From Candidatus Gastranaerophilales bacterium (GTDB taxonomy: Bacteria > Cyanobacteriota > Vampirovibrionia > Gastranaerophilales > Gastranaerophilaceae): 64,000 nucleotides of DNA. The notes beneath the pieces are model-generated. The model made no database searches, was not told the DNA's origin, and saw only the letters and a list, made by a program, of their open reading frames with translations. The DNA is taken from contig CALUPH010000002.1 of NCBI GenBank assembly GCA_944322615.1, positions 124,001 through 188,000 on the forward strand. The letters run 5' to 3'. This document shows, piece by piece, positions 1 to 64,000 of the stretch. The position numbers were made by a program, and so were the translations under genes. Numbering within the stretch: position 1 is the first letter of the stretch; each line of letters begins with the position of its first letter.

Positions 1-1005
1 GGTCCTGATGCTATATGGAAAGTATTTTGGGATAAATACAAGAAAAGAGATTATAAGAGTGCAGAGCAACTTGCAATAAAACACATTAATACATATAAAA
101 ACATAGACTCAACACCTAAAATTGCATTTTGGCTTGCTAAAACAGCTATTAAGCAAAATAAGTTATCAGAAGCACATAATTATTTATCAAAAATAACTAA
201 TAAATATCCTGACAATTATTACGGGTTAAGAGCAGAAAATATCTTAAACAAAAAAAATGATTTTTGGACAACGAATAATACAAATAAAATTCCATCACAA
301 AAAGATGAAATAGAGTTTCCTATATCAATGTCACAATTTGAAATAAAAGATATAAAAATGATTAATACTCTATTTGAAATGGGGGATTATGAAATATGGA
401 GTGACGCTAATTTCAATAATCCTATAGTAGAAAGCTGGTTTGCACTAAAAAGAGATAAAAAAGCTCAATCAATAGTACTTGCCAGAGATGAAATAGATAA
501 AATGGACATCAAACCGCCATTTATCAGTGCCTCATACAAATTAGCATATCCAAGACATTGGGTAGATGAAATTAATATAGCTGGTAATAAATTAGGACTT
601 GATCCATTTCTAATTGCAGCATTGATAAGAGAAGAAAGTTATTTTAATGAATATGCGAAAAGTTCAACCGGTGCTATAGGTCTAATGCAGCTTATGCCTC
701 AAACTGCAAATTATATGATATCAAAATTAACATCAAATATAGCATCTATACAAAACATAGAGAATCCGAGAACAAACTTATACATAGGATGTAATTATTT
801 AAAATATCTGAAAGAACAATTTAATGATGATTTAATGGTAATAGCAGCATATAATGGCGGCGAAGGTTCTGTAAGAAGATGGATGAAAAAATACGGAACA
901 AATGACTATGATGAATTTATAGAAGAAATTCCATACGAAGAAACTCAAAACTATGTAAAAAAAGTTTTCAGAAGTTACCATATGTATCAAAAAATATATC
1001 AATAA
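1..1005 (+). CDS. slt: Soluble lytic murein transglycosylase, 5'-truncated by the window edge
   Basis: The reading frame is open from base 1, so only the C-terminal 334 residues are present; the first in-window ATG (328) is not the real start. The upstream part is helical and ends in a YYGLRAE stretch, which resembles the end of the superhelical U/L domain of Slt70-type enzymes. The last ~150 residues are a GH23-type catalytic domain with the acid Glu in REESYF followed by GAIGLMQLMP and a late AAYNGGEG motif. Such enzymes cleave the MurNAc-GlcNAc bond of peptidoglycan with formation of 1,6-anhydroMurNAc in the periplasm; a signal peptide would be outside the window. It is followed by a 259-base gap before nrdD and is probably not in that operon. 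A second, very different transglycosylase lies at 58220-60448. Confidence 0.9.
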   Translation, partial: GPDAIWKVFWDKYKKRDYKSAEQLAIKHINTYKNIDSTPKIAFWLAKTAIKQNKLSEAHNYLSKITNKYPDNYYGLRAENILNKKNDFWTTNNTNKIPSQKDEIEFPISMSQFEIKDIKMINTLFEMGDYEIWSDANFNNPIVESWFALKRDKKAQSIVLARDEIDKMDIKPPFISASYKLAYPRHWVDEINIAGNKLGLDPFLIAALIREESYFNEYAKSSTGAIGLMQLMPQTANYMISKLTSNIASIQNIENPRTNLYIGCNYLKYLKEQFNDDLMVIAAYNGGEGSVRRWMKKYGTNDYDEFIEEIPYEETQNYVKKVFRSYHMYQKIYQ

Positions 1006-1264
1006 AAATAGTAAAATATTTGACTTTTTCAAATATAAAATATTGTAAAAACATGTTGATAAAAAAGTAATACCACTTATCATATTTTTTAAACTTAATC
1101 TAAATATCAATATTATAGAAATATAATATATACCTCTGATATATTTACAAAGTAAGAAAAAAGGACTATGATAAATAGACTTTAAAAAAGTGGAATATAA
1201 AACATGCATTAAATCATGCAAATTTTTGGGAAAAAATCGGGATAAAAGTATTTGAGGAGATTTC

Positions 1265-3391
1265 ATGGATAAGATTGTAAAAAGAGACGGGGCAATCGTT
1301 AGTTTTGACGCAAACAAGATTGAAACAGCAATCTTAAAAGCAGCAAAAGTAACAAAAGAATTTGGCGAAAAAGAAGCAACCAATGTAACAAGAAAAGTTG
1401 TATTAATGGCACAAGAAATTGCCAATAAAAAAGAGTCTAATTTAAAAGCGCCAACAGTAGAAGAAGTTCAAGATGCAGTTGAAGTTGCACTTTATTCATT
1501 CGGATACACTGCAACAGCAAAAGCATATATTTTATATAGAGAACAAAGAAAAAGAATCAGAGATTTTGCTTCAGGTCTAAATATTGATATGGTTGACGAT
1601 TACTTATCTCAACTTGATTGGCAAGTTAATGAAAATTCTAATATGTCTTATTCAATCCAAGGTTTAAATAACTACATTGCATCAAACATAAGTAAAAATT
1701 ACTGGTTGAATAAAATTTATCCTAAAGAAATAAAAGAAGCACATCAAAATGGCGATATTCACATTCATGACCTGAATATAATATCCGTATATTGTGTAGG
1801 CTGGGATTTAAAAGACCTTTTAATGGAAGGATTTAAAGGTGTAAAAGGAAAAGTTTCAAGTGCACCTCCAAGACATTTTAGAACAGCATTGGGTCAAATG
1901 GTAAATTTCTTATATACAATGCAAGGAGAAAGTGCGGGAGCACAAGCATTTTCAAACTTTGATACACTTCTTGCACCTTTTGTAAGATACGACGGATTAA
2001 CCTATGATCAAGTTAAACAATGTATTCAAGAATTTGTATTCAATATGAATGTTCCAACCAGAGTTGGTTTCCAAACTCCATTTTCAAATATTACAATGGA
2101 CTTAAATGTACCATCATACTATGCAGATCAACCTGTAATAATAGGCGGTGAATACAAAGAAGAGACATATTCACAATTCCAAAGAGAAATGGATATGATT
2201 AATAAGGCATTCTTTGAAGTAATGATGGCAGGTGACAGTTCAGGCAGAGTATTCACATTCCCAATTCCAACATACAACATTACAAAAGACTTTGATTGGG
2301 ATAATCCGAATATTGAAGGACTATGGGAAATGAGTGCAAAATATGGTATTCCATATTTCTCTAATTTCATAAATTCAGATATGAATCCTGAAGATGCACG
2401 TTCAATGTGTTGCAGATTAAGAATTGACAATAGAGAGCTTGAATATAGAGGTGGTGGTCTATTCGGCTCAAATCCATTAACAGGCTCAATTGGTGTTGTA
2501 ACAATGAATCTTCCAAGGATTGCATACTTAGCAAAAGATAAGAACGAATTCTTATCATTACTTGCAGATAGAATGGAAATAGCAAAAAATTCTTTGGAAA
2601 TAAAGAGAAAACTTCTGGAAAAATTAACAGATAATGGTTTATATCCATATACAAAATTCTATTTAAGAGATATAAAAGCAAGATTTAATGTATATTGGAA
2701 AAATCACTTCTCAACAATCGGATTAATCGGCATGAACGAAGCTTGCTTAAATTTATTCGGTAAAGGACTTGATTCAGAAGAAGGTCAAACTTTTGCTTTA
2801 GGTGTTATGGATTTCATGAGAGATAAAATAAAAGAATATCAAATTGAAACAGGTAATAATTACAATCTGGAAGCAACACCGGCAGAAGGTACAAGCTACA
2901 GATTAGCAAAATTAGATAAAAGAAATACACCAAAGATAATATGTGCAAATGAAAAAGAATATGATAACGGAGCTGATCCATATTATTCTAACTCAACACA
3001 TTTACCTGTAAATTATACTGATGATATATTTGAACTGCTTGATTTACAAGATGAATTGCAAACAAAATATACAGGAGGAACTGTTGTACATATTTTCGCA
3101 GGAGAAAGACTTTCTAATACAACAACAATGAAGAATCTTGTAAAGAAAGTATGCACAAACTACCGACTCCCCTACTTCACATTTTCACCAACATTTAGTA
3201 TATGTGAAAATCATGGTTATATTCCGGGAGAACACCAAACATGTCCTGACTGCGGAAGTGAATGCGAAGTATATTCAAGAATCGTAGGATATATAAGACC
3301 AATAAGTCAATGGAATAAAGGTAAACAAGCTGAATTCAAAACAAGAAAAACCTTTGTAATTGATGAAGAAAGATGCAAATGCACTTTTTAA
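1265..3391 (+). CDS. nrdD: Anaerobic (class III) ribonucleoside-triphosphate reductase
   Basis: 708 residues. It reduces ribonucleoside triphosphates to deoxyribonucleotides by glycyl-radical chemistry in the absence of oxygen, in the cytoplasm. Residues 1-95 form an ATP-cone allosteric domain (KRDGAIVSFDANKIE). The barrel contains the conserved GLIGMNEACL segment. Near the C-terminus Cys660, Cys663 and Cys667 (CPDCGSEC) look like a zinc site, and RIVGY at 672-676 supplies the probable radical Gly675. The length and motifs fit the formate- or thioredoxin-type NrdD of anaerobes; the sequence does not tell me which reductant is used. The start is supported by a GAGGAG ribosome site about 8 bases upstream. 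It overlaps nrdG by 19 bases, as expected for an obligate enzyme-activase pair. No class I or II reductase is seen in the window. Confidence 0.97.
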   Translation: MDKIVKRDGAIVSFDANKIETAILKAAKVTKEFGEKEATNVTRKVVLMAQEIANKKESNLKAPTVEEVQDAVEVALYSFGYTATAKAYILYREQRKRIRDFASGLNIDMVDDYLSQLDWQVNENSNMSYSIQGLNNYIASNISKNYWLNKIYPKEIKEAHQNGDIHIHDLNIISVYCVGWDLKDLLMEGFKGVKGKVSSAPPRHFRTALGQMVNFLYTMQGESAGAQAFSNFDTLLAPFVRYDGLTYDQVKQCIQEFVFNMNVPTRVGFQTPFSNITMDLNVPSYYADQPVIIGGEYKEETYSQFQREMDMINKAFFEVMMAGDSSGRVFTFPIPTYNITKDFDWDNPNIEGLWEMSAKYGIPYFSNFINSDMNPEDARSMCCRLRIDNRELEYRGGGLFGSNPLTGSIGVVTMNLPRIAYLAKDKNEFLSLLADRMEIAKNSLEIKRKLLEKLTDNGLYPYTKFYLRDIKARFNVYWKNHFSTIGLIGMNEACLNLFGKGLDSEEGQTFALGVMDFMRDKIKEYQIETGNNYNLEATPAEGTSYRLAKLDKRNTPKIICANEKEYDNGADPYYSNSTHLPVNYTDDIFELLDLQDELQTKYTGGTVVHIFAGERLSNTTTMKNLVKKVCTNYRLPYFTFSPTFSICENHGYIPGEHQTCPDCGSECEVYSRIVGYIRPISQWNKGKQAEFKTRKTFVIDEERCKCTF

Positions 3392-4077
3392 TCGGCGGTA
3401 TACAAAAAACATCATTACTTGATTATCCGGATAAAATAAGTGCAATAGTTTTCACTCAAGGATGCAATTTTAATTGTGGATACTGCCACAATCCGAGATT
3501 ATTAAGTTCAAAACTCAATGAAGACATCTGTCAACCGGATGTCTTTCTTGAGTTTTTAAAAAAAAGACAAGGAAAACTCGACGGAGTAGTTATAACAGGC
3601 GGAGAGTCAACTCTTCAACCTGATATTGAAGCATTTATTACAGAAATAAAATCAATGAATTTTCTTGTTAAGCTTGATACGAATGGTTATAGACCGGAAG
3701 TAATTGAAAAACTTCTGTCGAAAAATTTAATTGATTACATTGCTATGGATATAAAAGGTCCGTTAGATAAATATTCATTAATTACAAGACGAGAAATAGA
3801 TACAAATAAAATCAAACAAAGTATAGATATAATAATGAATGCAAATATAGATTACGAGTTCAGAACAACTGTTCTTCCTATACAAATTCAAATTGAAGAT
3901 TTTGAAAAAATAGGAAATCTTATTAAAAATGCACAAAAGTACTATCTGCAAAAATTTGTTGTCCAATCAGAAATAAACGATAAAACATTGATTAAAGAAA
4001 GAAACTATACAGATGAAGAGTTTAAAACAATAATCAATATATTAAGACAATATGTACAAACAGTCGAAATAAGATAG
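3373..4077 (+). CDS. nrdG: Anaerobic ribonucleotide reductase activating protein (radical SAM)
   Basis: 234 residues. Radical SAM activase that generates the glycyl radical on NrdD using S-adenosylmethionine and a [4Fe-4S] cluster. The cluster motif is Cys31-x3-Cys35-x2-Cys38 (GCNFNCGYCHN), followed by a VITGGES segment typical of the SAM-binding part of the barrel. The size and the N-terminal IGGIQKTSLLDYPD match the NrdG2 type found in archaea and many anaerobes rather than the shorter E. coli NrdG. Two in-frame ATGs (3373, 3379) sit inside the end of nrdD; either could be the start, and translation is likely coupled. The stop codon directly abuts the stop of the convergent ATPase gene with no spacer. 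Confidence 0.95.
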   Translation: MQMHFLIGGIQKTSLLDYPDKISAIVFTQGCNFNCGYCHNPRLLSSKLNEDICQPDVFLEFLKKRQGKLDGVVITGGESTLQPDIEAFITEIKSMNFLVKLDTNGYRPEVIEKLLSKNLIDYIAMDIKGPLDKYSLITRREIDTNKIKQSIDIIMNANIDYEFRTTVLPIQIQIEDFEKIGNLIKNAQKYYLQKFVVQSEINDKTLIKERNYTDEEFKTIINILRQYVQTVEIR

Positions 4078-7000
4078 CTAAATTTCAATGGAATTAAGCT
4101 GACAGAATGTTTTAAATCCGGAACGTTCTCTGGTCGCAAATTCAATCATATTAGGCAACCTTAATTCTTTAGCAAGAAGAAGCGCTTTATTATAAAGTTC
4201 CGATGCTGTTCTAACATTTTCAGAAGAATATATGTGTTTATTTTTCATAACTTCTTCTGTATATTTTGCATAAGCTATATAAAGTTCTATTAATTGATAT
4301 TTTAGTTCGAACTGTTTAGCAAGCATTATTGATTTTTCCAAATACATTTTTGCAGCAGCCAAATCACCTTTTCGTTGATATATTTCAGCAAGATATTTTT
4401 GGAAATATATAATAAAGAAATAATTATTTATTTTAGGACTTTGAGCAATTTCAAGTGATTTAGTTGCAGTATTTAAAGCCTTATCATCTTCACCTGTTTC
4501 CATAGATAATTTAACGATTAAAGCCCACGATAATAATGCACCTATAGCAACTTTTTCTTTTGCGAAATACGTAATTTCTTCATTATAAATTTCTAACGCT
4601 TTTATTGTATTTCCTTCTTCTTTTAAAACAGATCCTAGTATTAATTTAATAATGTTCTTTATAAAATGCTCATTTATATTATTGGTATATGCAGCAAGTT
4701 CAAACAAATCAACTTTCAAATCATTTTTTTGACCTGATAAAACTCTATTTATTATATTAATTAGATTCCACTCTGCAAGCAGATTTTTTTCCATATTTTT
4801 ATCTCTATATGAAGCAGCAATATTATTCAAAAGTTCATTAGATTTATTAATATCGCCTAAAATTGTTTTTGCAAAAGCGTCTATAATATCGACCTGAGTA
4901 GAATAATAATTGGAATTATAATTATATTTCTCAATAAACTCTCTAATTTCGGAAATTGTATTTAAAACCTGATTATTACCTTGCAATGAATAAGCCTTAG
5001 CAAGTGCAATTTTAGAAATTAACCAAGCATTTATAATTATATTTCTATAAGAAGTCTCTATTGGTTTTAAATTAAGTCCTTTATCTAATTCAGGAATAAT
5101 ATCTTCATTAACAAGATTAACAATTTGCTCACTATTCCCAATATTTAGCAATGCTTTTAATTTTCTTGTATTTATAAGTGCTCTATCAAGACCAGAAACA
5201 TTAGCCTGAACAGAATCAATACATTTTATAATAGTATCAACCGCTTCAGTAACGCCAAAATAATTACCGGTTAAATAACAACTCTTTATAAAATATCCGG
5301 ATAAATCTATTACCTTTCTTACATTTGATTCTTTTATTTCAAAATCTAAAACATTTGCCAAATAAGTAACTGCCTCACTCGGAGATTTTTCACACAGCAG
5401 TTTACCAATTTCTTCATATATTTGAGTCTTAATGATTTCAGAATCAGCGACATCTTGTTCTTCAAGTATTTTCAAACATTGTTTTTGAGCAATAACATAT
5501 AAATTAGTATCACCAAGTTTAGCCGTTATACTCGCAGTACTTTGCCATATCAAGAATGCCTCATTTTTTGAAATGGCTTCACTACAGGATATCAACTTTT
5601 GCAAATTGCTTGATAAAATTAATGGTTTTAATGATAAATATAATCTTTCTGAATTTTCTTTATATAATAAATCTTTTTTAGCTTCTTGATATATTAATTT
5701 CCATAATGTAAGACTTTTAAACTCACAAGTATAATTATCAACTTTTTCAATAAACATTTCTTGTATTAAATAATCCAACATTTTTTCAGCTTTATTAACA
5801 GGCATAGTAACAGCTAAACATAATATACTCGTTGCAAAACGATAGCCCATTATTGCAGCCATAAATAAAACATTTTTAGCACTTGGATTTAAAAAATTCA
5901 ATCTGAGTTTTATTAACTCTTCAAAAGAAATAGGATTAAACTCAGGTTTATTATCTTCATTAATTACAATATCATTATCTTTCAAAGAAATATACCCGGA
6001 ATCAAATAACAAAGCAACTTCTTGTTCCATTCTAATTGCATTGCCATCTGACTTACGAACCATTTCATCAATATGCTCTTCGTCAAATATCTCATCAATT
6101 TTTATATATGTACTTTTACTAACTGTTTTAATTAAATCCTCTTTTGTAAACTTTTTAATTAAAATAGTTTCGAACATATTTTCGTCCAGATTTGTCATAT
6201 CAAAATAGCTTTGAATAGATTTATTTTCCTGATATGCAACTAAAAGCTTCAATCTATTATTGAAGAAACCTTTTTTCATCATATGAATAATAAATTCATA
6301 TGATGCACCATCCAGAAGTTCAAAATTATCAATAGAAATAATTAAATTATTATTAACAAGAAAAGATTTTATAACCTTTTCCAATATAGAAAACATCTTC
6401 TGCTTATTAGCTAATATATTCTCAAAGTTATCTTTCTGCGAAGGATAAAAAATATTTAAAAATAAAGTAAGTTCGTTTCCTTCTAAGAAACTAAACACTT
6501 TTGAAAAATTACTCTTTTTAAAATCTTTAATAAAAGATTCTGTACTATTAGTATAAGGAGGAAATCCCATAATTCTAAGAAGTGCATCTTGAAAAAAGCC
6601 GAAACTTGTTATTTGTACAAGTGGAGTACAACTTCCGTATAAAGAAAGAAAACCATTTCTGCTAAGCCTATCTGCAACTTGTTTTAAAACGGCAGACTTT
6701 CCGCTACCTTCATTTCCGTTTATTGCAATAATATTTTTTACCAATGAATTCTTTATAAGATTTATCGCCTTTAAAACAGCTTCAGGCTGCACTTCAATCA
6801 AACTATCTTCTTCATTGTCTTCACTATCATCATTAGAGTTAGATTCATCTGAATTATTAATACTTTTCTCTAAAGATGAATCATCTACTTCCACAATTTT
6901 TTCTTCTTTATTATCAAGATCATAAAGAGTTTTTGCAACGGCACTATCATATTCTTCAATAGAATCAATCTTAATATTTTCTGATATAAGCCCATCTTCA

Positions 7001-7548
7001 TCTTGAAATTGATTTTCAATCTCAGTTTCAGTAGTATTATCCTGAGGTTTTATTTCAGTTTCATTAACATCCGGATTTTCATCTTCTATATTAAAAATTC
7101 TTTCAGAGTCTGAATCATCTTCCGATACAGGAATAGTTTCAACCAAAGGTATGTTTTCTTCAGCAGTATTATTTTCTGTATTTTGATTGTTTTCTTCAAT
7201 AATACTTTCAACACCTGTAATAAATTCATGTTTTACATAAGCAGATTGTTCGGAACAAAAAGGTCTTACTACTTCAAAATCAGAGACATCTTTAGTTTCA
7301 TCTTTTGATACAGTTTGATATTTTTCCAATGAAGTATGACATTTCCTGCATTCAGTAGCAGAATAGATATTTAAACTTCCACAAACAGGACAAGGTTTGA
7401 GTAAATCAAAACCGCAATTTTTACAAGACTTGGAACCAAAAACATTTATTGTCTTACATTCAGGACAATACATGTTAACTCTTATCCCACAGTTACTGCA
7501 TCTTATAGCATTGTCAGGTAACTCAGCACCACATCTGCGACATATCAT
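4078..7548 (-). CDS. Zinc-ribbon, P-loop (STAND-like) ATPase with C-terminal helical repeats
   Basis: 1156 residues, predicted cytoplasmic. Seen: three consecutive zinc ribbons built from six CxxC pairs (Cys3/6, 17/20, 28/31, 42/45, 53/56, 67/70); a long acidic, low-complexity linker (about 110-250); a P-loop GNEGSGKS at 278-285; a Walker B-like LIISIDNFE at 402-410; then about 600 residues of helix-rich sequence that look like tetratricopeptide repeats (for example residues with LAEIYQRKGDLAAAKMYLEKS near the end). This order (sensor or partner module, NTPase, repeat scaffold) is that of STAND signalling ATPases such as MalT-type regulators, but there is no DNA-binding domain. It is the last gene of an operon behind a sigma-like factor (8-base gap) and a membrane anti-sigma-like protein, so a role in that signalling path is inferred. 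Precise function unknown. Confidence 0.8.
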   Translation of the reverse strand: MICRRCGAELPDNAIRCSNCGIRVNMYCPECKTINVFGSKSCKNCGFDLLKPCPVCGSLNIYSATECRKCHTSLEKYQTVSKDETKDVSDFEVVRPFCSEQSAYVKHEFITGVESIIEENNQNTENNTAEENIPLVETIPVSEDDSDSERIFNIEDENPDVNETEIKPQDNTTETEIENQFQDEDGLISENIKIDSIEEYDSAVAKTLYDLDNKEEKIVEVDDSSLEKSINNSDESNSNDDSEDNEEDSLIEVQPEAVLKAINLIKNSLVKNIIAINGNEGSGKSAVLKQVADRLSRNGFLSLYGSCTPLVQITSFGFFQDALLRIMGFPPYTNSTESFIKDFKKSNFSKVFSFLEGNELTLFLNIFYPSQKDNFENILANKQKMFSILEKVIKSFLVNNNLIISIDNFELLDGASYEFIIHMMKKGFFNNRLKLLVAYQENKSIQSYFDMTNLDENMFETILIKKFTKEDLIKTVSKSTYIKIDEIFDEEHIDEMVRKSDGNAIRMEQEVALLFDSGYISLKDNDIVINEDNKPEFNPISFEELIKLRLNFLNPSAKNVLFMAAIMGYRFATSILCLAVTMPVNKAEKMLDYLIQEMFIEKVDNYTCEFKSLTLWKLIYQEAKKDLLYKENSERLYLSLKPLILSSNLQKLISCSEAISKNEAFLIWQSTASITAKLGDTNLYVIAQKQCLKILEEQDVADSEIIKTQIYEEIGKLLCEKSPSEAVTYLANVLDFEIKESNVRKVIDLSGYFIKSCYLTGNYFGVTEAVDTIIKCIDSVQANVSGLDRALINTRKLKALLNIGNSEQIVNLVNEDIIPELDKGLNLKPIETSYRNIIINAWLISKIALAKAYSLQGNNQVLNTISEIREFIEKYNYNSNYYSTQVDIIDAFAKTILGDINKSNELLNNIAASYRDKNMEKNLLAEWNLINIINRVLSGQKNDLKVDLFELAAYTNNINEHFIKNIIKLILGSVLKEEGNTIKALEIYNEEITYFAKEKVAIGALLSWALIVKLSMETGEDDKALNTATKSLEIAQSPKINNYFFIIYFQKYLAEIYQRKGDLAAAKMYLEKSIMLAKQFELKYQLIELYIAYAKYTEEVMKNKHIYSSENVRTASELYNKALLLAKELRLPNMIEFATRERSGFKTFCQLNSIEI

Positions 7549-7556
7549 AACTCGAC

Positions 7557-8144
7557 CTAACTTTTACCGCCATCAAAGAAATTGCTTATCAATTTTGAAA
7601 GTTGCATTAATCTTTTACTAATTTCTGATTGAGATAAATTCAATGATTTTGCTATATCTGCCTGTTTCAAGCCTTTGACATATCTCAAGTAAAAAATATC
7701 TAAAAACTGTTGGGAAGGAACTTCTTTGTGAATAATGCAAACAGCATCAGATATTTTTTGCAAGCAATCTTTTGTAATAAGAATTTCTTCAGCAGTCTCT
7801 TTAGGATCAGGGAAATCAAGAACGAAAGAAGGTCCCAAAGGTTGAGGTTTAACTTTAACAGTAGAGTTAAATTCAGGGACTTTAATTTCTTTTGTCGGAA
7901 CAAATCCTTCATTTGTTCTTCTTACTCTGCCTGAATTTTTAAGCACACTCAAAATCGAGGTGTGAACTACCTTAGATACATAATTTTCTATCTTCTGAAT
8001 ATTAGAAGAAGAATTAAATATCATATAAGTTTTTTGAAAAGCCTCACTACAAAAATCTTCAAACAAATCTTCATTTCCTTGAAAATTTTTATTTGCTCTC
8101 ACAAATTTTTCTATTAACGATCTTTGTTCCTCAACTAAAAGCAC
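7557..8144 (-). CDS. Sigma-70 family-like factor (ECF-like, regions 2 and 4)
   Basis: 195 residues, GTG start. The N-terminal half (about 10-75) resembles sigma region 2: FEDFCSEAFQKTYMIF then helices ending in a basic NSGRVRR. A Pro-rich linker (80-120) follows. The C-terminal half contains a helix-turn-helix typical of region 4: FYLRYVKGLKQADIAKSL followed by LSQSEISKRLMQL, i.e. a recognition helix that would contact a -35 element. It lacks an extended region 1 and 3, as in ECF sigma factors. It sits between a gene for a protein with an anti-sigma-type zinc motif and a zinc-ribbon ATPase, all on the minus strand with short gaps. The context strongly suggests a sigma/anti-sigma pair, although region 2 is divergent and it might instead be a sigma-like DNA-binding regulator. 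Confidence 0.75.
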   Translation of the reverse strand: MLLVEEQRSLIEKFVRANKNFQGNEDLFEDFCSEAFQKTYMIFNSSSNIQKIENYVSKVVHTSILSVLKNSGRVRRTNEGFVPTKEIKVPEFNSTVKVKPQPLGPSFVLDFPDPKETAEEILITKDCLQKISDAVCIIHKEVPSQQFLDIFYLRYVKGLKQADIAKSLNLSQSEISKRLMQLSKLISNFFDGGKS

Positions 8145-8192
8145 TAGTCTTTTTCTCTAATCTCACATACCCATACAATATAATAACATAAA

Positions 8193-10748
8193 TTACAATT
8201 TTATTACTACTTTTAGGTAATACATATCGGACTTAAGGTCGCTATCATTGAGTATCATGCTTTTTTCACCCTCAAAGCTTTCTTTAATACTTTGTAACAC
8301 AATGTTATCAATTTCCTCTAAACCGCTTGATTCAGAAATTATAACTTTCTGTAAATTTCCATTGTTGTCAACGGCAAATTTAGCAGCTACCGAATCTTTT
8401 GGAGGTATTTGAGTGGCATTTAATATATTGTTTTTCAGATTTTGTTTCAAAGTATTATCTAAATTTTGCAAATAATTTTTAAAAGTCCTGTCGCTAAATA
8501 ATTCAGAAGAACAGAACCAATTCAAAGCTCTAACAGAAACGCCGTTGCCACCTTGAGCAAAAGCATTGGCAATAGCTTTACTTACATCACCATGACTTTC
8601 TCTTTGTACAGGTTTTATCAAATCACTTTCGGTTAATTGTGGCACAGAGATTGTTCCGGAAGACGGCATTGCATCTGTCATCGGATTTTCTACAGGCATT
8701 TGAGCTTCATTATTTGCAGTATTTGTATAATCAGGAGGAGTTAATCCATTTTCGGAAGGAAGGGGCTGTTCAAACATATCATTTGCCGGTTGTTGATTTT
8801 GAACTTCAATTGTATTGTTATCAACCGGTGTTTCTGAAGCTGTTGTTTCTGCATTATTTTTATTCTTTAAAAGGAAAAATGCACCTCCGCCAACCATAAA
8901 TATAAGAACAACTATCGATAATAATACTAATGCGATTTTAGAAGAACCTTTTGAAATTTTTTCTTCCGGAATATCATCATCTTCATATTCTTCATCATAT
9001 TCTTCATCATCTTCTTCATCTGACTCATAATCACCATCACTATAGTCTTGAAGTTCTTCAGTATCATCGTCTTGATATTCTTCATATTCTTCAGTTTCTT
9101 GACTTGCATCATTATCATCTATTGAGTCTATTTCTTCGAAATTATCAGTTTTTACTTTAGAATCAATATCACTTAAAGGAGCATCTTTTTCATAATCTTG
9201 CCCTTGAATATCATCTGTATATTCAATATCTTCATTATAGTCTTGTATATTTTGATTATCAGTTTCATCAGAATCTATTTCAGGCAAACTACTTTCATCT
9301 TCAATTTCAGCGGAAGAAATATCCTCATCATATGAATCTTCAAGATAATCAATATTATCATCCAAATCAGACATGTCATCTTCATCTTCAATAGGTTCTA
9401 TTTCAGAAGAAAAACTTTCAGCTTCATCTTGATCAACAGGTGTTATATATGAATATACGGGTTTGTCATTTTCATCATAATCTACAATTACTTTCTGAAT
9501 ATTATCAGATTCATCAAACGATAAATCGTCTATATCATTTGACGGAATATTTTCATCTTGAGATGGTTCAATAATTACAATATCTTCTTTATTATCTGTT
9601 TTTTCATTAGAATCAATTACTTCCATATCAGAGTTAGAAGATAACGAAGGATTTTCTTCTTCATAAATTACGTTCATCTCATCATTGTTTTCGGCAATAT
9701 CACCTACTTGTTCAATTGAAGAAGATTCATCAATCAGTTCAAATTCACCTTCAGTTTTATTTGTTACGACATCTTCCACATCATCTTCAATTATTTGTAT
9801 GTCATCATCTTCTAAAACAGGTTTAACATTTTCATTATTTATAGGTTTTTCGGAAATAGTATCGGAATCTTCCAAAAACTCCTCATCAGGACTAAATAAT
9901 TCATCCAAAATGTCAGAAACAGTTTCTTCTGGTGCTTCATCATCTTTTTCTTCATTTTCGTCAGAATCATCTGTAATATAAATTGTTTCTTCTTTACCTT
10001 CGTATTTTTTATCATCAACACTTTGCGCACCAATAATACTCAAAGTCTGGTCTTCTAATAATTCCGGATATTTACTCGCATTACAACTAACCATCTCAAA
10101 ACCTGTAAAACAGCAGAATTCTGTTCTACATTCATCACATTCAAATAAATGTTTTAATATTCTGTTTTTAGTAGGCGTATCAATTTCATTATCCATTAAT
10201 CCCAAATAACTTTCTTTAAAAAGTTCATGGTCTTCAGCTCTTAAGTTTAAAGTTTTTTTATTTTTAACTTTTTCAAGGAATTCATCGTATGAAATTAAGG
10301 AACTAAATGCTATAGCACTATAATGATAATCAAATGGTTCTTTTTGAAGATTTGATTTATCGGCAAAACCAATTAATTCAGCAGTTTTAAGTTCAGAATC
10401 AACCTTAATAACGACATAAAAATCAGGAACAATATCAGCATCAAAATGTATTTTAGGAACTAATACAGCATCTCCGCCTGTAACAACTCTGACGTCAAGA
10501 TGCCATCCGTTCACGTATAAATCAGAAATTTCATACTGTTCATTTAGAACAGGATTTCTAAACAGAGTCATTGCTTTTTGGATTTCATACGGAGTTTTTT
10601 CCAAAACATTCAAAAATGCATACAAAGCAAGAATAGAAGCATAAGCTCTCTTTCTTTGGAATTCATCCGATAATAAAGATGCATATATTTTTGCATATCC
10701 ATATGCTTTTTCATCTATAGTTAAGTTTATAGTATCCGCAATGCTCAT
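8193..10748 (-). CDS. Membrane anti-sigma-like protein: DUF1822-like + zinc motif + acidic linker + TM + TonB-C-like domain
   Basis: 851 residues. Residues 1-130 resemble the cyanobacterial DUF1822 family (RAYASILALYAFLNVLE, then LDVRVVTGGDAVLVPKI and a VVIKVDSELKTAELIGF ending). At 200-207 an H-x3-C-x2-C motif (HLFECDEC) matches the zinc signature of anti-sigma factors. Residues about 230-600 are extremely acidic, low in complexity and probably disordered. One transmembrane helix lies at about 604-627 (IALVLLSIVVLIFMVGGGA), followed by a Pro/Asn-rich stretch and a C-terminal domain (about 765-851) that looks like TonB-C (FAVDNNGNLQKVIISESSG...). Topology would be cytoplasmic N-terminus, extracytoplasmic C-terminus. 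It is the first gene of the operon with the sigma-like factor, 48 bases away. I infer that it holds the sigma factor at the membrane and responds to an envelope signal. Confidence 0.75.
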   Translation of the reverse strand: MSIADTINLTIDEKAYGYAKIYASLLSDEFQRKRAYASILALYAFLNVLEKTPYEIQKAMTLFRNPVLNEQYEISDLYVNGWHLDVRVVTGGDAVLVPKIHFDADIVPDFYVVIKVDSELKTAELIGFADKSNLQKEPFDYHYSAIAFSSLISYDEFLEKVKNKKTLNLRAEDHELFKESYLGLMDNEIDTPTKNRILKHLFECDECRTEFCCFTGFEMVSCNASKYPELLEDQTLSIIGAQSVDDKKYEGKEETIYITDDSDENEEKDDEAPEETVSDILDELFSPDEEFLEDSDTISEKPINNENVKPVLEDDDIQIIEDDVEDVVTNKTEGEFELIDESSSIEQVGDIAENNDEMNVIYEEENPSLSSNSDMEVIDSNEKTDNKEDIVIIEPSQDENIPSNDIDDLSFDESDNIQKVIVDYDENDKPVYSYITPVDQDEAESFSSEIEPIEDEDDMSDLDDNIDYLEDSYDEDISSAEIEDESSLPEIDSDETDNQNIQDYNEDIEYTDDIQGQDYEKDAPLSDIDSKVKTDNFEEIDSIDDNDASQETEEYEEYQDDDTEELQDYSDGDYESDEEDDEEYDEEYEDDDIPEEKISKGSSKIALVLLSIVVLIFMVGGGAFFLLKNKNNAETTASETPVDNNTIEVQNQQPANDMFEQPLPSENGLTPPDYTNTANNEAQMPVENPMTDAMPSSGTISVPQLTESDLIKPVQRESHGDVSKAIANAFAQGGNGVSVRALNWFCSSELFSDRTFKNYLQNLDNTLKQNLKNNILNATQIPPKDSVAAKFAVDNNGNLQKVIISESSGLEEIDNIVLQSIKESFEGEKSMILNDSDLKSDMYYLKVVIKL

Positions 10749-10863
10749 ATTTTTAAACTTTCTCCCAAAACTCTGTATATTAAAATATCCTCTATTTAAT
10801 AAGAGTACAATATAAGAAATTTTATTCCGAAATTTACAAAAACTTTTTTTATATGGTGAAATA

Positions 10864-10872
10864 TGCTATAAT
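10864..10872 (+). promoter_or_regulatory. Candidate extended -10 promoter for the 11010 gene
   Basis: TGCTATAAT, a perfect extended -10 element. There is no good -35 hexamer upstream, which is usual for extended -10 promoters. It would give a leader of about 130 bases before the start at 11010. Assignment by eye only. Confidence 0.45.
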
Positions 10873-11009
10873 AAAGAAGGTTTTATTTGTGTTTAAAAAA
10901 AGCGACTTTGGGTAATATGTAACATTTTGTAAAGCATATAGAGATAAAGAAACAATTTTAAATAATTATATGTTTTATAAATGTACCAGTAAAAGTTTAG
11001 GAGGTAATT

Positions 11010-11360
11010 ATGATTAATCCGGTAAGTTTCAGAAGCACAGCAGCAGCAACAAGTTTTCAAGAAAGATTGGCACAACCTCAAGCATATACAAAAGCAGAGA
11101 CACCAGCAGCTGCTTCAGGCTTAGATGGAGCAAAAGAAACTAAAGGTTCAGCAGGCAAAAAAGTTTTAGGCACAGTAGTTTTAGCTGGTGCTATTGCAGC
11201 CGGTTTAGCTCTTGGCAAAGGCAAAATCGGAGGTTTAAAAGACAAAGTTAATAATGAAACATTAAAGAAATGTATTGGCGGTTTAGAAACTGCAGGAACT
11301 GTAATTGCAGAAAAAGCCGGTCAATTGAAACAAATGGTTTTATCTAAAATTCAAAAATAA
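11010..11360 (+). CDS. Small Ala/Gly-rich protein with one hydrophobic segment; paralogue of the next gene
   Basis: 116 residues, function unknown. The start has a strong AGGAGG site 8 bases upstream. The N-terminus (MINPVSFRS...) carries the short M-x-[IV]-like pattern shared with other small proteins of the window and is not a classical signal peptide. A hydrophobic, glycine-rich helix (about 50-72, LGTVVLAGAIAAGLALG) is followed by a charged segment and an amphipathic Lys-rich tail. The layout LALG, GK, short charged stretch, then a Leu-x-x-AG-x-x-I-x-x-KAG pattern is repeated in the neighbour at 11584, so the two look like a tandem duplication. A rho-independent terminator follows, so each copy is its own transcription unit. 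May be membrane-associated. Confidence 0.8.
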   Translation: MINPVSFRSTAAATSFQERLAQPQAYTKAETPAAASGLDGAKETKGSAGKKVLGTVVLAGAIAAGLALGKGKIGGLKDKVNNETLKKCIGGLETAGTVIAEKAGQLKQMVLSKIQK

Positions 11361-11401
11361 AACTGTTTCAAACAAAATGAAAAATATATAGTAATTACCT
11401 C

Positions 11402-11430
11402 AAAAAGGAACTCTAATAGAGTTCCTTTTT
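11402..11430 (+). terminator. Rho-independent terminator after the 11010 gene
   Basis: GGAACTCT / AGAGTTCC stem with a four-base AATA loop, flanked by A5 and T5. Confidence 0.9.
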
Positions 11431-11583
11431 ACATTTGTAACAATAGATATAAATATTTGCTAATAAAGAAATTTTTATAATACAATTAAATGTGTAACAT
11501 TTCTTTTACAAATATACATGCAAATAACAAATTTTATTTTTACGGTTTTTGGATAAGCAGAATAGTATTTTAGGAGTTATAAA

Positions 11584-12054
11584 ATGTCAATACAACCAGT
11601 ACATTCAGCACAAGCATACAGCCCGGCAAAAAAAGCAGCAAAAACAGTTGCAAAAGCAGCAGTTGTTACAGCAGCAGTTGCAACAACTTTAGCATTAGGT
11701 GCAAAAAATGGTAAATTTACAGTAAATGATAAAACTAATAAAGTCTTGGCAAAAGTACTGCCATACTTAGACAAAGCAGGTAATTTTATTAACAATAAAG
11801 CCGGAAAAGTTGCTGATAAAATCGCTCAAACAGGAATAAAAGAGAAAATTACAGGTTCAAAAGTATTTACAACTGCGAAAGAAGAAGCTGGAAAAGTTGC
11901 ACAAAAATTTCAAGATCTTGATATTAAGGGAAAAATTAAATCTAAATTCGCAAAAGTTGAAGATTATTTAAGAACAAATATCGGTAAATTCAATCCTGAT
12001 AAAGCAAGTGCAGCTGATAAAGCCGCTGAAACTTTCAATGGTTTTGTAAAATAG
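11584..12054 (+). CDS. Small Ala/Lys-rich protein, paralogue of the 11010 gene
   Basis: 156 residues, function unknown. The start is preceded by TAGGAG 8 bases upstream. The N-terminus MSIQPVHSAQAYSP belongs to the same short motif group as other proteins here. A hydrophobic Ala/Val helix (about 25-40) ends in LALG, then the segment up to about residue 80 aligns by eye with the 116-residue neighbour (Leu-Asp-x-AG-x-x-I-x-x-KAG). It is longer by an extra Lys-rich amphipathic tail (KITGSKVF... to the end) that resembles apolipophorin-like or LEA-like helices. It has its own terminator. I see no catalytic motif; a structural or membrane-surface role is possible but not shown. Confidence 0.8.
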   Translation: MSIQPVHSAQAYSPAKKAAKTVAKAAVVTAAVATTLALGAKNGKFTVNDKTNKVLAKVLPYLDKAGNFINNKAGKVADKIAQTGIKEKITGSKVFTTAKEEAGKVAQKFQDLDIKGKIKSKFAKVEDYLRTNIGKFNPDKASAADKAAETFNGFVK

Positions 12055-12074
12055 TTATTTTTAACTTATAAATT

Positions 12075-12107
12075 AAAAAAGAGAAACTGAATAAGTTTCT
12101 CTTTTTT
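12075..12107. terminator. Bidirectional terminator between the 11584 gene and pheA
   Basis: AGAGAAACT / AGTTTCTCT stem with a five-base loop, A6 on one side and T6 on the other. The stop codon of the convergent pheA gene lies in the T tract. Confidence 0.9.
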
Positions 12108-12960
12108 AGTTATATACTTTGAAAGAACCTAATATTTTAAAGAAATCAACAAAATTCATAAGTTCATTTATAGCTGTCTTCACATTTTCATCAGTTTTTA
12201 AACCATCGATTTCAACAAAAAACAGATATTCTCCAAGTTTTCTTTTAGATGGTCTTGAATCAATATATGTAAGATTCAAACCATGCTTCGAAAAAATCTG
12301 TAAGACATCGCAAAGCGCACCCGGATAATTTTTTGTAGATAAAATTATAGAAGTTTTACCCGTATTTTCACAGCAAACACTACCCCTGCCAAGTATATAG
12401 AACCTTGTTTTATTATCTTTTTCATCATTTATATCATTAGATAATATATTCAAATCAAACAACTGAGCACAAGTCTCGTTTGCTATTGCAGCAATTGAAT
12501 TATCATCTTCGGTTGAAACTTTCTGTGCCGCATAGCTTGTAGATGAAACTTCTTTTAATTCAGCATTCGGGAATTGTTGATATAAAAACTTACTACATTG
12601 AGCTAAAGCCTGCGGATGCGAATATATTTTTCTTATTGTTGTTTTATCTTTTGATTTTGAAAGTAACATATGTTTTATTGGCAAAGTAATTTCACCTTGT
12701 ATTTGAATTTCATCATCATTAATATCAAGAAAATTACCAATAGTTTCTCTAACAATTCCTTCTATCGAATTTTCAATAGGAAGAATACAAATTGAACTTG
12801 AATCTTTTTCCAAGTTTTCAATTGCTGATTTTATGCTTTTTTGTGCAACTTTATTATTAACTCTAATAGATCTCAATTCTAAGAACTTAAGCATAGCATT
12901 ATGAGTATTGGAGCCATCAGGACCTAAATAATAAATATTTTCAATTGAATTTTCACACAT
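12106..12960 (-). CDS. pheA: Prephenate dehydratase
   Basis: 284 residues, monofunctional (no chorismate mutase domain). Converts prephenate to phenylpyruvate in phenylalanine synthesis, in the cytoplasm. The catalytic part begins with YYLGPDGSNTHNA and contains the expected ILPIENSIEGIV and the conserved Thr-Arg-Phe of NKTRFYILGR. A regulatory ACT domain follows (about 205-284), with the PGALCDVLQIFSKHGLNLT and IDSRPSK segments that bind phenylalanine as an allosteric inhibitor in the family. It ends in the shared terminator. The gene upstream is divergent. Confidence 0.95.
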   Translation of the reverse strand: MCENSIENIYYLGPDGSNTHNAMLKFLELRSIRVNNKVAQKSIKSAIENLEKDSSSICILPIENSIEGIVRETIGNFLDINDDEIQIQGEITLPIKHMLLSKSKDKTTIRKIYSHPQALAQCSKFLYQQFPNAELKEVSSTSYAAQKVSTEDDNSIAAIANETCAQLFDLNILSNDINDEKDNKTRFYILGRGSVCCENTGKTSIILSTKNYPGALCDVLQIFSKHGLNLTYIDSRPSKRKLGEYLFFVEIDGLKTDENVKTAINELMNFVDFFKILGSFKVYN

Positions 12961-13040
12961 TTGCTAAACCTTTACCAAATATAATAAAATAAATTAATAT
13001 TATAAATAATTGTACATAAAATAAATAAAAAGGGTAAATT

Positions 13041-14420
13041 ATGACAAATATAAAGTTCGGTACTGATGGTTGGCGTGCAATACTAAATAAAGATTTTACA
13101 TATGAAAACACAGATAAAGTTATAAACGGAATTGCATCATATATATATAAAGAATCAAGTTTCAATAAAGAAATTATAATTGGATACGACCCAAGGAATC
13201 AGGCAGACACTTTTGCATTTTATATTGCTGAAAAACTATCTTCTTTGGGCTTTGAAGTTAAAGTAAGTGCAAAAATAGTAGCCACTCCGGTATTAGCATA
13301 TTCGGCATTAAGAAGAAAAGCCTATGCAATAATGTTAACTGCATCACATAATCCACCTGAATACCTTGGAATTAAATTCATACCACCCTATGGAGGACCT
13401 GCTGAAGATTATATGGTCAGGGAAATTGTAGCCAATTTAAACACAGAATTTAAACATAAGAGAGCCCCGCAAAAGTTTAGAAACATTTATCTTGACGAAA
13501 TATACATAGAACATATAGAAAATATTATCGACCTTAAAAAGATAAAAGATTCTAATATCAAAATAAATTATGACGGACACCATGGTGCAGCAGGGCATTT
13601 ATTTAAAAGAATACTTGATGAATACGGAATCGAAAACAATTCACAAAATTTGGAACGAGACATTAATTTTGGCGGTTACATGCCTGATCCAAAAGAGAAA
13701 TATTTACCCCAATTAAAAGCATTATGCAAAGAAAATGGACTTATCGGGTTAAGTAATGATGGAGATGGTGACCGATTCGGAGTTTTTGATGAGAATGGAA
13801 TATTTATAAGTGCAAATGATATTATAGCAATGCTTTTAAATCACTTAGTCACAAATAAAAATTTCTCCGGAAAACTTGCAAAAACAGTAGGAGCAAGTTC
13901 TATGCTTAACTTATATGCGAATAAAAAAAATATTGAAGTTATAGAAACACCTGTAGGCTTTAAATGGCTTGGTGCTGCAATGAGGAAAGAAGATATAATA
14001 ATAGCAGGAGAAGAATCCGGCGGTCTTAGTATAAAAGGACATATTCCGGAAAAAGACGGAATACTGGCAAATTTATTAATTATGGAAATGATGTCATATG
14101 AAAATAAAAAATTATGTGATATACATAATGAGTTTTTATCTGAATTAAACAGAAGTTTTATAAATTACAGAATTGATTTAAAACTTAACTCCAAAGAAAA
14201 ACAAGAAGAAATAATAAATAAATTCAAAACATATCCACAAATAGGAGAATATAAAATAACAGACTCAAACACAATGGACGGTTTAAAATTATACCTTGAA
14301 GACGGAAGCTGGATTTTAATAAGAAAAAGCGGCACTGAACCGCTTTTAAGGATATATTTTGAATCCGACAAGGAAGAAAAAATAATAAAATTAAAAGAAT
14401 ATATTAAACAATTGTGTTAA
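13041..14420 (+). CDS. Phosphoglucomutase / phosphomannomutase family phosphohexomutase
   Basis: 459 residues. Alpha-D-phosphohexomutase superfamily enzyme that interconverts hexose 1- and 6-phosphates. The phosphoserine loop is TASHNP with Ser102; the metal loop is DGDGDRFG; the sugar loop is the GEESGG-like segment (IIAGEESGGLSIKGH); the phosphate loop is RKSGTEPLLRIY near the C-terminus. The TASHNPPEYLGIKF form differs from the DNGIK form of GlmM, so it is more likely a glucose/mannose-type enzyme; the exact substrate cannot be read from sequence. It would feed sugar nucleotides to the glycosyltransferases nearby. Its last 17 bases overlap the end of the convergent gene for a small secreted protein. 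Confidence 0.92.
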   Translation: MTNIKFGTDGWRAILNKDFTYENTDKVINGIASYIYKESSFNKEIIIGYDPRNQADTFAFYIAEKLSSLGFEVKVSAKIVATPVLAYSALRRKAYAIMLTASHNPPEYLGIKFIPPYGGPAEDYMVREIVANLNTEFKHKRAPQKFRNIYLDEIYIEHIENIIDLKKIKDSNIKINYDGHHGAAGHLFKRILDEYGIENNSQNLERDINFGGYMPDPKEKYLPQLKALCKENGLIGLSNDGDGDRFGVFDENGIFISANDIIAMLLNHLVTNKNFSGKLAKTVGASSMLNLYANKKNIEVIETPVGFKWLGAAMRKEDIIIAGEESGGLSIKGHIPEKDGILANLLIMEMMSYENKKLCDIHNEFLSELNRSFINYRIDLKLNSKEKQEEIINKFKTYPQIGEYKITDSNTMDGLKLYLEDGSWILIRKSGTEPLLRIYFESDKEEKIIKLKEYIKQLC

Positions 14421-14658
14421 AAATAAATAAATCATTATAAAAAACAGATGGAGATATTTTTCCAAAGAAAATATCTTCATTTATTTCTTTTGAAAAGTAG
14501 TTATCAATATCCGCTAAAAACTCTCGATTTTTTTCCGCCTGTATTTTTTCAATATCTTGAATAGAACACGCATAACCTGTTGTACAATATGCATAAACAG
14601 AGACACACACATCAAGTAAAACAAACATAACTAAACACAATTCTAAAAACTTTTTCAT
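14404..14658 (-). CDS. Small secreted protein, unknown function
   Basis: 84 residues. A signal peptide is evident (MKKFLELCLVMFVLLDVCVSVYA) with a probable signal peptidase I site after the AYA-like end. The mature part is only about 60 residues, with two cysteines close together (YCTTGYACS) and an acidic helix. A strong AGGAG site 8 bases upstream supports the start. The 3' end overlaps the convergent phosphohexomutase gene by 17 bases. I recognise no family. Confidence 0.65.
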   Translation of the reverse strand: MKKFLELCLVMFVLLDVCVSVYAYCTTGYACSIQDIEKIQAEKNREFLADIDNYFSKEINEDIFFGKISPSVFYNDLFIFNTIV

Positions 14659-14709
14659 ATTCCACTCCTTTAAAATTAAGAATAGCCACCCTTCTATATT
14701 GTGAAGAAT

Positions 14710-14727
14710 AATGTAAAGATTTACATT
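14710..14727. promoter_or_regulatory. Palindrome AATGTAAA-GA-TTTACATT in a divergent promoter region
   Basis: Two 8-base perfect arms with a 2-base spacer, between the divergent small secreted protein gene and the kinase gene at 14852. Size and symmetry suit a dimeric repressor or activator site. No regulator was identified. Confidence 0.4.
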
Positions 14728-14746
14728 CCACTTTGTAATTAAATAT

Positions 14747-14774
14747 TTGACTGCCTAAAAGTTTAATGTAAAAT
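14747..14774 (+). promoter_or_regulatory. Candidate sigma-70-type promoter for the 14852 gene
   Basis: TTGACT, 16-base spacer, TAAAAT. Close to consensus. It lies 20 bases downstream of the palindrome and would give a leader of about 70 bases. Confidence 0.5.
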
Positions 14775-14851
14775 CATGAGTACAAAGTAAAATAAAATTT
14801 ATATATCTTAACCAGATAGCAAAAATTATTTTTTGGAGTATTTCTCTAAGT

Positions 14852-15721
14852 ATGAATTCCCTATTAGAAAAAGAAAAAATACATAATGATAAAATTCTAA
14901 AACCCGATTTTTCTACAAAATCAGGAAGAGAGTTTTTAGCAATCTATTTGAATTCAAAATTCAAACAAATTTTGAGCTATGATAGAAATAGTGACACGCC
15001 GATTTTTAAGAGTATTCATCCTTCTTTTATTCCGAAGTTCACAAAGAGATTAATAAATAATCCTGAAAAACATTTTTTAATCGGAATAAGTGGTGAATCG
15101 GCGAGTGGAAAAACCACTATTTGCAACACAATTAAACTTGCTACAGAACGATTAAACATGCCAATCGAAATTTTAAGTGCTGATAATTATTTTAGAGATA
15201 TATCAGCGCTTATTAGTAAGTATGGTTCGTTTGATAAACTGCTTGAATCCGGTTACGATGTTGATTCTCCGGACAATTTCAATATGGAACAATTATTTAT
15301 AGATTTAGAACAACTATCAAGAGGTATAGATGTAAGAATACCTCAATATTTAGTAAATGGAACAGGCGTTGTTGTTCCAAATGCAATTCCAAAGAAAGCA
15401 CAAAAAATAATTGTTGTTGAAGGTATGGCAACAATGTACGGAAAAGTTGCTAATTTATTTGATATCAAACTTTATGTTGATATAGATCCCGAAATTCAAG
15501 AAAAATGGTTTTTATATAGAGCCCAAACATCAAGAAATCAAAATGAAGAAAATGCAAGAAAGCAACTTGCATATGTAAGAGAAGCTTCAAAGAAATATAT
15601 TCTTCCTAAGAAAAATAACTCAGACATAATAATAAACGGAGCTTCTTCTTTGGAATATTTTACTCAAATTATTGATTATATTTATCAAATTACAAATAAT
15701 TTCTCAAATCCCGAACAATAA
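14852..15721 (+). CDS. Uridine kinase / phosphoribulokinase family P-loop kinase
   Basis: 289 residues. The P-loop GESASGKT is at 81-88 within IGISGESASGKTTIC, a form typical of the uridine kinase / phosphoribulokinase family. A following LSADNYFRDI segment fits the acceptor-binding part and EGMATMY the Walker B-like strand. The N-terminal 70 residues are an extra extension not present in plain Udk. Length and extension differ from canonical uridine kinase, so the substrate may be a nucleoside or another small hydroxyl compound. It is a single-gene unit ended by a good terminator, with a probable promoter at 14747. Confidence 0.8.
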   Translation: MNSLLEKEKIHNDKILKPDFSTKSGREFLAIYLNSKFKQILSYDRNSDTPIFKSIHPSFIPKFTKRLINNPEKHFLIGISGESASGKTTICNTIKLATERLNMPIEILSADNYFRDISALISKYGSFDKLLESGYDVDSPDNFNMEQLFIDLEQLSRGIDVRIPQYLVNGTGVVVPNAIPKKAQKIIVVEGMATMYGKVANLFDIKLYVDIDPEIQEKWFLYRAQTSRNQNEENARKQLAYVREASKKYILPKKNNSDIIINGASSLEYFTQIIDYIYQITNNFSNPEQ

Positions 15722-15730
15722 GAATGTAAT

Positions 15731-15759
15731 AAAAACCTCTCTATAATAGAGAGGTTTTT
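15731..15759 (+). terminator. Rho-independent terminator after the 14852 gene
   Basis: ACCTCTCT / AGAGAGGT stem with a short loop, A5 before and T5 after. Confidence 0.9.
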
Positions 15760-15778
15760 ATATATAGACAAAGTTAAA

Positions 15779-15806
15779 GTCCTTATAAAAAATAAGGACC
15801 CTTTTT
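15779..15806. terminator. Second hairpin between convergent genes
   Basis: GTCCTTAT / ATAAGGAC stem followed on the + strand by CCTTTTTAT. It may back up the previous terminator or serve the convergent gene at 15827. Confidence 0.6.
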
Positions 15807-15826
15807 ATATTATATGAAAAGAAGAA

Positions 15827-16126
15827 TTAGTTTGCCGCTTTAGGTGGTTGTTTTGGCTGAATTTTTTCTGCTATTTTAGAAAATACTGTATTTGCCAAAG
15901 CACCAATTCCGGATAAAAGAGCCATTCCTATAACAAAGTTTGCAGCATATTTACCCTTTCCTCCGCAATTATTGACCACTTGCATCATGTCTTTTGGACG
16001 AGATACCCAAGAAATTGCAGTTGAAGCGGTTAAAACACCAGCTGTTAAAGCCGCACCGGTTTTTGCCGCTTTGTATTTATTGTTTTTTCTTGTTGTAGGT
16101 TGAATATTTACTGCATTTACTTTCAT
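15827..16126 (-). CDS. Small membrane protein with the M-x-[IV]-N N-terminal pattern
   Basis: 99 residues, function unknown. The N-terminus (MKVNAVNIQPTTRKN) is polar and belongs to the recurring motif group of this window. Two hydrophobic segments follow (about 25-45, TGAALTAGVLTASTAISWV, and about 65-88, AANFVIGMALLSGIGALAN), separated by a loop with NNCGGKGK. The C-terminus is short and basic with prolines. Its leader contains GTAAGTACGGAAAAA, close to the GTAAGTAAGGAAAAA upstream of the small gene at 33872. Single-gene unit between two hairpins and miaA. Confidence 0.75.
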   Translation of the reverse strand: MKVNAVNIQPTTRKNNKYKAAKTGAALTAGVLTASTAISWVSRPKDMMQVVNNCGGKGKYAANFVIGMALLSGIGALANTVFSKIAEKIQPKQPPKAAN

Positions 16127-16197
16127 AATTTTAACCTTTTTCCGTACTTACTTAAGACCGGTAAAAATTTTTTTTTGTTATTTAATAAAATTCATCT

Positions 16198-17106
16198 TTA
16201 CATTTTATAACAATTCGTAATATATTTAAGCATATTTGCTAAAGATTCTTTTTCAATATCAAACCAATGAATATCTTTATTTGCATTAAACCAACTTATT
16301 TGTCTTTTGGCATAACGGCGAGTATTTTGTTTTAAAAGATTTGAAGCTGTTTCAAAATCTGTTTCCCCTTTAAGATACGGAAATAATTCTTGATAACCGA
16401 TTGTTCCGAGAAGAATCTTATTTTCGCCATATTTATCAAAAAGTTTTTTAGCTTCATCAAGTAAACCTTGCTCAAACATTACATCTACTCGCTTATTTAT
16501 ACGTTCGTATAGGAAATCTCGATTTTGAGTATTCAAGCCATACCACAAAACATTATATTCACTTTCTTTCTTTTTCTGGGCTTTACTCATAGGTATACCT
16601 AAAGTAAGACAAACCTCAAGCGCTCTTATTATTTTAACCTTATTATTAAAATGTATTTTTTCAGCTATATCAGGATCTTTCTCTTTTAGCAAAGAAAAAA
16701 GTTCTTCGGAAGATTTTTTTTCTAATTTTTCACGTAATTCTTTATTAGGCTCAACTCTTGGCAAATCAAAATCTTGTAATAATACCCTAAAATATAAGCC
16801 CGTTCCGCCCACTAAAATTGGGACTTTTCCTTTGTTTATTATCTCTTTTATTTTTATATTGGCATCATCACAGAAATTAGCAACTGTATATTCCTGATTC
16901 AAATCAATTATATCCATTAAATAATGAGGAATGCCATCTTGCTCTTCTATAGTCGGTTTTGCACTTCCTATATCTAACTCTTTATATATTTGCCTTGAAT
17001 CAACAGATATAATTTCACCATCAAGTTGCTTAGCTAATTCAATGGATAATTTAGTTTTCCCCGATGCACTCGGTCCTGTTATTGCTATTATTTTTTGTTT
17101 TGTCAT
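16198..17106 (-). CDS. miaA: tRNA dimethylallyltransferase
   Basis: 302 residues. Transfers the dimethylallyl group to N6 of A37 in tRNAs that read codons starting with U. The P-loop is GPSASGKT at 11-18, followed by the conserved ISVDSRQIYKELDIGSAKP, the PHYLMDIID segment and VGGTGLYFRVLL. The C-terminal part holds RRYAKRQISWFN, typical of the family. Its first 56 bases overlap the end of the upstream membrane-protein gene, and no better internal start exists, so translation is probably coupled. No clear ribosome site precedes the ATG. Confidence 0.96.
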   Translation of the reverse strand: MTKQKIIAITGPSASGKTKLSIELAKQLDGEIISVDSRQIYKELDIGSAKPTIEEQDGIPHYLMDIIDLNQEYTVANFCDDANIKIKEIINKGKVPILVGGTGLYFRVLLQDFDLPRVEPNKELREKLEKKSSEELFSLLKEKDPDIAEKIHFNNKVKIIRALEVCLTLGIPMSKAQKKKESEYNVLWYGLNTQNRDFLYERINKRVDVMFEQGLLDEAKKLFDKYGENKILLGTIGYQELFPYLKGETDFETASNLLKQNTRRYAKRQISWFNANKDIHWFDIEKESLANMLKYITNCYKM

Positions 17107-17911
17107 AGTAAAAACAGAATACCAAAAGCAAATAATAATTTAAATATATAGTAAACAGTATTATTAAAATAACAAATGAAAGCGAATTTGACCCCAAAAG
17201 AACAGATAAAATATTCAAAAATACATATAGAATAAAAATAACAACAAGTATTGCAACAACACCTAATAAATTTTTAAAGAAAAATTTTAGCGCAAGCCAA
17301 AAGGACTTTAATATATTCACATTTTCAAAACTAACTACAGCAAAATGTAATACAATGAAAAAATTTACTATGGATGCTGCAATATTAAAAATAACCATCC
17401 AGCTCATAAAAGTAATTTTATCTTGAATTGTAATACTATTTACATAGTTAAGAATTTCAGCTTGAGAAGAAGCCTTTAAGATTTTAGGAAAATCATATAT
17501 TATTTTAGGCTCGCCAAAAACACTCATACAAAATTTAGTAACAATATACAATGTCGCTGCATACAAAATGAATAATATAATATATGAACCTGCTGTTTTT
17601 AAGAAATCCGCACCAACTCCTTCAAAGAATTTTTTAAAATTTTGAACAGCTTTTAGCGCTATTTCTTCTTTGGAATCATTCTCATTATAATTTAAAACAC
17701 CCTGTTTATTTATATAAAACCAACCTGCACTGAATGCTATAAATAAAAGAACCATAGATAATAACAAAACAATTTTTGAAAAACTGAAAAAATTTCTTCC
17801 GACAAGAAATGAAAAAGCAGTCATTATCAATAACAAGCCTAATAACAATGGCTGTATAAATATCAAATTATTCTTTAATATACAAAACGATTTTTTTATT
17901 GTTTCCAGCAT
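17051..17911 (-). CDS. Polytopic membrane protein, unknown function
   Basis: 286 residues. I count about six hydrophobic segments: two near the N-terminus (residues about 17-40 and 45-65), one at about 105-125, then three between about 165 and 275 (including LLGVVAILVVIFILYVFLNILSVLL). No catalytic motif is evident. The layout resembles DUF975- or DUF4013-type integral membrane proteins, but I cannot assign it firmly. It overlaps miaA by 56 bases and is presumably cotranscribed with it. Confidence 0.7.
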   Translation of the reverse strand: MLETIKKSFCILKNNLIFIQPLLLGLLLIMTAFSFLVGRNFFSFSKIVLLLSMVLLFIAFSAGWFYINKQGVLNYNENDSKEEIALKAVQNFKKFFEGVGADFLKTAGSYIILFILYAATLYIVTKFCMSVFGEPKIIYDFPKILKASSQAEILNYVNSITIQDKITFMSWMVIFNIAASIVNFFIVLHFAVVSFENVNILKSFWLALKFFFKNLLGVVAILVVIFILYVFLNILSVLLGSNSLSFVILIILFTIYLNYYLLLVFCFYYDKTKNNSNNRTECIGEN

Positions 17912-18039
17912 TTACTGATTATAACATATGTAAAAAATAAATAAATAGCTTATCAGTTAGTAATGAAAAGTAATAATTAGTAAAAAGATTATGTGTTTTT
18001 GGTAAAATGTATAAAGTACAGAGAAAACGGATTGGGGTA

Positions 18040-19398
18040 ATGAAAGAGAGAATTGTTCTTTTATCTATAATATCTTCATTGTTAGTACTTTTATATTTTT
18101 TCCAAAATAATATGAATACGCCATGTGCATTTATGACAATTCTAATATTTATGTCTGTCTATACTGCATACATGCAAATAGCATTCAAACATAGAGTAAG
18201 GAAGCAAAGGAAACATCCCGTAGAAAAAAACTACGATTATAAACCTTATGTAAGTATATTAATTCCTGCACATAATGAGGCTGAAGTTATATCTAAAACA
18301 ATAGAAAATATATCTAAAATAGAATATCCGAAATATGAAATTATAGTTATTGATGATAGAAGCACAGATGATACAGCGTTAGTTCTTGAGAAAATAAGCA
18401 ATGAATATCCTAATATGAAATATTTTTCAAGAACAAAAGAAGCATTTCCGGGTAAATCCGCAGTACTAAATGATGCAATGAAAATTGCAAAGGGAGATGC
18501 AATTCTTGTTTTTGATGCTGATGCAAGAGTAAAACCTGACTTTTTAAAAGAATTAATTCCAGCTCTTGAACCGGAACAAGTAGGTGCTGTACAAGCAAGA
18601 AAAGTAATCATAAACAGAGAACAAAATTTCTTAACACGTTGCCAAGATAATGAAATGGCAGTAGATACACACTTCCAAGTAGGAAGAGACGCTGTTAAAG
18701 GTGCCGTTGAGTTAAGAGGCAACGGTGAATTAATAAAAAGAAAAGCACTTGAAGATGTTAACGGTTGGAATATTTATACAATTACAGATGACCTTGATTT
18801 ATCAACAAGATTACAAATTAAAGGCTGGGATGTTCGTTTTTGTCCTGAAGTTTGCGTATATGAAGAGGGCGTTCCGTCATATATTCCTTTGGTAAAACAA
18901 AGAAGACGCTGGATAGAAGGAAGTATAAGAAGATATCTTGAACATTTTTCAGACGTATTAACCTCAAAGGACATTTCTTTACGTGTAAGCTTAGATATGA
19001 CTGCTTATATTACAGAATTTATTTTACCGGTTTGGATGGTTTCAGAAGTAATTATTCAATCATACAGATATATAAAAGATGATCCTAATTGGATACTTTC
19101 ATCTATGGCATTATCTACACTAATGTGCGGATTCTTTATTGTTGCATTATTTTACAGTTTAAGAAAATATGTCAAATTAAAACCAATGGACAATCTAATT
19201 CAATCGGTAACTACTGCGTTATATATTGTAGTTCTTTGGTTCCCGCTTGCAATTTTTATAATTTTTAAAATTATATTTATGAAAAATAATATGGATTGGG
19301 GAAAAACAAAACATGGAACAGCCAAGGTTGTTCAAGATCTTTCTGTTGAAAAAAAACAATCAAAAGAAAAAGAAACCGAAACACTAATAAAAGTCTAA
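18040..19398 (+). CDS. Processive family 2 glycosyltransferase, membrane-bound
   Basis: 452 residues from ATG 18040; an upstream in-frame ATG at 18007 lacks a ribosome site, whereas GGGG lies 4-7 bases before 18040. Two N-terminal membrane helices, a cytoplasmic GT-A domain, and three or four C-terminal helices. Catalytic signatures are DDRSTDD (about 105), DADA (about 159-162), TDDLDLS (about 249) and QRRRW (287-291), the D,D,D,Q(Q/R)xRW set of synthases that polymerise and extrude polysaccharides such as poly-N-acetylglucosamine, hyaluronan or cellulose. The closest resemblance is to PgaC/IcaA-type enzymes; the sugar is not determined. It is first in an operon with yidC (16-base gap), queA and a GT-C-like protein. 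Confidence 0.88.
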   Translation: MKERIVLLSIISSLLVLLYFFQNNMNTPCAFMTILIFMSVYTAYMQIAFKHRVRKQRKHPVEKNYDYKPYVSILIPAHNEAEVISKTIENISKIEYPKYEIIVIDDRSTDDTALVLEKISNEYPNMKYFSRTKEAFPGKSAVLNDAMKIAKGDAILVFDADARVKPDFLKELIPALEPEQVGAVQARKVIINREQNFLTRCQDNEMAVDTHFQVGRDAVKGAVELRGNGELIKRKALEDVNGWNIYTITDDLDLSTRLQIKGWDVRFCPEVCVYEEGVPSYIPLVKQRRRWIEGSIRRYLEHFSDVLTSKDISLRVSLDMTAYITEFILPVWMVSEVIIQSYRYIKDDPNWILSSMALSTLMCGFFIVALFYSLRKYVKLKPMDNLIQSVTTALYIVVLWFPLAIFIIFKIIFMKNNMDWGKTKHGTAKVVQDLSVEKKQSKEKETETLIKV

Positions 19399-19414
19399 GA
19401 AGGGAGAATATACA

Positions 19415-20512
19415 ATGGATTTTACAACATTAACGGTAGAATTATTAAAAGGACTAAATAATCTTACAGGAAGTTACGGCTTGGCAATTATAGCCCTTAC
19501 CGTTATCGTAAGACTTTGTCTATGGCCTTTAGGAGTTTCTCAACAACGTTCTATGAGAGCAATGCAAATTCTGCAGCCAAAAATGAAATTAATACAAGAA
19601 CGTTATAAAAATGATCCTCAAACAATGCAAAGAAAAATGATGGAGTTCTATAAAGAACACAAATTCAATCCAATGTCAGGTTGTTTGCCATTATTAATAC
19701 AAATGCCAATATTCATTTTATTATATGCAGCATTAATCAGCCCTCAATTTATACAAGAAGCAGGTAATTCTCACTTCTTATTTATAGACAGACTCGATAA
19801 AACATTAAGAGGTAATGCCGGAATTTCCTATGATGGAACTTTTAGTGTTTCAAATAATGATAAATTTACAGTTTATAAAAAAGTAAAAGTAATGCTTGGT
19901 GACCAAGAACTTGATAATGTAAAAATTGACTCTAAAAATGCAATAAAAATTCAAGGAGAAATTGTTCCGGGTCAACCAATGGATTTGAAAGTTAATCTTG
20001 ATGATTTCAACTTAAAATACAGCCAATTAGACAAAGTTACTTCTGCTTCAATAGATATTCAAAATATGAAAACAAGAGAAGTCGAAACTGTTAACTTTGA
20101 AAGACGCGATAACATAATGGCTGCATCAATACCAACAAATGCACCACAAGGTCAATTCCATTTTGATGTATTCATTTTAATTCTTCTTTTTGCAGGAACA
20201 ATGATTGCGACTCAAAAAATCATGATGGCAACAAACAAAAATGTTCAACAAGATCCAATGCAAGCTCAAATGCAAAAAATGATGGGAACAATCATGCCTG
20301 TTATGATTATATTTATGTTTGTTATCGCTCCAATTCCTGCAGGTGTTTTATTATACTTAGTTGTAAGTAATATAATTCAAATAATTCAAACTATAGTTAT
20401 AAATAAACAGCTTGAAGCAGAAGATAACGCAAAACATGATGTAAAAGATTTATCTAACGCAAAAACAATTAACCCGATTGAAACAAAAACTATAGAAGCA
20501 GACAAAAAATAA
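19415..20512 (+). CDS. yidC: YidC/Oxa1/Alb3 membrane protein insertase with inserted extracytoplasmic domain
   Basis: 365 residues. Inserts membrane proteins alone or with SecYEG. The conserved core is clear: YGLAIIALTVIVRLCLWPL (TM), a cytoplasmic helical hairpin with the QPKMKLIQERYKND motif, then GCLPLLIQMPIFILLYAAL (TM), and later TM segments around 250-345. It lacks the N-terminal P1 domain of proteobacterial YidC. Instead about 120 residues (about 125-248), rich in predicted beta strands, are inserted in the extracytoplasmic loop after the second core helix. From memory, cyanobacterial YidC carries an insertion in the same loop, which supports the lineage. The stop codon overlaps the queA start (TAATG). 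Confidence 0.95.
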   Translation: MDFTTLTVELLKGLNNLTGSYGLAIIALTVIVRLCLWPLGVSQQRSMRAMQILQPKMKLIQERYKNDPQTMQRKMMEFYKEHKFNPMSGCLPLLIQMPIFILLYAALISPQFIQEAGNSHFLFIDRLDKTLRGNAGISYDGTFSVSNNDKFTVYKKVKVMLGDQELDNVKIDSKNAIKIQGEIVPGQPMDLKVNLDDFNLKYSQLDKVTSASIDIQNMKTREVETVNFERRDNIMAASIPTNAPQGQFHFDVFILILLFAGTMIATQKIMMATNKNVQQDPMQAQMQKMMGTIMPVMIIFMFVIAPIPAGVLLYLVVSNIIQIIQTIVINKQLEAEDNAKHDVKDLSNAKTINPIETKTIEADKK

Positions 20513-21549
20513 TGTTACTAGAAGAATTCAATTACGAATTACCGGAAAATTTAATCGCGCAAGTACCAGCTCAAAAAAGAGATATGTCAAGGATGCTGGT
20601 ACTTGACCGTTTAAATAAAACGCTTGAACACAAGCACTTTTGTGATATTACAAATTATCTTACTGAAAATGATCTACTGGTTTTAAACAACACAAAAGTT
20701 ATACCAGCAAGATTATATGCAAAGAAGGACACTGGTGCATTAATTGAGATTTTTCTTGTCAGAGAAATAGAAAAAGATATTTGGATTTCACTAATAAAAC
20801 CTTCTAAAAGAGTAAAACCCGGAATGATTTTAGAAGTATCAGAAGAACTTTCTGTCGAAATAATAGAAAAAGATGATGATAAGTGGAAAATACACCTATT
20901 ATACAAAGGTAATATATTTGAGATTTTGGATAAAGTAGGAAATATTCCGCTCCCACCATATATTGAAAGAAAAATGACAAATGAAGAGTATAAAAGTCTT
21001 GATTTTGACAGATATCAAACAGTATATGCACAAAAAGAAGGAGCGGTAGCAGCACCTACTGCAGGTTTGCACTTTACGAAAGAAATATTGCAAAAGCTTG
21101 AAGAACAAGGGACAAAGTATTGTTTTGTAACTTTAAACGTAGGCTTAGGCACATTTAAACCGGTAAAATGTGAAAATATATTAGACCACAAAATGGATTC
21201 TGAATCATTTGAAATTACAGAAGAAACCGCTGAAATTATAAACAAAGCAAAAGCTGACGGCAAAAATATAGTTGCTGTCGGAACAACATCTGTAAGGACA
21301 TTAGAGACAGTTATGAATAAATACGGTAGAATTATACCGGTTAAAGACAGCAGTGAATTATTTATATACCCCGGGTATAAATTCAAAATAGTTGATAAAC
21401 TTATAACGAATTTCCATCTTCCAAAGTCTACCTTGCTGATGTTAGTAAGTGCTTTTGCTACAAAAGAGTTTATTTTTAAAGCATATTCTGAAGCTATAAA
21501 AAATGAATATAGATTTTACAGTTATGGCGATTGCATGTTTATAAGGTAG
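20512..21549 (+). CDS. queA: S-adenosylmethionine:tRNA ribosyltransferase-isomerase
   Basis: 345 residues. Transfers and isomerises the ribosyl group of SAM onto 7-aminomethyl-7-deazaguanine in tRNA to make epoxyqueuosine. The N-terminus LLEEFNYELPENLIAQVP, the DMSRMLVLDR segment, and the conserved APTAGLHFT and ITNFHLPKSTLLMLVSAF segments are diagnostic, and the length is standard. It overlaps yidC by one base and precedes the membrane protein gene by 5 bases, so it is in the same operon. No other queuosine gene is in the window. Confidence 0.97.
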   Translation: MLLEEFNYELPENLIAQVPAQKRDMSRMLVLDRLNKTLEHKHFCDITNYLTENDLLVLNNTKVIPARLYAKKDTGALIEIFLVREIEKDIWISLIKPSKRVKPGMILEVSEELSVEIIEKDDDKWKIHLLYKGNIFEILDKVGNIPLPPYIERKMTNEEYKSLDFDRYQTVYAQKEGAVAAPTAGLHFTKEILQKLEEQGTKYCFVTLNVGLGTFKPVKCENILDHKMDSESFEITEETAEIINKAKADGKNIVAVGTTSVRTLETVMNKYGRIIPVKDSSELFIYPGYKFKIVDKLITNFHLPKSTLLMLVSAFATKEFIFKAYSEAIKNEYRFYSYGDCMFIR

Positions 21550-21554
21550 GTATT

Positions 21555-23624
21555 ATGTTCTTTATATCAATATTGTTAGTTATTCTTTCTTCTTTTATGA
21601 TTTTAAATGTAATAACTAAGAATAAGAAAGAGTCATCGGGTTTCTTATATTTTTTATTAATTGCCTTTTCTCAAATTGTCCTTTCTTTTGAAATACTTTC
21701 ATTATTTAAACTAATCTCAAAAAACGGATTTTTTATTTGTAATATAGCATTTTTTATTATTTCTGCAATTTTATACATTAAAGAAGGTAAACCACTATAT
21801 AAAAATGAAATAAAAGATGAAATTAAGAAAATATTATTTGCTGTAAAAAGAGATAAAATATTATTTTTCTTATCAATTTGTTTTGGATTATTTTTATTTT
21901 TTCAACTTATTAGTGCACTATTTTTCCCCGTAACCTTTGGTGACGCATTAACATATTACCTTCCAAGATGCACTACTTGGATTCAAAACGGATGTATTAA
22001 TCACTATATAACACCTGATAGCCGAGAGTTAATCATGCCTGTAAATATGGAATTTTTATACACCTGGCTATTATTATTCAGAAAGAACGAAATAGGAGCC
22101 GCTATATTTTCGTACATAGGTTACATTGGCACAATATATATAATATACAATTTCTTAAAAGAATTAGGTTTTTCAATAAGAAGAAGATTATGGAGTATAT
22201 TTGTATTTTCTTCATTTGCCCTTGTTTTAATAGAAATATATACTCCTTGTGCTGACTTGTTTATAGGGGGATTAATACTTGGCTGCATTTATTTATTTTT
22301 AAAAGCTGTAAAAAATAATGATAATTTAGCATTATTTTTTGCATCATTATCATACACTCTCGCAGTCGGAACAAAAACAACATCAATAATTGCAATTCCT
22401 TCAGTATTTATTATTCTTTTAATAATAACCTTAATTTACAAGAAAGAAAAAACTTTAAAATATATTTTAAAATTTGGACTACTATTTATATTAAACTTTA
22501 TAATTTTTTCGTCATACAACTACATACTAAACCTAATTCAATTCAATAATCCTGTTTCTTGCCGTGAACAACTTTTATTAAATCAATTTAGAGGCGGTTT
22601 CAAAGGTTGGCTATGTACATTAATAAAATATATTTTCGCCATTTTTGATATTTCAGGCATAAAAGATTTTATCAACTACAACGGTTTTATTTCTTATCTT
22701 CAATCATTAACATTAAACTTAATTGGAGCTACAGATAAAAGTTTTACATCAAACTATTTCAACAGATATTTTTACTTTAATTCAAAAATGTCACTTATGA
22801 ATTCAGCTTTAGGTATTATGGGCTTATTAGCATTCTTGCCTTCACTTATAAAATCTATAAAAAAATATCTAAAAAACAAGAAATCAAAAAGAAATATAAT
22901 AATGGCAAGTTTAACTGTTTCACTGATTTTAAACTTGATTATTTTTGCAAGGGTTATGGTATTTACACAATACAATATGAGGTATCTATTAACTTTTATT
23001 GTAATAGCATCTCCAATTGTTGCATATTCCTATATAAAAAAGAACAATAAGTTATTTAAAATTCTTATGTGTTGGTTTATATTCATATATTTAGTAGTTA
23101 TCGCTCATAAAATGCCATTATCTTACATTGTTTCATATGCAAAATATAAAATAAATAACCCAGCCGCAAACACATCTTTTTTAATTGCTAAATCTGATGA
23201 AATTGATATCTACAAATATATTTCAGATAAAAAGAAGAAAAATATCGGACTAATTATCTCTCAAGTAAAAACACCTAATTATTACATAGAAAAATTAAAA
23301 CTGATTGGATATAATGTGGAAAAAATCTTACCTGAGAATATAGAAGATTATAATTTGTCAAAATTTGACTATATTATTACAAATACATATAAATCTTCAT
23401 CAACAAATATTGTAAAATTCGAAGAACGAATGCAATATCCAGAGCTTTTTGCAAGTAGGTGTTTATATAACGACTACAGGCAGGCAACAATATATGACAA
23501 TAAAACAGAACCTGCAATGGTAGAATGTGAAATTCCATTTGAATATATAAAATCAAAAGGATTCAGCGAGATAACAGATGCAAGATTTGATAATTATATA
23601 ATTTTACAAAATCTCATACATTAG
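21555..23624 (+). CDS. GT-C-like polytopic membrane protein (possible lipid-linked sugar glycosyltransferase)
   Basis: 689 residues from ATG 21555, which follows an AAGGTAGG site; the longer frame begins with a TTG inside queA. About twelve hydrophobic segments are followed by a soluble C-terminal region (about 540-689). The first extracytoplasmic loop has GDALTYYLPRCTTW, with an acidic residue placed as in GT-C glycosyltransferases of the ArnT/PMT type, which use polyprenyl-phosphate sugars. The family is inferred from architecture; substrate unknown. It closes the GT2-yidC-queA operon, so a role in envelope polysaccharide or glycoprotein making is plausible. Confidence 0.7.
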   Translation: MFFISILLVILSSFMILNVITKNKKESSGFLYFLLIAFSQIVLSFEILSLFKLISKNGFFICNIAFFIISAILYIKEGKPLYKNEIKDEIKKILFAVKRDKILFFLSICFGLFLFFQLISALFFPVTFGDALTYYLPRCTTWIQNGCINHYITPDSRELIMPVNMEFLYTWLLLFRKNEIGAAIFSYIGYIGTIYIIYNFLKELGFSIRRRLWSIFVFSSFALVLIEIYTPCADLFIGGLILGCIYLFLKAVKNNDNLALFFASLSYTLAVGTKTTSIIAIPSVFIILLIITLIYKKEKTLKYILKFGLLFILNFIIFSSYNYILNLIQFNNPVSCREQLLLNQFRGGFKGWLCTLIKYIFAIFDISGIKDFINYNGFISYLQSLTLNLIGATDKSFTSNYFNRYFYFNSKMSLMNSALGIMGLLAFLPSLIKSIKKYLKNKKSKRNIIMASLTVSLILNLIIFARVMVFTQYNMRYLLTFIVIASPIVAYSYIKKNNKLFKILMCWFIFIYLVVIAHKMPLSYIVSYAKYKINNPAANTSFLIAKSDEIDIYKYISDKKKKNIGLIISQVKTPNYYIEKLKLIGYNVEKILPENIEDYNLSKFDYIITNTYKSSSTNIVKFEERMQYPELFASRCLYNDYRQATIYDNKTEPAMVECEIPFEYIKSKGFSEITDARFDNYIILQNLIH

Positions 23625-23772
23625 TATGAAATTTTGTAAAAAACACTAAAGTTTAAGTTATAATATACCGATAGAAGGGTTATTGGATTTTGAATAAAAT
23701 CATAATCTAAAACAAAATGGTAGTAGTTTACATTTCGGAATATAGTCTTTGAAACACGGATAAGGATTATAA

Positions 23773-25143
23773 ATGTCAGAAGAGAAAAAAGAGAATAAAA
23801 ATGTTTCAGTTTTTGCAAGAAGTGAAATTTCACTGGAATCTGACCCTTTGGAAGAAATCTTTGCATTAAATCTTGGCGATTTTATATCAGAACATTTAAT
23901 TTCAGATGAGCTTGTTCAAAAAATCAGCAGAACAAGTGTTGATAAACTGGAAAGCTTAAAAAACCAACTAAAAGAACTTATTGCAATATATTCAATAGAC
24001 AATACATTAAAAATTCTTGGATTTAGCAGTAAAGAAGACTATATAATATACAATGCAATTGCTAAAACAATAAAACAAATGCTTGAGATAGATGCTTGCC
24101 ATGTATTCTTATCAAAAGAGAATGCTATGGGCTTGAATACAACAAAGAATGATATTTTGCTCGTTGGTTCATCATTAAATTTCAATGATGATATATATGA
24201 AGCAGAAATCGGATATAAGTTTGATGACGAAAGTTATGTATCTTTTTCTTTCAATAATAAAAAAGAAGTTGAAGTAAAAGACTGTAGTAAAGATGACGAT
24301 TTCAAACCGATTTTATTACTAAATGAGGACAAAGTTAAATATTATCTCGCCGTTCCAATGTACAATAATATGGAAAAAGTAGGGGTAATAGTTGTAGAAA
24401 ACTATAAAGAGAAAAAACTTTCGGATGAATTTATAGAATTATTAACTGTAACAGCAAGATTATTTGCTACTTCTATGAGTTTGGAAAAATTAACCGAAGA
24501 AACAAATAAGCTTATAAACTTAGAAGATGTTACTGTATCACAACTGCAAAACAACCGTGCAGAATTAACTGCTTTAATTGGTGATTTAAGTAGTGAACAG
24601 CAATGGTTCGTAGAAGATTTAGCTAAAGCTGTTGATGCAAAAAGTAATTTTAAGAACAACTACTCTCACGATGTAGCAGACTTAGCAAGAGAAATATCAA
24701 CTGCATTAGGACTAAATGAAAAGACAAAAGATTTAATTTATTATGCAGCATTATTAAGAAATATAGGTAAAATAACTCTTCCTGAGGAATTGTTCAATAA
24801 AAAAGAAAAATTATCAAAAGAAGACTGGGAAAAACTGCAAAACCATCCAAATGTAGGCGTAAGCATATTAATGAGTATTAACTTCTTATCAGAGGTTGTT
24901 CCATATATTACTTACCATAAAGAACGTTGGGATGGAGCTGGTGAACCAGAAGGATTAAAAGGAATGAGTATTCCTCTCGGTTCAAGAATAATAGCAATCG
25001 CAGATGCTTATAGTGCCATGACTTCTGATAGAACGTACAGAGACGCTCTATCAAAAGAAAAAGCACTTGAAATTATGGAATCCGAATCAGGAATAAAATG
25101 GGATCCTGATTTAGTAAAAGTTCTTATTGATTTAAAGAAATAA
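23773..25143 (+). CDS. GAF and HD-GYP domain protein with degenerate catalytic motif
   Basis: 456 residues, cytoplasmic. Residues about 75-240 look like a GAF sensor domain; a short coiled linker with SQLQNNRAELTALIGDL follows. Residues about 290-456 form an HD-GYP domain with YSHDVADLAREIS, HPNVGVSIL, the His of YHKERWDG, and ADAYSAMTSDRTYR. However, the metal-binding HD of LLHDIGK is Arg329-Asn330 (LLRNIGK) and the GYP loop is Gly390-Glu391-Pro392. Without the HD pair, hydrolysis of cyclic di-GMP is unlikely; the protein may bind nucleotide or a partner and act as a receptor. An AAGGA site lies 9 bases before the start. Single-gene unit convergent with the desulfoferrodoxin gene. Confidence 0.88.
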   Translation: MSEEKKENKNVSVFARSEISLESDPLEEIFALNLGDFISEHLISDELVQKISRTSVDKLESLKNQLKELIAIYSIDNTLKILGFSSKEDYIIYNAIAKTIKQMLEIDACHVFLSKENAMGLNTTKNDILLVGSSLNFNDDIYEAEIGYKFDDESYVSFSFNNKKEVEVKDCSKDDDFKPILLLNEDKVKYYLAVPMYNNMEKVGVIVVENYKEKKLSDEFIELLTVTARLFATSMSLEKLTEETNKLINLEDVTVSQLQNNRAELTALIGDLSSEQQWFVEDLAKAVDAKSNFKNNYSHDVADLAREISTALGLNEKTKDLIYYAALLRNIGKITLPEELFNKKEKLSKEDWEKLQNHPNVGVSILMSINFLSEVVPYITYHKERWDGAGEPEGLKGMSIPLGSRIIAIADAYSAMTSDRTYRDALSKEKALEIMESESGIKWDPDLVKVLIDLKK

Positions 25144-25147
25144 AAAA

Positions 25148-25549
25148 TTAACTTTCTTTATCTGAAACCCATAGTCCATGAAGATTACATAATTCACGGG
25201 CTGTGAATTCATCATATGAACAATTAGGTTTCAAATCTAATTTAGGTTCGTCTCCCGGATTCAGATATTTTCTTTTCAAATATTTTTTATCAGGAGAAAT
25301 AGCTTCAATAAAAACAATATAATGATCTTTTTCCATTGGATGAGGTATAGAACCGACTCTTATTGTTTTTGAACTTCCTTCAATAGTAACAACGGGAACA
25401 TGTTTCTCTTGAGAAGAATCATCACTTGTTTGCACTTTTAATTCTTCCATCGGCAAGGAACAACATACTAATTGACCAGCCCCCGGATGTATTACCTCTA
25501 TAATATTTCCGCAAACATTACATTTATACAAACCCATTTTTTCTGTCAT
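25148..25549 (-). CDS. dfx: Desulfoferrodoxin (superoxide reductase)
   Basis: 133 residues. Reduces superoxide to hydrogen peroxide without making oxygen, a defence typical of anaerobes. The N-terminal desulforedoxin-like domain has Cys10, Cys13, Cys29 and Cys30 for centre I. The catalytic centre II ligands are visible: Glu48-Lys49-His50, His70, His76, Cys121 and His124 (ARELCNLH). The start follows a perfect AGGAGG, which lies in the 3' arm of a hairpin (25554-25594), so translation or transcription may be controlled there. It is the last gene of a minus-strand cluster behind dacB. Confidence 0.96.
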   Translation of the reverse strand: MTEKMGLYKCNVCGNIIEVIHPGAGQLVCCSLPMEELKVQTSDDSSQEKHVPVVTIEGSSKTIRVGSIPHPMEKDHYIVFIEAISPDKKYLKRKYLNPGDEPKLDLKPNCSYDEFTARELCNLHGLWVSDKES

Positions 25550-25553
25550 AAAA

Positions 25554-25594
25554 AACCTCCTTTGAACAAAAGAATTATATTCTCAAAGGAGGTT
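25554..25594 (-). promoter_or_regulatory. 12-bp perfect inverted repeat that contains the dfx ribosome site
   Basis: Arms AACCTCCTTTGA and TCAAAGGAGGTT, 17-base loop. On the minus strand the 3' arm contains AGGAGG, followed by T6 ending at the ATG, so the same structure could end dacB transcripts and hide the dfx ribosome site. The loop contains TATAAT in the dfx direction, so a promoter could start transcripts inside the loop that lack the 5' arm. Confidence 0.6.
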
Positions 25595-25619
25595 AAAAAA
25601 ATCAGCTTAGTTTATTAAC

Positions 25620-26984
25620 CTATCGATTATAAATTATATTTATAATTTCATCTTCGAACTTTTTAACAGTAGATTGTTCTTGAATAAAATTTTGAGTAAG
25701 TATAACAATCGAATAAGTATGCCCATCCTGAGATTTTACATATCCGGCTATTGCACTAACATTTGATAAAGAACCTGTTTTCAACCAAACTTCACCACGC
25801 AAAGGATACAATCTGTTATTTAAAGTTCCGTCACCGGATTGCGCCATATTATCTCTGAATTTTTCAAAATCCTTCTGCTTATATATTTTATTCAAAGCTT
25901 GTGTCATCCAATCAGCATATAAAAGATTATTTCTGGAAACTCCACAACCATCTTTTACTAAAATATTATCAGTTTCCAAACCCAACTTTTTATAGAAGTC
26001 TTTAAAAACCTCTTCACCGAGAATATCAGTACCTGTTGCACTATATTTACTTGCAGCAGCCAACTTAAATAAAGACTCAGCCATAAGATTATTACTATTT
26101 TGAAGAATAGGAGGTATTGTTCTTCTTATTGGATTTGTAATTTCAGTTATTAAAACCGCATCAGAAGGAACTATCCTTGAAGAATACAACGTATTAGAAA
26201 TATTAATTTTATTAGATTCCAATGCTTTTTCAACATTATGAATAAAATATCTTCTCATACTGCTTATTGGTATATTAATTGGTTTAGCAGCTTTAAGATT
26301 ACCATATATTTCAACCACTTCCGGATTCATCCAATTATAACGATTAACTTCCAAATAATCATTTTTGGCACCAGTCTTAACCACACTTATTACAGACATT
26401 GGATAAGTAGATTTTAAAGAAGTCAATGCAAAACCATCAGGATTATTAGTCATTGTAAGTTTTACAACATTACCATCTAAGTTATAACAACTAACTTTTG
26501 GAGTATAAGGATTAGTATCATCATCCCACATCCAACCAGTAGCAAATTCTTTTTTATCTATAATACTGTCATCAAAATATAAATTTTTAAATGATGTATT
26601 TCCTTCAGACTTTAATTTTTGGAATGCCTGCTGAAGCTGTTGTGAGGACAACAAAGGATCAGCCCCAAGCTTTATATACAAATTACCTTGAGAATCTTTA
26701 TAAAACTGTGTCTTAAATAAATAATCATAACCAAGAACATTTAATGCTGAATATGTTGTAAAAATCTTTAATGTGGAAGCCGGATGTAATAATTTATTTT
26801 GATTTTGCTCATATATAACATTACCGGATTCCGCATCTCGAATTGATATTGCAAGTGTTGCTGTCTCATTCAATCCGGAATGTTTTATCAATTTTTCTAA
26901 TTTTCCTACCGAAAATGCAAAACTACTATTTATGCTAAACATAAAAACCATTGTTAAAATTAATATTTTGAATAGATTTCTCAT
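25620..26984 (-). CDS. dacB: D-alanyl-D-alanine carboxypeptidase/endopeptidase (PBP4 type, family S13)
   Basis: 454 residues with a signal peptide (MRNLFKILILTMVFMFSINSSFA). Penicillin-binding protein that trims peptidoglycan stem peptides or cross-links in the periplasm. The active-site motifs are Ser70-x-x-Lys73 (STLK in HPASTLKIF), Ser297-Asn-Asn299, and Lys402-Thr-Gly404. The long insertion between the first two motifs and the DGCGVSRNN segment are typical of the S13 family. The start overlaps the stop of the upstream nitrilase gene by one base (TAATG). Confidence 0.95.
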   Translation of the reverse strand: MRNLFKILILTMVFMFSINSSFAFSVGKLEKLIKHSGLNETATLAISIRDAESGNVIYEQNQNKLLHPASTLKIFTTYSALNVLGYDYLFKTQFYKDSQGNLYIKLGADPLLSSQQLQQAFQKLKSEGNTSFKNLYFDDSIIDKKEFATGWMWDDDTNPYTPKVSCYNLDGNVVKLTMTNNPDGFALTSLKSTYPMSVISVVKTGAKNDYLEVNRYNWMNPEVVEIYGNLKAAKPINIPISSMRRYFIHNVEKALESNKINISNTLYSSRIVPSDAVLITEITNPIRRTIPPILQNSNNLMAESLFKLAAASKYSATGTDILGEEVFKDFYKKLGLETDNILVKDGCGVSRNNLLYADWMTQALNKIYKQKDFEKFRDNMAQSGDGTLNNRLYPLRGEVWLKTGSLSNVSAIAGYVKSQDGHTYSIVILTQNFIQEQSTVKKFEDEIINIIYNR

Positions 26985-27793
26985 TATTTCTCCATTAACT
27001 TATATTCTGTTTTTGTATCATTTAATATTGGCATTTGTTTTCTATATTGATGCATTTCTTCCGTATCAATTTTCGCAAACAATACTTTTTCTTCTCTACC
27101 AAGCTTAGCAATAACTCTGCCTTTATAATCACAAACTTGAGAGTTACCTGAAAAATCAAAAGACTCATTTATTTTTCCTGTCAAACAACAAGATATAAAG
27201 AAACATTGATTTTCTATAGCTCTGGCTTTTGATAATGTAATATATTCATCAGTATAAGCTTTAGGCCAAGCTGCCATATTTACAATTATATCTGCACCAT
27301 TAAAGGCATATTTCCTAAACATTTCAGGAAATCTTACATCATAACATATAGATATACCTATTTTCCCAATATCTGTATTTACCAAAAGAGAATAATCACC
27401 CTGTTCTAAGAAAGACCCCTCTGACTGACCTCTATGTGAAAACAAATGATATTTATCATAAGTTGCAATTAAATTACCTTTTCTATCAAAAATCAAACAG
27501 GTATTTCTGTCTTTTTGATTATCTTTTCTCAAGACAGCACTGCCACCAATTATATTAGCTTTATATTTTATAGCAGTTTCTTTTAAGAATTTATATGTCT
27601 TGGATTCAAACAAATACTCTGAACTTGCATTAAAAGAAGGACAATCCCATCCAATAGTCCAAAGCTCAGGCAAAACAATCAAGTCACAAGATTCTACAGC
27701 ACTGCTTTCAAGAAATTGCTGAACCTTTAAAATATTTCTATCTATATCCCCCGCAATTGCTTCCAACTGCACAACAAGAGTTTTGATTTTCAT
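26984..27793 (-). CDS. Carbon-nitrogen hydrolase (nitrilase superfamily)
   Basis: 269 residues from ATG 27793; a TTG two codons upstream is a weaker start. The catalytic triad of the family is present: Glu43 (LPELWTIGW), Lys114 (YDKYHLF) and Cys150 (ISICYDVRFPE). The sequence resembles omega-amidase/Nit2 and YafV-type enzymes, which hydrolyse 2-oxoglutaramate or similar amides, but a deaminated-glutathione or other amidase is possible. Cytoplasmic. It lies between a small-protein gene and dacB and is translationally coupled with dacB. Confidence 0.88.
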   Translation of the reverse strand: MKIKTLVVQLEAIAGDIDRNILKVQQFLESSAVESCDLIVLPELWTIGWDCPSFNASSEYLFESKTYKFLKETAIKYKANIIGGSAVLRKDNQKDRNTCLIFDRKGNLIATYDKYHLFSHRGQSEGSFLEQGDYSLLVNTDIGKIGISICYDVRFPEMFRKYAFNGADIIVNMAAWPKAYTDEYITLSKARAIENQCFFISCCLTGKINESFDFSGNSQVCDYKGRVIAKLGREEKVLFAKIDTEEMHQYRKQMPILNDTKTEYKLMEK

Positions 27794-27843
27794 ATACAAA
27801 TTGTATTACAAAATAGCAATGTTATCAAACTCAAAATGTTTAA

Positions 27844-28092
27844 TTAAAGCATACTTTTTATATTTTTAGATAATTGCTCTAAACCTTCTAATGCTGATTT
27901 TTGACTTGATATTGTTTGTGGAAGTTCGGTTTTAGCATATTTTTCCAATTCACCAATATTTTTAGATAATGCTTCACTAACACTTTTTTGTAATGAAACA
28001 ATATCAGCAGGAAGAGAAACAGCTGCTTTTTCTGCAGTCTTTGAAACTGTTTTTTTTGATAAATTTCCTAATATAGCTTTACCGATATTCAT
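27844..28092 (-). CDS. Small helical protein with the M-x-I N-terminal pattern
   Basis: 82 residues from ATG 28092 (GAGGCAGG upstream); a longer frame begins at a non-ATG codon. Function unknown. The N-terminus MNIGKAILGNLSKK is basic and amphipathic; the rest is polar helix rich in Ser, Lys, Glu and Leu with no cysteine and no transmembrane segment. It lies in the holB to dacB gene string with 39-base and 50-base gaps. Grouped with the other short-motif proteins, but the match is weaker than for most. Confidence 0.65.
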   Translation of the reverse strand: MNIGKAILGNLSKKTVSKTAEKAAVSLPADIVSLQKSVSEALSKNIGELEKYAKTELPQTISSQKSALEGLEQLSKNIKSML

Positions 28093-28146
28093 ATAAACCT
28101 GCCTCAATAATATAAAAACAAAAAGTATGAAATTATTGCTTATTTT

Positions 28147-29091
28147 CTATTTGACAAAATAAAAAGCTAAATCTTCATATACAGTTTGTTCTTTTATATA
28201 TGCATTTAGCATTTTCTTAGATTTTTCTGTTTTTTCAATATCTGAGTATATTTTATTCACCAGAATTGAATTATTAATATTAGCCTTTATTAACTGAGTA
28301 AGATAATACTGTATACAATCTATTATATAAGTAGGTTCTAAATTATTTTCAATTTGATAGGTATAAAGAGTTTGTGCAAAGTCTAAAGCACTATCTTTAT
28401 CAAATTCAGGATATTGTTCAAAATACTTTTTAAAGAATTCAACATTATAGATACTGTTTTTTGAATCAGCAACATAAAAGGCTTGAGAACGCGATACTAT
28501 TGTTTGCAGAATATCGTCTTTATTATTTGTCAAAAATATAAAAGAAACTTTATCAGATGGTTCTTCTATAGATTTCAACATTGCATTTGCTGCAACTGCT
28601 GAAAAACATCCTGTATTAATTCCTTTTGAATACCAATATTTATCTTCATCTTTCTCCTGCGGCAAATTAAATCCGGTAGAAACAAATTCATTATATTCTT
28701 GCATCTCAGAGTAAGAAAGAGTTTTAATTTCCGCATCACAAAAAATAAATACCCTATGATAATCAGAAGAATTTACCAAAGTATCCAATACCATATTTAT
28801 TTGATCTTCAGAAATAACTGTTTTACTTGAATCGGTCTTGTTATCAATTTTAGAAATTGTCATTATTGCAGGATGTTTATTTTCTCTAATCCAACGACAA
28901 TTTTGACAATTGCAATCTTCCCTACCATCTTCAAGACAATTTAGCTGTCTTGCCATTTCCATTGCCATTGCATATTGTATATAGTTATTACTGCCATATA
29001 GAATAATCGAATGAAATAACCTGTTCTGCTCTATTGCAGTTCTAAAAAAATTACTCAAATACGGATATTTTTTATCTAAAACTTTATTCAT
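28147..29091 (-). CDS. holB: DNA polymerase III, delta' subunit
   Basis: 314 residues. Clamp-loader AAA+ subunit. The N-terminal domain contains the zinc cysteines Cys52, Cys60, Cys62 and Cys65. The position of the P-loop is degenerate (LYGSNNYIQ, with no GKT), which is normal for delta', a stator that does not hydrolyse ATP. The sensor-1 area reads SFIFLTNNKDDILQTIVSRSQ, where the usual SRC motif is SRS. It lies one base downstream of holA, a pairing that makes the assignment firm. Confidence 0.88.
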   Translation of the reverse strand: MNKVLDKKYPYLSNFFRTAIEQNRLFHSIILYGSNNYIQYAMAMEMARQLNCLEDGREDCNCQNCRWIRENKHPAIMTISKIDNKTDSSKTVISEDQINMVLDTLVNSSDYHRVFIFCDAEIKTLSYSEMQEYNEFVSTGFNLPQEKDEDKYWYSKGINTGCFSAVAANAMLKSIEEPSDKVSFIFLTNNKDDILQTIVSRSQAFYVADSKNSIYNVEFFKKYFEQYPEFDKDSALDFAQTLYTYQIENNLEPTYIIDCIQYYLTQLIKANINNSILVNKIYSDIEKTEKSKKMLNAYIKEQTVYEDLAFYFVK

Positions 29092-29092
29092 A

Positions 29093-30061
29093 CTATCTCA
29101 ACAATGTAAGTTCCAATAATATTTCACTGGATGCAGACTGTCCTGTTTTTAATTTATACTCTGCATTTATAAGATTTTCTCTTATTTTAAGTAATTTATC
29201 AAGAGAGATTTTTCTCAATTTTTCTTGCATTTTCATTACTACAAACTCATGCAATTTTAGTTTTGAAGCTATATCTTTTGTACTCATTTTCTTTTCATAA
29301 TTTTTAACAAAAACAAAACGTTGAAAATTACTTTGTAAAACAGAAAATATTTCCAAAGGATGTCGCTTCTCGGTTAATAAATCATATTGTTTTAATATTT
29401 CATTTTTGTTCCCCTGAATAATTAAATCAGCAAGAATAAAAACATCTTCGGAGGATGTACAATATTTTTTTATTGCATCTTGGTTTATAGCTTTATTAGG
29501 ATGAATAGCAATCTTTAATTTTTCTAATTCAGAGTCTATCAATGTAAGATTAACACCTAACTGTTCGATTAAAAAAGAAACATTATCAGAACTAATAGTT
29601 AAATCTTTTTCTTTTGCCATTTTTAATATTTCTGACTGAAGCTGTTTATCATAACTTCTATATTGTGCAAATTCTCTAACCTGAGAATATTTAGAAAGTG
29701 TCTTATATAATTTTTTTCTTGAATCAGGCTTTTTATTTTCATCTCTTGCTATTTTACACACAAAAATTATATTAACATTATCACTTAAATTTGAAAGGGC
29801 ATAGTTAACACTATCAATCTGTTTATCATCAAGACTCATTTTATTCCCAATCAAATATTTTTCAATATTAATAATGGTTAAAGTATTCCCAAACATTAAT
29901 GGAGCAGATTGTACACAATCCATAAGTGTATTAAAATCAGGATTATCAAAAACCTTATATGACATAGACATAAAAGAAGCATCAAGAAGCTCATTTTTAA
30001 GCTTCTTGATTTCTTTTTCCATTAAATATTCTTCTTGTCCGTAAAATAAAAATACTGCCAT
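29093..30061 (-). CDS. holA: DNA polymerase III, delta subunit
   Basis: 322 residues. Clamp-loader subunit that opens the sliding clamp. The N-terminus MAVFLFYGQEEYLMEKEI matches the LxGxDxYL-type start of the family, followed by VREFAQYRSYD-like and EDVFILADLIIQGNK segments and the helical C-terminal collar (LRKISLDKLLKIRENLINAEYKLKTG). It has no P-loop, as expected for delta. It lies between the ROK kinase gene (5-base gap) and holB (1-base gap). Confidence 0.93.
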   Translation of the reverse strand: MAVFLFYGQEEYLMEKEIKKLKNELLDASFMSMSYKVFDNPDFNTLMDCVQSAPLMFGNTLTIINIEKYLIGNKMSLDDKQIDSVNYALSNLSDNVNIIFVCKIARDENKKPDSRKKLYKTLSKYSQVREFAQYRSYDKQLQSEILKMAKEKDLTISSDNVSFLIEQLGVNLTLIDSELEKLKIAIHPNKAINQDAIKKYCTSSEDVFILADLIIQGNKNEILKQYDLLTEKRHPLEIFSVLQSNFQRFVFVKNYEKKMSTKDIASKLKLHEFVVMKMQEKLRKISLDKLLKIRENLINAEYKLKTGQSASSEILLELTLLR

Positions 30062-30066
30062 TTATT

Positions 30067-31020
30067 TTAATTTTCAATTAATAAACTTGCACCAATTACA
30101 CCAGCTGTATTGCCAAGTTCAGCATGAACAACTTCAACAGCAGCACCTTGAATAGGCATCGAACGTTTCTTTAAAGTTTCTTTTATCGGTTGGAATAATA
30201 AATCGCCTGCATCAGCAACACCGCCGCCGATAACAATTTTTTCCGGATTTAATAAATTCACAACACTTGCTAAACCAATACCTATATAATTACCTATTAT
30301 TTCAAATATCTTCTTTGCAACGACATCACCTTGTTTAGCTGCTTCACAAACTACATAAGGAGTAATTTCGTTTTTTGCAAGTTCTCTATATTTTGTAGAC
30401 TTTCCGCCTTTTATGTATTCTTCAGCCATAGCAACAATACTTGGACCAGATGCAAAAGCTTCAAGACAGCCATGATCACCACATCCGCATAAAGGACCAT
30501 TTTCCCTTTGTAATTTTATATGTCCTATTTCGCCTGCTGCATTACTTGCACCGCGAACAAGTTTTCCATTGACAATCAAACCGGAACCAATACCTGTACC
30601 AACAGTAATACAAATCATATTATTAGCACCTTTTCCGGCACCATAATTCAACTCAGCTAACGCTGCACATCTTACATCATTATCTACTTTAACAGGTATA
30701 TTAAATTCTTTTGAAACAATATCTGCAATAGGAATATTAACCCAACCCGGGATATTAGGTGCCAATCTTACAATACCATTGTCACAATCAATTTGTCCGG
30801 GAAATCCAAACCCAATACCTTCAATTGTTTCTTTTGCAACTTTTGATTCTTTTATTACATCACTAATTGCTTTTATAATATTGGATATAGTATATTCATA
30901 TCCCATTTCAGCTCTTGTAGGAACTGTATCAGAATATACAATACTACCATCTTTATCAACCAATGCAACCTTTACATTAGTACCGCCTACATCTACCCCT
31001 ATTCTATATTTTTTTGCCAT
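30067..31020 (-). CDS. ROK-family sugar kinase, probably glucokinase
   Basis: 317 residues. Phosphorylates glucose or a related hexose with ATP in the cytoplasm. The phosphate-binding start is GVDVGGTNVKVALVD; the ROK zinc/sugar motif is CGCGDHGCLEAFASG; GEIGHIKL supplies the conserved His; VNLLNPEKIVIGGGV is the typical C-terminal segment. There is no N-terminal DNA-binding domain, so it is a kinase and not a ROK repressor. It resembles the bacterial glucokinase group (TIGR00744-like). First gene of the holA-holB gene string. Confidence 0.9.
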   Translation of the reverse strand: MAKKYRIGVDVGGTNVKVALVDKDGSIVYSDTVPTRAEMGYEYTISNIIKAISDVIKESKVAKETIEGIGFGFPGQIDCDNGIVRLAPNIPGWVNIPIADIVSKEFNIPVKVDNDVRCAALAELNYGAGKGANNMICITVGTGIGSGLIVNGKLVRGASNAAGEIGHIKLQRENGPLCGCGDHGCLEAFASGPSIVAMAEEYIKGGKSTKYRELAKNEITPYVVCEAAKQGDVVAKKIFEIIGNYIGIGLASVVNLLNPEKIVIGGGVADAGDLLFQPIKETLKKRSMPIQGAAVEVVHAELGNTAGVIGASLLIEN

Positions 31021-31117
31021 ATCAGCCTCTAACTCCTTAGAAAATTAACTACCTGAAAAAATGATAGCACAAAAATATCTTTGTTTTACAAATAATTTAG
31101 GTAGTTTTATATAAAAT

Positions 31118-31708
31118 CTATATAACTTTATCAATCAAACCATACTCTACAGCTTCTTGAGCAGACATATAGTTATCTCTTTCTGTATCAGCATAGATTT
31201 TTTCTATAGTTTGTCCTGTATGTTCCGCTAAAAGAGTATTAAGTTCTTTTTTCATTCTTAGAATTTCTTTAGCTTCAATTTCAATATCAGTAGCTTGCCC
31301 CTGAGCACCGCCTAAAGGTTGATGAATCATTATACTTGCACTTGGAAGCGCCATTCTTTTTCCTTTTGTTCCGCCAGATAATAGGAATGCCCCCATTGAA
31401 GCAGCTTCACCCAAACAAATAGTACAAACATCGGCACGAACATGTTTCATAGTATCATAAATAGCCATACCTGCAGTTATAACACCACCGGGACTATTTA
31501 TATACATCATAATATCTTTTTCCGGATTTTCTGCATCTAAAACTAACAACTGAGCAACAATTGAATTTGCCAATTCGTCATCGATTTCTTCACCCAAGAA
31601 AATAATTCTTTCTCTTAATAATCTTGAAAAAATATCAAAAGACTTTTCTCCGTTTGAAGAAGCCTCAATAACTGTAGGTATATAACTTAAAACTGTTTTT
31701 TTATCCAT
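31118..31708 (-). CDS. clpP: ATP-dependent Clp protease proteolytic subunit
   Basis: 196 residues from ATG 31708, preceded by GAGG; the frame extends 17 codons further without a ribosome site. Serine protease that forms a tetradecameric chamber with ClpX/ClpA/ClpC. The triad is Ser104 (GEAASMGAF), His129 (MIHQPLGG) and Asp178 (ERDNYMS). Length and motifs are normal. Cyanobacteria-type genomes often have several clpP genes; only this one is in the window and no clpX is adjacent. Confidence 0.97.
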
Positions 31709-31796
31709 AACAACCTCGTTCTTAATATGAATATTATAAACCAAAATTGATAAATTCATACAAAATCTGATAAAATATCATCCTAAGGGATTAACA

Positions 31797-32339
31797 ATGA
31801 TTATTGATAATAATTTAATCGCAAACGATTTTGATTTTATGACAGATTTTAACGGTATTGACCGTTTATTCAACAATCCGTTTTACCCTTCAGGTGTATA
31901 TGATAAAGAAAAACCCGAATATACCCATGGACCAGAGTCCAGTGAATTTCCAAATTTAACACTTCCTTGTAAATTATATGATGAATGGGGAAATACTATT
32001 CAAGATGGGTACTATATGGTTGTACTGTCACAAGACATGAAATTTCTTGAACTATATCAAAGCAATAAACTAAAAGCCCGTGTAAGAGTAATAAAATTAG
32101 TAGAAAAAATGTATACTCAAGAAGAATTAAACGAAGAAACAGAAATAATAGGACGATTACGAACAGCACAAGCAAAGCAAAAACTAAAAAAAATAAGAGA
32201 AGCAGAAGAAGAATTGATAGCATTTAAAGAACGTGCTGCTGCAAATTCTTACGCTACGATTGAAGATTCAGGAAAAGGATACTATATTCTAAAATATAAT
32301 TGCAATGGTAAACAAGCAACAGGACTTATCCAAAAATAA
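31797..32339 (+). CDS. Unknown protein with a charged coiled-coil segment
   Basis: 180 residues. AAGGGA 7-12 bases upstream supports the start. The N-terminal third is acidic and aromatic (MIIDNNLIANDFDFM, NPFYPSGVYD). A short predicted beta region (LPCKLYDEWGNTIQDGYYMVVLSQ) is followed by a basic, charged helix (about 105-150) and a C-terminal strand region. No signal peptide, cysteine motif or known domain. It lies 61 bases before the FlhA_C-like gene on the same strand, so the two could be linked; an AT-rich TATAAT-like spacer could also separate them. Confidence 0.7.
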   Translation: MIIDNNLIANDFDFMTDFNGIDRLFNNPFYPSGVYDKEKPEYTHGPESSEFPNLTLPCKLYDEWGNTIQDGYYMVVLSQDMKFLELYQSNKLKARVRVIKLVEKMYTQEELNEETEIIGRLRTAQAKQKLKKIREAEEELIAFKERAAANSYATIEDSGKGYYILKYNCNGKQATGLIQK

Positions 32340-32400
32340 ATTTTAAAATTATAATAAAAATGTTATCATTTAATTAAAACAGATAAAAAAGGATTGATAA

Positions 32401-33867
32401 ATGTACAAACCAACAAGAAATGTATATACAATAAGAACTTCACCATATAACGATAATGAAAAGCTTGAAAATCTTTTGAATGAAATGTCAAAAGATGGTT
32501 GGGATGTATACTCAATCCAGGAAATAGAAAATGATGAAGGTATTTTCTATAATTGTATATTCATAAAAGAAACAGAAAATGAAGACAATTCATTGAATGA
32601 AAATGATGACTTACTAAACTTCAAATCAAGGATTGAAAGAATTATCAATCCTGAACTTGACCCTTATGAACTATGCGTTGATATACAAAAGAAAATAAAA
32701 GAAAAAAGACAAAAAATAGCACAAGTTAAATCATTAATAGATGAAACGTCAGAAGATTCAAGAGCTATTCTAAACGCTAAAATTTCAAAACATATTGATG
32801 AACTTGATGATTTAAAAAAGAAACTTTCGAAAGTAATTAATCCAAACATTATGGAACAAAAATTGGGAGAACAGAAACTTACATTAGCTATATCAGAAGA
32901 ATTAATAGACATTCTTGATAATGATAATGAATATAATATGCTTTCTCAAATTGTTCTTATAAGACAAAACTTAACAGAAACTCTAGGCTATATAATTCCA
33001 AAAATAAAAATAGAAGTAGATGACACTTTAGATGAAAATGAGTTTGCAATAAAAGTAAGGGGCATTCCCGTAATCACATCAAAAGCATATTGTGATTATA
33101 CTATGTTCTATGAAAATGATTTGAAGATAGAAAAATTACCTGATAATTCATTCAAGAGTACAGATACAGTAACCGGTTTAAATACAATATGGATAAAAGA
33201 AGAAAAAGCAAAAGACTTTTGGGCTAAAGGGCTTGACACAACTGATTATATTGCTCATCTAATAGAATATACCGTTACAAAATATATTGATGATATTTTC
33301 GACTACTCAGACATCAACAGATATATTGAAATAGTAGGTAATCAAAACCTTTACCTTATAGAGAATATTATTCCTGATTATATGTCAGTTGCCGAATTAA
33401 AATATATTCTTACAAGCCTTATAAAAGAAAAAGTATCAATAAAAGATATCGTATACATTTTTGAAAAAATAAATGATTTTGCAGATGAAACAAATAAAGA
33501 AGAGCTATTAGAAAGAATAAGAGTATCATTAGCAAGACAAATCAGTTCTTCATTATGTAACGATAAAGATAGAAATATATATGCTTATGAGTTATCTGCA
33601 AACAGCATAAAATCATTTATCGGTGATAAAAATGTAAACGATGAAGTTATTAGAATTGAAAGTACCAAGATAGAAGAAATTATAAAAAATCTAAAAGAAA
33701 AAGTAGAACAATATACTCCTGAGGCAAAAGAAATTATACTAATTGCACCAATGAAAGTCAGACACATTATTTACTTAATACTTTCACAAATAATGCCAAA
33801 CTTAAGAGTTGTAGCAAGAGAAGAAATCTTATTTGAACATCCGCTCAATATAATAAGCAGCATATAA
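32401..33867 (+). CDS. Soluble FlhA/SctV (FHIPEP) C-terminal-domain protein with DUF4177-like N-terminus
   Basis: 488 residues, no transmembrane segment. Residues 5-56 resemble a DUF4177-type small domain (LENLLNEMSKDGWDVYSI). Residues about 90-145 are charged coiled coil. Residues about 159-488 align by eye along the whole cytoplasmic domain of the flagellar export-gate protein FlhA: an LAISEELIDILD start, LRQNLTETLGY-like helix, EFAIKVRGIPV strand, GLNTIWI, then TDYIAHLIEYTVTKYIDDIF, ENIIPDYMSVAELKYILTSL, KEKVSIKDIVYIFEKINDFA, RVSLARQISSS, and a final strand-helix part. In FlhA this domain docks export chaperones and substrates; the membrane half that forms the gate is absent here. No flagellar or type III gene is nearby. 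An adaptor or docking role is inferred. Confidence 0.85.
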   Translation: MYKPTRNVYTIRTSPYNDNEKLENLLNEMSKDGWDVYSIQEIENDEGIFYNCIFIKETENEDNSLNENDDLLNFKSRIERIINPELDPYELCVDIQKKIKEKRQKIAQVKSLIDETSEDSRAILNAKISKHIDELDDLKKKLSKVINPNIMEQKLGEQKLTLAISEELIDILDNDNEYNMLSQIVLIRQNLTETLGYIIPKIKIEVDDTLDENEFAIKVRGIPVITSKAYCDYTMFYENDLKIEKLPDNSFKSTDTVTGLNTIWIKEEKAKDFWAKGLDTTDYIAHLIEYTVTKYIDDIFDYSDINRYIEIVGNQNLYLIENIIPDYMSVAELKYILTSLIKEKVSIKDIVYIFEKINDFADETNKEELLERIRVSLARQISSSLCNDKDRNIYAYELSANSIKSFIGDKNVNDEVIRIESTKIEEIIKNLKEKVEQYTPEAKEIILIAPMKVRHIIYLILSQIMPNLRVVAREEILFEHPLNIISSI

Positions 33868-33871
33868 TTTA

Positions 33872-34102
33872 TTATTGTTTATTGTATAAATTTTGAGCCA
33901 TACAACTGTTTAAATTACGTCTAAGATTCATCAAACGTACATTCATCTGATTTTTTAAATTTTGACACCTTATTGTATCTGCAATGATATTAAAATCCAT
34001 ATCAGAAAGAGAATTGTGTCTAACTGTTGTATGAATAAAATCATTTACGTTATTTGTTTTTTCTGATTGATACAAACTAAAATTAATAGGTGAAATTCTC
34101 AT
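33872..34102 (-). CDS. Small basic protein with the M-x-I N-terminal pattern
   Basis: 76 residues, function unknown. The N-terminus MRISPINFSLYQSEK is one of the clearest examples of the recurring motif. The rest is polar and helical, with an Arg-rich C-terminal half (VRLMNLRRNLNSC) and two cysteines. There is no signal peptide and no hydrophobic segment. It is convergent with the FlhA_C-like gene, with 4 bases between the stops. The leader has GTAAGTAAGGAAAAA and a perfect palindrome at 34122-34139. Confidence 0.7.
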   Translation of the reverse strand: MRISPINFSLYQSEKTNNVNDFIHTTVRHNSLSDMDFNIIADTIRCQNLKNQMNVRLMNLRRNLNSCMAQNLYNKQ

Positions 34103-34121
34103 TCATTTTTCCTTACTTACC

Positions 34122-34139
34122 TGTATATTATAATATACA
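34122..34139 (-). promoter_or_regulatory. Perfect 18-bp palindrome over a TATAAT box
   Basis: TGTATATTATAATATACA is its own reverse complement. It contains a TATAAT on both strands; on the minus strand TGTTCA lies 17 bases upstream. Possible operator overlapping the promoter of the 33872 gene. AT-rich palindromes also arise by chance. Confidence 0.4.
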
Positions 34140-34298
34140 AATAATTGCTTGAACACTTAAAACTTACACCAAATAAAAAACTGTAAAAAAATTTTTTTCA
34201 GTACAATAAATCCAAATTTTACATAAGTTAATATTTTTTTAAATCAACATTATTTAAGATTAAAAAAATCTATGTTAGCATATAACAAAGGAGTTGTT

Positions 34299-36011
34299 AT
34301 GAGCATAGAAGAAATAATAAAAACAGCCAAAGGGACAGAAAAAGCAGATTTAGTAATCAAAAATGCACAGATTATAAATGTATTATCTGAAGAAATATAT
34401 ACAGCAGATATAGCGATAAAAGACGGAATAATAGCAGGTATAGGGAATAACTATAAAGGTAAAAACGAAATTGATGCAAAAGGAAAATACGTAAGTCCAT
34501 CATTTATAGATGGACACGTACACATTGAAAGTTCTATGCTGCTACCATCTGAATATGCAAAAATGGTAGTACCCACAGGAACAACAACAATAGTTGCTGA
34601 TCCGCATGAAATATCAAACGTAATAGGTCTTCACGGAATAAGTTTTATGCGTGAAGCTTCGAAAGATTTGCCTTTAGATGTATATATGACCCTTCCTTCT
34701 TGTGTACCGGCAACTCCATATGAAACATCAGGTTTTGAATTAAACAGTTATGATTTATCACTTTTAATAGATAGTCCTTGGGTTTTAGGTCTTGCAGAAA
34801 TGATGAACTACCCGGGTGTTGTAAATCTTGATAAAGAAGTTCTATCAAAAATAAAACTTGCTCTTGAAAAAAGAAAAAGAATAGATGGACATGCACCATA
34901 TTTATCAGGTAAAGATTTGTGTGCTTATGTTGCTTCAGGTGTTTCATCAGATCATGAATGCACAAACCCATCTGAAGCAATTGAAAAATTAAGACTTGGA
35001 ATGTATTTAATGGTAAGAGAAGGAAGTGCAGCTAAAGATTTAGATGCATTAATTCCTGTATTAAAAGAATTTCCGACAAGAAAATGCATTTTTGTAACAG
35101 ATGACCGTTATCCATCTGCCTTAAAGGAACACATAAATATGATGGTAAGAAGATCTGTTGAAAAAGGCATAAATCCAATCAAAGCAATCCAAATGGCAAG
35201 TATAAATACAGCAGAATATTTTGGATTAAAAAATCTTGGAGCAATTGCTCCCGGATATAAGGCAGATTTATTACTACTGGATAATTTAGAGACATTCAAA
35301 CCTCAAACCGTAATAAAAGATGGTAACATTGTTGCTCAAGACGGAAAAATGGCGATTAATATTGATAGTAAAACTCTTTCTTCACTTCGAGGTACAGTAA
35401 ATATAAGATGGCTTGAAAAAGAAGATATTAAAATTAAAGCACTATCAAATAAAGTAAAAACAATTGAAGTAACAGATGGTCAGTTAGTAACAAAATGCAT
35501 TGAAGGAAAGATAAATATACAAGACGGATATGCACAAAGTAATCTTGATGAAGATGTTTTAAAAATCCTTGTAATTGAAAGACATAAAGCGAGCGGTAAT
35601 ATAGGCAAAGGATTTGTTAAAGGTTTCGGACTCAAATCAGGAGCTATTGCTTCAACTGTTGCACACGATTCACATAATATGATTGTAATCGGAACAAATG
35701 ATGATGATATGTTCAAAGCGATAAAAGAACTTGTAAAATCTCAAGGCGGAAAAGTAATAGTAAAAGATGGCGAAGTTTTAGCCAAACTTGAACTACCAAT
35801 AGCAGGTATAATGTCTGAAGAAAGTTCTGATACTGTTATAAGAAAAAGCGAAGAATTAAAAAATGCCGAAAAACTTATCGGCTGTTCATTGCAAGAACCA
35901 TTTATGACAATGGCGTTTCTTTCTTTATCGGTAATTCCTGAACTAAAACTTACAGATAAAGGACTTATGGATGTTTTAAATAATAAATTTACAGAATTAT
36001 TTATTAATTAA
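34299..36011 (+). CDS. ade: Adenine deaminase
   Basis: 570 residues from ATG 34299, which follows AAAGGAG; an in-frame ATG at 34272 has no such site. Converts adenine to hypoxanthine and ammonia. Amidohydrolase-fold signatures are DGHVHIESSML (metal His pair), VADPHEISNV, and DGHAPYLSG, then DHE and TDDRYP. The C-terminal domain with VAHDSHNMIVIGTNDDDM and GGKVIVKDGEVLA is specific to the bacterial Ade type. The last 15 bases overlap the end of the convergent DUF2142 gene. Confidence 0.96.
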   Translation: MSIEEIIKTAKGTEKADLVIKNAQIINVLSEEIYTADIAIKDGIIAGIGNNYKGKNEIDAKGKYVSPSFIDGHVHIESSMLLPSEYAKMVVPTGTTTIVADPHEISNVIGLHGISFMREASKDLPLDVYMTLPSCVPATPYETSGFELNSYDLSLLIDSPWVLGLAEMMNYPGVVNLDKEVLSKIKLALEKRKRIDGHAPYLSGKDLCAYVASGVSSDHECTNPSEAIEKLRLGMYLMVREGSAAKDLDALIPVLKEFPTRKCIFVTDDRYPSALKEHINMMVRRSVEKGINPIKAIQMASINTAEYFGLKNLGAIAPGYKADLLLLDNLETFKPQTVIKDGNIVAQDGKMAINIDSKTLSSLRGTVNIRWLEKEDIKIKALSNKVKTIEVTDGQLVTKCIEGKINIQDGYAQSNLDEDVLKILVIERHKASGNIGKGFVKGFGLKSGAIASTVAHDSHNMIVIGTNDDDMFKAIKELVKSQGGKVIVKDGEVLAKLELPIAGIMSEESSDTVIRKSEELKNAEKLIGCSLQEPFMTMAFLSLSVIPELKLTDKGLMDVLNNKFTELFIN

Positions 36012-37379
36012 GAATGTTCCGTACTTTATATAATTATCCATTAAATATCTATCTAAACCTAATACATTATAGAAATTATTTAGCGCAAGACAACTGGTTA
36101 TAAGCATATAAATAATAGAAATTAATAATAATATTTTGTATATTTTTATAATTTTGTCACTGAAATTAAATTTATTATTTGCAAACACAATAAATAATAA
36201 TGGAAGCATAGATATTAAATAGCGGCCTTGAAAACCGCTGATTATTTTAGCATCAGGGTTTGACCAATATATTAAAAGATTATATTGAGCAATAAAGTAA
36301 GCAAATAAAAATACTATTAGCGCTGTTATTTTTAGACCATAAGATATCTTTTCTTTTAGAAAAATAAACATAGAGGAAAAAGACATAAAAGCAAGAACAT
36401 AAACTTCAGGTCTTAAATATATGTGTACCCAACCAAAAACCCCTATTGTTTGGAAAAAATAACTTTGTAAATTAATAATAGTAGTAATACAAACTTTATT
36501 GAAAGTTTCAAATGGTTCTTTTAATAAGAAAAAAGAGTCATTGATTACAAAATAATCCGGATGCAAATTTTTAGGATTAATGGCAACCCAAATTTGACAA
36601 ATAATTAATGTTATAAAAATTAATATTCCTATACATAAACCTTTTTTAAGTTTGAACTCTCTTGAAAATTTAGGAAGAAAAGGCAATAAAGCTAAAGGAT
36701 AAACCAATCCTTTACAAAATGCACCGATTATTGAAAAAACACTTAAAATACTAAAATCACGTTTAGTTATTTCACTTTTACTAAATATCAATTTAAAAAT
36801 TAAAGCAAAGAATAAGAAAGCAAACCCATTGTTAAAAGAATCAGCACTATAACTCATTCCCTCATATAAAGCCATTGGTAATAAAGCGATATACATAAAA
36901 GGATATTTGAATACGGGTGTAAATTTTATCGCAAAAGCAGAAAGTAAAATATATAAAAGTAAATTGCAAAATCTTCCCAGATAAAATAATATATTACCAT
37001 CTTGAGTAAAAAAACTACCTATCTTTATTCCAAGTGAAGATGCAATATACATTATTGCAGAATTACGAGAAGCGAAATGAAAATTATTATTATCTCTTTT
37101 CAAAATATCGGATTTTTCTTCAGGATGTTTCTTTATATAATTTGATTTATCTATATTCTGAAAATAATTGTCATACTTTGTAGTTTTTACAGGCTTCTTA
37201 CTGTAAAATATAAAATCAGCAATCTCACATGCCCGAAGCAAATGATGCGGTTCATCAGGAACTTCAAATGGGGGTGTTTTAAATAAAAATATACTTCCAA
37301 ATATAAAAGCTAAAATAAAAAATATTTTTTCCGGTTTTTCTAAGATTTTATTCAAAATTAAATCAAATCTTATCTGCAT
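35997..37379 (-). CDS. DUF2142-like polytopic membrane protein
   Basis: 460 residues from ATG 37379. About ten to twelve hydrophobic segments. The first extracytoplasmic loop begins with PPFEVPDEPHHLLRACEI, which matches the PP-x-PDE-x-H signature of DUF2142 proteins. By fold these are thought to be GT-C-like and are found with polysaccharide genes, but no reaction is proven. It is the last gene of the gyrA-ridA-dtd string, 15 bases after dtd, and overlaps ade in convergent orientation. Confidence 0.8.
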   Translation of the reverse strand: MQIRFDLILNKILEKPEKIFFILAFIFGSIFLFKTPPFEVPDEPHHLLRACEIADFIFYSKKPVKTTKYDNYFQNIDKSNYIKKHPEEKSDILKRDNNNFHFASRNSAIMYIASSLGIKIGSFFTQDGNILFYLGRFCNLLLYILLSAFAIKFTPVFKYPFMYIALLPMALYEGMSYSADSFNNGFAFLFFALIFKLIFSKSEITKRDFSILSVFSIIGAFCKGLVYPLALLPFLPKFSREFKLKKGLCIGILIFITLIICQIWVAINPKNLHPDYFVINDSFFLLKEPFETFNKVCITTIINLQSYFFQTIGVFGWVHIYLRPEVYVLAFMSFSSMFIFLKEKISYGLKITALIVFLFAYFIAQYNLLIYWSNPDAKIISGFQGRYLISMLPLLFIVFANNKFNFSDKIIKIYKILLLISIIYMLITSCLALNNFYNVLGLDRYLMDNYIKYGTFLINK

Positions 37380-37394
37380 CGTCAATACCTTAAA

Positions 37395-37844
37395 TCAATT
37401 TAATAATGGAGCATTAATAATAAAAGTAACAGGTCCGTTGTTTAAAAGATTTATCTGCATATGAGCACCAAAAACTCCTGTTTTAACAGGAATTTCATGT
37501 TCTTCCACTTTTGAAATAAAATATTCATACATTATTTTAGCTTCATCAGGCTTCATTGCATTATCAAAACTTGGACGAGTCCCCTTTTTTATATCTGCAC
37601 ATAAAGTAAACTGAGAAACTATAAGCATTTCACCATTAATATCTTTTATGGAAAGATTCATCTTCTCATTCTCGTCAGGAAAACATCTTAATGCACAAAG
37701 TTTATTTGCAAGCCATTCAGCTTGTTCTTTTGTATCATTCTTTTCCGCACCAAATAGAACCAAATAACCTCTATCTATTGAACTGAATAATTTATTTTCA
37801 ATAGTAACAGAAGCATTATCAACTCTTTGAACTACAAGTTTCAT
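37395..37844 (-). CDS. dtd: D-aminoacyl-tRNA deacylase
   Basis: 149 residues. Removes D-amino acids and glycine mischarged onto tRNA. The two family signatures are present: SQFTLCAD (the SQxTL motif) and NNGPVTF (the Gly-cisPro or NxGP motif). The N-terminus [16 protein letters not shown] and length are standard. The start overlaps the ridA stop by one base (TAATG). Confidence 0.97.
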   Translation of the reverse strand: MKLVVQRVDNASVTIENKLFSSIDRGYLVLFGAEKNDTKEQAEWLANKLCALRCFPDENEKMNLSIKDINGEMLIVSQFTLCADIKKGTRPSFDNAMKPDEAKIMYEYFISKVEEHEIPVKTGVFGAHMQINLLNNGPVTFIINAPLLN

Positions 37845-38218
37845 TACTTAACCGCAATTACTTCTATTTCAGCTAAAGCACCTTTAGGCAATTCTTTTGC
37901 AGCAACACAAGAACGAGCAGGTTTTGAAATAAAAGCTTTTTCGTATAAAGAATTAAATACCGCAAAATCTTTCATTTCTGCAATAAAACAAGTTGTTTTT
38001 ACAACATCTTCAAAACCATATCCTGCTGCTTCAAGTAATCCTTTTATATTCTTTAGTATCTGATTTGTTTGTTCTTCAATTGTTCCGCCAATAAACTCAT
38101 TAGTTTCGGGATTAATTGCAATCTGACCTGAACAATATAATGTATTTCCGCACTGATAAGCTTGTGAATAAGGACCTATTGCTTTAGGAGCCTTATCTGT
38201 TGAGATAATCTTATTCAT
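37844..38218 (-). CDS. ridA: RidA-family enamine/imine deaminase
   Basis: 124 residues from ATG 38218, inside the end of gyrA (8-base overlap). Hydrolyses reactive 2-aminoacrylate and related enamines/imines, by-products of PLP enzymes such as serine/threonine dehydratases. The motifs [34 protein letters not shown] are typical, with the conserved Arg that binds the substrate carboxylate. Confidence 0.95.
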
Positions 38219-40754
38219 TATCAATATCTCCCAATTTATTTTGTATTGCTTGCTCTACATTTTCATTCATAGTTTCTTCACTATATGAATCCTTAGTATC
38301 AGTAACAACAATTTTATTTACAGCCATTACAGAATCGTTTTCCATTAAGTTTTGAATTCTAACACCTGTAGCAGGTCTGCCTTGGCGTGATACATCACTA
38401 GCCTTAATTCTTGAAACTATACCGTTTTGAGTAACAACCATAATTTCATCATCTTCTTCTACAACAGTTAAAGCAACCAATCTTGATGAAGCTGTTTTAA
38501 ATTTAGTAGCTATTAAACCAATACCGCCTCTGTTTTGAGGTCTGAATTCTGACATTTTTGAACGTTTACCAAATCCGTCAGATGTTACAACCAATAAATC
38601 AGCATCAAAGTTTCTTGGTATAATATCACAGCCGATAATTGTATCTGCTGTTCTCAACTTCATTGAATTTACACCTCTTGCGCTTCTACCCAAAGGTCTT
38701 AAATCATCAATAGCAAATCTTATTGCCATACCGCAGCTTGTAGCAATAAATACTTCATCAGAATTATTTGCTTGTTTTACCCAATTCAAGCTGTCACCTT
38801 CTTCAAGCCCTATAGCGATTATGCCGTTCTTTCTTATTGAAGCAAAGTTATCCAAACCAATTCTCTTTATATAACCTTTCTTAGTTAGCATAATAAGATT
38901 TGAATTAGGATCAAAGTTTGATACAGGAACAACTGCTGTTATTTGTTCATCTTGTTCAAGCGGCAATACGTTTATTATAGGAAGACCTTTTGCTTGTCTT
39001 GATCCTTCAGGGAAGTCATATACATTCAAGCTATAAACGGTACCTTTACTTGAGAAGAACAATACTTTATCATGCATCATTGCAGTAAAGAAGTGTCCTA
39101 CATCATCGTCTTCTTTTGTTTTTATTCCGCCTTTACCTCTTGTTGCACGGTTTTGACGTTCAAATACATCTAAAGAAATACGTTTAATATAACCTTGACG
39201 AGTTATAAATACTGCCATTGGTATATTTGGAGTCAAATCTTCTATTGTCATTTCATCAGCTTCAGGAAGAATTTGAGTTTTTCTGTCATCTCCATATTTT
39301 TCTTTATCTTCATTTAACTCTTGTTTTATCAAGTTTAGAACTTTATTTCTATCAGCAAGTAACTCTTCATATTCTTGAATTTTCTTTTTCAATTCTTCAT
39401 ACTCAGCCTTGATTTTATCTTGTTCCAAACCTGTTAAACGTCTTAATTGCATTTCCAAAATAGCATTAGCCTGATCGACATCAAGACCAAATTTGGACAT
39501 AAGACCTATTCTTGCCTCGTCTGCTGTTTTAGATTTTTTAATTAACTCAATAACATCATCCAAGCTTGCTAAAGCAATTAACAACCCTTCTAAAATATGG
39601 GCTCTCATTTTTGCTTTTTTCAAGAAGAATAAAGTTCTTCTTGTAATAATCTCAACTCTGTGTTCAATAAATTCATTAAGAACTTCTAATAAATTCATTA
39701 ATCTTGGTTGTTGACCAACTAGAGCCAACATATTAACCCCAAATGTAGCTGTCAATTGAGTATATTTATAAAGATTATTTCTTACAACTTCAGGTTTTGC
39801 ATCACGTTTAAGTTCGATAACAATTCTCATACCATCACGGTCAGATTCATCACGTATATCAGATATACCATCAATTTTTTTATCTCTAACAAGTTCTGCT
39901 ATTTTGGTTATTAAAGCTGCTTTATTTACTTGATATGGAATTTCTGTAACAACAATAGCTGTTCTTGATTGACGTCCTCCGCCTGCCGGAATTTCTTCAA
40001 ATGTTGATATAGCAGACATTTTTATAGAACCACGACCTGTAGCATATGCTTTCCTGATTTCAGAAACGCCAATAATACTTGCCCCTGTAGGGAAATCAGG
40101 TCCTTTTACATGGTGCATAAGTTCATCAATTGTCAAATTAGGGTTATCAATCAACGCAATAGTACCGTCAACTATTTCGCACAAGTTATGAGGCGGAACA
40201 TTTGTAGCCATACCTACCGCAATACCAGAAACACCATTTAACAATAGCATAGGCAATCTAACAGGTAAAACGGATGGTTCTTCAAGTGAACCGTCAAAGT
40301 TCGGAACGAAATCAACTGTTTCACAATCAATATCAGCAAGCATAGAAGTTGTAATTTTATGCATTCTTGCTTCCGTATACCTCATAGCAGCAGCACCGTC
40401 ACCATCGACACTACCAAAGTTACCATGCCCGTCTACAGTAAGATATCTAGTTGAAAAATCCTGTGCCATTCTAACCAAAGATTCATAAACAGCTGTGTCA
40501 CCGTGGGGGTGATATTTACCTAAAACTTCACCAACGATTCTCGCACACTTTTTGAATGGTTTATCAGGTGTCATACCCAGTTCATTCATAGCAAATAGAA
40601 TACGTCTGTGAACAGGCTTCAAACCGTCTCTAACATCAGGAAGTGCTCTACCGATAATTACAGACATTGCATAATCTATATAACATTGTTTCATTTGTTC
40701 ACGTATATTAACCGGAACAATTTTTCCATCTTCAAAAAAATTCTGTTGAGCCAA
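38211..40754 (-). CDS. gyrA: DNA gyrase subunit A
   Basis: 847 residues. Breaks and rejoins DNA in negative supercoiling with GyrB. The catalytic Tyr is 126 (AAMRYTEAR). The quinolone region reads [10 protein letters not shown], with Thr at the position of E. coli Ser83. The C-terminal beta-pinwheel contains [17 protein letters not shown] at the place of the GyrA box (QRRGGKG in E. coli). From memory, the RATRGK form is usual in cyanobacteria. Head of the gyrA-ridA-dtd-DUF2142 string. Confidence 0.97.
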
Positions 40755-40891
40755 AACTTATACCCCTTTATGACAATTTATTATTAAATTTCTCACTCTC
40801 TCAAAAGTTCATGATACCTATATTGTAACACAAACAAGCTTTTGAGCAAATTATTAACAATCTTATTTCTTAATCTTTTTCAATAAAAATC

Positions 40892-41557
40892 TTATTGTAA
40901 TAGCAAACCGTATTTTCTTGCAATTTTTATTGTTTCATTATCCATTGCAACAGGAATCCCATTCATTTTAATATCACGCATATAAGCATATCTGTGCCTT
41001 CCGTCTCCAAAAGCGATTTCAGGATATTCTCCATAATCATTAATATATACTACAGGAGCATATATATTTTTACCTGTTTTTAAATACTCTTTTAAATTTT
41101 CGGTTCTTTCAGGCTGAGAAATATATCCCTCCTTGCCGACATAAGCAAAGCCATATTTCTCATATGCATTATCAAATTTTGTTGTATCTATTTCAACTAA
41201 TCTATAGCCTCTTAATTTATCCTCTGGTGACAATTCAACCCTTGATTTTATACTTTCAGAGGATTCAAGTAATTCTGAAAATGATTTTCTGGTAAAATTT
41301 ATACCTCTATTAGCAAGCATTGTCTCAATTTCATCATCTGCACCCTTATCTTCACCTATAAAATTTATAGTTGAATTTGCATAAGTATAATTTTCTTCAG
41401 GAATTTCTACTGAAGATGAAATTTTGTCTCCCAAAAAAGAATATCTATCTGATAAATCAATAATTTCATCAACTTTATTCGGATTTTCTTTAGCTTTTAC
41501 TACATATAAACTCTGAAAAGAAGGCTTAAGATTTCTGTTATAGTTATTAATTTGCAT
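40892..41557 (-). CDS. ParB/sulfiredoxin-like protein with the M-x-I-N N-terminal pattern
   Basis: 221 residues. The first 22 residues (MQINNYNRNLKPSFQSLYVV) match the recurring N-terminal motif. The middle is polar. The C-terminal part has APVVYINDYGEYPEIAFGDG followed by RHRYAYMRD and IPVAMD: the DGRHR at 185-189 is like the GxHR phosphate-binding motif of ParB-type and sulfiredoxin folds, which bind or hydrolyse nucleotides. There is no helix-turn-helix and no parA, so it is not a chromosome-partition ParB. Function unknown. An AAAGGAAA site precedes the ATG. Confidence 0.72.
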   Translation of the reverse strand: MQINNYNRNLKPSFQSLYVVKAKENPNKVDEIIDLSDRYSFLGDKISSSVEIPEENYTYANSTINFIGEDKGADDEIETMLANRGINFTRKSFSELLESSESIKSRVELSPEDKLRGYRLVEIDTTKFDNAYEKYGFAYVGKEGYISQPERTENLKEYLKTGKNIYAPVVYINDYGEYPEIAFGDGRHRYAYMRDIKMNGIPVAMDNETIKIARKYGLLLQ

Positions 41558-41662
41558 ATTTTATTTCCTTTTAACTGCATAAAACTCATAAATAGTAAAA
41601 ATTGCCAATAATTGTTCTTTTATATTTTTTTATCTTATAATTCACTTGTAAGAGAAAATATA

Positions 41663-42406
41663 ATGAAAAAAACATTGGCAGAAAATAAAAATATAAGAAA
41701 TATAATAGAAGAAACAAACCTAAAACATATTGCCATCATTATGGATGGAAACAGACGTTGGGCAAAAAACAGGATGTTACCGTCTGCAGCAGGTCATAAA
41801 ATGGGTGTTGAAGCTTTAAGAACAACACTAAAAGCCTGTAAGAAATTTGGCATTAAATATCTTACCGTTTATGCCTTCTCTACCGAGAATTGGAACAGAG
41901 CAAAGGAAGAAGTTGATTTTTTAATGTCTTTACTTGCAAAAACTATTGTTAAAGAAGTACCGGAATTTATAGAACAAGATATTAAACTTACTTTTATCGG
42001 CGACAGAAAATCACTTTCTAAAGAAATAAATGACGTACTTGAATACGGAGAAGATAAAACATCAAAATGCAATACATTAAATCTTCAAATTGCATTTAAC
42101 TACGGTTCAAGAATGGAAATTACAAATGCAGTAAAAGAAATTTGCAAAAAAGTTCAAAATGGACAACTTGAAATTTCAGATATTAACGAAAATACAATAG
42201 AAAGTGAACTCTATACCAAAAATCTTCCCGCTCCTGATTTATTAATCAGAACCGGCGGTGAAAAAAGAATAAGTAATTATTTACTATGGCAAGTTGCATA
42301 TTCAGAAATATATGTTACAGATAAATTCTGGCCTGAATTTGATGAAAATGAACTATCTGAAGCAATAATTGAATTTCAATCAAGAAATAGAAGATTTGGG
42401 AAATAA
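41663..42406 (+). CDS. uppS: Undecaprenyl diphosphate synthase
   Basis: 247 residues from ATG 41663; the frame also extends upstream from a TTG. Makes the C55 polyprenyl diphosphate carrier for wall and polysaccharide synthesis from FPP and IPP. Signatures: HIAIIMDGNRRWAK (catalytic Asp), AGHKMGVEALR, YAFSTENWNR, and RTGGEKRISNYLLWQ with YSEIYVTDKFWP. Three bases before rdgB. Confidence 0.96.
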   Translation: MKKTLAENKNIRNIIEETNLKHIAIIMDGNRRWAKNRMLPSAAGHKMGVEALRTTLKACKKFGIKYLTVYAFSTENWNRAKEEVDFLMSLLAKTIVKEVPEFIEQDIKLTFIGDRKSLSKEINDVLEYGEDKTSKCNTLNLQIAFNYGSRMEITNAVKEICKKVQNGQLEISDINENTIESELYTKNLPAPDLLIRTGGEKRISNYLLWQVAYSEIYVTDKFWPEFDENELSEAIIEFQSRNRRFGK

Positions 42407-42409
42407 AAT

Positions 42410-42991
42410 ATGATTAAGATAACTCTGGCGACTTCAAATCCGCATAAATTAGAAGAAATAAATGCAATTAATAAAAATAAAGATATCATTTTTGATGTAG
42501 TTAAGGGAGATTTTAATCCTGTAGAAGACGGTAAAAATTTTGAAGAAAACGCTGCTATAAAAGCAAAAGAAGCTGCAAAAATAATGAAAACATTTTGTTT
42601 GGCAGACGATTCAGGACTTTGTATTGATGCTTTAGAGGGACGCCCCGGTATACATTCTGCAAGATATGCTCAAACTCAAAAAGAAAAAATAGAAAAACTT
42701 TTAGCAGAAATGAAAAATGTACCATATGACTGGAGAAGTGCTCATTTTGTTTCATCTATGGTTTTAGTTAATGCAGATGGAGAAATAATCCACACACAAA
42801 CAGGTAAAGTATTTGGCTATATAGATGATTCTCCCAAGGGAACAAATGGTTTTGGTTATGATCCTATATTTTTTATTCCGTCAAAGAACCAAACAATGGC
42901 AGAACTTCCTAATGAAGAGAAGAATAAAATTTCACATAGAGCTAACGCCCTAATCCCTATGCTTGAATGGATTGAAGAAAATTTATTATAA
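42410..42991 (+). CDS. rdgB: XTP/dITP diphosphatase (non-canonical purine NTPase)
   Basis: 193 residues. Removes ITP, dITP and XTP from the nucleotide pool. The motifs LATSNPHKLEEI, FEENAAIKAK, LADDSGLCIDAL and RPGIHSARYA are those of the HAM1/RdgB family; GFGYDPIFF and SHRANAL complete the active site. Cotranscribed with uppS; one base separates it from the convergent XRE gene. Confidence 0.96.
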   Translation: MIKITLATSNPHKLEEINAINKNKDIIFDVVKGDFNPVEDGKNFEENAAIKAKEAAKIMKTFCLADDSGLCIDALEGRPGIHSARYAQTQKEKIEKLLAEMKNVPYDWRSAHFVSSMVLVNADGEIIHTQTGKVFGYIDDSPKGTNGFGYDPIFFIPSKNQTMAELPNEEKNKISHRANALIPMLEWIEENLL

Positions 42992-42992
42992 A

Positions 42993-43274
42993 TTATTCAT
43001 CAGTTAATAAAAAATTTTCAGGCAATTCTTTCTCTATCAACATAACAAAATCAGAAGGTTTCACACCTAATGCTTCTGCAACTTTCCATACAGAAATAAA
43101 CATAGGGCTATTGGATGCAGATTCCATTCTGCTTAATAAAGATTTTTGAATTTCATATTCATCAGCAAGCATTCTTTGTGATTTTAATTTTTCTTTACGA
43201 AGTTTTTTTATAGTTGTAGAAATTGCTTGTATTAACAGTTTTTCTTTTATTAGATTTTTACTGTTTTGATACAT
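42993..43274 (-). CDS. XRE-family helix-turn-helix regulator
   Basis: 93 residues. A lambda-Cro/XRE helix-turn-helix is clear (LRKEKLKSQRMLADEYEIQ, then SLLSRMESASNSPMFISVWKVAEALG). There is no sensor domain. Small XRE proteins of this type bind operators as dimers; the target is not evident, and the gene itself is the only one on its strand before the 43318 gene. The frame extends to a probable ATG at 43274. Confidence 0.85.
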   Translation of the reverse strand: MYQNSKNLIKEKLLIQAISTTIKKLRKEKLKSQRMLADEYEIQKSLLSRMESASNSPMFISVWKVAEALGVKPSDFVMLIEKELPENFLLTDE

Positions 43275-43317
43275 TCTTAAACCCCTATAATTTAATCAAG
43301 TTTACATTGTATATCTA

Positions 43318-44892
43318 TTATGCTTTTTTATTTTCAGGTTGTTCAAATTCTCTCAACCCCGGAGCTTTTGTACTACCTGTTCTTTTAGCAGTAATAGCAT
43401 ACTGCAATTTCGGAATTGCAACACCTAATGCTAAAGCAGAAATACCTATTGCTATTGCTCTAAATCCTGTTGACATCATAAAGCTTTTCTTTGACAATTT
43501 ATCAAGAAGATTTTTATCTATAATACCGTTATTTGTTTTATTTGCCGCTTCAATGACAGATCTTGCATAATCATCTATATTATCTCTAAACTTAGTAATC
43601 TTTTTCATAGGAATAAATTTATACGGATTTGTTAAAGCTTCACCAAATTTAGTTTTAAATACACTTTTCATAAATGATGGTTCACTTATTGCACCATTTT
43701 TCAAAACATCCGCAACTTGCTGCTTTGTTAATACTGCACCGACTCCTGCTTGTTTTGGCTGCAGTTTAGAAAGTTCTGTAGCTTTCTTAATTAATGTTTC
43801 ATCAGTTATATGTTTACTCAATTCGGATAAAGATATAACATCAGAGTTAAATGGCAGTTTTGATAATAATTCTACAGCCTTATCATCAAGTTTTCCAAGT
43901 GTTTTTGCCGCAAATTCTTTTACACCTATTGTTCCGAATGTTCCATCCGCTTGTTTTATTTGTTCCAAACACATATTGTGAACTTGTTTTGCAGCAACAG
44001 TATCTATTGATGTACTCTTTGCACTACCTGTTATTTTTTGCAACAAAGAATATATTATAGGCGTACTAGCAATATAGAAAAACGAAGATGCAGTATCTCT
44101 GAATAAATATTCTAACCCCTCATCTTTATTTCTTGAAGTAGTAACACGACCAGCCAATATTCCGACATCACTTGATAATAATTTACATATCTTGTTACCT
44201 TCCAAATAATGCGCTACCGTAGTTATTGCATTAGGAGAAATTCCTCTAAAAGCAGGCTTTTCCTGAGATGAGAACTTTTTATTAAACTCATCAAAAGATA
44301 CAGAAGCAAATTGAGAGTATTTATCATCATTGTTAATATTTTTTGATTGTGAATTATTTCCCTTATGCATTAATTTTCTTGTAATTGCCTGATTGATTTT
44401 TGGAAGAGCAAACCCGACAAATCCTGTTGCCAATAAAGTTGATAATATGATTTTTGAGAATTTAAATACAGCAAGCTTTTTTTCTAATTTCTTCAAAGCA
44501 TCTGTATCTTTAACTTTTTCTGATAAATCATCAACCAAATTGTTAAAAGGCGTTCTTAAGGCGTCTTTACCAACATCGAATTCAGTTGTAGGAAGTTTTA
44601 GTACATGTGTACCTATCTTATCTCCGATGTTATTGAAAATATCAACACCTTTCATCCAAAAAACAGCAGAAACAATGTCATCAAAAGCTCTTTCTCTAAG
44701 TTCTGCACTACCGCCACGTTTATATGCATTATATCCTCGTCCTCCGGTAACTGCTGATTCAAGCAGAATAGTAGAAGCTAAAGCATCTTGATCTGCAAGA
44801 GTCCTGACTATTTCTCTTGCACCTTTATTACTAACTTGATATTTTTTGTTATTACTGTTTTCTTGACTAACTGATATTCTATTTATTTGCAT
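43318..44892 (-). CDS. Large membrane protein with the M-x-I-N N-terminal pattern and an internal repeat
   Basis: 524 residues, function unknown. The N-terminus MQINRISVSQENSNNKKYQV is polar and fits the motif group. Three hydrophobic regions: about 145-165, about 268-288 and about 475-496. The first and the last are followed by near-identical stretches, GFALPKINQAITRK (160-173) and GVAIPKLQYAITAK (490-503), so the ends of the protein may be pseudo-symmetric. A central segment has AGRVTTSRNKDEG and EYLFRDTASSFFYIASTP. No catalytic motif is seen. Its own transcription unit, upstream of the XRE gene. Confidence 0.75.
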   Translation of the reverse strand: MQINRISVSQENSNNKKYQVSNKGAREIVRTLADQDALASTILLESAVTGGRGYNAYKRGGSAELRERAFDDIVSAVFWMKGVDIFNNIGDKIGTHVLKLPTTEFDVGKDALRTPFNNLVDDLSEKVKDTDALKKLEKKLAVFKFSKIILSTLLATGFVGFALPKINQAITRKLMHKGNNSQSKNINNDDKYSQFASVSFDEFNKKFSSQEKPAFRGISPNAITTVAHYLEGNKICKLLSSDVGILAGRVTTSRNKDEGLEYLFRDTASSFFYIASTPIIYSLLQKITGSAKSTSIDTVAAKQVHNMCLEQIKQADGTFGTIGVKEFAAKTLGKLDDKAVELLSKLPFNSDVISLSELSKHITDETLIKKATELSKLQPKQAGVGAVLTKQQVADVLKNGAISEPSFMKSVFKTKFGEALTNPYKFIPMKKITKFRDNIDDYARSVIEAANKTNNGIIDKNLLDKLSKKSFMMSTGFRAIAIGISALALGVAIPKLQYAITAKRTGSTKAPGLREFEQPENKKA

Positions 44893-45090
44893 CGATTATT
44901 ATTTTTATCCAATAGCCTTTTCAAAATGGTTAAAAATAGTAATAAACTTTTTTTGCTAGTTTGTTTCAATTTTTAATATTTTAAATTTTTCATTTACTTT
45001 ATTTTTTTAGATTATATAATAAACTTACTCACTAATCCTCTAAGCAGATTGTTACATTGACAATACTGACATTAGAAAGGGAAATACATT

Positions 45091-45363
45091 ATGGCAAATA
45101 TTAAATCCGCTAAAAAAAGAATTTTAACTGCAGAAAGAAACTATGAAAGAAATGTTGCTTTCAGATCTGCTATTAAAACTGCTGTTAAAAAAGTTGTTGT
45201 TTTAGCGCAAGCCAAAGAAAAAGACCAAGCAGCTATTAATACAGCATTATCAGCAGCATATAAATTATGTGATAAAGCTGTTTCTAAAGGTATTTTACAT
45301 AAAAATACTGCTGCCAGAAAAAAATCAAGATTAACAAAAGCAGTTAACAAATTAATGGCTTAA
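45091..45363 (+). CDS. rpsT: 30S ribosomal protein S20
   Basis: 90 residues, very basic. Binds 16S rRNA early in assembly. The N-terminus [21 protein letters not shown] and the C-terminal [19 protein letters not shown] are diagnostic. AAAGGG lies 9-14 bases upstream of the ATG. Followed by a strong terminator. Confidence 0.98.
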
Positions 45364-45394
45364 TTGTTTTTGATTAACCTTAATTTTTAGGTTT

Positions 45395-45425
45395 AAAAAA
45401 AGCTCCTGACATTGAGGAGCTTTTT
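45395..45425. terminator. Terminator between rpsT and the convergent omega-like gene
   Basis: AGCTCCT / AGGAGCT stem with A7 before and T5 after; works in both directions. Confidence 0.9.
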
Positions 45426-45448
45426 ATTTTATTATCTTTATATTTTTA

Positions 45449-45691
45449 TTAACCAACTAATCCCGAATCATCATATTCTGAAGCTTTTACCATAATAGCA
45501 TGTTCAACAGGATTTTCTTTTTTTATTGATGTGTCAAAAGGAACTTCATCAAAACTATATTCTTCTTTTACTCTTTTTAACTGATTTTCATCAACCAATT
45601 TTTTTGCAAGTTCAGCAATTTCATATACTAATTGGTATCTGTTTTCAGTTGTTTCGTTAAGATCCCACGCTATTTTTATAATTTGGTTCAT
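45449..45691 (-). CDS. rpoZ: Probable RNA polymerase omega subunit
   Basis: 80 residues from ATG 45691, which follows a perfect GGAGGA site; the frame is open a further 20 codons upstream without one. The core NRYQLVYEIAELAKKLVDE matches the R-x-x-LV-x-x-x-A-x-R-A-R segment of omega, and NPVEHAIMVKASE fits the KPV-x-x-AI segment. Omega helps assemble and stabilise RNA polymerase. The protein is divergent (no RAR), so the call is from length and two motifs only. Confidence 0.6.
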   Translation of the reverse strand: MNQIIKIAWDLNETTENRYQLVYEIAELAKKLVDENQLKRVKEEYSFDEVPFDTSIKKENPVEHAIMVKASEYDDSGLVG

Positions 45692-46005
45692 AAATTCCTC
45701 CAGTATAATTTCAGATATTTTAATAATACTATGCTCATTTTTTAATATCAAGCAATGTTTTTTTCTTAGAAATTAAAATATTAATTTTTGTAAATGGGCG
45801 TAAAATCATGTGTCATCATGCTTTGCCATGTTTCGAACTCATCCGGTTATATATATTAAAAATTGTAAACTTGAATTTAATATCATGGAAACTCATGTGT
45901 CATCATGCTTTCCATGATTTTATGTTCTATTACACATATAAGGCTTCTAGCCCTATATCATGCCTAAAACCTATGATTATAAAGGTAGGTAATTTTATAG
46001 GTTTT
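45692..46005. other. Non-coding stretch with direct and inverted repeats
   Basis: 314 bases between the omega-like gene and the best start of the TPR gene. It contains a pair of near-identical 24/25-base direct repeats (45806-45830, 45893-45916), a 10-bp hairpin over the second copy (45882-45891 with 45909-45918), and a second hairpin ending at the ATG. The frame of the TPR gene is open through part of it, but those codons (MCHHALPCF..., MCHHAFHDF...) only translate the repeats and look non-coding. Confidence 0.55.
45806..45916 (+). repeat. Direct repeat pair TCATGTGTCATCATGCTTT(G)CCATG
   Basis: Copy 1 at 45806-45830, copy 2 at 45893-45916, differing by one base deletion, 87 bases apart. Copy 2 is flanked and overlapped by ATCATGGAAA / TTTCCATGAT, so it sits within a 37-base hairpin. 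No coding sense is evident. Confidence 0.75.
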
Positions 46006-46006
46006 A
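45965..46006 (+). promoter_or_regulatory. Hairpin that ends at the start codon of the TPR gene
   Basis: TAAAACCTAT (45965-45974) pairs with ATAGGTTTTA (45997-46006). The 3' arm covers the weak AGG ribosome site and the A of the ATG, so it could lower translation. Loop of 22 bases holds AAGGTAGG. Confidence 0.4.
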
Positions 46007-46581
46007 TGCAAAATTCAAGTAATTACTCATATATAGACAACAAAGTAATTAATATTAAGTCAGAACTCCTTTGCAGAGAAGCTGAAGATGATTTTTATTA
46101 TTTCAATAAGATAAATGAAGCTTTCAAAAAACTTACTCAAGCGGTAAGGCTTACACCAACACACTTAAAAAGTACTATCTTACTCGCTGATATTTGTTTT
46201 ATTAAAGGAAAAATAAAAAAAGCTTTAAATCTATATTCAATAGCAAAAAATATTTCACCAAATAATAGCAAAATAACAGCTGCAATTGCCAACTGCTATT
46301 ACGTTTTAGGAAATTACTCGCAGGCATTGATTTATATAGAAGAATCTATTAAAAAAATTAATCTTGAAAATTGTGAACTTTATTCGCAATTACTTGAAAT
46401 TAAAATAAATATTCTTTTTGAACAAAAAAAATACAAAGAAGCATATTCTACTTTTATCAATTTTAAGAATAATCTAAGGAAAATATCTTTCATTACAGAT
46501 TATAATATTAATTATGAATTACTTAGTAAGAAAATAGACTTACAGAAAAAAGTTCAAAAATCTAATTTAAAAATTGTTTAG
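46006..46581 (+). CDS. Tetratricopeptide-repeat protein
   Basis: 191 residues from ATG 46006; other in-frame starts at 45973 and 45808 are possible but extend into repeat DNA. At least three TPR-like helix pairs: NEAFKKLTQAVRLTPTHLKS, a following ADICFIKGKIKKALNLYSIA unit, and YYVLGNYSQALIYIEESI, ending in a Lys-rich tail. A protein-interaction scaffold, partner unknown. No signal peptide. The next gene on the same strand begins 24 bases later. Confidence 0.65.
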   Translation: MQNSSNYSYIDNKVINIKSELLCREAEDDFYYFNKINEAFKKLTQAVRLTPTHLKSTILLADICFIKGKIKKALNLYSIAKNISPNNSKITAAIANCYYVLGNYSQALIYIEESIKKINLENCELYSQLLEIKINILFEQKKYKEAYSTFINFKNNLRKISFITDYNINYELLSKKIDLQKKVQKSNLKIV

Positions 46582-46605
46582 AATATTGGTTAGAAAGACA
46601 AAATA

Positions 46606-47613
46606 GTGAAAAGTCATATAAAAAAATTTGTTTTATTACTCATAACTTTAGTTTTCTTATATTTTGTCTTTGTTAATTTAGATATAAAAGAGCTAATAAA
46701 AAGCATAAAAGAATTTGATATAAAATACATTATATTTCTAAGCATTTCAATAATTTTATCGCTTGCCTGCAGAGGAATTTGCTTTAAACAGCTTATATCT
46801 AAAACAGTACATGTACCATTAAAAGAACTTGTTCCATTATGTTTAACAGCTGCATCATTAAATATTGTTTTACCGGCAAGAGCTGGCGATATATTTAGAG
46901 CTTTTTTTATAGGTCAAAAATATAACGTAAGCAAAATTAAAATATTTGGTACAGTTATGTTAGAAAGAATATTTGATGTATTCGTAATATTTTGTTTTCT
47001 ATTAGTTGGTGTTTTTATGTACCATAAGAATGAACTTGCTATTAAATTATGTTCATTTGCAGGTGCTTGTATTCTTATAGGAATTACATTTGCAATAATT
47101 ACTTTTAAATATAATAAAACAGATGAAATTTGCAATCATATAATTAATAAAACAAAATCACTACCATTTTCTAATTTAATTCAAAAAGCAACAAATTTTA
47201 CAAATAAAACGTGCAATTCATTTTTTAACGGATTTGAAGTTATAGAAGCACCAAAAAAAATATTTGCTGCTTTAATAGCATCTTTTGGAATATGGTTTTT
47301 TGAATGTTTAAACTTTTATATTACAATACAAGGTTTCGGATACCATTTACATTGGTCAGTAACAATTTTTATTATTTGTTTTATTGCACTTGCTTGTATG
47401 GTACCATCTACCTCTATATTTATTGGACCTTACCAATTAGCTGTAATAACAGCATTTTCAATTTATGATGTAAATAAAGAAGGTGCTCTTGCAATTTCTT
47501 TTGTAGAGCAAGCTATTGTTACGATTGTAACTTCAATATTCGCCATACTGTTTTTATTAAAAAATAATATTTCTTTTAAAGATTTACAAAAAGATGTACA
47601 AGAAAAATTCTAA
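46606..47613 (+). CDS. Flippase-like membrane protein (UPF0104 / LPG synthase TM family)
   Basis: 335 residues with a GTG start. About eight transmembrane helices. The segment CLTAASLNIVLPARAGDIFRAFF is the family hallmark (N-x-x-LPAR-x-GD), and a GTVMLERIFDVFVI follows. The family includes the membrane half of lysyl-phosphatidylglycerol synthase (MprF) and stand-alone proteins implicated in lipid or glycolipid flipping. The MprF catalytic domain is absent. Role in envelope lipid transport is inferred. Confidence 0.82.
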   Translation: MKSHIKKFVLLLITLVFLYFVFVNLDIKELIKSIKEFDIKYIIFLSISIILSLACRGICFKQLISKTVHVPLKELVPLCLTAASLNIVLPARAGDIFRAFFIGQKYNVSKIKIFGTVMLERIFDVFVIFCFLLVGVFMYHKNELAIKLCSFAGACILIGITFAIITFKYNKTDEICNHIINKTKSLPFSNLIQKATNFTNKTCNSFFNGFEVIEAPKKIFAALIASFGIWFFECLNFYITIQGFGYHLHWSVTIFIICFIALACMVPSTSIFIGPYQLAVITAFSIYDVNKEGALAISFVEQAIVTIVTSIFAILFLLKNNISFKDLQKDVQEKF

Positions 47614-47702
47614 GTTTTATTAAGAAATAAAAAAAGAAATTTATTTTCGAGCAATTAAAAATATTTTTTTTCTTTATCAAATTAAAGGTAAGGAGAAAAT
47701 AA

Positions 47703-47987
47703 ATGAGTATCCAAAGTGTAAATTTAATAAAAGGTATTTGTAAAAAGATTAGTGCTTCAAATGCGACAAAAACAGCATTAAACAAAAAAGCGATTCAAAA
47801 TGCACTTGTCAGAAATGCCGATAAAAATTGTTTACAAAAAGCAGTCCCTATAGAAATTATAGATAGCGGAATAAAAACAGGCATAGGTGAAAAATTATTG
47901 CCTGTTCTCGGATTAAGTGCAGCCAGCGGATATTCTGCAAATAAAGCACTTGAAAAAGGGCAAAGAGTTTTTTCTACTACTGCATAA
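47703..47987 (+). CDS. Small protein with the M-x-I N-terminal pattern
   Basis: 94 residues, function unknown. AAGGAG 7-12 bases upstream marks the start. The N-terminus MSIQSVNLIKGICKK is almost the same in its first four residues as the 11584 protein (MSIQPV). It is basic with three cysteines, has a short moderately hydrophobic stretch (LLPVLGLSAASGYSA), and no signal peptide. A terminator follows directly. Confidence 0.72.
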   Translation: MSIQSVNLIKGICKKISASNATKTALNKKAIQNALVRNADKNCLQKAVPIEIIDSGIKTGIGEKLLPVLGLSAASGYSANKALEKGQRVFSTTA

Positions 47988-47990
47988 AAC

Positions 47991-48022
47991 AAAAAAGATA
48001 TTGATTTCTCAATATCTTTTTT
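47991..48022. terminator. Bidirectional terminator
   Basis: AAAAAAGATATTG / CAATATCTTTTTT with a short loop, between the 47703 gene and the convergent oxidoreductase gene. Confidence 0.9.
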
Positions 48023-48044
48023 GTTATTAATAACTTTTATTTTA

Positions 48045-49418
48045 TTAAAGTTTAGCAAGGTATTCATTAATAGCTTTTGCAGCTCTTTTACCTGCCCCCA
48101 TTGCATTAATTGCAGTAGATGAACCAGTCGGAGCAACGTCACCACCAGCGTAAACTCCATCAACTGAAGTTTCACCTGTTTCAGCATTAATAACAATATA
48201 ACCTTTTTTGTCAGTATCTAAATTCATACTATCTTTTAACATAGATGCTTGAATTGTAGGGTTAGGACCTGTACCTAATGCAACAACAACTGTATCTACA
48301 TCCAAATCAACAAATTTGCCTGTAGGAACAGGTTTTCTTCTGCCTGATTCGTCAGGTTCCCCAAGTTCCATAATTTCAAACTGCATGCCATTTACATAAC
48401 CGTCTTTATTATAAATTTCTTTTGGTGCATGCAAGAACTTAAATACAACACCTTCTTCTTTTGCGTGTCTGATTTCTTCTAAACGTGCAGGTAATTCAGC
48501 TTCAGTTCTTCTATATACAATATAGACTTCTTTAAAACCAACTCTTACCGCAACACGAGCAGCATCCATAGCAACATTACCACCGCCAATTATAGCAGCT
48601 TTTTCACCTACTCTTATAGGAGTTGCCGTTTCTTCTAAATTTGCTTGCATCAAATTAACTCTTGTTAAGAATTCATTTGCAGAGAATACTCCGTTTAGAT
48701 TTTCCCCGGGAATTCCCATCATTTTTGGCAATCCTGCACCTGAACCTATAACGATAGCATCAAATCCATCTTCTTTTAATTGTTTTATAGTGATAGATTT
48801 TCCGACAACAACATTTGTATAAAATTTAACACCCATTGCTTTTAAATTATCAATTTCTTTATCAAGGAAAGTTCTTGGTAATCTAAAAGGAGGAATACCA
48901 TATCTTAATACACCGCCTAATTTATGAAGTGCTTCAAAAACAACAACATCGTGTCCTGCTTTTCTCAAGTCAGCAGCCGCAGTAATACCGGCACAACCGG
49001 AACCAACTATTGCAACTTTTTTACCCGTTTCTTTTATTTCACCTACTTTTAAGCTTGTTGCATCACCAACATAACGTTCTAACGCACCAATTGCTATAGG
49101 TTCAGATTTTATACCCAATACGCATTTGCTTTCACATTGACGTTCTTGAGGACAAACTCTACCGCATACAGAAGGTAATAAACTTGATTCTCTGATAATT
49201 TCACCTGACTTTTCAATATCACCTTCTTTTAATGCATTTATAAATCCGGGGATATTTATATTTACTGGACACCCCTGTACACATCTTGGATTTTTACAAT
49301 TTAAACAACGAGAAGCCTCTAATTTTGCTTGTTCATCTGTTAAATTTGACTCAACTGCTTCAAAATTAGTACGCCTAACCATCGGGTCTTGTTCATGTTG
49401 TCTTTGTCTTACTGCCAT
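48045..49418 (-). CDS. gltA: NADPH-dependent glutamate-synthase-like flavoprotein (homotetrameric GltA / GltD type)
   Basis: 457 residues. The N-terminal domain has the two cysteine clusters for [4Fe-4S] centres (CLNCKNPRCVQGCP and CGRVCPQERQCESKC). It is followed by an FAD-binding GSGCAGITAAADLRKAGHDV and an NADPH-binding GGGNVAMDAARVAVRVG, ending with VYAGGDVAPTGSSTAINAM. Such proteins pass electrons from NADPH and act as the small subunit of glutamate synthase, as homotetrameric GltA, or as NfnB in bifurcating transhydrogenase. No glutamate synthase large subunit or nfnA is adjacent, so the stand-alone type is favoured, not proven. Confidence 0.88.
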   Translation of the reverse strand: MAVRQRQHEQDPMVRRTNFEAVESNLTDEQAKLEASRCLNCKNPRCVQGCPVNINIPGFINALKEGDIEKSGEIIRESSLLPSVCGRVCPQERQCESKCVLGIKSEPIAIGALERYVGDATSLKVGEIKETGKKVAIVGSGCAGITAAADLRKAGHDVVVFEALHKLGGVLRYGIPPFRLPRTFLDKEIDNLKAMGVKFYTNVVVGKSITIKQLKEDGFDAIVIGSGAGLPKMMGIPGENLNGVFSANEFLTRVNLMQANLEETATPIRVGEKAAIIGGGNVAMDAARVAVRVGFKEVYIVYRRTEAELPARLEEIRHAKEEGVVFKFLHAPKEIYNKDGYVNGMQFEIMELGEPDESGRRKPVPTGKFVDLDVDTVVVALGTGPNPTIQASMLKDSMNLDTDKKGYIVINAETGETSVDGVYAGGDVAPTGSSTAINAMGAGKRAAKAINEYLAKL

Positions 49419-49556
49419 ATCTATATCCTTCTTGTTTAACCAAAACTTAAGTAAATTATACTATAAAAACATTGTGTAATATTTTTGTTTTTTTGCAAAG
49501 TTTTTAACAAAATTTTTTAGGTATAATAACTTTAGAGTATTTAATGTGGAGAAGTT

Positions 49557-50735
49557 ATGAAAATCAACAAAAATTATTTGGAATTGGAAGATAGTTATTT
49601 ATTTTCAACCATTGCAAAAAAAGTAAATCAATTCGTAAAAGAAAACCCTGATAAAGATATAATCAGACTTGGTATTGGTGATGTTACATTACCTTTGGCT
49701 CCTGTAGTAGTCGAAGCTATAAAAAATGCAGCAGATGAAATGGGAAAAAAAGAAACATTTAAAGGATATGGACCAGAACAAGGCTATGCGTTTTTACGTG
49801 AAGCAATTCAAAAATATTATTCTCGTAAGAATGTAAATTTAGAAGCTGATGAAATTTTTATTTCAGACGGTGCAAAAAGTGATCTTGGTAATATCTTAGA
49901 TATTTTTGGACTTGAAAATACCGTTTTAGTACCGGATCCGGTATATCCTGTATATGTTGATACAAATGTAATGGCAGGAAGAAAAATAATTTTTGCAGAC
50001 GCAAATGAAAAAAATGGATTTTTACCATTACCTGATGAAAATGTTAAATGTGATATTATATATATTTGCTCACCAAATAACCCAACAGGAGCTGTTTATA
50101 CAAAAGACGGACTAAAAAAATGGGTTGACTATGCACTAAAAAATGATGCGGTTATACTATTTGATGCTGCATATGAATGTTTTATAAAATCAGAAGAACT
50201 TCCAAACAGTATATATGAAATCGAAGGTGCAAAGAAATGTGCCATAGAATTTTGTTCTTTCTCTAAAACAGCAGGTTTTACTGGTACAAGATGCGGATAT
50301 ACCGTAGTTCCGAAAGAATTAGTAAAAGAAGGTGTTTCTTTACATAAATTCTGGTTAAGAAGACAAACAACAAAATTCAACGGAGTACCTTATATTGTTC
50401 AAAAAGGTGCAGAAGCGATATTTTCTGAAAAAGGACAAGAGCAAATAAAAGAAAACATAGCTTACTATAGCGAAAATGCAAAAATTATTGCAGAAACTAT
50501 GGATAAAAAGGGCATATGGTATACCGGAGGTAAACACTCACCGTACATATGGTTAAAATGCCCAAATAACATGTCTTCTTGGGAATTTTTTGATTACCTT
50601 TTAAATAATATTGCAGTAGTTGGAACCCCAGGGGCTGGATTTGGTAAAAATGGTGAAGGATACTTCAGATTAACATCTTTCGGCAACCGTGAAAAAACAA
50701 TTGAAGCAATGGAAAGATTTTCAAAACTATTTTAA
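49557..50735 (+). CDS. dapL: LL-diaminopimelate aminotransferase
   Basis: 392 residues. PLP enzyme that converts tetrahydrodipicolinate directly to LL-diaminopimelate with glutamate, the shortcut used by plants, cyanobacteria, chlamydiae and some anaerobes for lysine and wall synthesis. The start is MKINKNYLELEDSYLFSTI; RLGIGDVTLPLAP, YGPEQGYAFLREAI and the Schiff-base Lys of SFSKTAGFTGTRCGY are present. Single gene followed by a terminator. Confidence 0.96.
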   Translation: MKINKNYLELEDSYLFSTIAKKVNQFVKENPDKDIIRLGIGDVTLPLAPVVVEAIKNAADEMGKKETFKGYGPEQGYAFLREAIQKYYSRKNVNLEADEIFISDGAKSDLGNILDIFGLENTVLVPDPVYPVYVDTNVMAGRKIIFADANEKNGFLPLPDENVKCDIIYICSPNNPTGAVYTKDGLKKWVDYALKNDAVILFDAAYECFIKSEELPNSIYEIEGAKKCAIEFCSFSKTAGFTGTRCGYTVVPKELVKEGVSLHKFWLRRQTTKFNGVPYIVQKGAEAIFSEKGQEQIKENIAYYSENAKIIAETMDKKGIWYTGGKHSPYIWLKCPNNMSSWEFFDYLLNNIAVVGTPGAGFGKNGEGYFRLTSFGNREKTIEAMERFSKLF

Positions 50736-50764
50736 AAAAGAGGAGTTTAAAACTCCTCTTTTTT
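50734..50764. terminator. Bidirectional terminator after dapL
   Basis: AAAAAAGAGGAGTTT / AAACTCCTCTTTTTT, nearly perfect stem. Confidence 0.92.
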
Positions 50765-50765
50765 A

Positions 50766-51089
50766 TTAGTTATGTTTTGATTTTTCAACATATTTTAATA
50801 TAGCAGATGAAACAGAAGGTCTTTCGTACCAATCACGTATGTACCTTTCAAGCCCAAAACAACTTCCTCTTTCTTTTAGTCCGTTATTAACATTGAATGC
50901 AGCTTCACACATACCTATCTGTACTGTAAAAAACGGACTTTTAGGGTTTTTAACATCTATATTAAAACTTAAACCACGAACTCTTTTAGCTCCGCCTGAA
51001 ACTTTTTCTTCTATATCCTTTTTAGAGGTAAGAAGATTAATCAATGATTGTTCCAATTCTGTTATTACTGGATCTTTTCCTTCAGCCAT
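50766..51089 (-). CDS. Unknown 107-residue protein in the serine dehydratase operon
   Basis: Function unknown. Soluble. The N-terminal third is acidic helix, then a beta-like segment (VRGLSFNIDVKNPKSPFFTVQ) with a GMCEAAF and GSCFGLERYI containing two cysteines. It follows sdaAA with a 4-base gap, so is cotranscribed with the dehydratase. It is not an ACT domain by eye. It could assist the Fe-S enzyme or simply share the promoter. Confidence 0.65.
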   Translation of the reverse strand: MAEGKDPVITELEQSLINLLTSKKDIEEKVSGGAKRVRGLSFNIDVKNPKSPFFTVQIGMCEAAFNVNNGLKERGSCFGLERYIRDWYERPSVSSAILKYVEKSKHN

Positions 51090-51093
51090 ACTC

Positions 51094-51990
51094 TTATCCT
51101 TCTCTAAAATATTTATCTTTCAAGTGCCTATTAATTAATATACCACATTTTGTAGTTGCTAAACCCCCTTGCGATGTTTCTTTTAACAATGGGGACATCA
51201 ATTGACCTGTTTGGACCATTGCATCAATAACTTCATCAAAAGGTATTTTACTTTCAACTCCTGCCATAGAAAGTTCTGCAGCAGTAATTGCGTGTATTGC
51301 AAGAAATACGTTTCTTTTAACACAGGGGATTTCAACCAATCCAGCAACAGGATCACAAGTCAAACCTAAAATATTCTTAATTGCCAAAACTGCTGCATTA
51401 ATTATTTGATTTTCATTTCCACCGAGAATTTGCACAGCAGAAGCAGCACTCATAGCTGAAGCGACACCGCACTCCGCTTGGCATCCCGCTACAGCACCTG
51501 CCATTGCAACTTTTGATGATATAACATAGCCTATTGTACCTGCGGTAATTAGTGCATTTATTTCTTCTTCTTCTGTCAAATTATATTTTTCTGATAAAGA
51601 AATAATAACAGCAGGAACTATCCCGCAAGAACCGGCTGTTGGACATGCAACAATCTTATTCATTCTTAAATTTTCTTCCATTGTTGCAAGTGCATAAGTT
51701 GTAATCTTTTCATATAGATCGCCAAACAATGCAGGTGTTTGAGCATATCTTTTTTTTAATTTTAATGTATCATCACCGCATAATCCGCTAAAAGATTTTT
51801 CACTTGAAGTAAGACCACTAACAATTGCTTCTTTCATTGCATTTATATTTTTTAGAACTTTTTCTCTTACTTCTTTTACAGTAATTTCAAAATCATAGGC
51901 TTCTTTTTCCTGCATTATTTCATATATTTTTTTATTTTCTTCTTTGCAGGCTCTCAAAAGTTTTTCAAAAGTGTTTATAGAATATTCCAA
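51094..51990 (-). CDS. sdaAA: L-serine dehydratase, iron-sulfur type, alpha subunit
   Basis: 298 residues. With the beta subunit it deaminates L-serine to pyruvate and ammonia using an oxygen-sensitive [4Fe-4S] cluster. Cysteines are found in the expected ACPTAGSCGIVPAV-like segment (CPTAGSCG), GCQAECGVASA and LTCDPVAGLVEIPC. Two-subunit arrangement as in Firmicutes and other anaerobes. One base separates it from sdaAB. The 2-aminoacrylate intermediate is a substrate for the RidA encoded at 37844. Confidence 0.95.
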   Translation of the reverse strand: MEYSINTFEKLLRACKEENKKIYEIMQEKEAYDFEITVKEVREKVLKNINAMKEAIVSGLTSSEKSFSGLCGDDTLKLKKRYAQTPALFGDLYEKITTYALATMEENLRMNKIVACPTAGSCGIVPAVIISLSEKYNLTEEEEINALITAGTIGYVISSKVAMAGAVAGCQAECGVASAMSAASAVQILGGNENQIINAAVLAIKNILGLTCDPVAGLVEIPCVKRNVFLAIHAITAAELSMAGVESKIPFDEVIDAMVQTGQLMSPLLKETSQGGLATTKCGILINRHLKDKYFREG

Positions 51991-51991
51991 C

Positions 51992-52660
51992 TTATGCCTC
52001 TAGTTTTTTCACATTTCTAACAAAATACACATCATCAATTTTTTTTATTTCATCAATCAAAATATCAGAAACATTACCATCTAAACAAATGCACATTGAG
52101 GCGGTTTTTCCCCTTGCATTTCTGTCACAATCAAGTGAAGCAATATTTATATTTTCTTTTTGAATTAATGTTGAAACTTTTGATATCATCCCGGGTTTAT
52201 CTTTATAAAATAGAACAAGAGTATTATATTCACCTGAAATTTTAGTTGCGAAATCATCAATCTTAACTATCTCAACATTTCCTGCTCCTACAGAATTCCC
52301 GGAGACTATCATTTGAATTTTTCCATCTAAAATAAAATCAACAGAGTTAGGATGCATATCCAAATTTTGTTCAAATTCATAATTGTATTTTATTCTTTTT
52401 GCTTCTTCATTATCATAAATATTTTTTATTTCGTCACTATCAACATTGAAGCCTAAAAGCCCTGCCAATAAGCCTTTATCTGTACCGTGGCCTTTTCCTG
52501 TTTGAGCAAAAGAATTATACAATCTGAATGTAACTTTTGTAGGAGTTTCACCGTAAATATTTCGGACCAACAAACCAAGCCTGACAGCACCTGCAGTATG
52601 AGAACTGGATGGACCTGTCATAATAGGTGATATAACATCAAATAATGAACGTTGTTTCAT
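51992..52660 (-). CDS. sdaAB: L-serine dehydratase, beta subunit
   Basis: 222 residues. The N-terminal domain has the SLFDVISPIMTGPSSSHTAG hallmark. The C-terminal ACT domain (about 145-222, TLVLFYKDKPGMISKVSTL) probably senses serine. First gene of the operon. Its leader carries a hairpin plus T tract at 52709-52740 in the sdaAB direction, a candidate attenuator. Confidence 0.95.
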   Translation of the reverse strand: MKQRSLFDVISPIMTGPSSSHTAGAVRLGLLVRNIYGETPTKVTFRLYNSFAQTGKGHGTDKGLLAGLLGFNVDSDEIKNIYDNEEAKRIKYNYEFEQNLDMHPNSVDFILDGKIQMIVSGNSVGAGNVEIVKIDDFATKISGEYNTLVLFYKDKPGMISKVSTLIQKENINIASLDCDRNARGKTASMCICLDGNVSDILIDEIKKIDDVYFVRNVKKLEA

Positions 52661-52708
52661 AGTTTAATATTATATGTTTTCTTTTTGGTATGCAATATTA
52701 ATACAAAC

Positions 52709-52740
52709 AAAAAAAAGCTCTTTCTTAGGAAAAGAGCGTT
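52709..52740 (-). terminator. Hairpin and U tract in the sdaAB leader (candidate attenuator)
   Basis: On the minus strand GCTCTTT, 7-base loop, AAAGAGC, then T8. It ends about 50 bases before the sdaAB ATG. No gene on the minus strand ends upstream, so it is an intrinsic terminator within the leader. Confidence 0.7.
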
Positions 52741-52949
52741 AACTAGGTTAGTTTTGGTAGATAGTTGTTCAGTTTTAGACTTTTATGAGTCTTACATTTT
52801 CTTTAATAACCCTGAATATTTTTTTATGCGCATTTAATGCAACATTTTTACAATACTTTACATGTTTTTTATAAATGCTTATTTAAAAATTAAAGTTTTA
52901 GACAAATCGTCCGATTATAAAAAATACATTAAAAAAGTGAGGTATTAAT

Positions 52950-53084
52950 ATGTATTATTACAATTCGGTATGGCCAGGAGCATATAGTTTTAAAAGCGAA
53001 ATCAAATTGTTTACTCAATGGTTTAAAAATCAACTTGAAATAATACTAAATAAAATTGAAGAAACAGAAAAGAAACTCGGATAA
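52950..53084 (+). CDS. Small 44-residue protein
   Basis: ATG TAT TAT TAC ... to TAA, 44 codons. A GTGAGGT ribosome site lies 9 bases before the ATG. The peptide starts MYYYNSVWPGAYSFKSE and continues as an amphipathic, Lys/Glu-rich helix ending KKLG. No signal peptide or transmembrane helix. It is followed by a terminator that runs into the comM start. No family recognised. Confidence 0.55.
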   Translation: MYYYNSVWPGAYSFKSEIKLFTQWFKNQLEIILNKIEETEKKLG

Positions 53085-53104
53085 AATTATCATTGTTATT
53101 CAAT

Positions 53105-53152
53105 AAAAACCTATGGTATACTTGCTCTAGTAGCTAGTATATAGGTTTTTTT
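53105..53152 (+). terminator. Imperfect terminator hairpin just before comM
   Basis: AAAAACCTAT ... ATAGGTTTTTTT with an inner ATACT / AGTAT pairing. Ends 3 bases before the GTG of comM. It either ends the small gene or attenuates comM. Confidence 0.65.
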
Positions 53153-53155
53153 ACA

Positions 53156-54697
53156 GTGATATCACAAATATTAACAGCCTGCGTAATAGGGCTGGATGTA
53201 TATAAAATACTCGTTGAAGTTGACGTAAACAACTCACTTCCCTCTGTTTCTATTGTAGGGTTACCAGACCTTTCAATAACCGAAGCTAGAGAGAGAGTTC
53301 GTTCTGCAATTAAAAACTCAGGGTATGATTTCCCTAATAAAAAAGTAATAGTAAACTTGGCACCTGCAGATATAAAAAAAATCGGCAGTTATTATGATTT
53401 GCCAATTGCAATAGGGATACTTTCGAAAAACAATACAATTCAAAAGAATGAGTTTAAAGATATTGCATTCATTGGAGAATTATCACTAGATGGTTCACTT
53501 AGAGCTGTGAACGGAGTTTTACCTATTGCAGCAGGATTAAAACAGCAGGGAATAAAAACGCTGATTGTTCCGTTTGATAATGCAAAAGAAGCCGCAATTA
53601 TTCAAGGTTTAACCGTTATAGGTGCAAAATCTTTGATTGAAATAGTTAACCATTTTAATACTGAATCACCTGAACATAAAGAAATCAAACCAACCATTGT
53701 AGATATAAATGAATTTATGCAAGAAAAAACTGAGCAAGACGGTTACTTTGATTTTAAAGATGTAAAAGGTCAGCTAAAAGCAAAAAAGGCTATGGAAATA
53801 GCCGCCGCAGGAGCTCATAACCTTTTAATGTCAGGACCTCCGGGTTCCGGAAAAACATTATTGGCTAAATGTTTTTCTTCAATTTTACCGCCTTTAACTT
53901 TTGAAGAATCAATTGAACTAACTAAAATATACAGTATTAGCGGATTAATCAATCCCTCTAAACCATTAATTACAACAAGACCTTTCAGAAGCGTTCATCA
54001 TACAGCTTCTGCAATAGGAATAATAGGCGGAGGAACAAATCCAAAACCAGGAGAAATAACACTTGCTCACAGAGGTGTATTATTTTTGGATGAATTTGTA
54101 GAATTTCCGAGGAACGTGCTTGAAGTTCTTCGTCAACCGCTTGAAGACGGGAAAATAGTTATTGCAAGAGCAAAAATGAGACTTGAATTTCCTTCCGATT
54201 TTATATTACTTGCGGCGATGAATCCTTGTCCTTGCGGTTATTTAGGCGATAGCGAAAAAAATTGCACTTGCAGCGATTTTCAAGTAAAACAATATCGCTC
54301 AAAATTATCAGGACCATTGTTAGATAGAATCGACATTGTTATAGATGTTCCAAGATTAAAAATCAATGAACTAACAGACAAAAATATACCACAGGGAGAA
54401 TCCTCTGAACAAATAAGAGAACGAGTTGTAAAAGCAAGGAATATCCAACTTGAAAGATATAAAGGGCTTGGAATATATACAAATTCAGAACTAACGCCCA
54501 AATTAATTAAAAAATTCTGTATTCTTGATGAAACAAGCTCCAACATTTTAAAAGAAGCTGTAAGAAAGTTTAGTTTATCGGCAAGAGCATATGATAGATT
54601 ATTAAAACTTGCAAGAACCATTGCAGATTTGGATTCATCAGAAAACATACAAGCTAAACATATTGCACAAGCAATACAATACCGTTCCTCAATGTAA
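53156..54697 (+). CDS. comM: YifB/ComM family Mg-chelatase-like AAA+ ATPase
   Basis: 513 residues with a GTG start placed as in the family (MISQILTACVIGLDVYKILVEV). N-terminal Lon-like fold with the GLPD segment (VSIVGLPDLSITEARERVRSA), then AAA+ with P-loop GPPGSGKT (227-234), Walker B GVLFLDEF and a NPCPCG zinc-like motif. ComM is a hexameric branch-migration helicase in natural transformation of some bacteria; in others the role is unknown. No other competence gene is in the window. Confidence 0.92.
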   Translation: MISQILTACVIGLDVYKILVEVDVNNSLPSVSIVGLPDLSITEARERVRSAIKNSGYDFPNKKVIVNLAPADIKKIGSYYDLPIAIGILSKNNTIQKNEFKDIAFIGELSLDGSLRAVNGVLPIAAGLKQQGIKTLIVPFDNAKEAAIIQGLTVIGAKSLIEIVNHFNTESPEHKEIKPTIVDINEFMQEKTEQDGYFDFKDVKGQLKAKKAMEIAAAGAHNLLMSGPPGSGKTLLAKCFSSILPPLTFEESIELTKIYSISGLINPSKPLITTRPFRSVHHTASAIGIIGGGTNPKPGEITLAHRGVLFLDEFVEFPRNVLEVLRQPLEDGKIVIARAKMRLEFPSDFILLAAMNPCPCGYLGDSEKNCTCSDFQVKQYRSKLSGPLLDRIDIVIDVPRLKINELTDKNIPQGESSEQIRERVVKARNIQLERYKGLGIYTNSELTPKLIKKFCILDETSSNILKEAVRKFSLSARAYDRLLKLARTIADLDSSENIQAKHIAQAIQYRSSM

Positions 54698-54711
54698 AAT
54701 GGAATAATTTT

Positions 54712-54819
54712 ATGAGAGAAATTGTTGAATTTTATATTTCAACTTGGTGCAAAAAATTGAACCTACTTCCGGAAACAATTAATCCAATTATTGGGATTAT
54801 TTACTTTCTCCTATATTAA
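54712..54819 (+). CDS. Possible 35-residue peptide downstream of comM
   Basis: ATG AGA GAA ATT ... TAA, 35 codons, 14 bases after comM. Only a weak GGAA ribosome site. The peptide ends in a short hydrophobic stretch (PIIGIIYFLLY). It overlaps the 3' end of the convergent kelch gene by 23 bases. It may be a remnant or no gene. Confidence 0.25.
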   Translation: MREIVEFYISTWCKKLNLLPETINPIIGIIYFLLY

Positions 54820-55996
54820 TAATTTTTATTCGATTGGAAATCTTTTTAATTCCTCCGATATTATAAAGGCCACCAATAAATATAACCTTATTATTTATAT
54901 TTGAAATAGAATTTCTGTAAGAATAACTTTTATATTTTTTTGATTTTATCAATGAAATAGAATTTGTTCGTAAATCATAAAATAAATTAAAATCGAAATA
55001 ATCTATAATATTATAAGAGCCTAATAACAACACTCTGTCCTGTCCTATTATATTTATTGGCTGATATCCTTTTTGATACTTATATGAATCAATAAAGTTA
55101 GTTCTATCATAAAATTTATCAGTAAGAATATCGTATTTTTCTGCATATATTGATCTAGGACTTGAACAAACATGTACTAAAATATCTTTGATTGAAAAAA
55201 TACTATTATATACACATATATTTTTATCATATCCTGATTGTTTTTTTTGAATTTCTTTTAATTTATTTTTATTAATATCATAAACATACATAACCGTATC
55301 ATTACTTTCTTCACTATGAGGAGATGTTTTAATAGCCCCCACCGCAAAAAAAACATTAGAGCCTATTGTTATAAAATTAACCTTTTCTCTTACCGAACGT
55401 TTTGGTTTAGAGATATTTCTTAATATATTATGTTTTATATCATATAAATCTAAATTATTAGTATATCCATCAATCATTAATACACGACTATCATCAATTA
55501 ATGCTGCGCGTACATAATATTTTTCTTCTTTCATTTGAGTAAGAAATTCAAACTTCTGCTCTTTTGTTCTATATATTTCAATTGATTTTTTATCTTTATC
55601 TCCACCTATTATTAATACATCACCATTGGGCAATAGAACACTTGCATGTGTCGTTCTCTTTGAATTCATTTTAGCTTTTATTAATTCGACCTTATTGTTT
55701 TTGGGGTCATAAATTTCAGCTGTATCTAGTATGACAACCTCTCCCGAATATTTTGTTTCTCCACCTGTTATTAATATTTTTCCATCATTTAATACAACTG
55801 CTGAATGATTATAACGTGGAATTTTTAACCTAGGTTGATTAACATAAAATAAAATAATAGAAATTAATATTACGAATACTAACCCGTAGGTTGAAGCTAA
55901 AACCAACAATTTTTTCCACCAGTTTCTATTGCCTTCCGGTTTATTTAGGGTTTTTTCTTGATTATTTTCTATATTCTCTTTATTTTTGTCAGTCAT
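54797..55996 (-). CDS. Kelch-like beta-propeller protein with one N-terminal membrane anchor
   Basis: 399 residues from ATG 55996, which follows AAGGA; the frame continues upstream to a TTG. A polar N-terminal tail (about 35 residues), one transmembrane helix (LVLASTYGLVFVILISIIL) and then an extracytoplasmic propeller with kelch-type repeats: HSAVVLNDGKILITGGETK, HASVLLPNGDVLIIGGDKD, and later weaker blades (RAALIDDSRVLMIDG). Such proteins bind sugars or proteins at the surface. Function unknown. Confidence 0.78.
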   Translation of the reverse strand: MTDKNKENIENNQEKTLNKPEGNRNWWKKLLVLASTYGLVFVILISIILFYVNQPRLKIPRYNHSAVVLNDGKILITGGETKYSGEVVILDTAEIYDPKNNKVELIKAKMNSKRTTHASVLLPNGDVLIIGGDKDKKSIEIYRTKEQKFEFLTQMKEEKYYVRAALIDDSRVLMIDGYTNNLDLYDIKHNILRNISKPKRSVREKVNFITIGSNVFFAVGAIKTSPHSEESNDTVMYVYDINKNKLKEIQKKQSGYDKNICVYNSIFSIKDILVHVCSSPRSIYAEKYDILTDKFYDRTNFIDSYKYQKGYQPINIIGQDRVLLLGSYNIIDYFDFNLFYDLRTNSISLIKSKKYKSYSYRNSISNINNKVIFIGGLYNIGGIKKISNRIKIINIGESK

Positions 55997-56031
55997 TATA
56001 TAATCCTTATTAAATGTCTTAAAACGCAAAA

Positions 56032-56057
56032 TGCTGATATGGTCTTTACCACATCAG
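56032..56057 (-). promoter_or_regulatory. Leader hairpin upstream of the kelch gene
   Basis: On the minus strand GCTGATGTGGT AAAG ACCATATCAGC, an 11-bp stem with one G-U pair, followed by ATTTTGCGTTTT. About 36 bases before the ATG at 55996. May be a leader terminator or a stabilising hairpin. Confidence 0.45.
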
Positions 56058-56223
56058 CTCTATCTTATTTTTTAGAAAGTAAAATATCTCTTCAACTTCC
56101 CTCACTTATTTTAAAAATTAAAATCTTTTTCATCTTAATTCTTAAAATTTTTGTTATACTCCATATTACAATTTTTTTTCATTCTTGTATATAACTATTT
56201 TAAAATATAAAATTTTCAACATA

Positions 56224-56254
56224 AAAAAGGAGGGGTTAAACCCCTCCTTTTAAA
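56224..56254 (-). terminator. Terminator after the GGGtGRT gene
   Basis: AAGGAGGGGTT / AACCCCTCCTT stem with T6 on the minus-strand side. Confidence 0.9.
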
Positions 56255-56272
56255 ATAATATGTAATAATATC

Positions 56273-57271
56273 TTATTTCATAGCATTTTCAACTGCAACA
56301 GCAACTGCAACAGTAGCACCTACCATTGGGTTATTACCCATACCAATTACACCCATCATTTCTACGTGAGCAGGAACTGAAGATGAACCGGCAAATTGAG
56401 CGTCACCGTGCATTCTTCCCATTGTATCAGTCATACCATAAGAAGCAGGACCAGCAGCAACGTTATCAGGGTGAAGTGTTCTACCTGTACCGCCACCTGA
56501 TGCTACTGAGAAGTATTTTCTGCCGTTTTCCCAGCACCATTTTTTATATGTACCTGCAACCGGGTGTTGGAAACGAGTTGGGTTTGTTGAGTTACCAGTA
56601 ATAGATACATCAACACCTTCTTTTATCATAACTGCAACACCTTCTGATACATCATCTGCACCATAGCATTTAACTTTTGCTCTTTCTCCATCTGAGAACG
56701 GTGTTTCTTTTAATACTTTTAATTCGCCTGTTTTATAGTCATATGCAGTTTCAACAGCTGTAAAACCGTTAATTCTTGCAATGATATAAGCAGCATCTTT
56801 ACCTAAACCGTTTAAAATAACTCTTAAAGGTTCTTTTCTTACTTTGTTTGCATTTCTTGCAATACCAATAGCACCTTCAGCTGCTGCAAATGATTCGTGA
56901 CCGGCTAAGAAACAGAAACATTTTGTTTCTTCTCTTAATAACATAGCACCTAAATTACCATGTCCTAAGCCTACTTTTCTTGTATCACCAACTGAACCCG
57001 GAACTGCAAAAGCTTGTAAACCTTCACCGATAGCTTCAGCTGCATCTGCTGCATTTTTGATACCTTTCTTTATTGCAATTGCACATCCTAATGTATATGC
57101 CCAAGATGCGTTATCAAATGCAATTGGTTGAATACCTTTAACAATTTCATCTACATTTATACCTTTTGATAGACATAATTCATTTGCTTCATCTAAAGAT
57201 TTGAAGCCATATTCTTTTAGAACTTTATCTATAGTTTTTTGACGTCTATCTTGTCCTTCAAATTTTGCCAT
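56273..57271 (-). CDS. GGGtGRT family protein
   Basis: 332 residues, cytoplasmic. Named for the motif SGGGTGRTLHPDN (near residue 265). Other conserved segments include the AGHESFAAAEGA, GLGKDAAYI and TGNSTNPTRFQHPVAG. The family occurs in anaerobes and lies beside an iron-sulfur cluster scaffold-like protein, as here (39-base gap). Its biochemical role is not known to me. Strong codon bias and a good terminator suggest high expression. Confidence 0.85.
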   Translation of the reverse strand: MAKFEGQDRRQKTIDKVLKEYGFKSLDEANELCLSKGINVDEIVKGIQPIAFDNASWAYTLGCAIAIKKGIKNAADAAEAIGEGLQAFAVPGSVGDTRKVGLGHGNLGAMLLREETKCFCFLAGHESFAAAEGAIGIARNANKVRKEPLRVILNGLGKDAAYIIARINGFTAVETAYDYKTGELKVLKETPFSDGERAKVKCYGADDVSEGVAVMIKEGVDVSITGNSTNPTRFQHPVAGTYKKWCWENGRKYFSVASGGGTGRTLHPDNVAAGPASYGMTDTMGRMHGDAQFAGSSSVPAHVEMMGVIGMGNNPMVGATVAVAVAVENAMK

Positions 57272-57310
57272 AGTTTTATTTCCTTATTTTAATTAGTTAT
57301 ACAAATTTTA

Positions 57311-58003
57311 TTATTGTTTACGTGGGTCGATTGTTTTAACAGCATCTTGGAATCTGCCGTATGTTCCAATATTCTTTTCATAAGCTTCTTTTGGATCTTT
57401 TCCTGCTTTAATAGCATCCATTACTTTACCCAAGTTAACAAACTTATAACCGATTACTTCGTCATTTTTATCTAAACCAAGTTCTAAAATATAACCTTCA
57501 GCAAGTTCTAAGTATCTTACACCTTTTTGTTTTGTAGAGTGAATTGTACCAACTTGTGAACGAAGACCTTTTCCTAAATCTTCTAAGCCGGCACCGATTG
57601 GAAGTCCGCCTTCAGAAAATGCTGTTTGAGTTCTTCCGTATACTATTTGTAAGAATAATTCTCTCATTGCAACGTTTATAGCATCACAAACCAAGTCTGT
57701 ATTTAATGCTTCTAATATTGTTTTACCCGGAAGAATTTCACCTGCCATAGCTGCTGAGTGAGTCATCCCTGAACAACCTAATGTTTCAACTAAAGCTTCT
57801 TGTATTACACCGTCTTTAACGTTTAATGTTAATTTACAAGTACCTTGTTGAGGAGCACAACATCCACAACCATGAGTTAAACCTGAAATATCTTTAATTT
57901 CTTTGCACTTTGTCCATTCACCTTCTTGAGGGATTGGAGCAGGCACGCCTTTTACACCTCTTTTTACACAACATTGATTTTCGATTTCATGTGTAACTTG
58001 CAT
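57311..58003 (-). CDS. NifU-like iron-sulfur cluster assembly scaffold protein
   Basis: 230 residues from ATG 58003, preceded by a perfect AGGAGG. Cysteines at HGCGCCAPQQGTC and the LGCSGMTHSAAMAGEI segment are of the NifU/IscU N-terminal type, with Cys available to hold a nascent cluster. The C-terminal half has a helical segment (GKDPKEAYEKNIGTYG). It is the constant partner of GGGtGRT in anaerobes, and was recognised by that pairing. It may supply or carry a cluster for the neighbour; not established. Confidence 0.8.
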   Translation of the reverse strand: MQVTHEIENQCCVKRGVKGVPAPIPQEGEWTKCKEIKDISGLTHGCGCCAPQQGTCKLTLNVKDGVIQEALVETLGCSGMTHSAAMAGEILPGKTILEALNTDLVCDAINVAMRELFLQIVYGRTQTAFSEGGLPIGAGLEDLGKGLRSQVGTIHSTKQKGVRYLELAEGYILELGLDKNDEVIGYKFVNLGKVMDAIKAGKDPKEAYEKNIGTYGRFQDAVKTIDPRKQ

Positions 58004-58147
58004 ATTACCTCCTGTTTCTTTATCCATTATTTTATAAATAATTATACGCTAACCTAATATCGGTCTACTAAATTATATTGTAAACAAACTTTCTTGTATA
58101 TAATTATAAAAAAGATTAAATAAACTTTTCATATCTTTTGTGAACAT

Positions 58148-58188
58148 AAAAAACTAAGGACTTGTTATTTTTTAGTCCTTAGTTTTTA
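58148..58188 (-). terminator. Terminator after the 58220 gene
   Basis: AAAACTAAGGAC / GTCCTTAGTTTT with A5 and T5 flanks; works in both directions. Confidence 0.88.
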
Positions 58189-58219
58189 GAATATTAGAAA
58201 TTTAAACAAATTTCAGATA

Positions 58220-60448
58220 TTATTCCGAAATACCATATTTTTTCAACACTTCTTGATATTTATTAGAAACTCTATTACTTAATTCTGATTTAGTAATATT
58301 ACCGTCACCATTCGCATCAAGTCCGGAATTTGCATTATAGTATACAGATGTAGAACTATCGGATGAAGAACATAACACCTCTTTATCTAAGAACGCAGGC
58401 AAGAAACATAATGTATATAAGTCACCACCTGTTAATCTTTGACCTGAACCGCCTGTCCAGTTTGAGAAATATTGTTCAACATAATCTAATTGCTCAATAG
58501 CACTCATATTAAGTAGTTCCTGAGTAGTTGTTCCCAGACTTCTTGCAGTTGAAGGCATAAATTGTATTAAACCGGTTGCACCGCCATTGTTATTATATGC
58601 AGATGGATTTATACCTGATTCACTCTGCATCATACCAATTAAATCTTTCGGATCACAATTGATATTCTTTGCAACTTCTTCAAGCTTAGCACAGAATCCG
58701 CTTCCTAATTGAGCATCCAATTCTGCAACCAAAGCATCAGGTAAACTTCCGCTATAGTGCATATTTTCTGTTTCTGTTTCTTCTGCTTCTTTTGTTCTGA
58801 TTAATTCATTTACTTCACTTAATTCATCTAATGCTTGAGTTAATTCTTCTTGTGCTGTCGGCAATTTATCTCTCAAGGTGTTAAGTTCTTCCTCAACAGC
58901 CTTAAACTCTTCAAGTGCCTTTACGACAGGACTGTTTGGATCATTTTTACAAGCTTCCAGGATTTCATTTTCTATATCATCCTCTTCCTTCTGAAGAGTT
59001 TCAAGTTCTTCCTCTTTCGCTTGAAGTTGTTCTTTTAATCCTTCTGAACTTCCACCGCCATTTAATAATTCGTCCAAACGTTTACATTCTTCTTCGTCTG
59101 CAGGAATTGTATTATTTTCCAATTCATCTATCTGAGCTTGAATTTCTTGTTTTGCTTGATCTATTTTTCTTTGTTCTTCAGGATCATCTGACGATACACC
59201 TTCATACGAAGATAATGCACTCTTCAAAGAAGATAATGTTTTATTATCAGCATCAAGTTTATCATTTGCTTTATTTAATGAAACTTCGGTTTCTGCTATC
59301 TGTGAATTTAAAGAATCAATTTCACCGGTTGTTGATTCAATTGCTTTTAGATTTTCTTCTCTTCTTTGTTTTAGTTCATCACTTATATTCTCATCATTTT
59401 CTACAGCTTCATCATAAGCAGCTTTAGCATCCTGATATTTACCGTTTTTAATTTCATCTATATCTGAAAGAACAGTATCAACATTATTTTGAGCATTATT
59501 AACATTTGTTTGTCTTGTTGACTGTTCTTTCTTTAGTTGATCCAAATTCATATCATTTATATCTGTTGGTGAAGTATTTGGAGCAGTTGATAATGAACCG
59601 CCGCTGCTGCTATAACTTCTTCCTGTTGAAGTTAATGGTTGAGTTGGGTTAGAAGTCTGCCTTGCAGATATATTATCTGAAGTTGGTCCACTTTCTCCTG
59701 CTACTGTTTCCGGTATATCTTCAACCGCTATAGCACCTTCCGGAAGCTTAACATCATACTGATAACTGCCATTTTTCATTTCTTCAAAGGCTTTTTCCAA
59801 GTCTTCTATACTTAGTTGATCTTTATCTCCTTGAACATAACTTTCAAATAATTCTTTTTCAAAGTCACTTATTTGACCGTCGCCATCAACATCCAGATAT
59901 TCCATTGCTTCTTCACTGCTATATATAGATTCTAATACATTATCAATAGCAGCAGAACCCTTTATGTCTTGTATTCCTTTGGCTATTCCGTCAAATATTG
60001 TTTCAAAACTATCAGGATTTTCCTGCATTATTGCATCTACAGAATCTAAAAATGCAGTTATTTCTTCTGTATCAACAGTCTTATTAGCATTTGTATTGAC
60101 AGCTGCAAATAAATCTTCATCGTTATTAAATGCTTCTGTTAAAGCATTTGCAAGGAAATTTTCATTAATGGCATTTCCATTTGCGGATTCACTTACAAAT
60201 GTGTCTGAACCTTCTTCTACTGAATTAGTTTCACCAGATTCTAAAACATCTTTAAGGTCACTTATACTTTTTGTAAATATGGAAACATCAGAATAGCCGT
60301 TTTCCTTTAAATATGTCTGAAAATCGGAACTATACATAAATATACTAAGGTCAGGACTATAAGAAGAAATTTCTTTAGAAGCTTCTTCTCCGTACTTATC
60401 AATTAAATAATTAATAAAACCCGTTTTAATTTCTGAAATATTTTCCAT
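58220..60448 (-). CDS. EF-hand, coiled-coil and lytic transglycosylase-domain protein without signal peptide
   Basis: 742 residues. Three EF-hand-like calcium loops: NTNANKTVDTEE (about 118-129, weak), DVDGDGQISDFE (186-197) and DANGDGNITKSE (711-722). A Ser/Thr-rich spacer (about 240-295) precedes a long coiled coil (about 300-560). The catalytic GH23-like domain (about 585-700) has Glu610 in MMQSESGINP, then GATGLIQFMPSTA. No signal peptide or membrane segment is seen (MENISEIKTGFINYLI). Its substrate, peptidoglycan, is outside the cytoplasm, so export by another route or release by lysis is implied. Followed by a strong terminator. Confidence 0.82.
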   Translation of the reverse strand: MENISEIKTGFINYLIDKYGEEASKEISSYSPDLSIFMYSSDFQTYLKENGYSDVSIFTKSISDLKDVLESGETNSVEEGSDTFVSESANGNAINENFLANALTEAFNNDEDLFAAVNTNANKTVDTEEITAFLDSVDAIMQENPDSFETIFDGIAKGIQDIKGSAAIDNVLESIYSSEEAMEYLDVDGDGQISDFEKELFESYVQGDKDQLSIEDLEKAFEEMKNGSYQYDVKLPEGAIAVEDIPETVAGESGPTSDNISARQTSNPTQPLTSTGRSYSSSGGSLSTAPNTSPTDINDMNLDQLKKEQSTRQTNVNNAQNNVDTVLSDIDEIKNGKYQDAKAAYDEAVENDENISDELKQRREENLKAIESTTGEIDSLNSQIAETEVSLNKANDKLDADNKTLSSLKSALSSYEGVSSDDPEEQRKIDQAKQEIQAQIDELENNTIPADEEECKRLDELLNGGGSSEGLKEQLQAKEEELETLQKEEDDIENEILEACKNDPNSPVVKALEEFKAVEEELNTLRDKLPTAQEELTQALDELSEVNELIRTKEAEETETENMHYSGSLPDALVAELDAQLGSGFCAKLEEVAKNINCDPKDLIGMMQSESGINPSAYNNNGGATGLIQFMPSTARSLGTTTQELLNMSAIEQLDYVEQYFSNWTGGSGQRLTGGDLYTLCFLPAFLDKEVLCSSSDSSTSVYYNANSGLDANGDGNITKSELSNRVSNKYQEVLKKYGISE

Positions 60449-60632
60449 ATACTACCTTTTTCTTTTTTCAAATATTTTATCGGCAAATTTATATGAAAAC
60501 TTTATATTTAATTTAAAATGTCTTAACTAAATGTTAATATTAATAAAACAGCATTTTTAATTTTAATCCAAATAATTGATGTAAATATTATCAAAATAAA
60601 AGAAACTATATATTATTAGAAAAAGGATAAAA

Positions 60633-61574
60633 ATGAAACTTAAATATATTATTTCATTCTCACTTGTTATAATTTCGACATTTTGTTTTTTTAATAAATC
60701 AACTGCGGAATTTACAATACAAAGCATTCCGTCTGATAATATCCAGATTGATAAAAATTATATGCCGCAATCTGTTTTAAAGATAAATTATAATCATAAT
60801 AATACCTTGGATAATATTAATGAACAAAATATTAAAGTAGCACAACCAATACCATTGAGTTATAAAAGCAAACAAGAAATATACGACATTAGAAAGAATG
60901 CAGTAAAAAAATCCATATTTAATTATGATAACTATGAACCATCTGAAGAAGTCTTTGGACAAATTGAAGATAATAAACCTTGGATAAGTATGAACAGCTG
61001 TCTTTCAATAGATAACAAAGAAAGTTCAATAACAGGTGATTCTGAAGAAGCAAGATTTATTTTAAATCCTTCTGCTTTAGTTCAAATAAACTTTCCCTTC
61101 TCAAACTGGTGTGAACCGGATCAAACAAAATTACATTTACATTTAAAAGAAATAAAATATCAAAAAGATAAAAATGAAATAATAGTTACATATGAGAAAC
61201 TAAATCAAGAAACTCTTTCCAACAATAGCTATTTCACTTTTTGCGGAATTAATGCAAGAGATTTAGGCTACAAATATGCTTTTATTGATTTAGAAAAATC
61301 AACATACAACTTGCAGTTTGTAAATACATATAATATCAGTACAAATATTACTGAATTTCAGGATTTTCTTCACACCGGCGGTTCTTGCGGACATGAAAGC
61401 GGATGTAATAATGCTTCGCCTTCGCAACCAATGTTAGATTTTGAAAACTCACACAAACAAAATGCTCCATATGAATATAATAAAGAAATTTATATAAAGC
61501 TATGGAAAAATAAGCCGTTATCACCAAGTGATAAACCGGATATTGTTGAAAGAATTATAATTGAAAAGGCTTAA
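60633..61574 (+). CDS. Secreted protein, unknown function
   Basis: 313 residues with a signal peptide (MKLKYIISFSLVIISTFCFF... ending near AEF). AAAGGA 6-11 bases before the ATG. The mature part is Asn-rich and polar; it has a few cysteines, including SCGHESGC near residue 253, which resembles a metal-binding cluster. No domain recognised. Convergent with the SNF2 gene, 2 bases between the stops. Confidence 0.72.
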   Translation: MKLKYIISFSLVIISTFCFFNKSTAEFTIQSIPSDNIQIDKNYMPQSVLKINYNHNNTLDNINEQNIKVAQPIPLSYKSKQEIYDIRKNAVKKSIFNYDNYEPSEEVFGQIEDNKPWISMNSCLSIDNKESSITGDSEEARFILNPSALVQINFPFSNWCEPDQTKLHLHLKEIKYQKDKNEIIVTYEKLNQETLSNNSYFTFCGINARDLGYKYAFIDLEKSTYNLQFVNTYNISTNITEFQDFLHTGGSCGHESGCNNASPSQPMLDFENSHKQNAPYEYNKEIYIKLWKNKPLSPSDKPDIVERIIIEKA

Positions 61575-61576
61575 AT

Positions 61577-64000
61577 TTAACTATTTCCCAAACTGAATAT
61601 ATTATATATTTCTTCATCGGAAAGTTCAGTAATAACTTTCTCTCCTTCAAATACAGCTAAGTTTACAAGCTCTTTCTTTTGCTTAATCATTTCATCAATT
61701 TTTTCTTCAAAAGTACCTATAGTAACTAAACGATGAACCATAACATTTTTGTCTTGTCCTATACGATAGCTTCTATCGGTTGCTTGCTCTTCAACTGCCG
61801 GATTCCACCATAAATCATAATGGATTACATTCGTTGCAGAGGTTAAATTCAAACCTGTACCACCGGCTTTTAATGACAACAACATTATTTTTTGATCAGG
61901 ATTTGTTTCAAACTCATGCAACATGTTTTGTCTTTGGTTAGTATTCAATGAGCCATGGAAAAATAATGGAGATATATTCAACTCATTTTTTATAATTGTT
62001 GAAAGAATATTTCCCATTTCTTTATATTGTGTAAAGGCTATAACTTTTTCATCATTTTCTAAAATCTGAGATAATAAAGAAATGAATTTTTCTGTTTTAC
62101 CTGAAACATCCTTAGTCATTTCACCATATTTTAAATATTGGAACGGATGGTTACATATTTGTTTTAATGCGGTAATAAGTTTAAATATAATACCACGTCT
62201 GTTTATACCTTTCTGACTTGATATATCAGTCATTAATGAATTCAAAGTTTTTTCATACAATGCAGCTTGAGTCTTTGTCAGATAACAATATTCATCTAAA
62301 ACCATTTTTTCCGGAAGATCATCTATAATTGTTTTATCTGTTTTTAAACGTCTTAAAACAAACGGAGAAATAGACAATTTTAATTTATCAGCTTGTTCAT
62401 ATTGTTTAAATCTTTCAATAGGAATAGCATAACACTTTTGGAAATCTCTAATTGAACCTAAATATCCTTTATTAATAAAGTCAAATATACTCCATAATTC
62501 TGTCAATTTATTTTCAACAGGAGTACCTGTCATAGCAATTTTTATATCTGATTTCAAAGACTTAACTGCTGCAGTTTGCGAAGTATCAGGATTTTTAATA
62601 TTTTGTGCTTCATCAATAACAACCATACCCCAAGTTGTTTTCTTTACTTCTTCAATATCAATTCGAAGGATTGCAAATGTAGTGATTAATATATCCGCTT
62701 TCAAATCTAACTGACGTTCAGGTCCATGGTATGCACTCGCCTTTAAAGAAGGTGCAAACATATTTAATTCTTTTATCCAGTTTCCCATTAAGGTTGTAGG
62801 ACAAACTACCAAAACAGGATCTTTTAATTTGTTTTCTTCTTTTAATTTTAAAATTAAACTTATAACCTGTATGGTTTTACCAAGCCCCATATCATCAGCG
62901 ATACAAGAACCAAAACCCTTTGTAGTATTGGTATACAACCATTTTAAACCACCCATCTGATATGGTCTTAAAACTCCTTTTAAGCCTTCAGGTGGAGTCA
63001 CTTCTACTGATTTACCTAAATCTTTAACTATATTTGCAAATGCTTCATCATAATCAAATTCATAATCACTTAAATGACCTGAAAATGCAGCATGCAACAT
63101 TTCCATTCTTGTAATTTTATCAATTTTAGGATTCTTCAATTTATTTATTATTGCCTGTGCTTCATTTTGATCAATTAATATATATTTATTCTTAAATTCA
63201 ATTATTCCGTTCGCATCTTTTATAAGTTTTTCAAACTCCTCAACAGATACTTTTTCATCCCCAATTGACACTTGGAAAGAAAAATCAAAAATACTTGATA
63301 AACTGATATTACCACCCTTACCGTTTAAAATATCAGCAACATCTTGTTCGCGTGAAGTTTTAATTTTCGCATTAATAGAAGCTCTTGGAACTACTATATT
63401 TCCGAAGTTTGGAGGGAAATTAATATTTATTCCTGCTTTATTCAAATAATACGCTGTATGAATCATTAACTTATATACATCATTTAAAGATAAATACATT
63501 TTTAAGTTATCTTCATCTTCAAACAATGTTTCAAGCTCTTTGTAATAACGAAGTGCATAATTCAATTGTTTTTCAACAATATTTATAAGATATGAGTTCT
63601 GATACCCCCAATATGTACCATCTTGGTATATTTCAAGAAGCTGTTTTGGCGGTTCTTTCTCATTCAGCTTTTCATTATTTGCCTTTACGGAAATTGTCAA
63701 TAAAAACTTATCTTCTTCGATTTTTTCAATATCCAATTGCGGACTTACAGGATATTTTCCAATATATATTTCATCCAACCATTCACTAATAGCTTCAGCT
63801 AAATCTAATGAACGAATATAACGTTTATTATTAGCAGGTTTTATAAAATATACAGATGAAATTATATCTTTAAATTTATATGCTTTAAATTTTAAGAATT
63901 TAAAAATTACATAATTCAAATAATCTTCAATTAATTTATCAGCTATATGTTTTTCATTTGAGACTTTTGTAAAATCCAAAGTATTAACTTCATCTATAGA
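61577..64000 (-). CDS. SNF2-family helicase, 5'-truncated by the window edge
   Basis: The frame is open to the window end, so the N-terminus is missing; 808 residues are seen and the TTG at 63979 is not the real start. The N-terminal part is the SNF2-associated region common in bacterial and cyanobacterial members. The helicase core has DDMGLGKTIQV (motif I), VVIDEAQNIKNP (motif II, DEAQ), AMTGTPVENKLTELWS (III), and in the C-terminal lobe LKAGGTGLNLTSA (V) and DRSYRIGQDKNVMVHR (VI). Such proteins translocate on double-stranded DNA; the bacterial RapA/HepA-like role is possible but RapA-specific domains are not evident. Confidence 0.9.
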   Translation of the reverse strand, partial: SIDEVNTLDFTKVSNEKHIADKLIEDYLNYVIFKFLKFKAYKFKDIISSVYFIKPANNKRYIRSLDLAEAISEWLDEIYIGKYPVSPQLDIEKIEEDKFLLTISVKANNEKLNEKEPPKQLLEIYQDGTYWGYQNSYLINIVEKQLNYALRYYKELETLFEDEDNLKMYLSLNDVYKLMIHTAYYLNKAGININFPPNFGNIVVPRASINAKIKTSREQDVADILNGKGGNISLSSIFDFSFQVSIGDEKVSVEEFEKLIKDANGIIEFKNKYILIDQNEAQAIINKLKNPKIDKITRMEMLHAAFSGHLSDYEFDYDEAFANIVKDLGKSVEVTPPEGLKGVLRPYQMGGLKWLYTNTTKGFGSCIADDMGLGKTIQVISLILKLKEENKLKDPVLVVCPTTLMGNWIKELNMFAPSLKASAYHGPERQLDLKADILITTFAILRIDIEEVKKTTWGMVVIDEAQNIKNPDTSQTAAVKSLKSDIKIAMTGTPVENKLTELWSIFDFINKGYLGSIRDFQKCYAIPIERFKQYEQADKLKLSISPFVLRRLKTDKTIIDDLPEKMVLDEYCYLTKTQAALYEKTLNSLMTDISSQKGINRRGIIFKLITALKQICNHPFQYLKYGEMTKDVSGKTEKFISLLSQILENDEKVIAFTQYKEMGNILSTIIKNELNISPLFFHGSLNTNQRQNMLHEFETNPDQKIMLLSLKAGGTGLNLTSATNVIHYDLWWNPAVEEQATDRSYRIGQDKNVMVHRLVTIGTFEEKIDEMIKQKKELVNLAVFEGEKVITELSDEEIYNIFSLGNS

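Follow-up and report, generated by a model that had tools for sequence, protein, structure and literature searches.

The cytoplasmic domain of FlhA (FlhA_C) is the cargo-receiving part of the type III export gate, and in some flagellated bacteria the C-terminal domain of FlhB also exists as a stand-alone protein, FlhX. Published genome surveys have repeatedly touched on flagellum-related genes in the Gastranaerophilales and their relatives. For example, the accessible text of Di Rienzi et al. 2013 (PMC3787301) lists 13 such genes common to four Melainabacteria, including two flhA entries, and explains the missing filament genes of MEL.A1 by genome reduction. Similarly, the available sections of Soo et al. 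2014 (PMC4040986) state that most Gastranaerophilales genomes hold a gene subset that would not make a functional flagellum, a statement that also appears in the accessible part of PMC5877343. A search of open-access papers turned up no description of a soluble FlhA paralogue, and the available portions of these surveys mention no membrane-free FlhA.

The locus considered here lies in a window of 64,000 nucleotides, by which we mean the whole stretch of DNA analysed (GCA_944322615.1, contig CALUPH010000002.1, positions 124,001-188,000 of the forward strand), from a Candidatus Gastranaerophilales genome of the class Vampirovibrionia, referred to below as the host. The open reading frame and its main segments are as follows, in window coordinates.

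32401..33867, including the stop codon, + strand: stand-alone FlhA_C protein (P0001), 488 aa, supported by its open frame, FHIPEP match, orthologues and dN/dS
32401..32577, + strand: N-terminal beta-alpha-beta-beta domain, residues 1-59, predicted from AlphaFold models and conservation
32662..32835, + strand: predicted helical hairpin, residues 88-145, from AlphaFold models and a blastp alignment that begins at residue 123
32842..33864, + strand: FlhA_C domain, residues 148-488, from alignment to E. coli FlhA and Foldseek matches to FlhA_C
Within the FlhA_C domain: subdomains D1 (about residues 159-231 and 280-299), D2 (about 232-279), D3 (about 300-378) and D4 (about 379-478)

The subdomain borders were transferred by alignment from those of E. 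coli FlhA. A preliminary description of this DNA had recognised a whole FlhA_C domain and the loss of the membrane half. Indeed, sequence and predicted structure both show the whole FlhA/SctV cytoplasmic domain and no membrane half. Its frame begins with ATG and contains no internal stops. The Pfam family FHIPEP, whose profile has 657 positions, aligned with residues 140-476 over positions 321-652 (E 3.8e-50; 171.5 bits, the curated cut-off being 29.1), and the Pfam search gave no match to positions 1-320, which represent the membrane half. The NCBIfam model TIGR01398 for FlhA likewise matched residues 137-487 only (E 1.7e-44), and the score of 152 bits, far under the full-length equivalog cut-off of 772 bits, is what would be expected of half an FlhA. 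Hydropathy revealed no transmembrane segment, the maximum over 19 residues being 1.45 compared with 3.08 in the full FlhA of the host, which has many hydrophobic segments. The closest PDB sequence match was B. subtilis FlhA_C (3mix, E 3e-24). A single-chain AlphaFold2 model, made with 49 relatives in the alignment (mean pLDDT 81), is predicted to adopt the FlhA_C fold with D1 to D4 all present, and the proposed Foldseek comparison against FlhA_C and SctV_C returned cytoplasmic domains of FlhA or SctV for 50 of the 50 matches listed, the best being 6ch2_C (E 1.9e-22, TM 0.82 to the target).

The front end of the protein differs from that of FlhA. The hairpin is predicted to consist of two helices (residues 88-113 and 118-145), residues 60-87 were mostly of low confidence in the model, and the N-module folded alone gave the same strands as in the whole-protein model. 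Conservation in this part is marked: C92, L26, N27 and Y37 do not vary, C52 and W34 hardly vary, and M29 and F54 are also conserved in the N-terminal domain. The front had earlier been called DUF4177-like and followed by a coiled coil. The different front domain was borne out and the coil corresponds to the predicted hairpin, whereas membership of DUF4177 was rejected, since the match stayed below threshold (E 0.05; 14.2 bits against a gathering score of 25) and the relatives did little better (best E 0.0035; E<=0.1 in 9 of 24 members). Foldseek with the N-module alone yielded nothing at E<=0.001, the weak matches being to dodecin-like and ACT-like folds. When residues 1-145 served as a profile, a single clear copy was obtained per Gastranaerophilales genome, without exception in the orthologue of the stand-alone protein, and the other families of the class gave no match; one additional weak match in the host genome (E 9e-4) covered the coil portion alone.

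A survey of the order, as had been proposed, recovered orthologues with the same architecture in 145 of the 146 Gastranaerophilales genomes that were sampled. Their open frames span approximately 480-530 codons, with front end and FlhA_C both aligned in nearly all, they recur in many independent assemblies, and the named database records for such sequences are placed in Candidatus Gastranaerophilales. Against close relatives the gene has a dN/dS of 0.04-0.07, and strong purifying selection acts on all three segments, with the front end constrained about as much as FlhA_C or more. The protein was present in 50 of 50 genomes with flagellin and in 95 of 96 without, and is thus not tied to the filament.

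Comparison with full-length FlhA proteins points to a particular ancestor. Alongside canonical flagellar FlhA the order encodes a second type, belonging to the export system described below. The stand-alone proteins scored about 115-180 bits against this second type and about 60-90 bits, or no match, against canonical FlhA. The blastp match to the second type starts in the linker just past the membrane half, with which the end of the hairpin, from residue 123, aligns. In a tree of 86 FlhA_C domains the stand-alone proteins formed one clade inside the second-system group, with a support of 100 after two long-branch paralogues were removed, and an AU test rejected their union with canonical FlhA (p 0.0001), so that descent from canonical flagellar FlhA was discarded. 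Among the residues common to the stand-alone and second-system proteins and missing from canonical FlhA are P148 and M151 in the linker, as well as Y197, F354 and D359. On these alignments and trees, the stand-alone protein descends from the second-system type of FlhA, with long branches as a caveat that also makes its exact sister uncertain.

Components of this second, flagellum-like type III export system were sought in the host family by family, and the proposed genome search for FlhB, FliPQR and FliI found all of them, at loci outside the window.

L006 1333-11730: second-system locus in the host
L122 8171-12113: further second-system locus in the host
L112 10604-11677: further second-system locus in the host

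The first run encodes two FlgE/F/G-like rod proteins, FlgB-like and FlgC-like proteins and a transglycosylase, together with FliE, FliF, a FliG-like protein (assigned from its position plus a weak MgtE_N match), FliH, a 700-aa FlhA and FliI. A second run encodes FliO, FliP, FliQ, FliR and a protein with two SpoA domains, and FlhB is found in a third place in the genome. A sigma-factor-like gene follows flhB in the host, as it does in the three further flhB loci that were inspected. The 700-aa FlhA scored 683 bits with the flagellar model and 592 with the injectisome model, below both curated cut-offs. The host genome gave no match to flagellin, yet it encodes this system, a point on which the preliminary description needs amending; the absence of other flagellar genes from the window holds for the 28-41 kb portion examined. 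Across the order the run of fliE, fliF, fliG, fliH and flhA recurs, and in one genome (G011) the second-system run adjoins a canonical fliP-fliR-flhB-flhA run. Flagellin matches occurred in only 50 of 146 Gastranaerophilales genomes and canonical FlhA (E below 1e-240) in 48, all with flagellin; a full second-type FlhA was found in 94 of the 96 genomes without flagellin.

This arrangement can be traced in the earlier literature. In the available part of PMC3787301 the first flhA appears in the order flgG flgG flgC fliF fliH flhA fliI, which matches the host run. In the survey texts accessible to us, the second-system genes were counted as an incomplete flagellum. The second flhA of that list (ACD20_26563.5896.13G0002) is named only flhA, and the same part of the paper mentions neither a lack of the membrane half nor an N-module nor its ancestry. 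It is probably an orthologue of the stand-alone protein, in which case the gene had probably been seen and not recognised for what it is.

We compared positions 456, 459 and 490 (E. coli numbering), which from the FlhA literature we take to form the chaperone-binding dimple, across 42 orthologues, 30 canonical FlhA and 21 second-system FlhA. The corresponding codons of the window are as follows.

33163..33174, + strand: codons 255-258, equivalent to E. coli D456-F459; D255 is kept and T258 replaces the aromatic residue
33256..33258, + strand: codon 286, equivalent to E. coli T490; H here, and R, N, K or E in relatives

Canonical FlhA of the order carries E, F and T at these three positions, and second-system FlhA carries D (one E), Y (one F) and T. 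In the stand-alone family D is kept at 456 in 41 of 42 orthologues, whereas position 459 is T, S or N, being aromatic in none of the 42 as against 30/30 canonical and 21/21 second-system proteins, and T at position 490 was seen in 0/42 compared with 51/51 full FlhA of the order. Furthermore, the GYxLI motif of FlhA is replaced by an invariant S-x-E. By these residue comparisons the core of the fold is kept and the D1/D2 cleft is rewritten. Since every orthologue examined has substitutions at two of the three dimple positions, the protein probably docks something other than the usual chaperone cargo.

The neighbourhood of the gene was compared across 103 loci, a set skewed towards close relatives, among which no conserved operon partner was found. 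A gene of a 4-alpha-glucanotransferase-like family adjoins in 32 of these loci, bamA and skp are near in about 40, and fliPQR lies within approximately 9 kb in only 3; the housekeeping neighbours also include clpP. Immediately upstream in the window are two features.

31797..32339, + strand: open reading frame of 180 aa with no Pfam match, 61 bp before the stand-alone gene
32361..32369, + strand: putative extended -10 element TGTTATCAT, placed 31 bp ahead of the start codon and conserved in near relatives

The family of the 180-aa frame adjoins the gene in 21 of the 103 loci and is therefore probably not part of a conserved unit, and the -10 pattern occurs at chance level in the window, which makes TGTTATCAT a weak promoter candidate.

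Other copies of FlhA_C have also left their membrane half. Some genomes contain extra small FlhA_C-like proteins, including two in the host, in which D2 is missing or no more than a short membrane segment is kept, and a few of the truncated copies carry stops. One such small protein in the host adjoins a MarR-type regulator gene. Proteins of approximately 210-300 aa without D2 and D4 occur in several genera, and two genomes of the host genus encode FlhA_C-like proteins with a short hydrophobic N-terminal region. One genus has a fusion of approximately 590 aa, in which a second-system FliG-like domain (E 2e-18) is joined through a membrane segment to a D2-less FlhA_C; its gene adjoins two response-regulator-like genes. 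In another family of the class (f10) extra FlhA_C-like proteins were also observed, one of 553 aa and some cut by contig ends.

L008 6606-7403 (+), L256 7227-8084, L257 7146-8036, L258 7286-8143 and L259 6567-7424: FlhA_C-like without D2 and D4
L007 7028-8311 (-) and L269 7106-8362 (+): FlhA_C-like with a short hydrophobic N-terminal region
L267 6542-8323 (-) and L268 5874-7649 (+): FliG-like/FlhA_C fusion
L245 5295-6956 (-), L247 151-1113, L248 5804-6727 and L249 5378-6013: FlhA_C-like proteins of family f10

The fusion indicates that freed FlhA_C pieces can stay with the second-system machine. Pieces of second-system FlhA_C have in this way been set free and put to new use repeatedly, in at least one case while staying attached to another component of the system.

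A separate observation concerns a loose N-terminal motif, M-x-I/V followed by S/A-F-x-G within about 45 residues, in many Gastranaerophilales proteins (for example L007 3879-4370, L114 8153-12154 and window 40892-41557 on the - strand). With a regular expression drawn after the examples were seen, it was present in 4.8% of host open reading frames versus 0.45% of internal-Met controls and in 2.7-3.3% versus 0.5-0.6% elsewhere in the order, and it was not enriched in the class's other families. Any role as a signal for targeting or secretion is conjecture.

Taken together, we favour, at a probability of roughly one half, a reading in which the stand-alone protein is an order-specific, membrane-free accessory docking ring of the second system. 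A second-system FlhA_C separated from its membrane half, joined a new N-terminal domain and helical hairpin, and has been retained by practically the entire order, steps that we count as established. The protein would then act in the cytosol as an auxiliary ring that serves the second export system in docking or sorting, with D3 driving assembly, either with itself or with the FlhA ring, with the altered D1/D2 cleft binding a class of cargo or carrier other than the usual flagellar chaperones, and with the N-module perhaps recruiting that cargo or attaching the ring to the export apparatus. In this form, as an accessory to the second type III system, the idea in the preliminary description of a domain turned to another export route is plausible. 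The accessory-ring reading is supported by the second-system ancestry, by a full second system in a host without flagellin, by retention of the protein both with and without flagellin, by the FlhA_C fold, purifying selection and the changed dimple on a kept core, and by the FliG-like fusion. Its main weaknesses are the lack of gene linkage to the second system and a co-occurrence that is saturated within the order and so provides no test of a tie between the two. Also against it are the other orders of the class, which have the second system without the protein, the exceptional genome G130, which has the FlhA and no stand-alone protein, and two genomes with the protein and no detected full FlhA, which perhaps reflect assembly gaps given that FlhB is present. 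A bolder version, to which we would give rather less credence and which we put forward tentatively, is that one type III system for non-flagellar export uses two docking rings throughout this order of animal-gut bacteria, a membrane-anchored FlhA and a soluble FlhA_C paralogue with an N-terminal recruiting module.

The strongest alternative is that the FlhA_C scaffold was taken up for an unrelated cytosolic job and makes no contact with any export system. The housekeeping neighbours without type III linkage, the loss of two dimple residues and the GYxLI motif, an N-module found only in this protein and its retention irrespective of flagellin would all fit such an exaptation, but the whole D1-D4 fold and many FlhA core residues are under strong constraint and the parent system is almost always kept in the order too, and we consider it less likely than not, though a serious rival. 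Less probable still, at long though not negligible odds, is that the soluble FlhA_C limits second-system export as a regulatory decoy, by mixing into, capping or competing with the FlhA ring or by titrating cargo. Its second-system ancestry and conserved core are compatible with this, and a gene away from the type III runs could be transcribed separately; however, the changes in the cleft speak against plain competition with FlhA for its chaperones, and with an ancient divergence and an identity of approximately 30% mixed rings are uncertain. Finally, a split or decaying flhA, which the preliminary description had raised against itself and to which the truncated copies elsewhere, a few with stops, might lend some colour, is rejected as highly improbable because an intact FlhA of 700 aa, complete with a C-domain, is encoded separately in the host, where a genome search found no lone membrane half, and because 145 of 146 genomes, in many independent assemblies, conserve the same front end at a dN/dS of 0.04-0.07.

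A natural, near-universal soluble FlhA_C with a rewritten cargo cleft would separate docking from membrane function, and so lends itself to comparative work on how the gate selects its cargo and passes it on. The rewritten cleft points to cargo other than flagellar subunits. The protein also brings into view a flagellum-like export system found across the order, which occurs together with true flagella in many genomes and persists in others that lack flagellin.

Compared with known systems, the protein shares with flagellar FlhA_C (PF00771) the D1-D4 fold, as seen in the TM of 0.82 to 6ch2_C, and core residues that include R188, G196, P200, W264, E355 and R374. It differs from flagellar FlhA in having no membrane half and an N-module of its own, in the replacement of the F459 and T490 equivalents and of GYxLI, and in a gene that lies outside the flagellar runs. 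The injectisome cytoplasmic domain of SctV/InvA/MxiA has the same fold (4a5p_B, TM 0.85; 2x49, TM 0.74), but SctV is membrane-anchored and gives lower sequence scores with the protein than FlhA does. FlhX is an earlier case of an export-gate protein whose cytoplasmic half has a soluble paralogue, although the gate protein and the fold differ, and we know of no FlhX with an added N-terminal module of this kind. By score, tree, signature residues and linker, the closest relative is the second-system full FlhA of the Gastranaerophilales themselves, which has the membrane half and the dimple aromatic and T and shows a mean column identity of 85%, versus 52% for the stand-alone protein.
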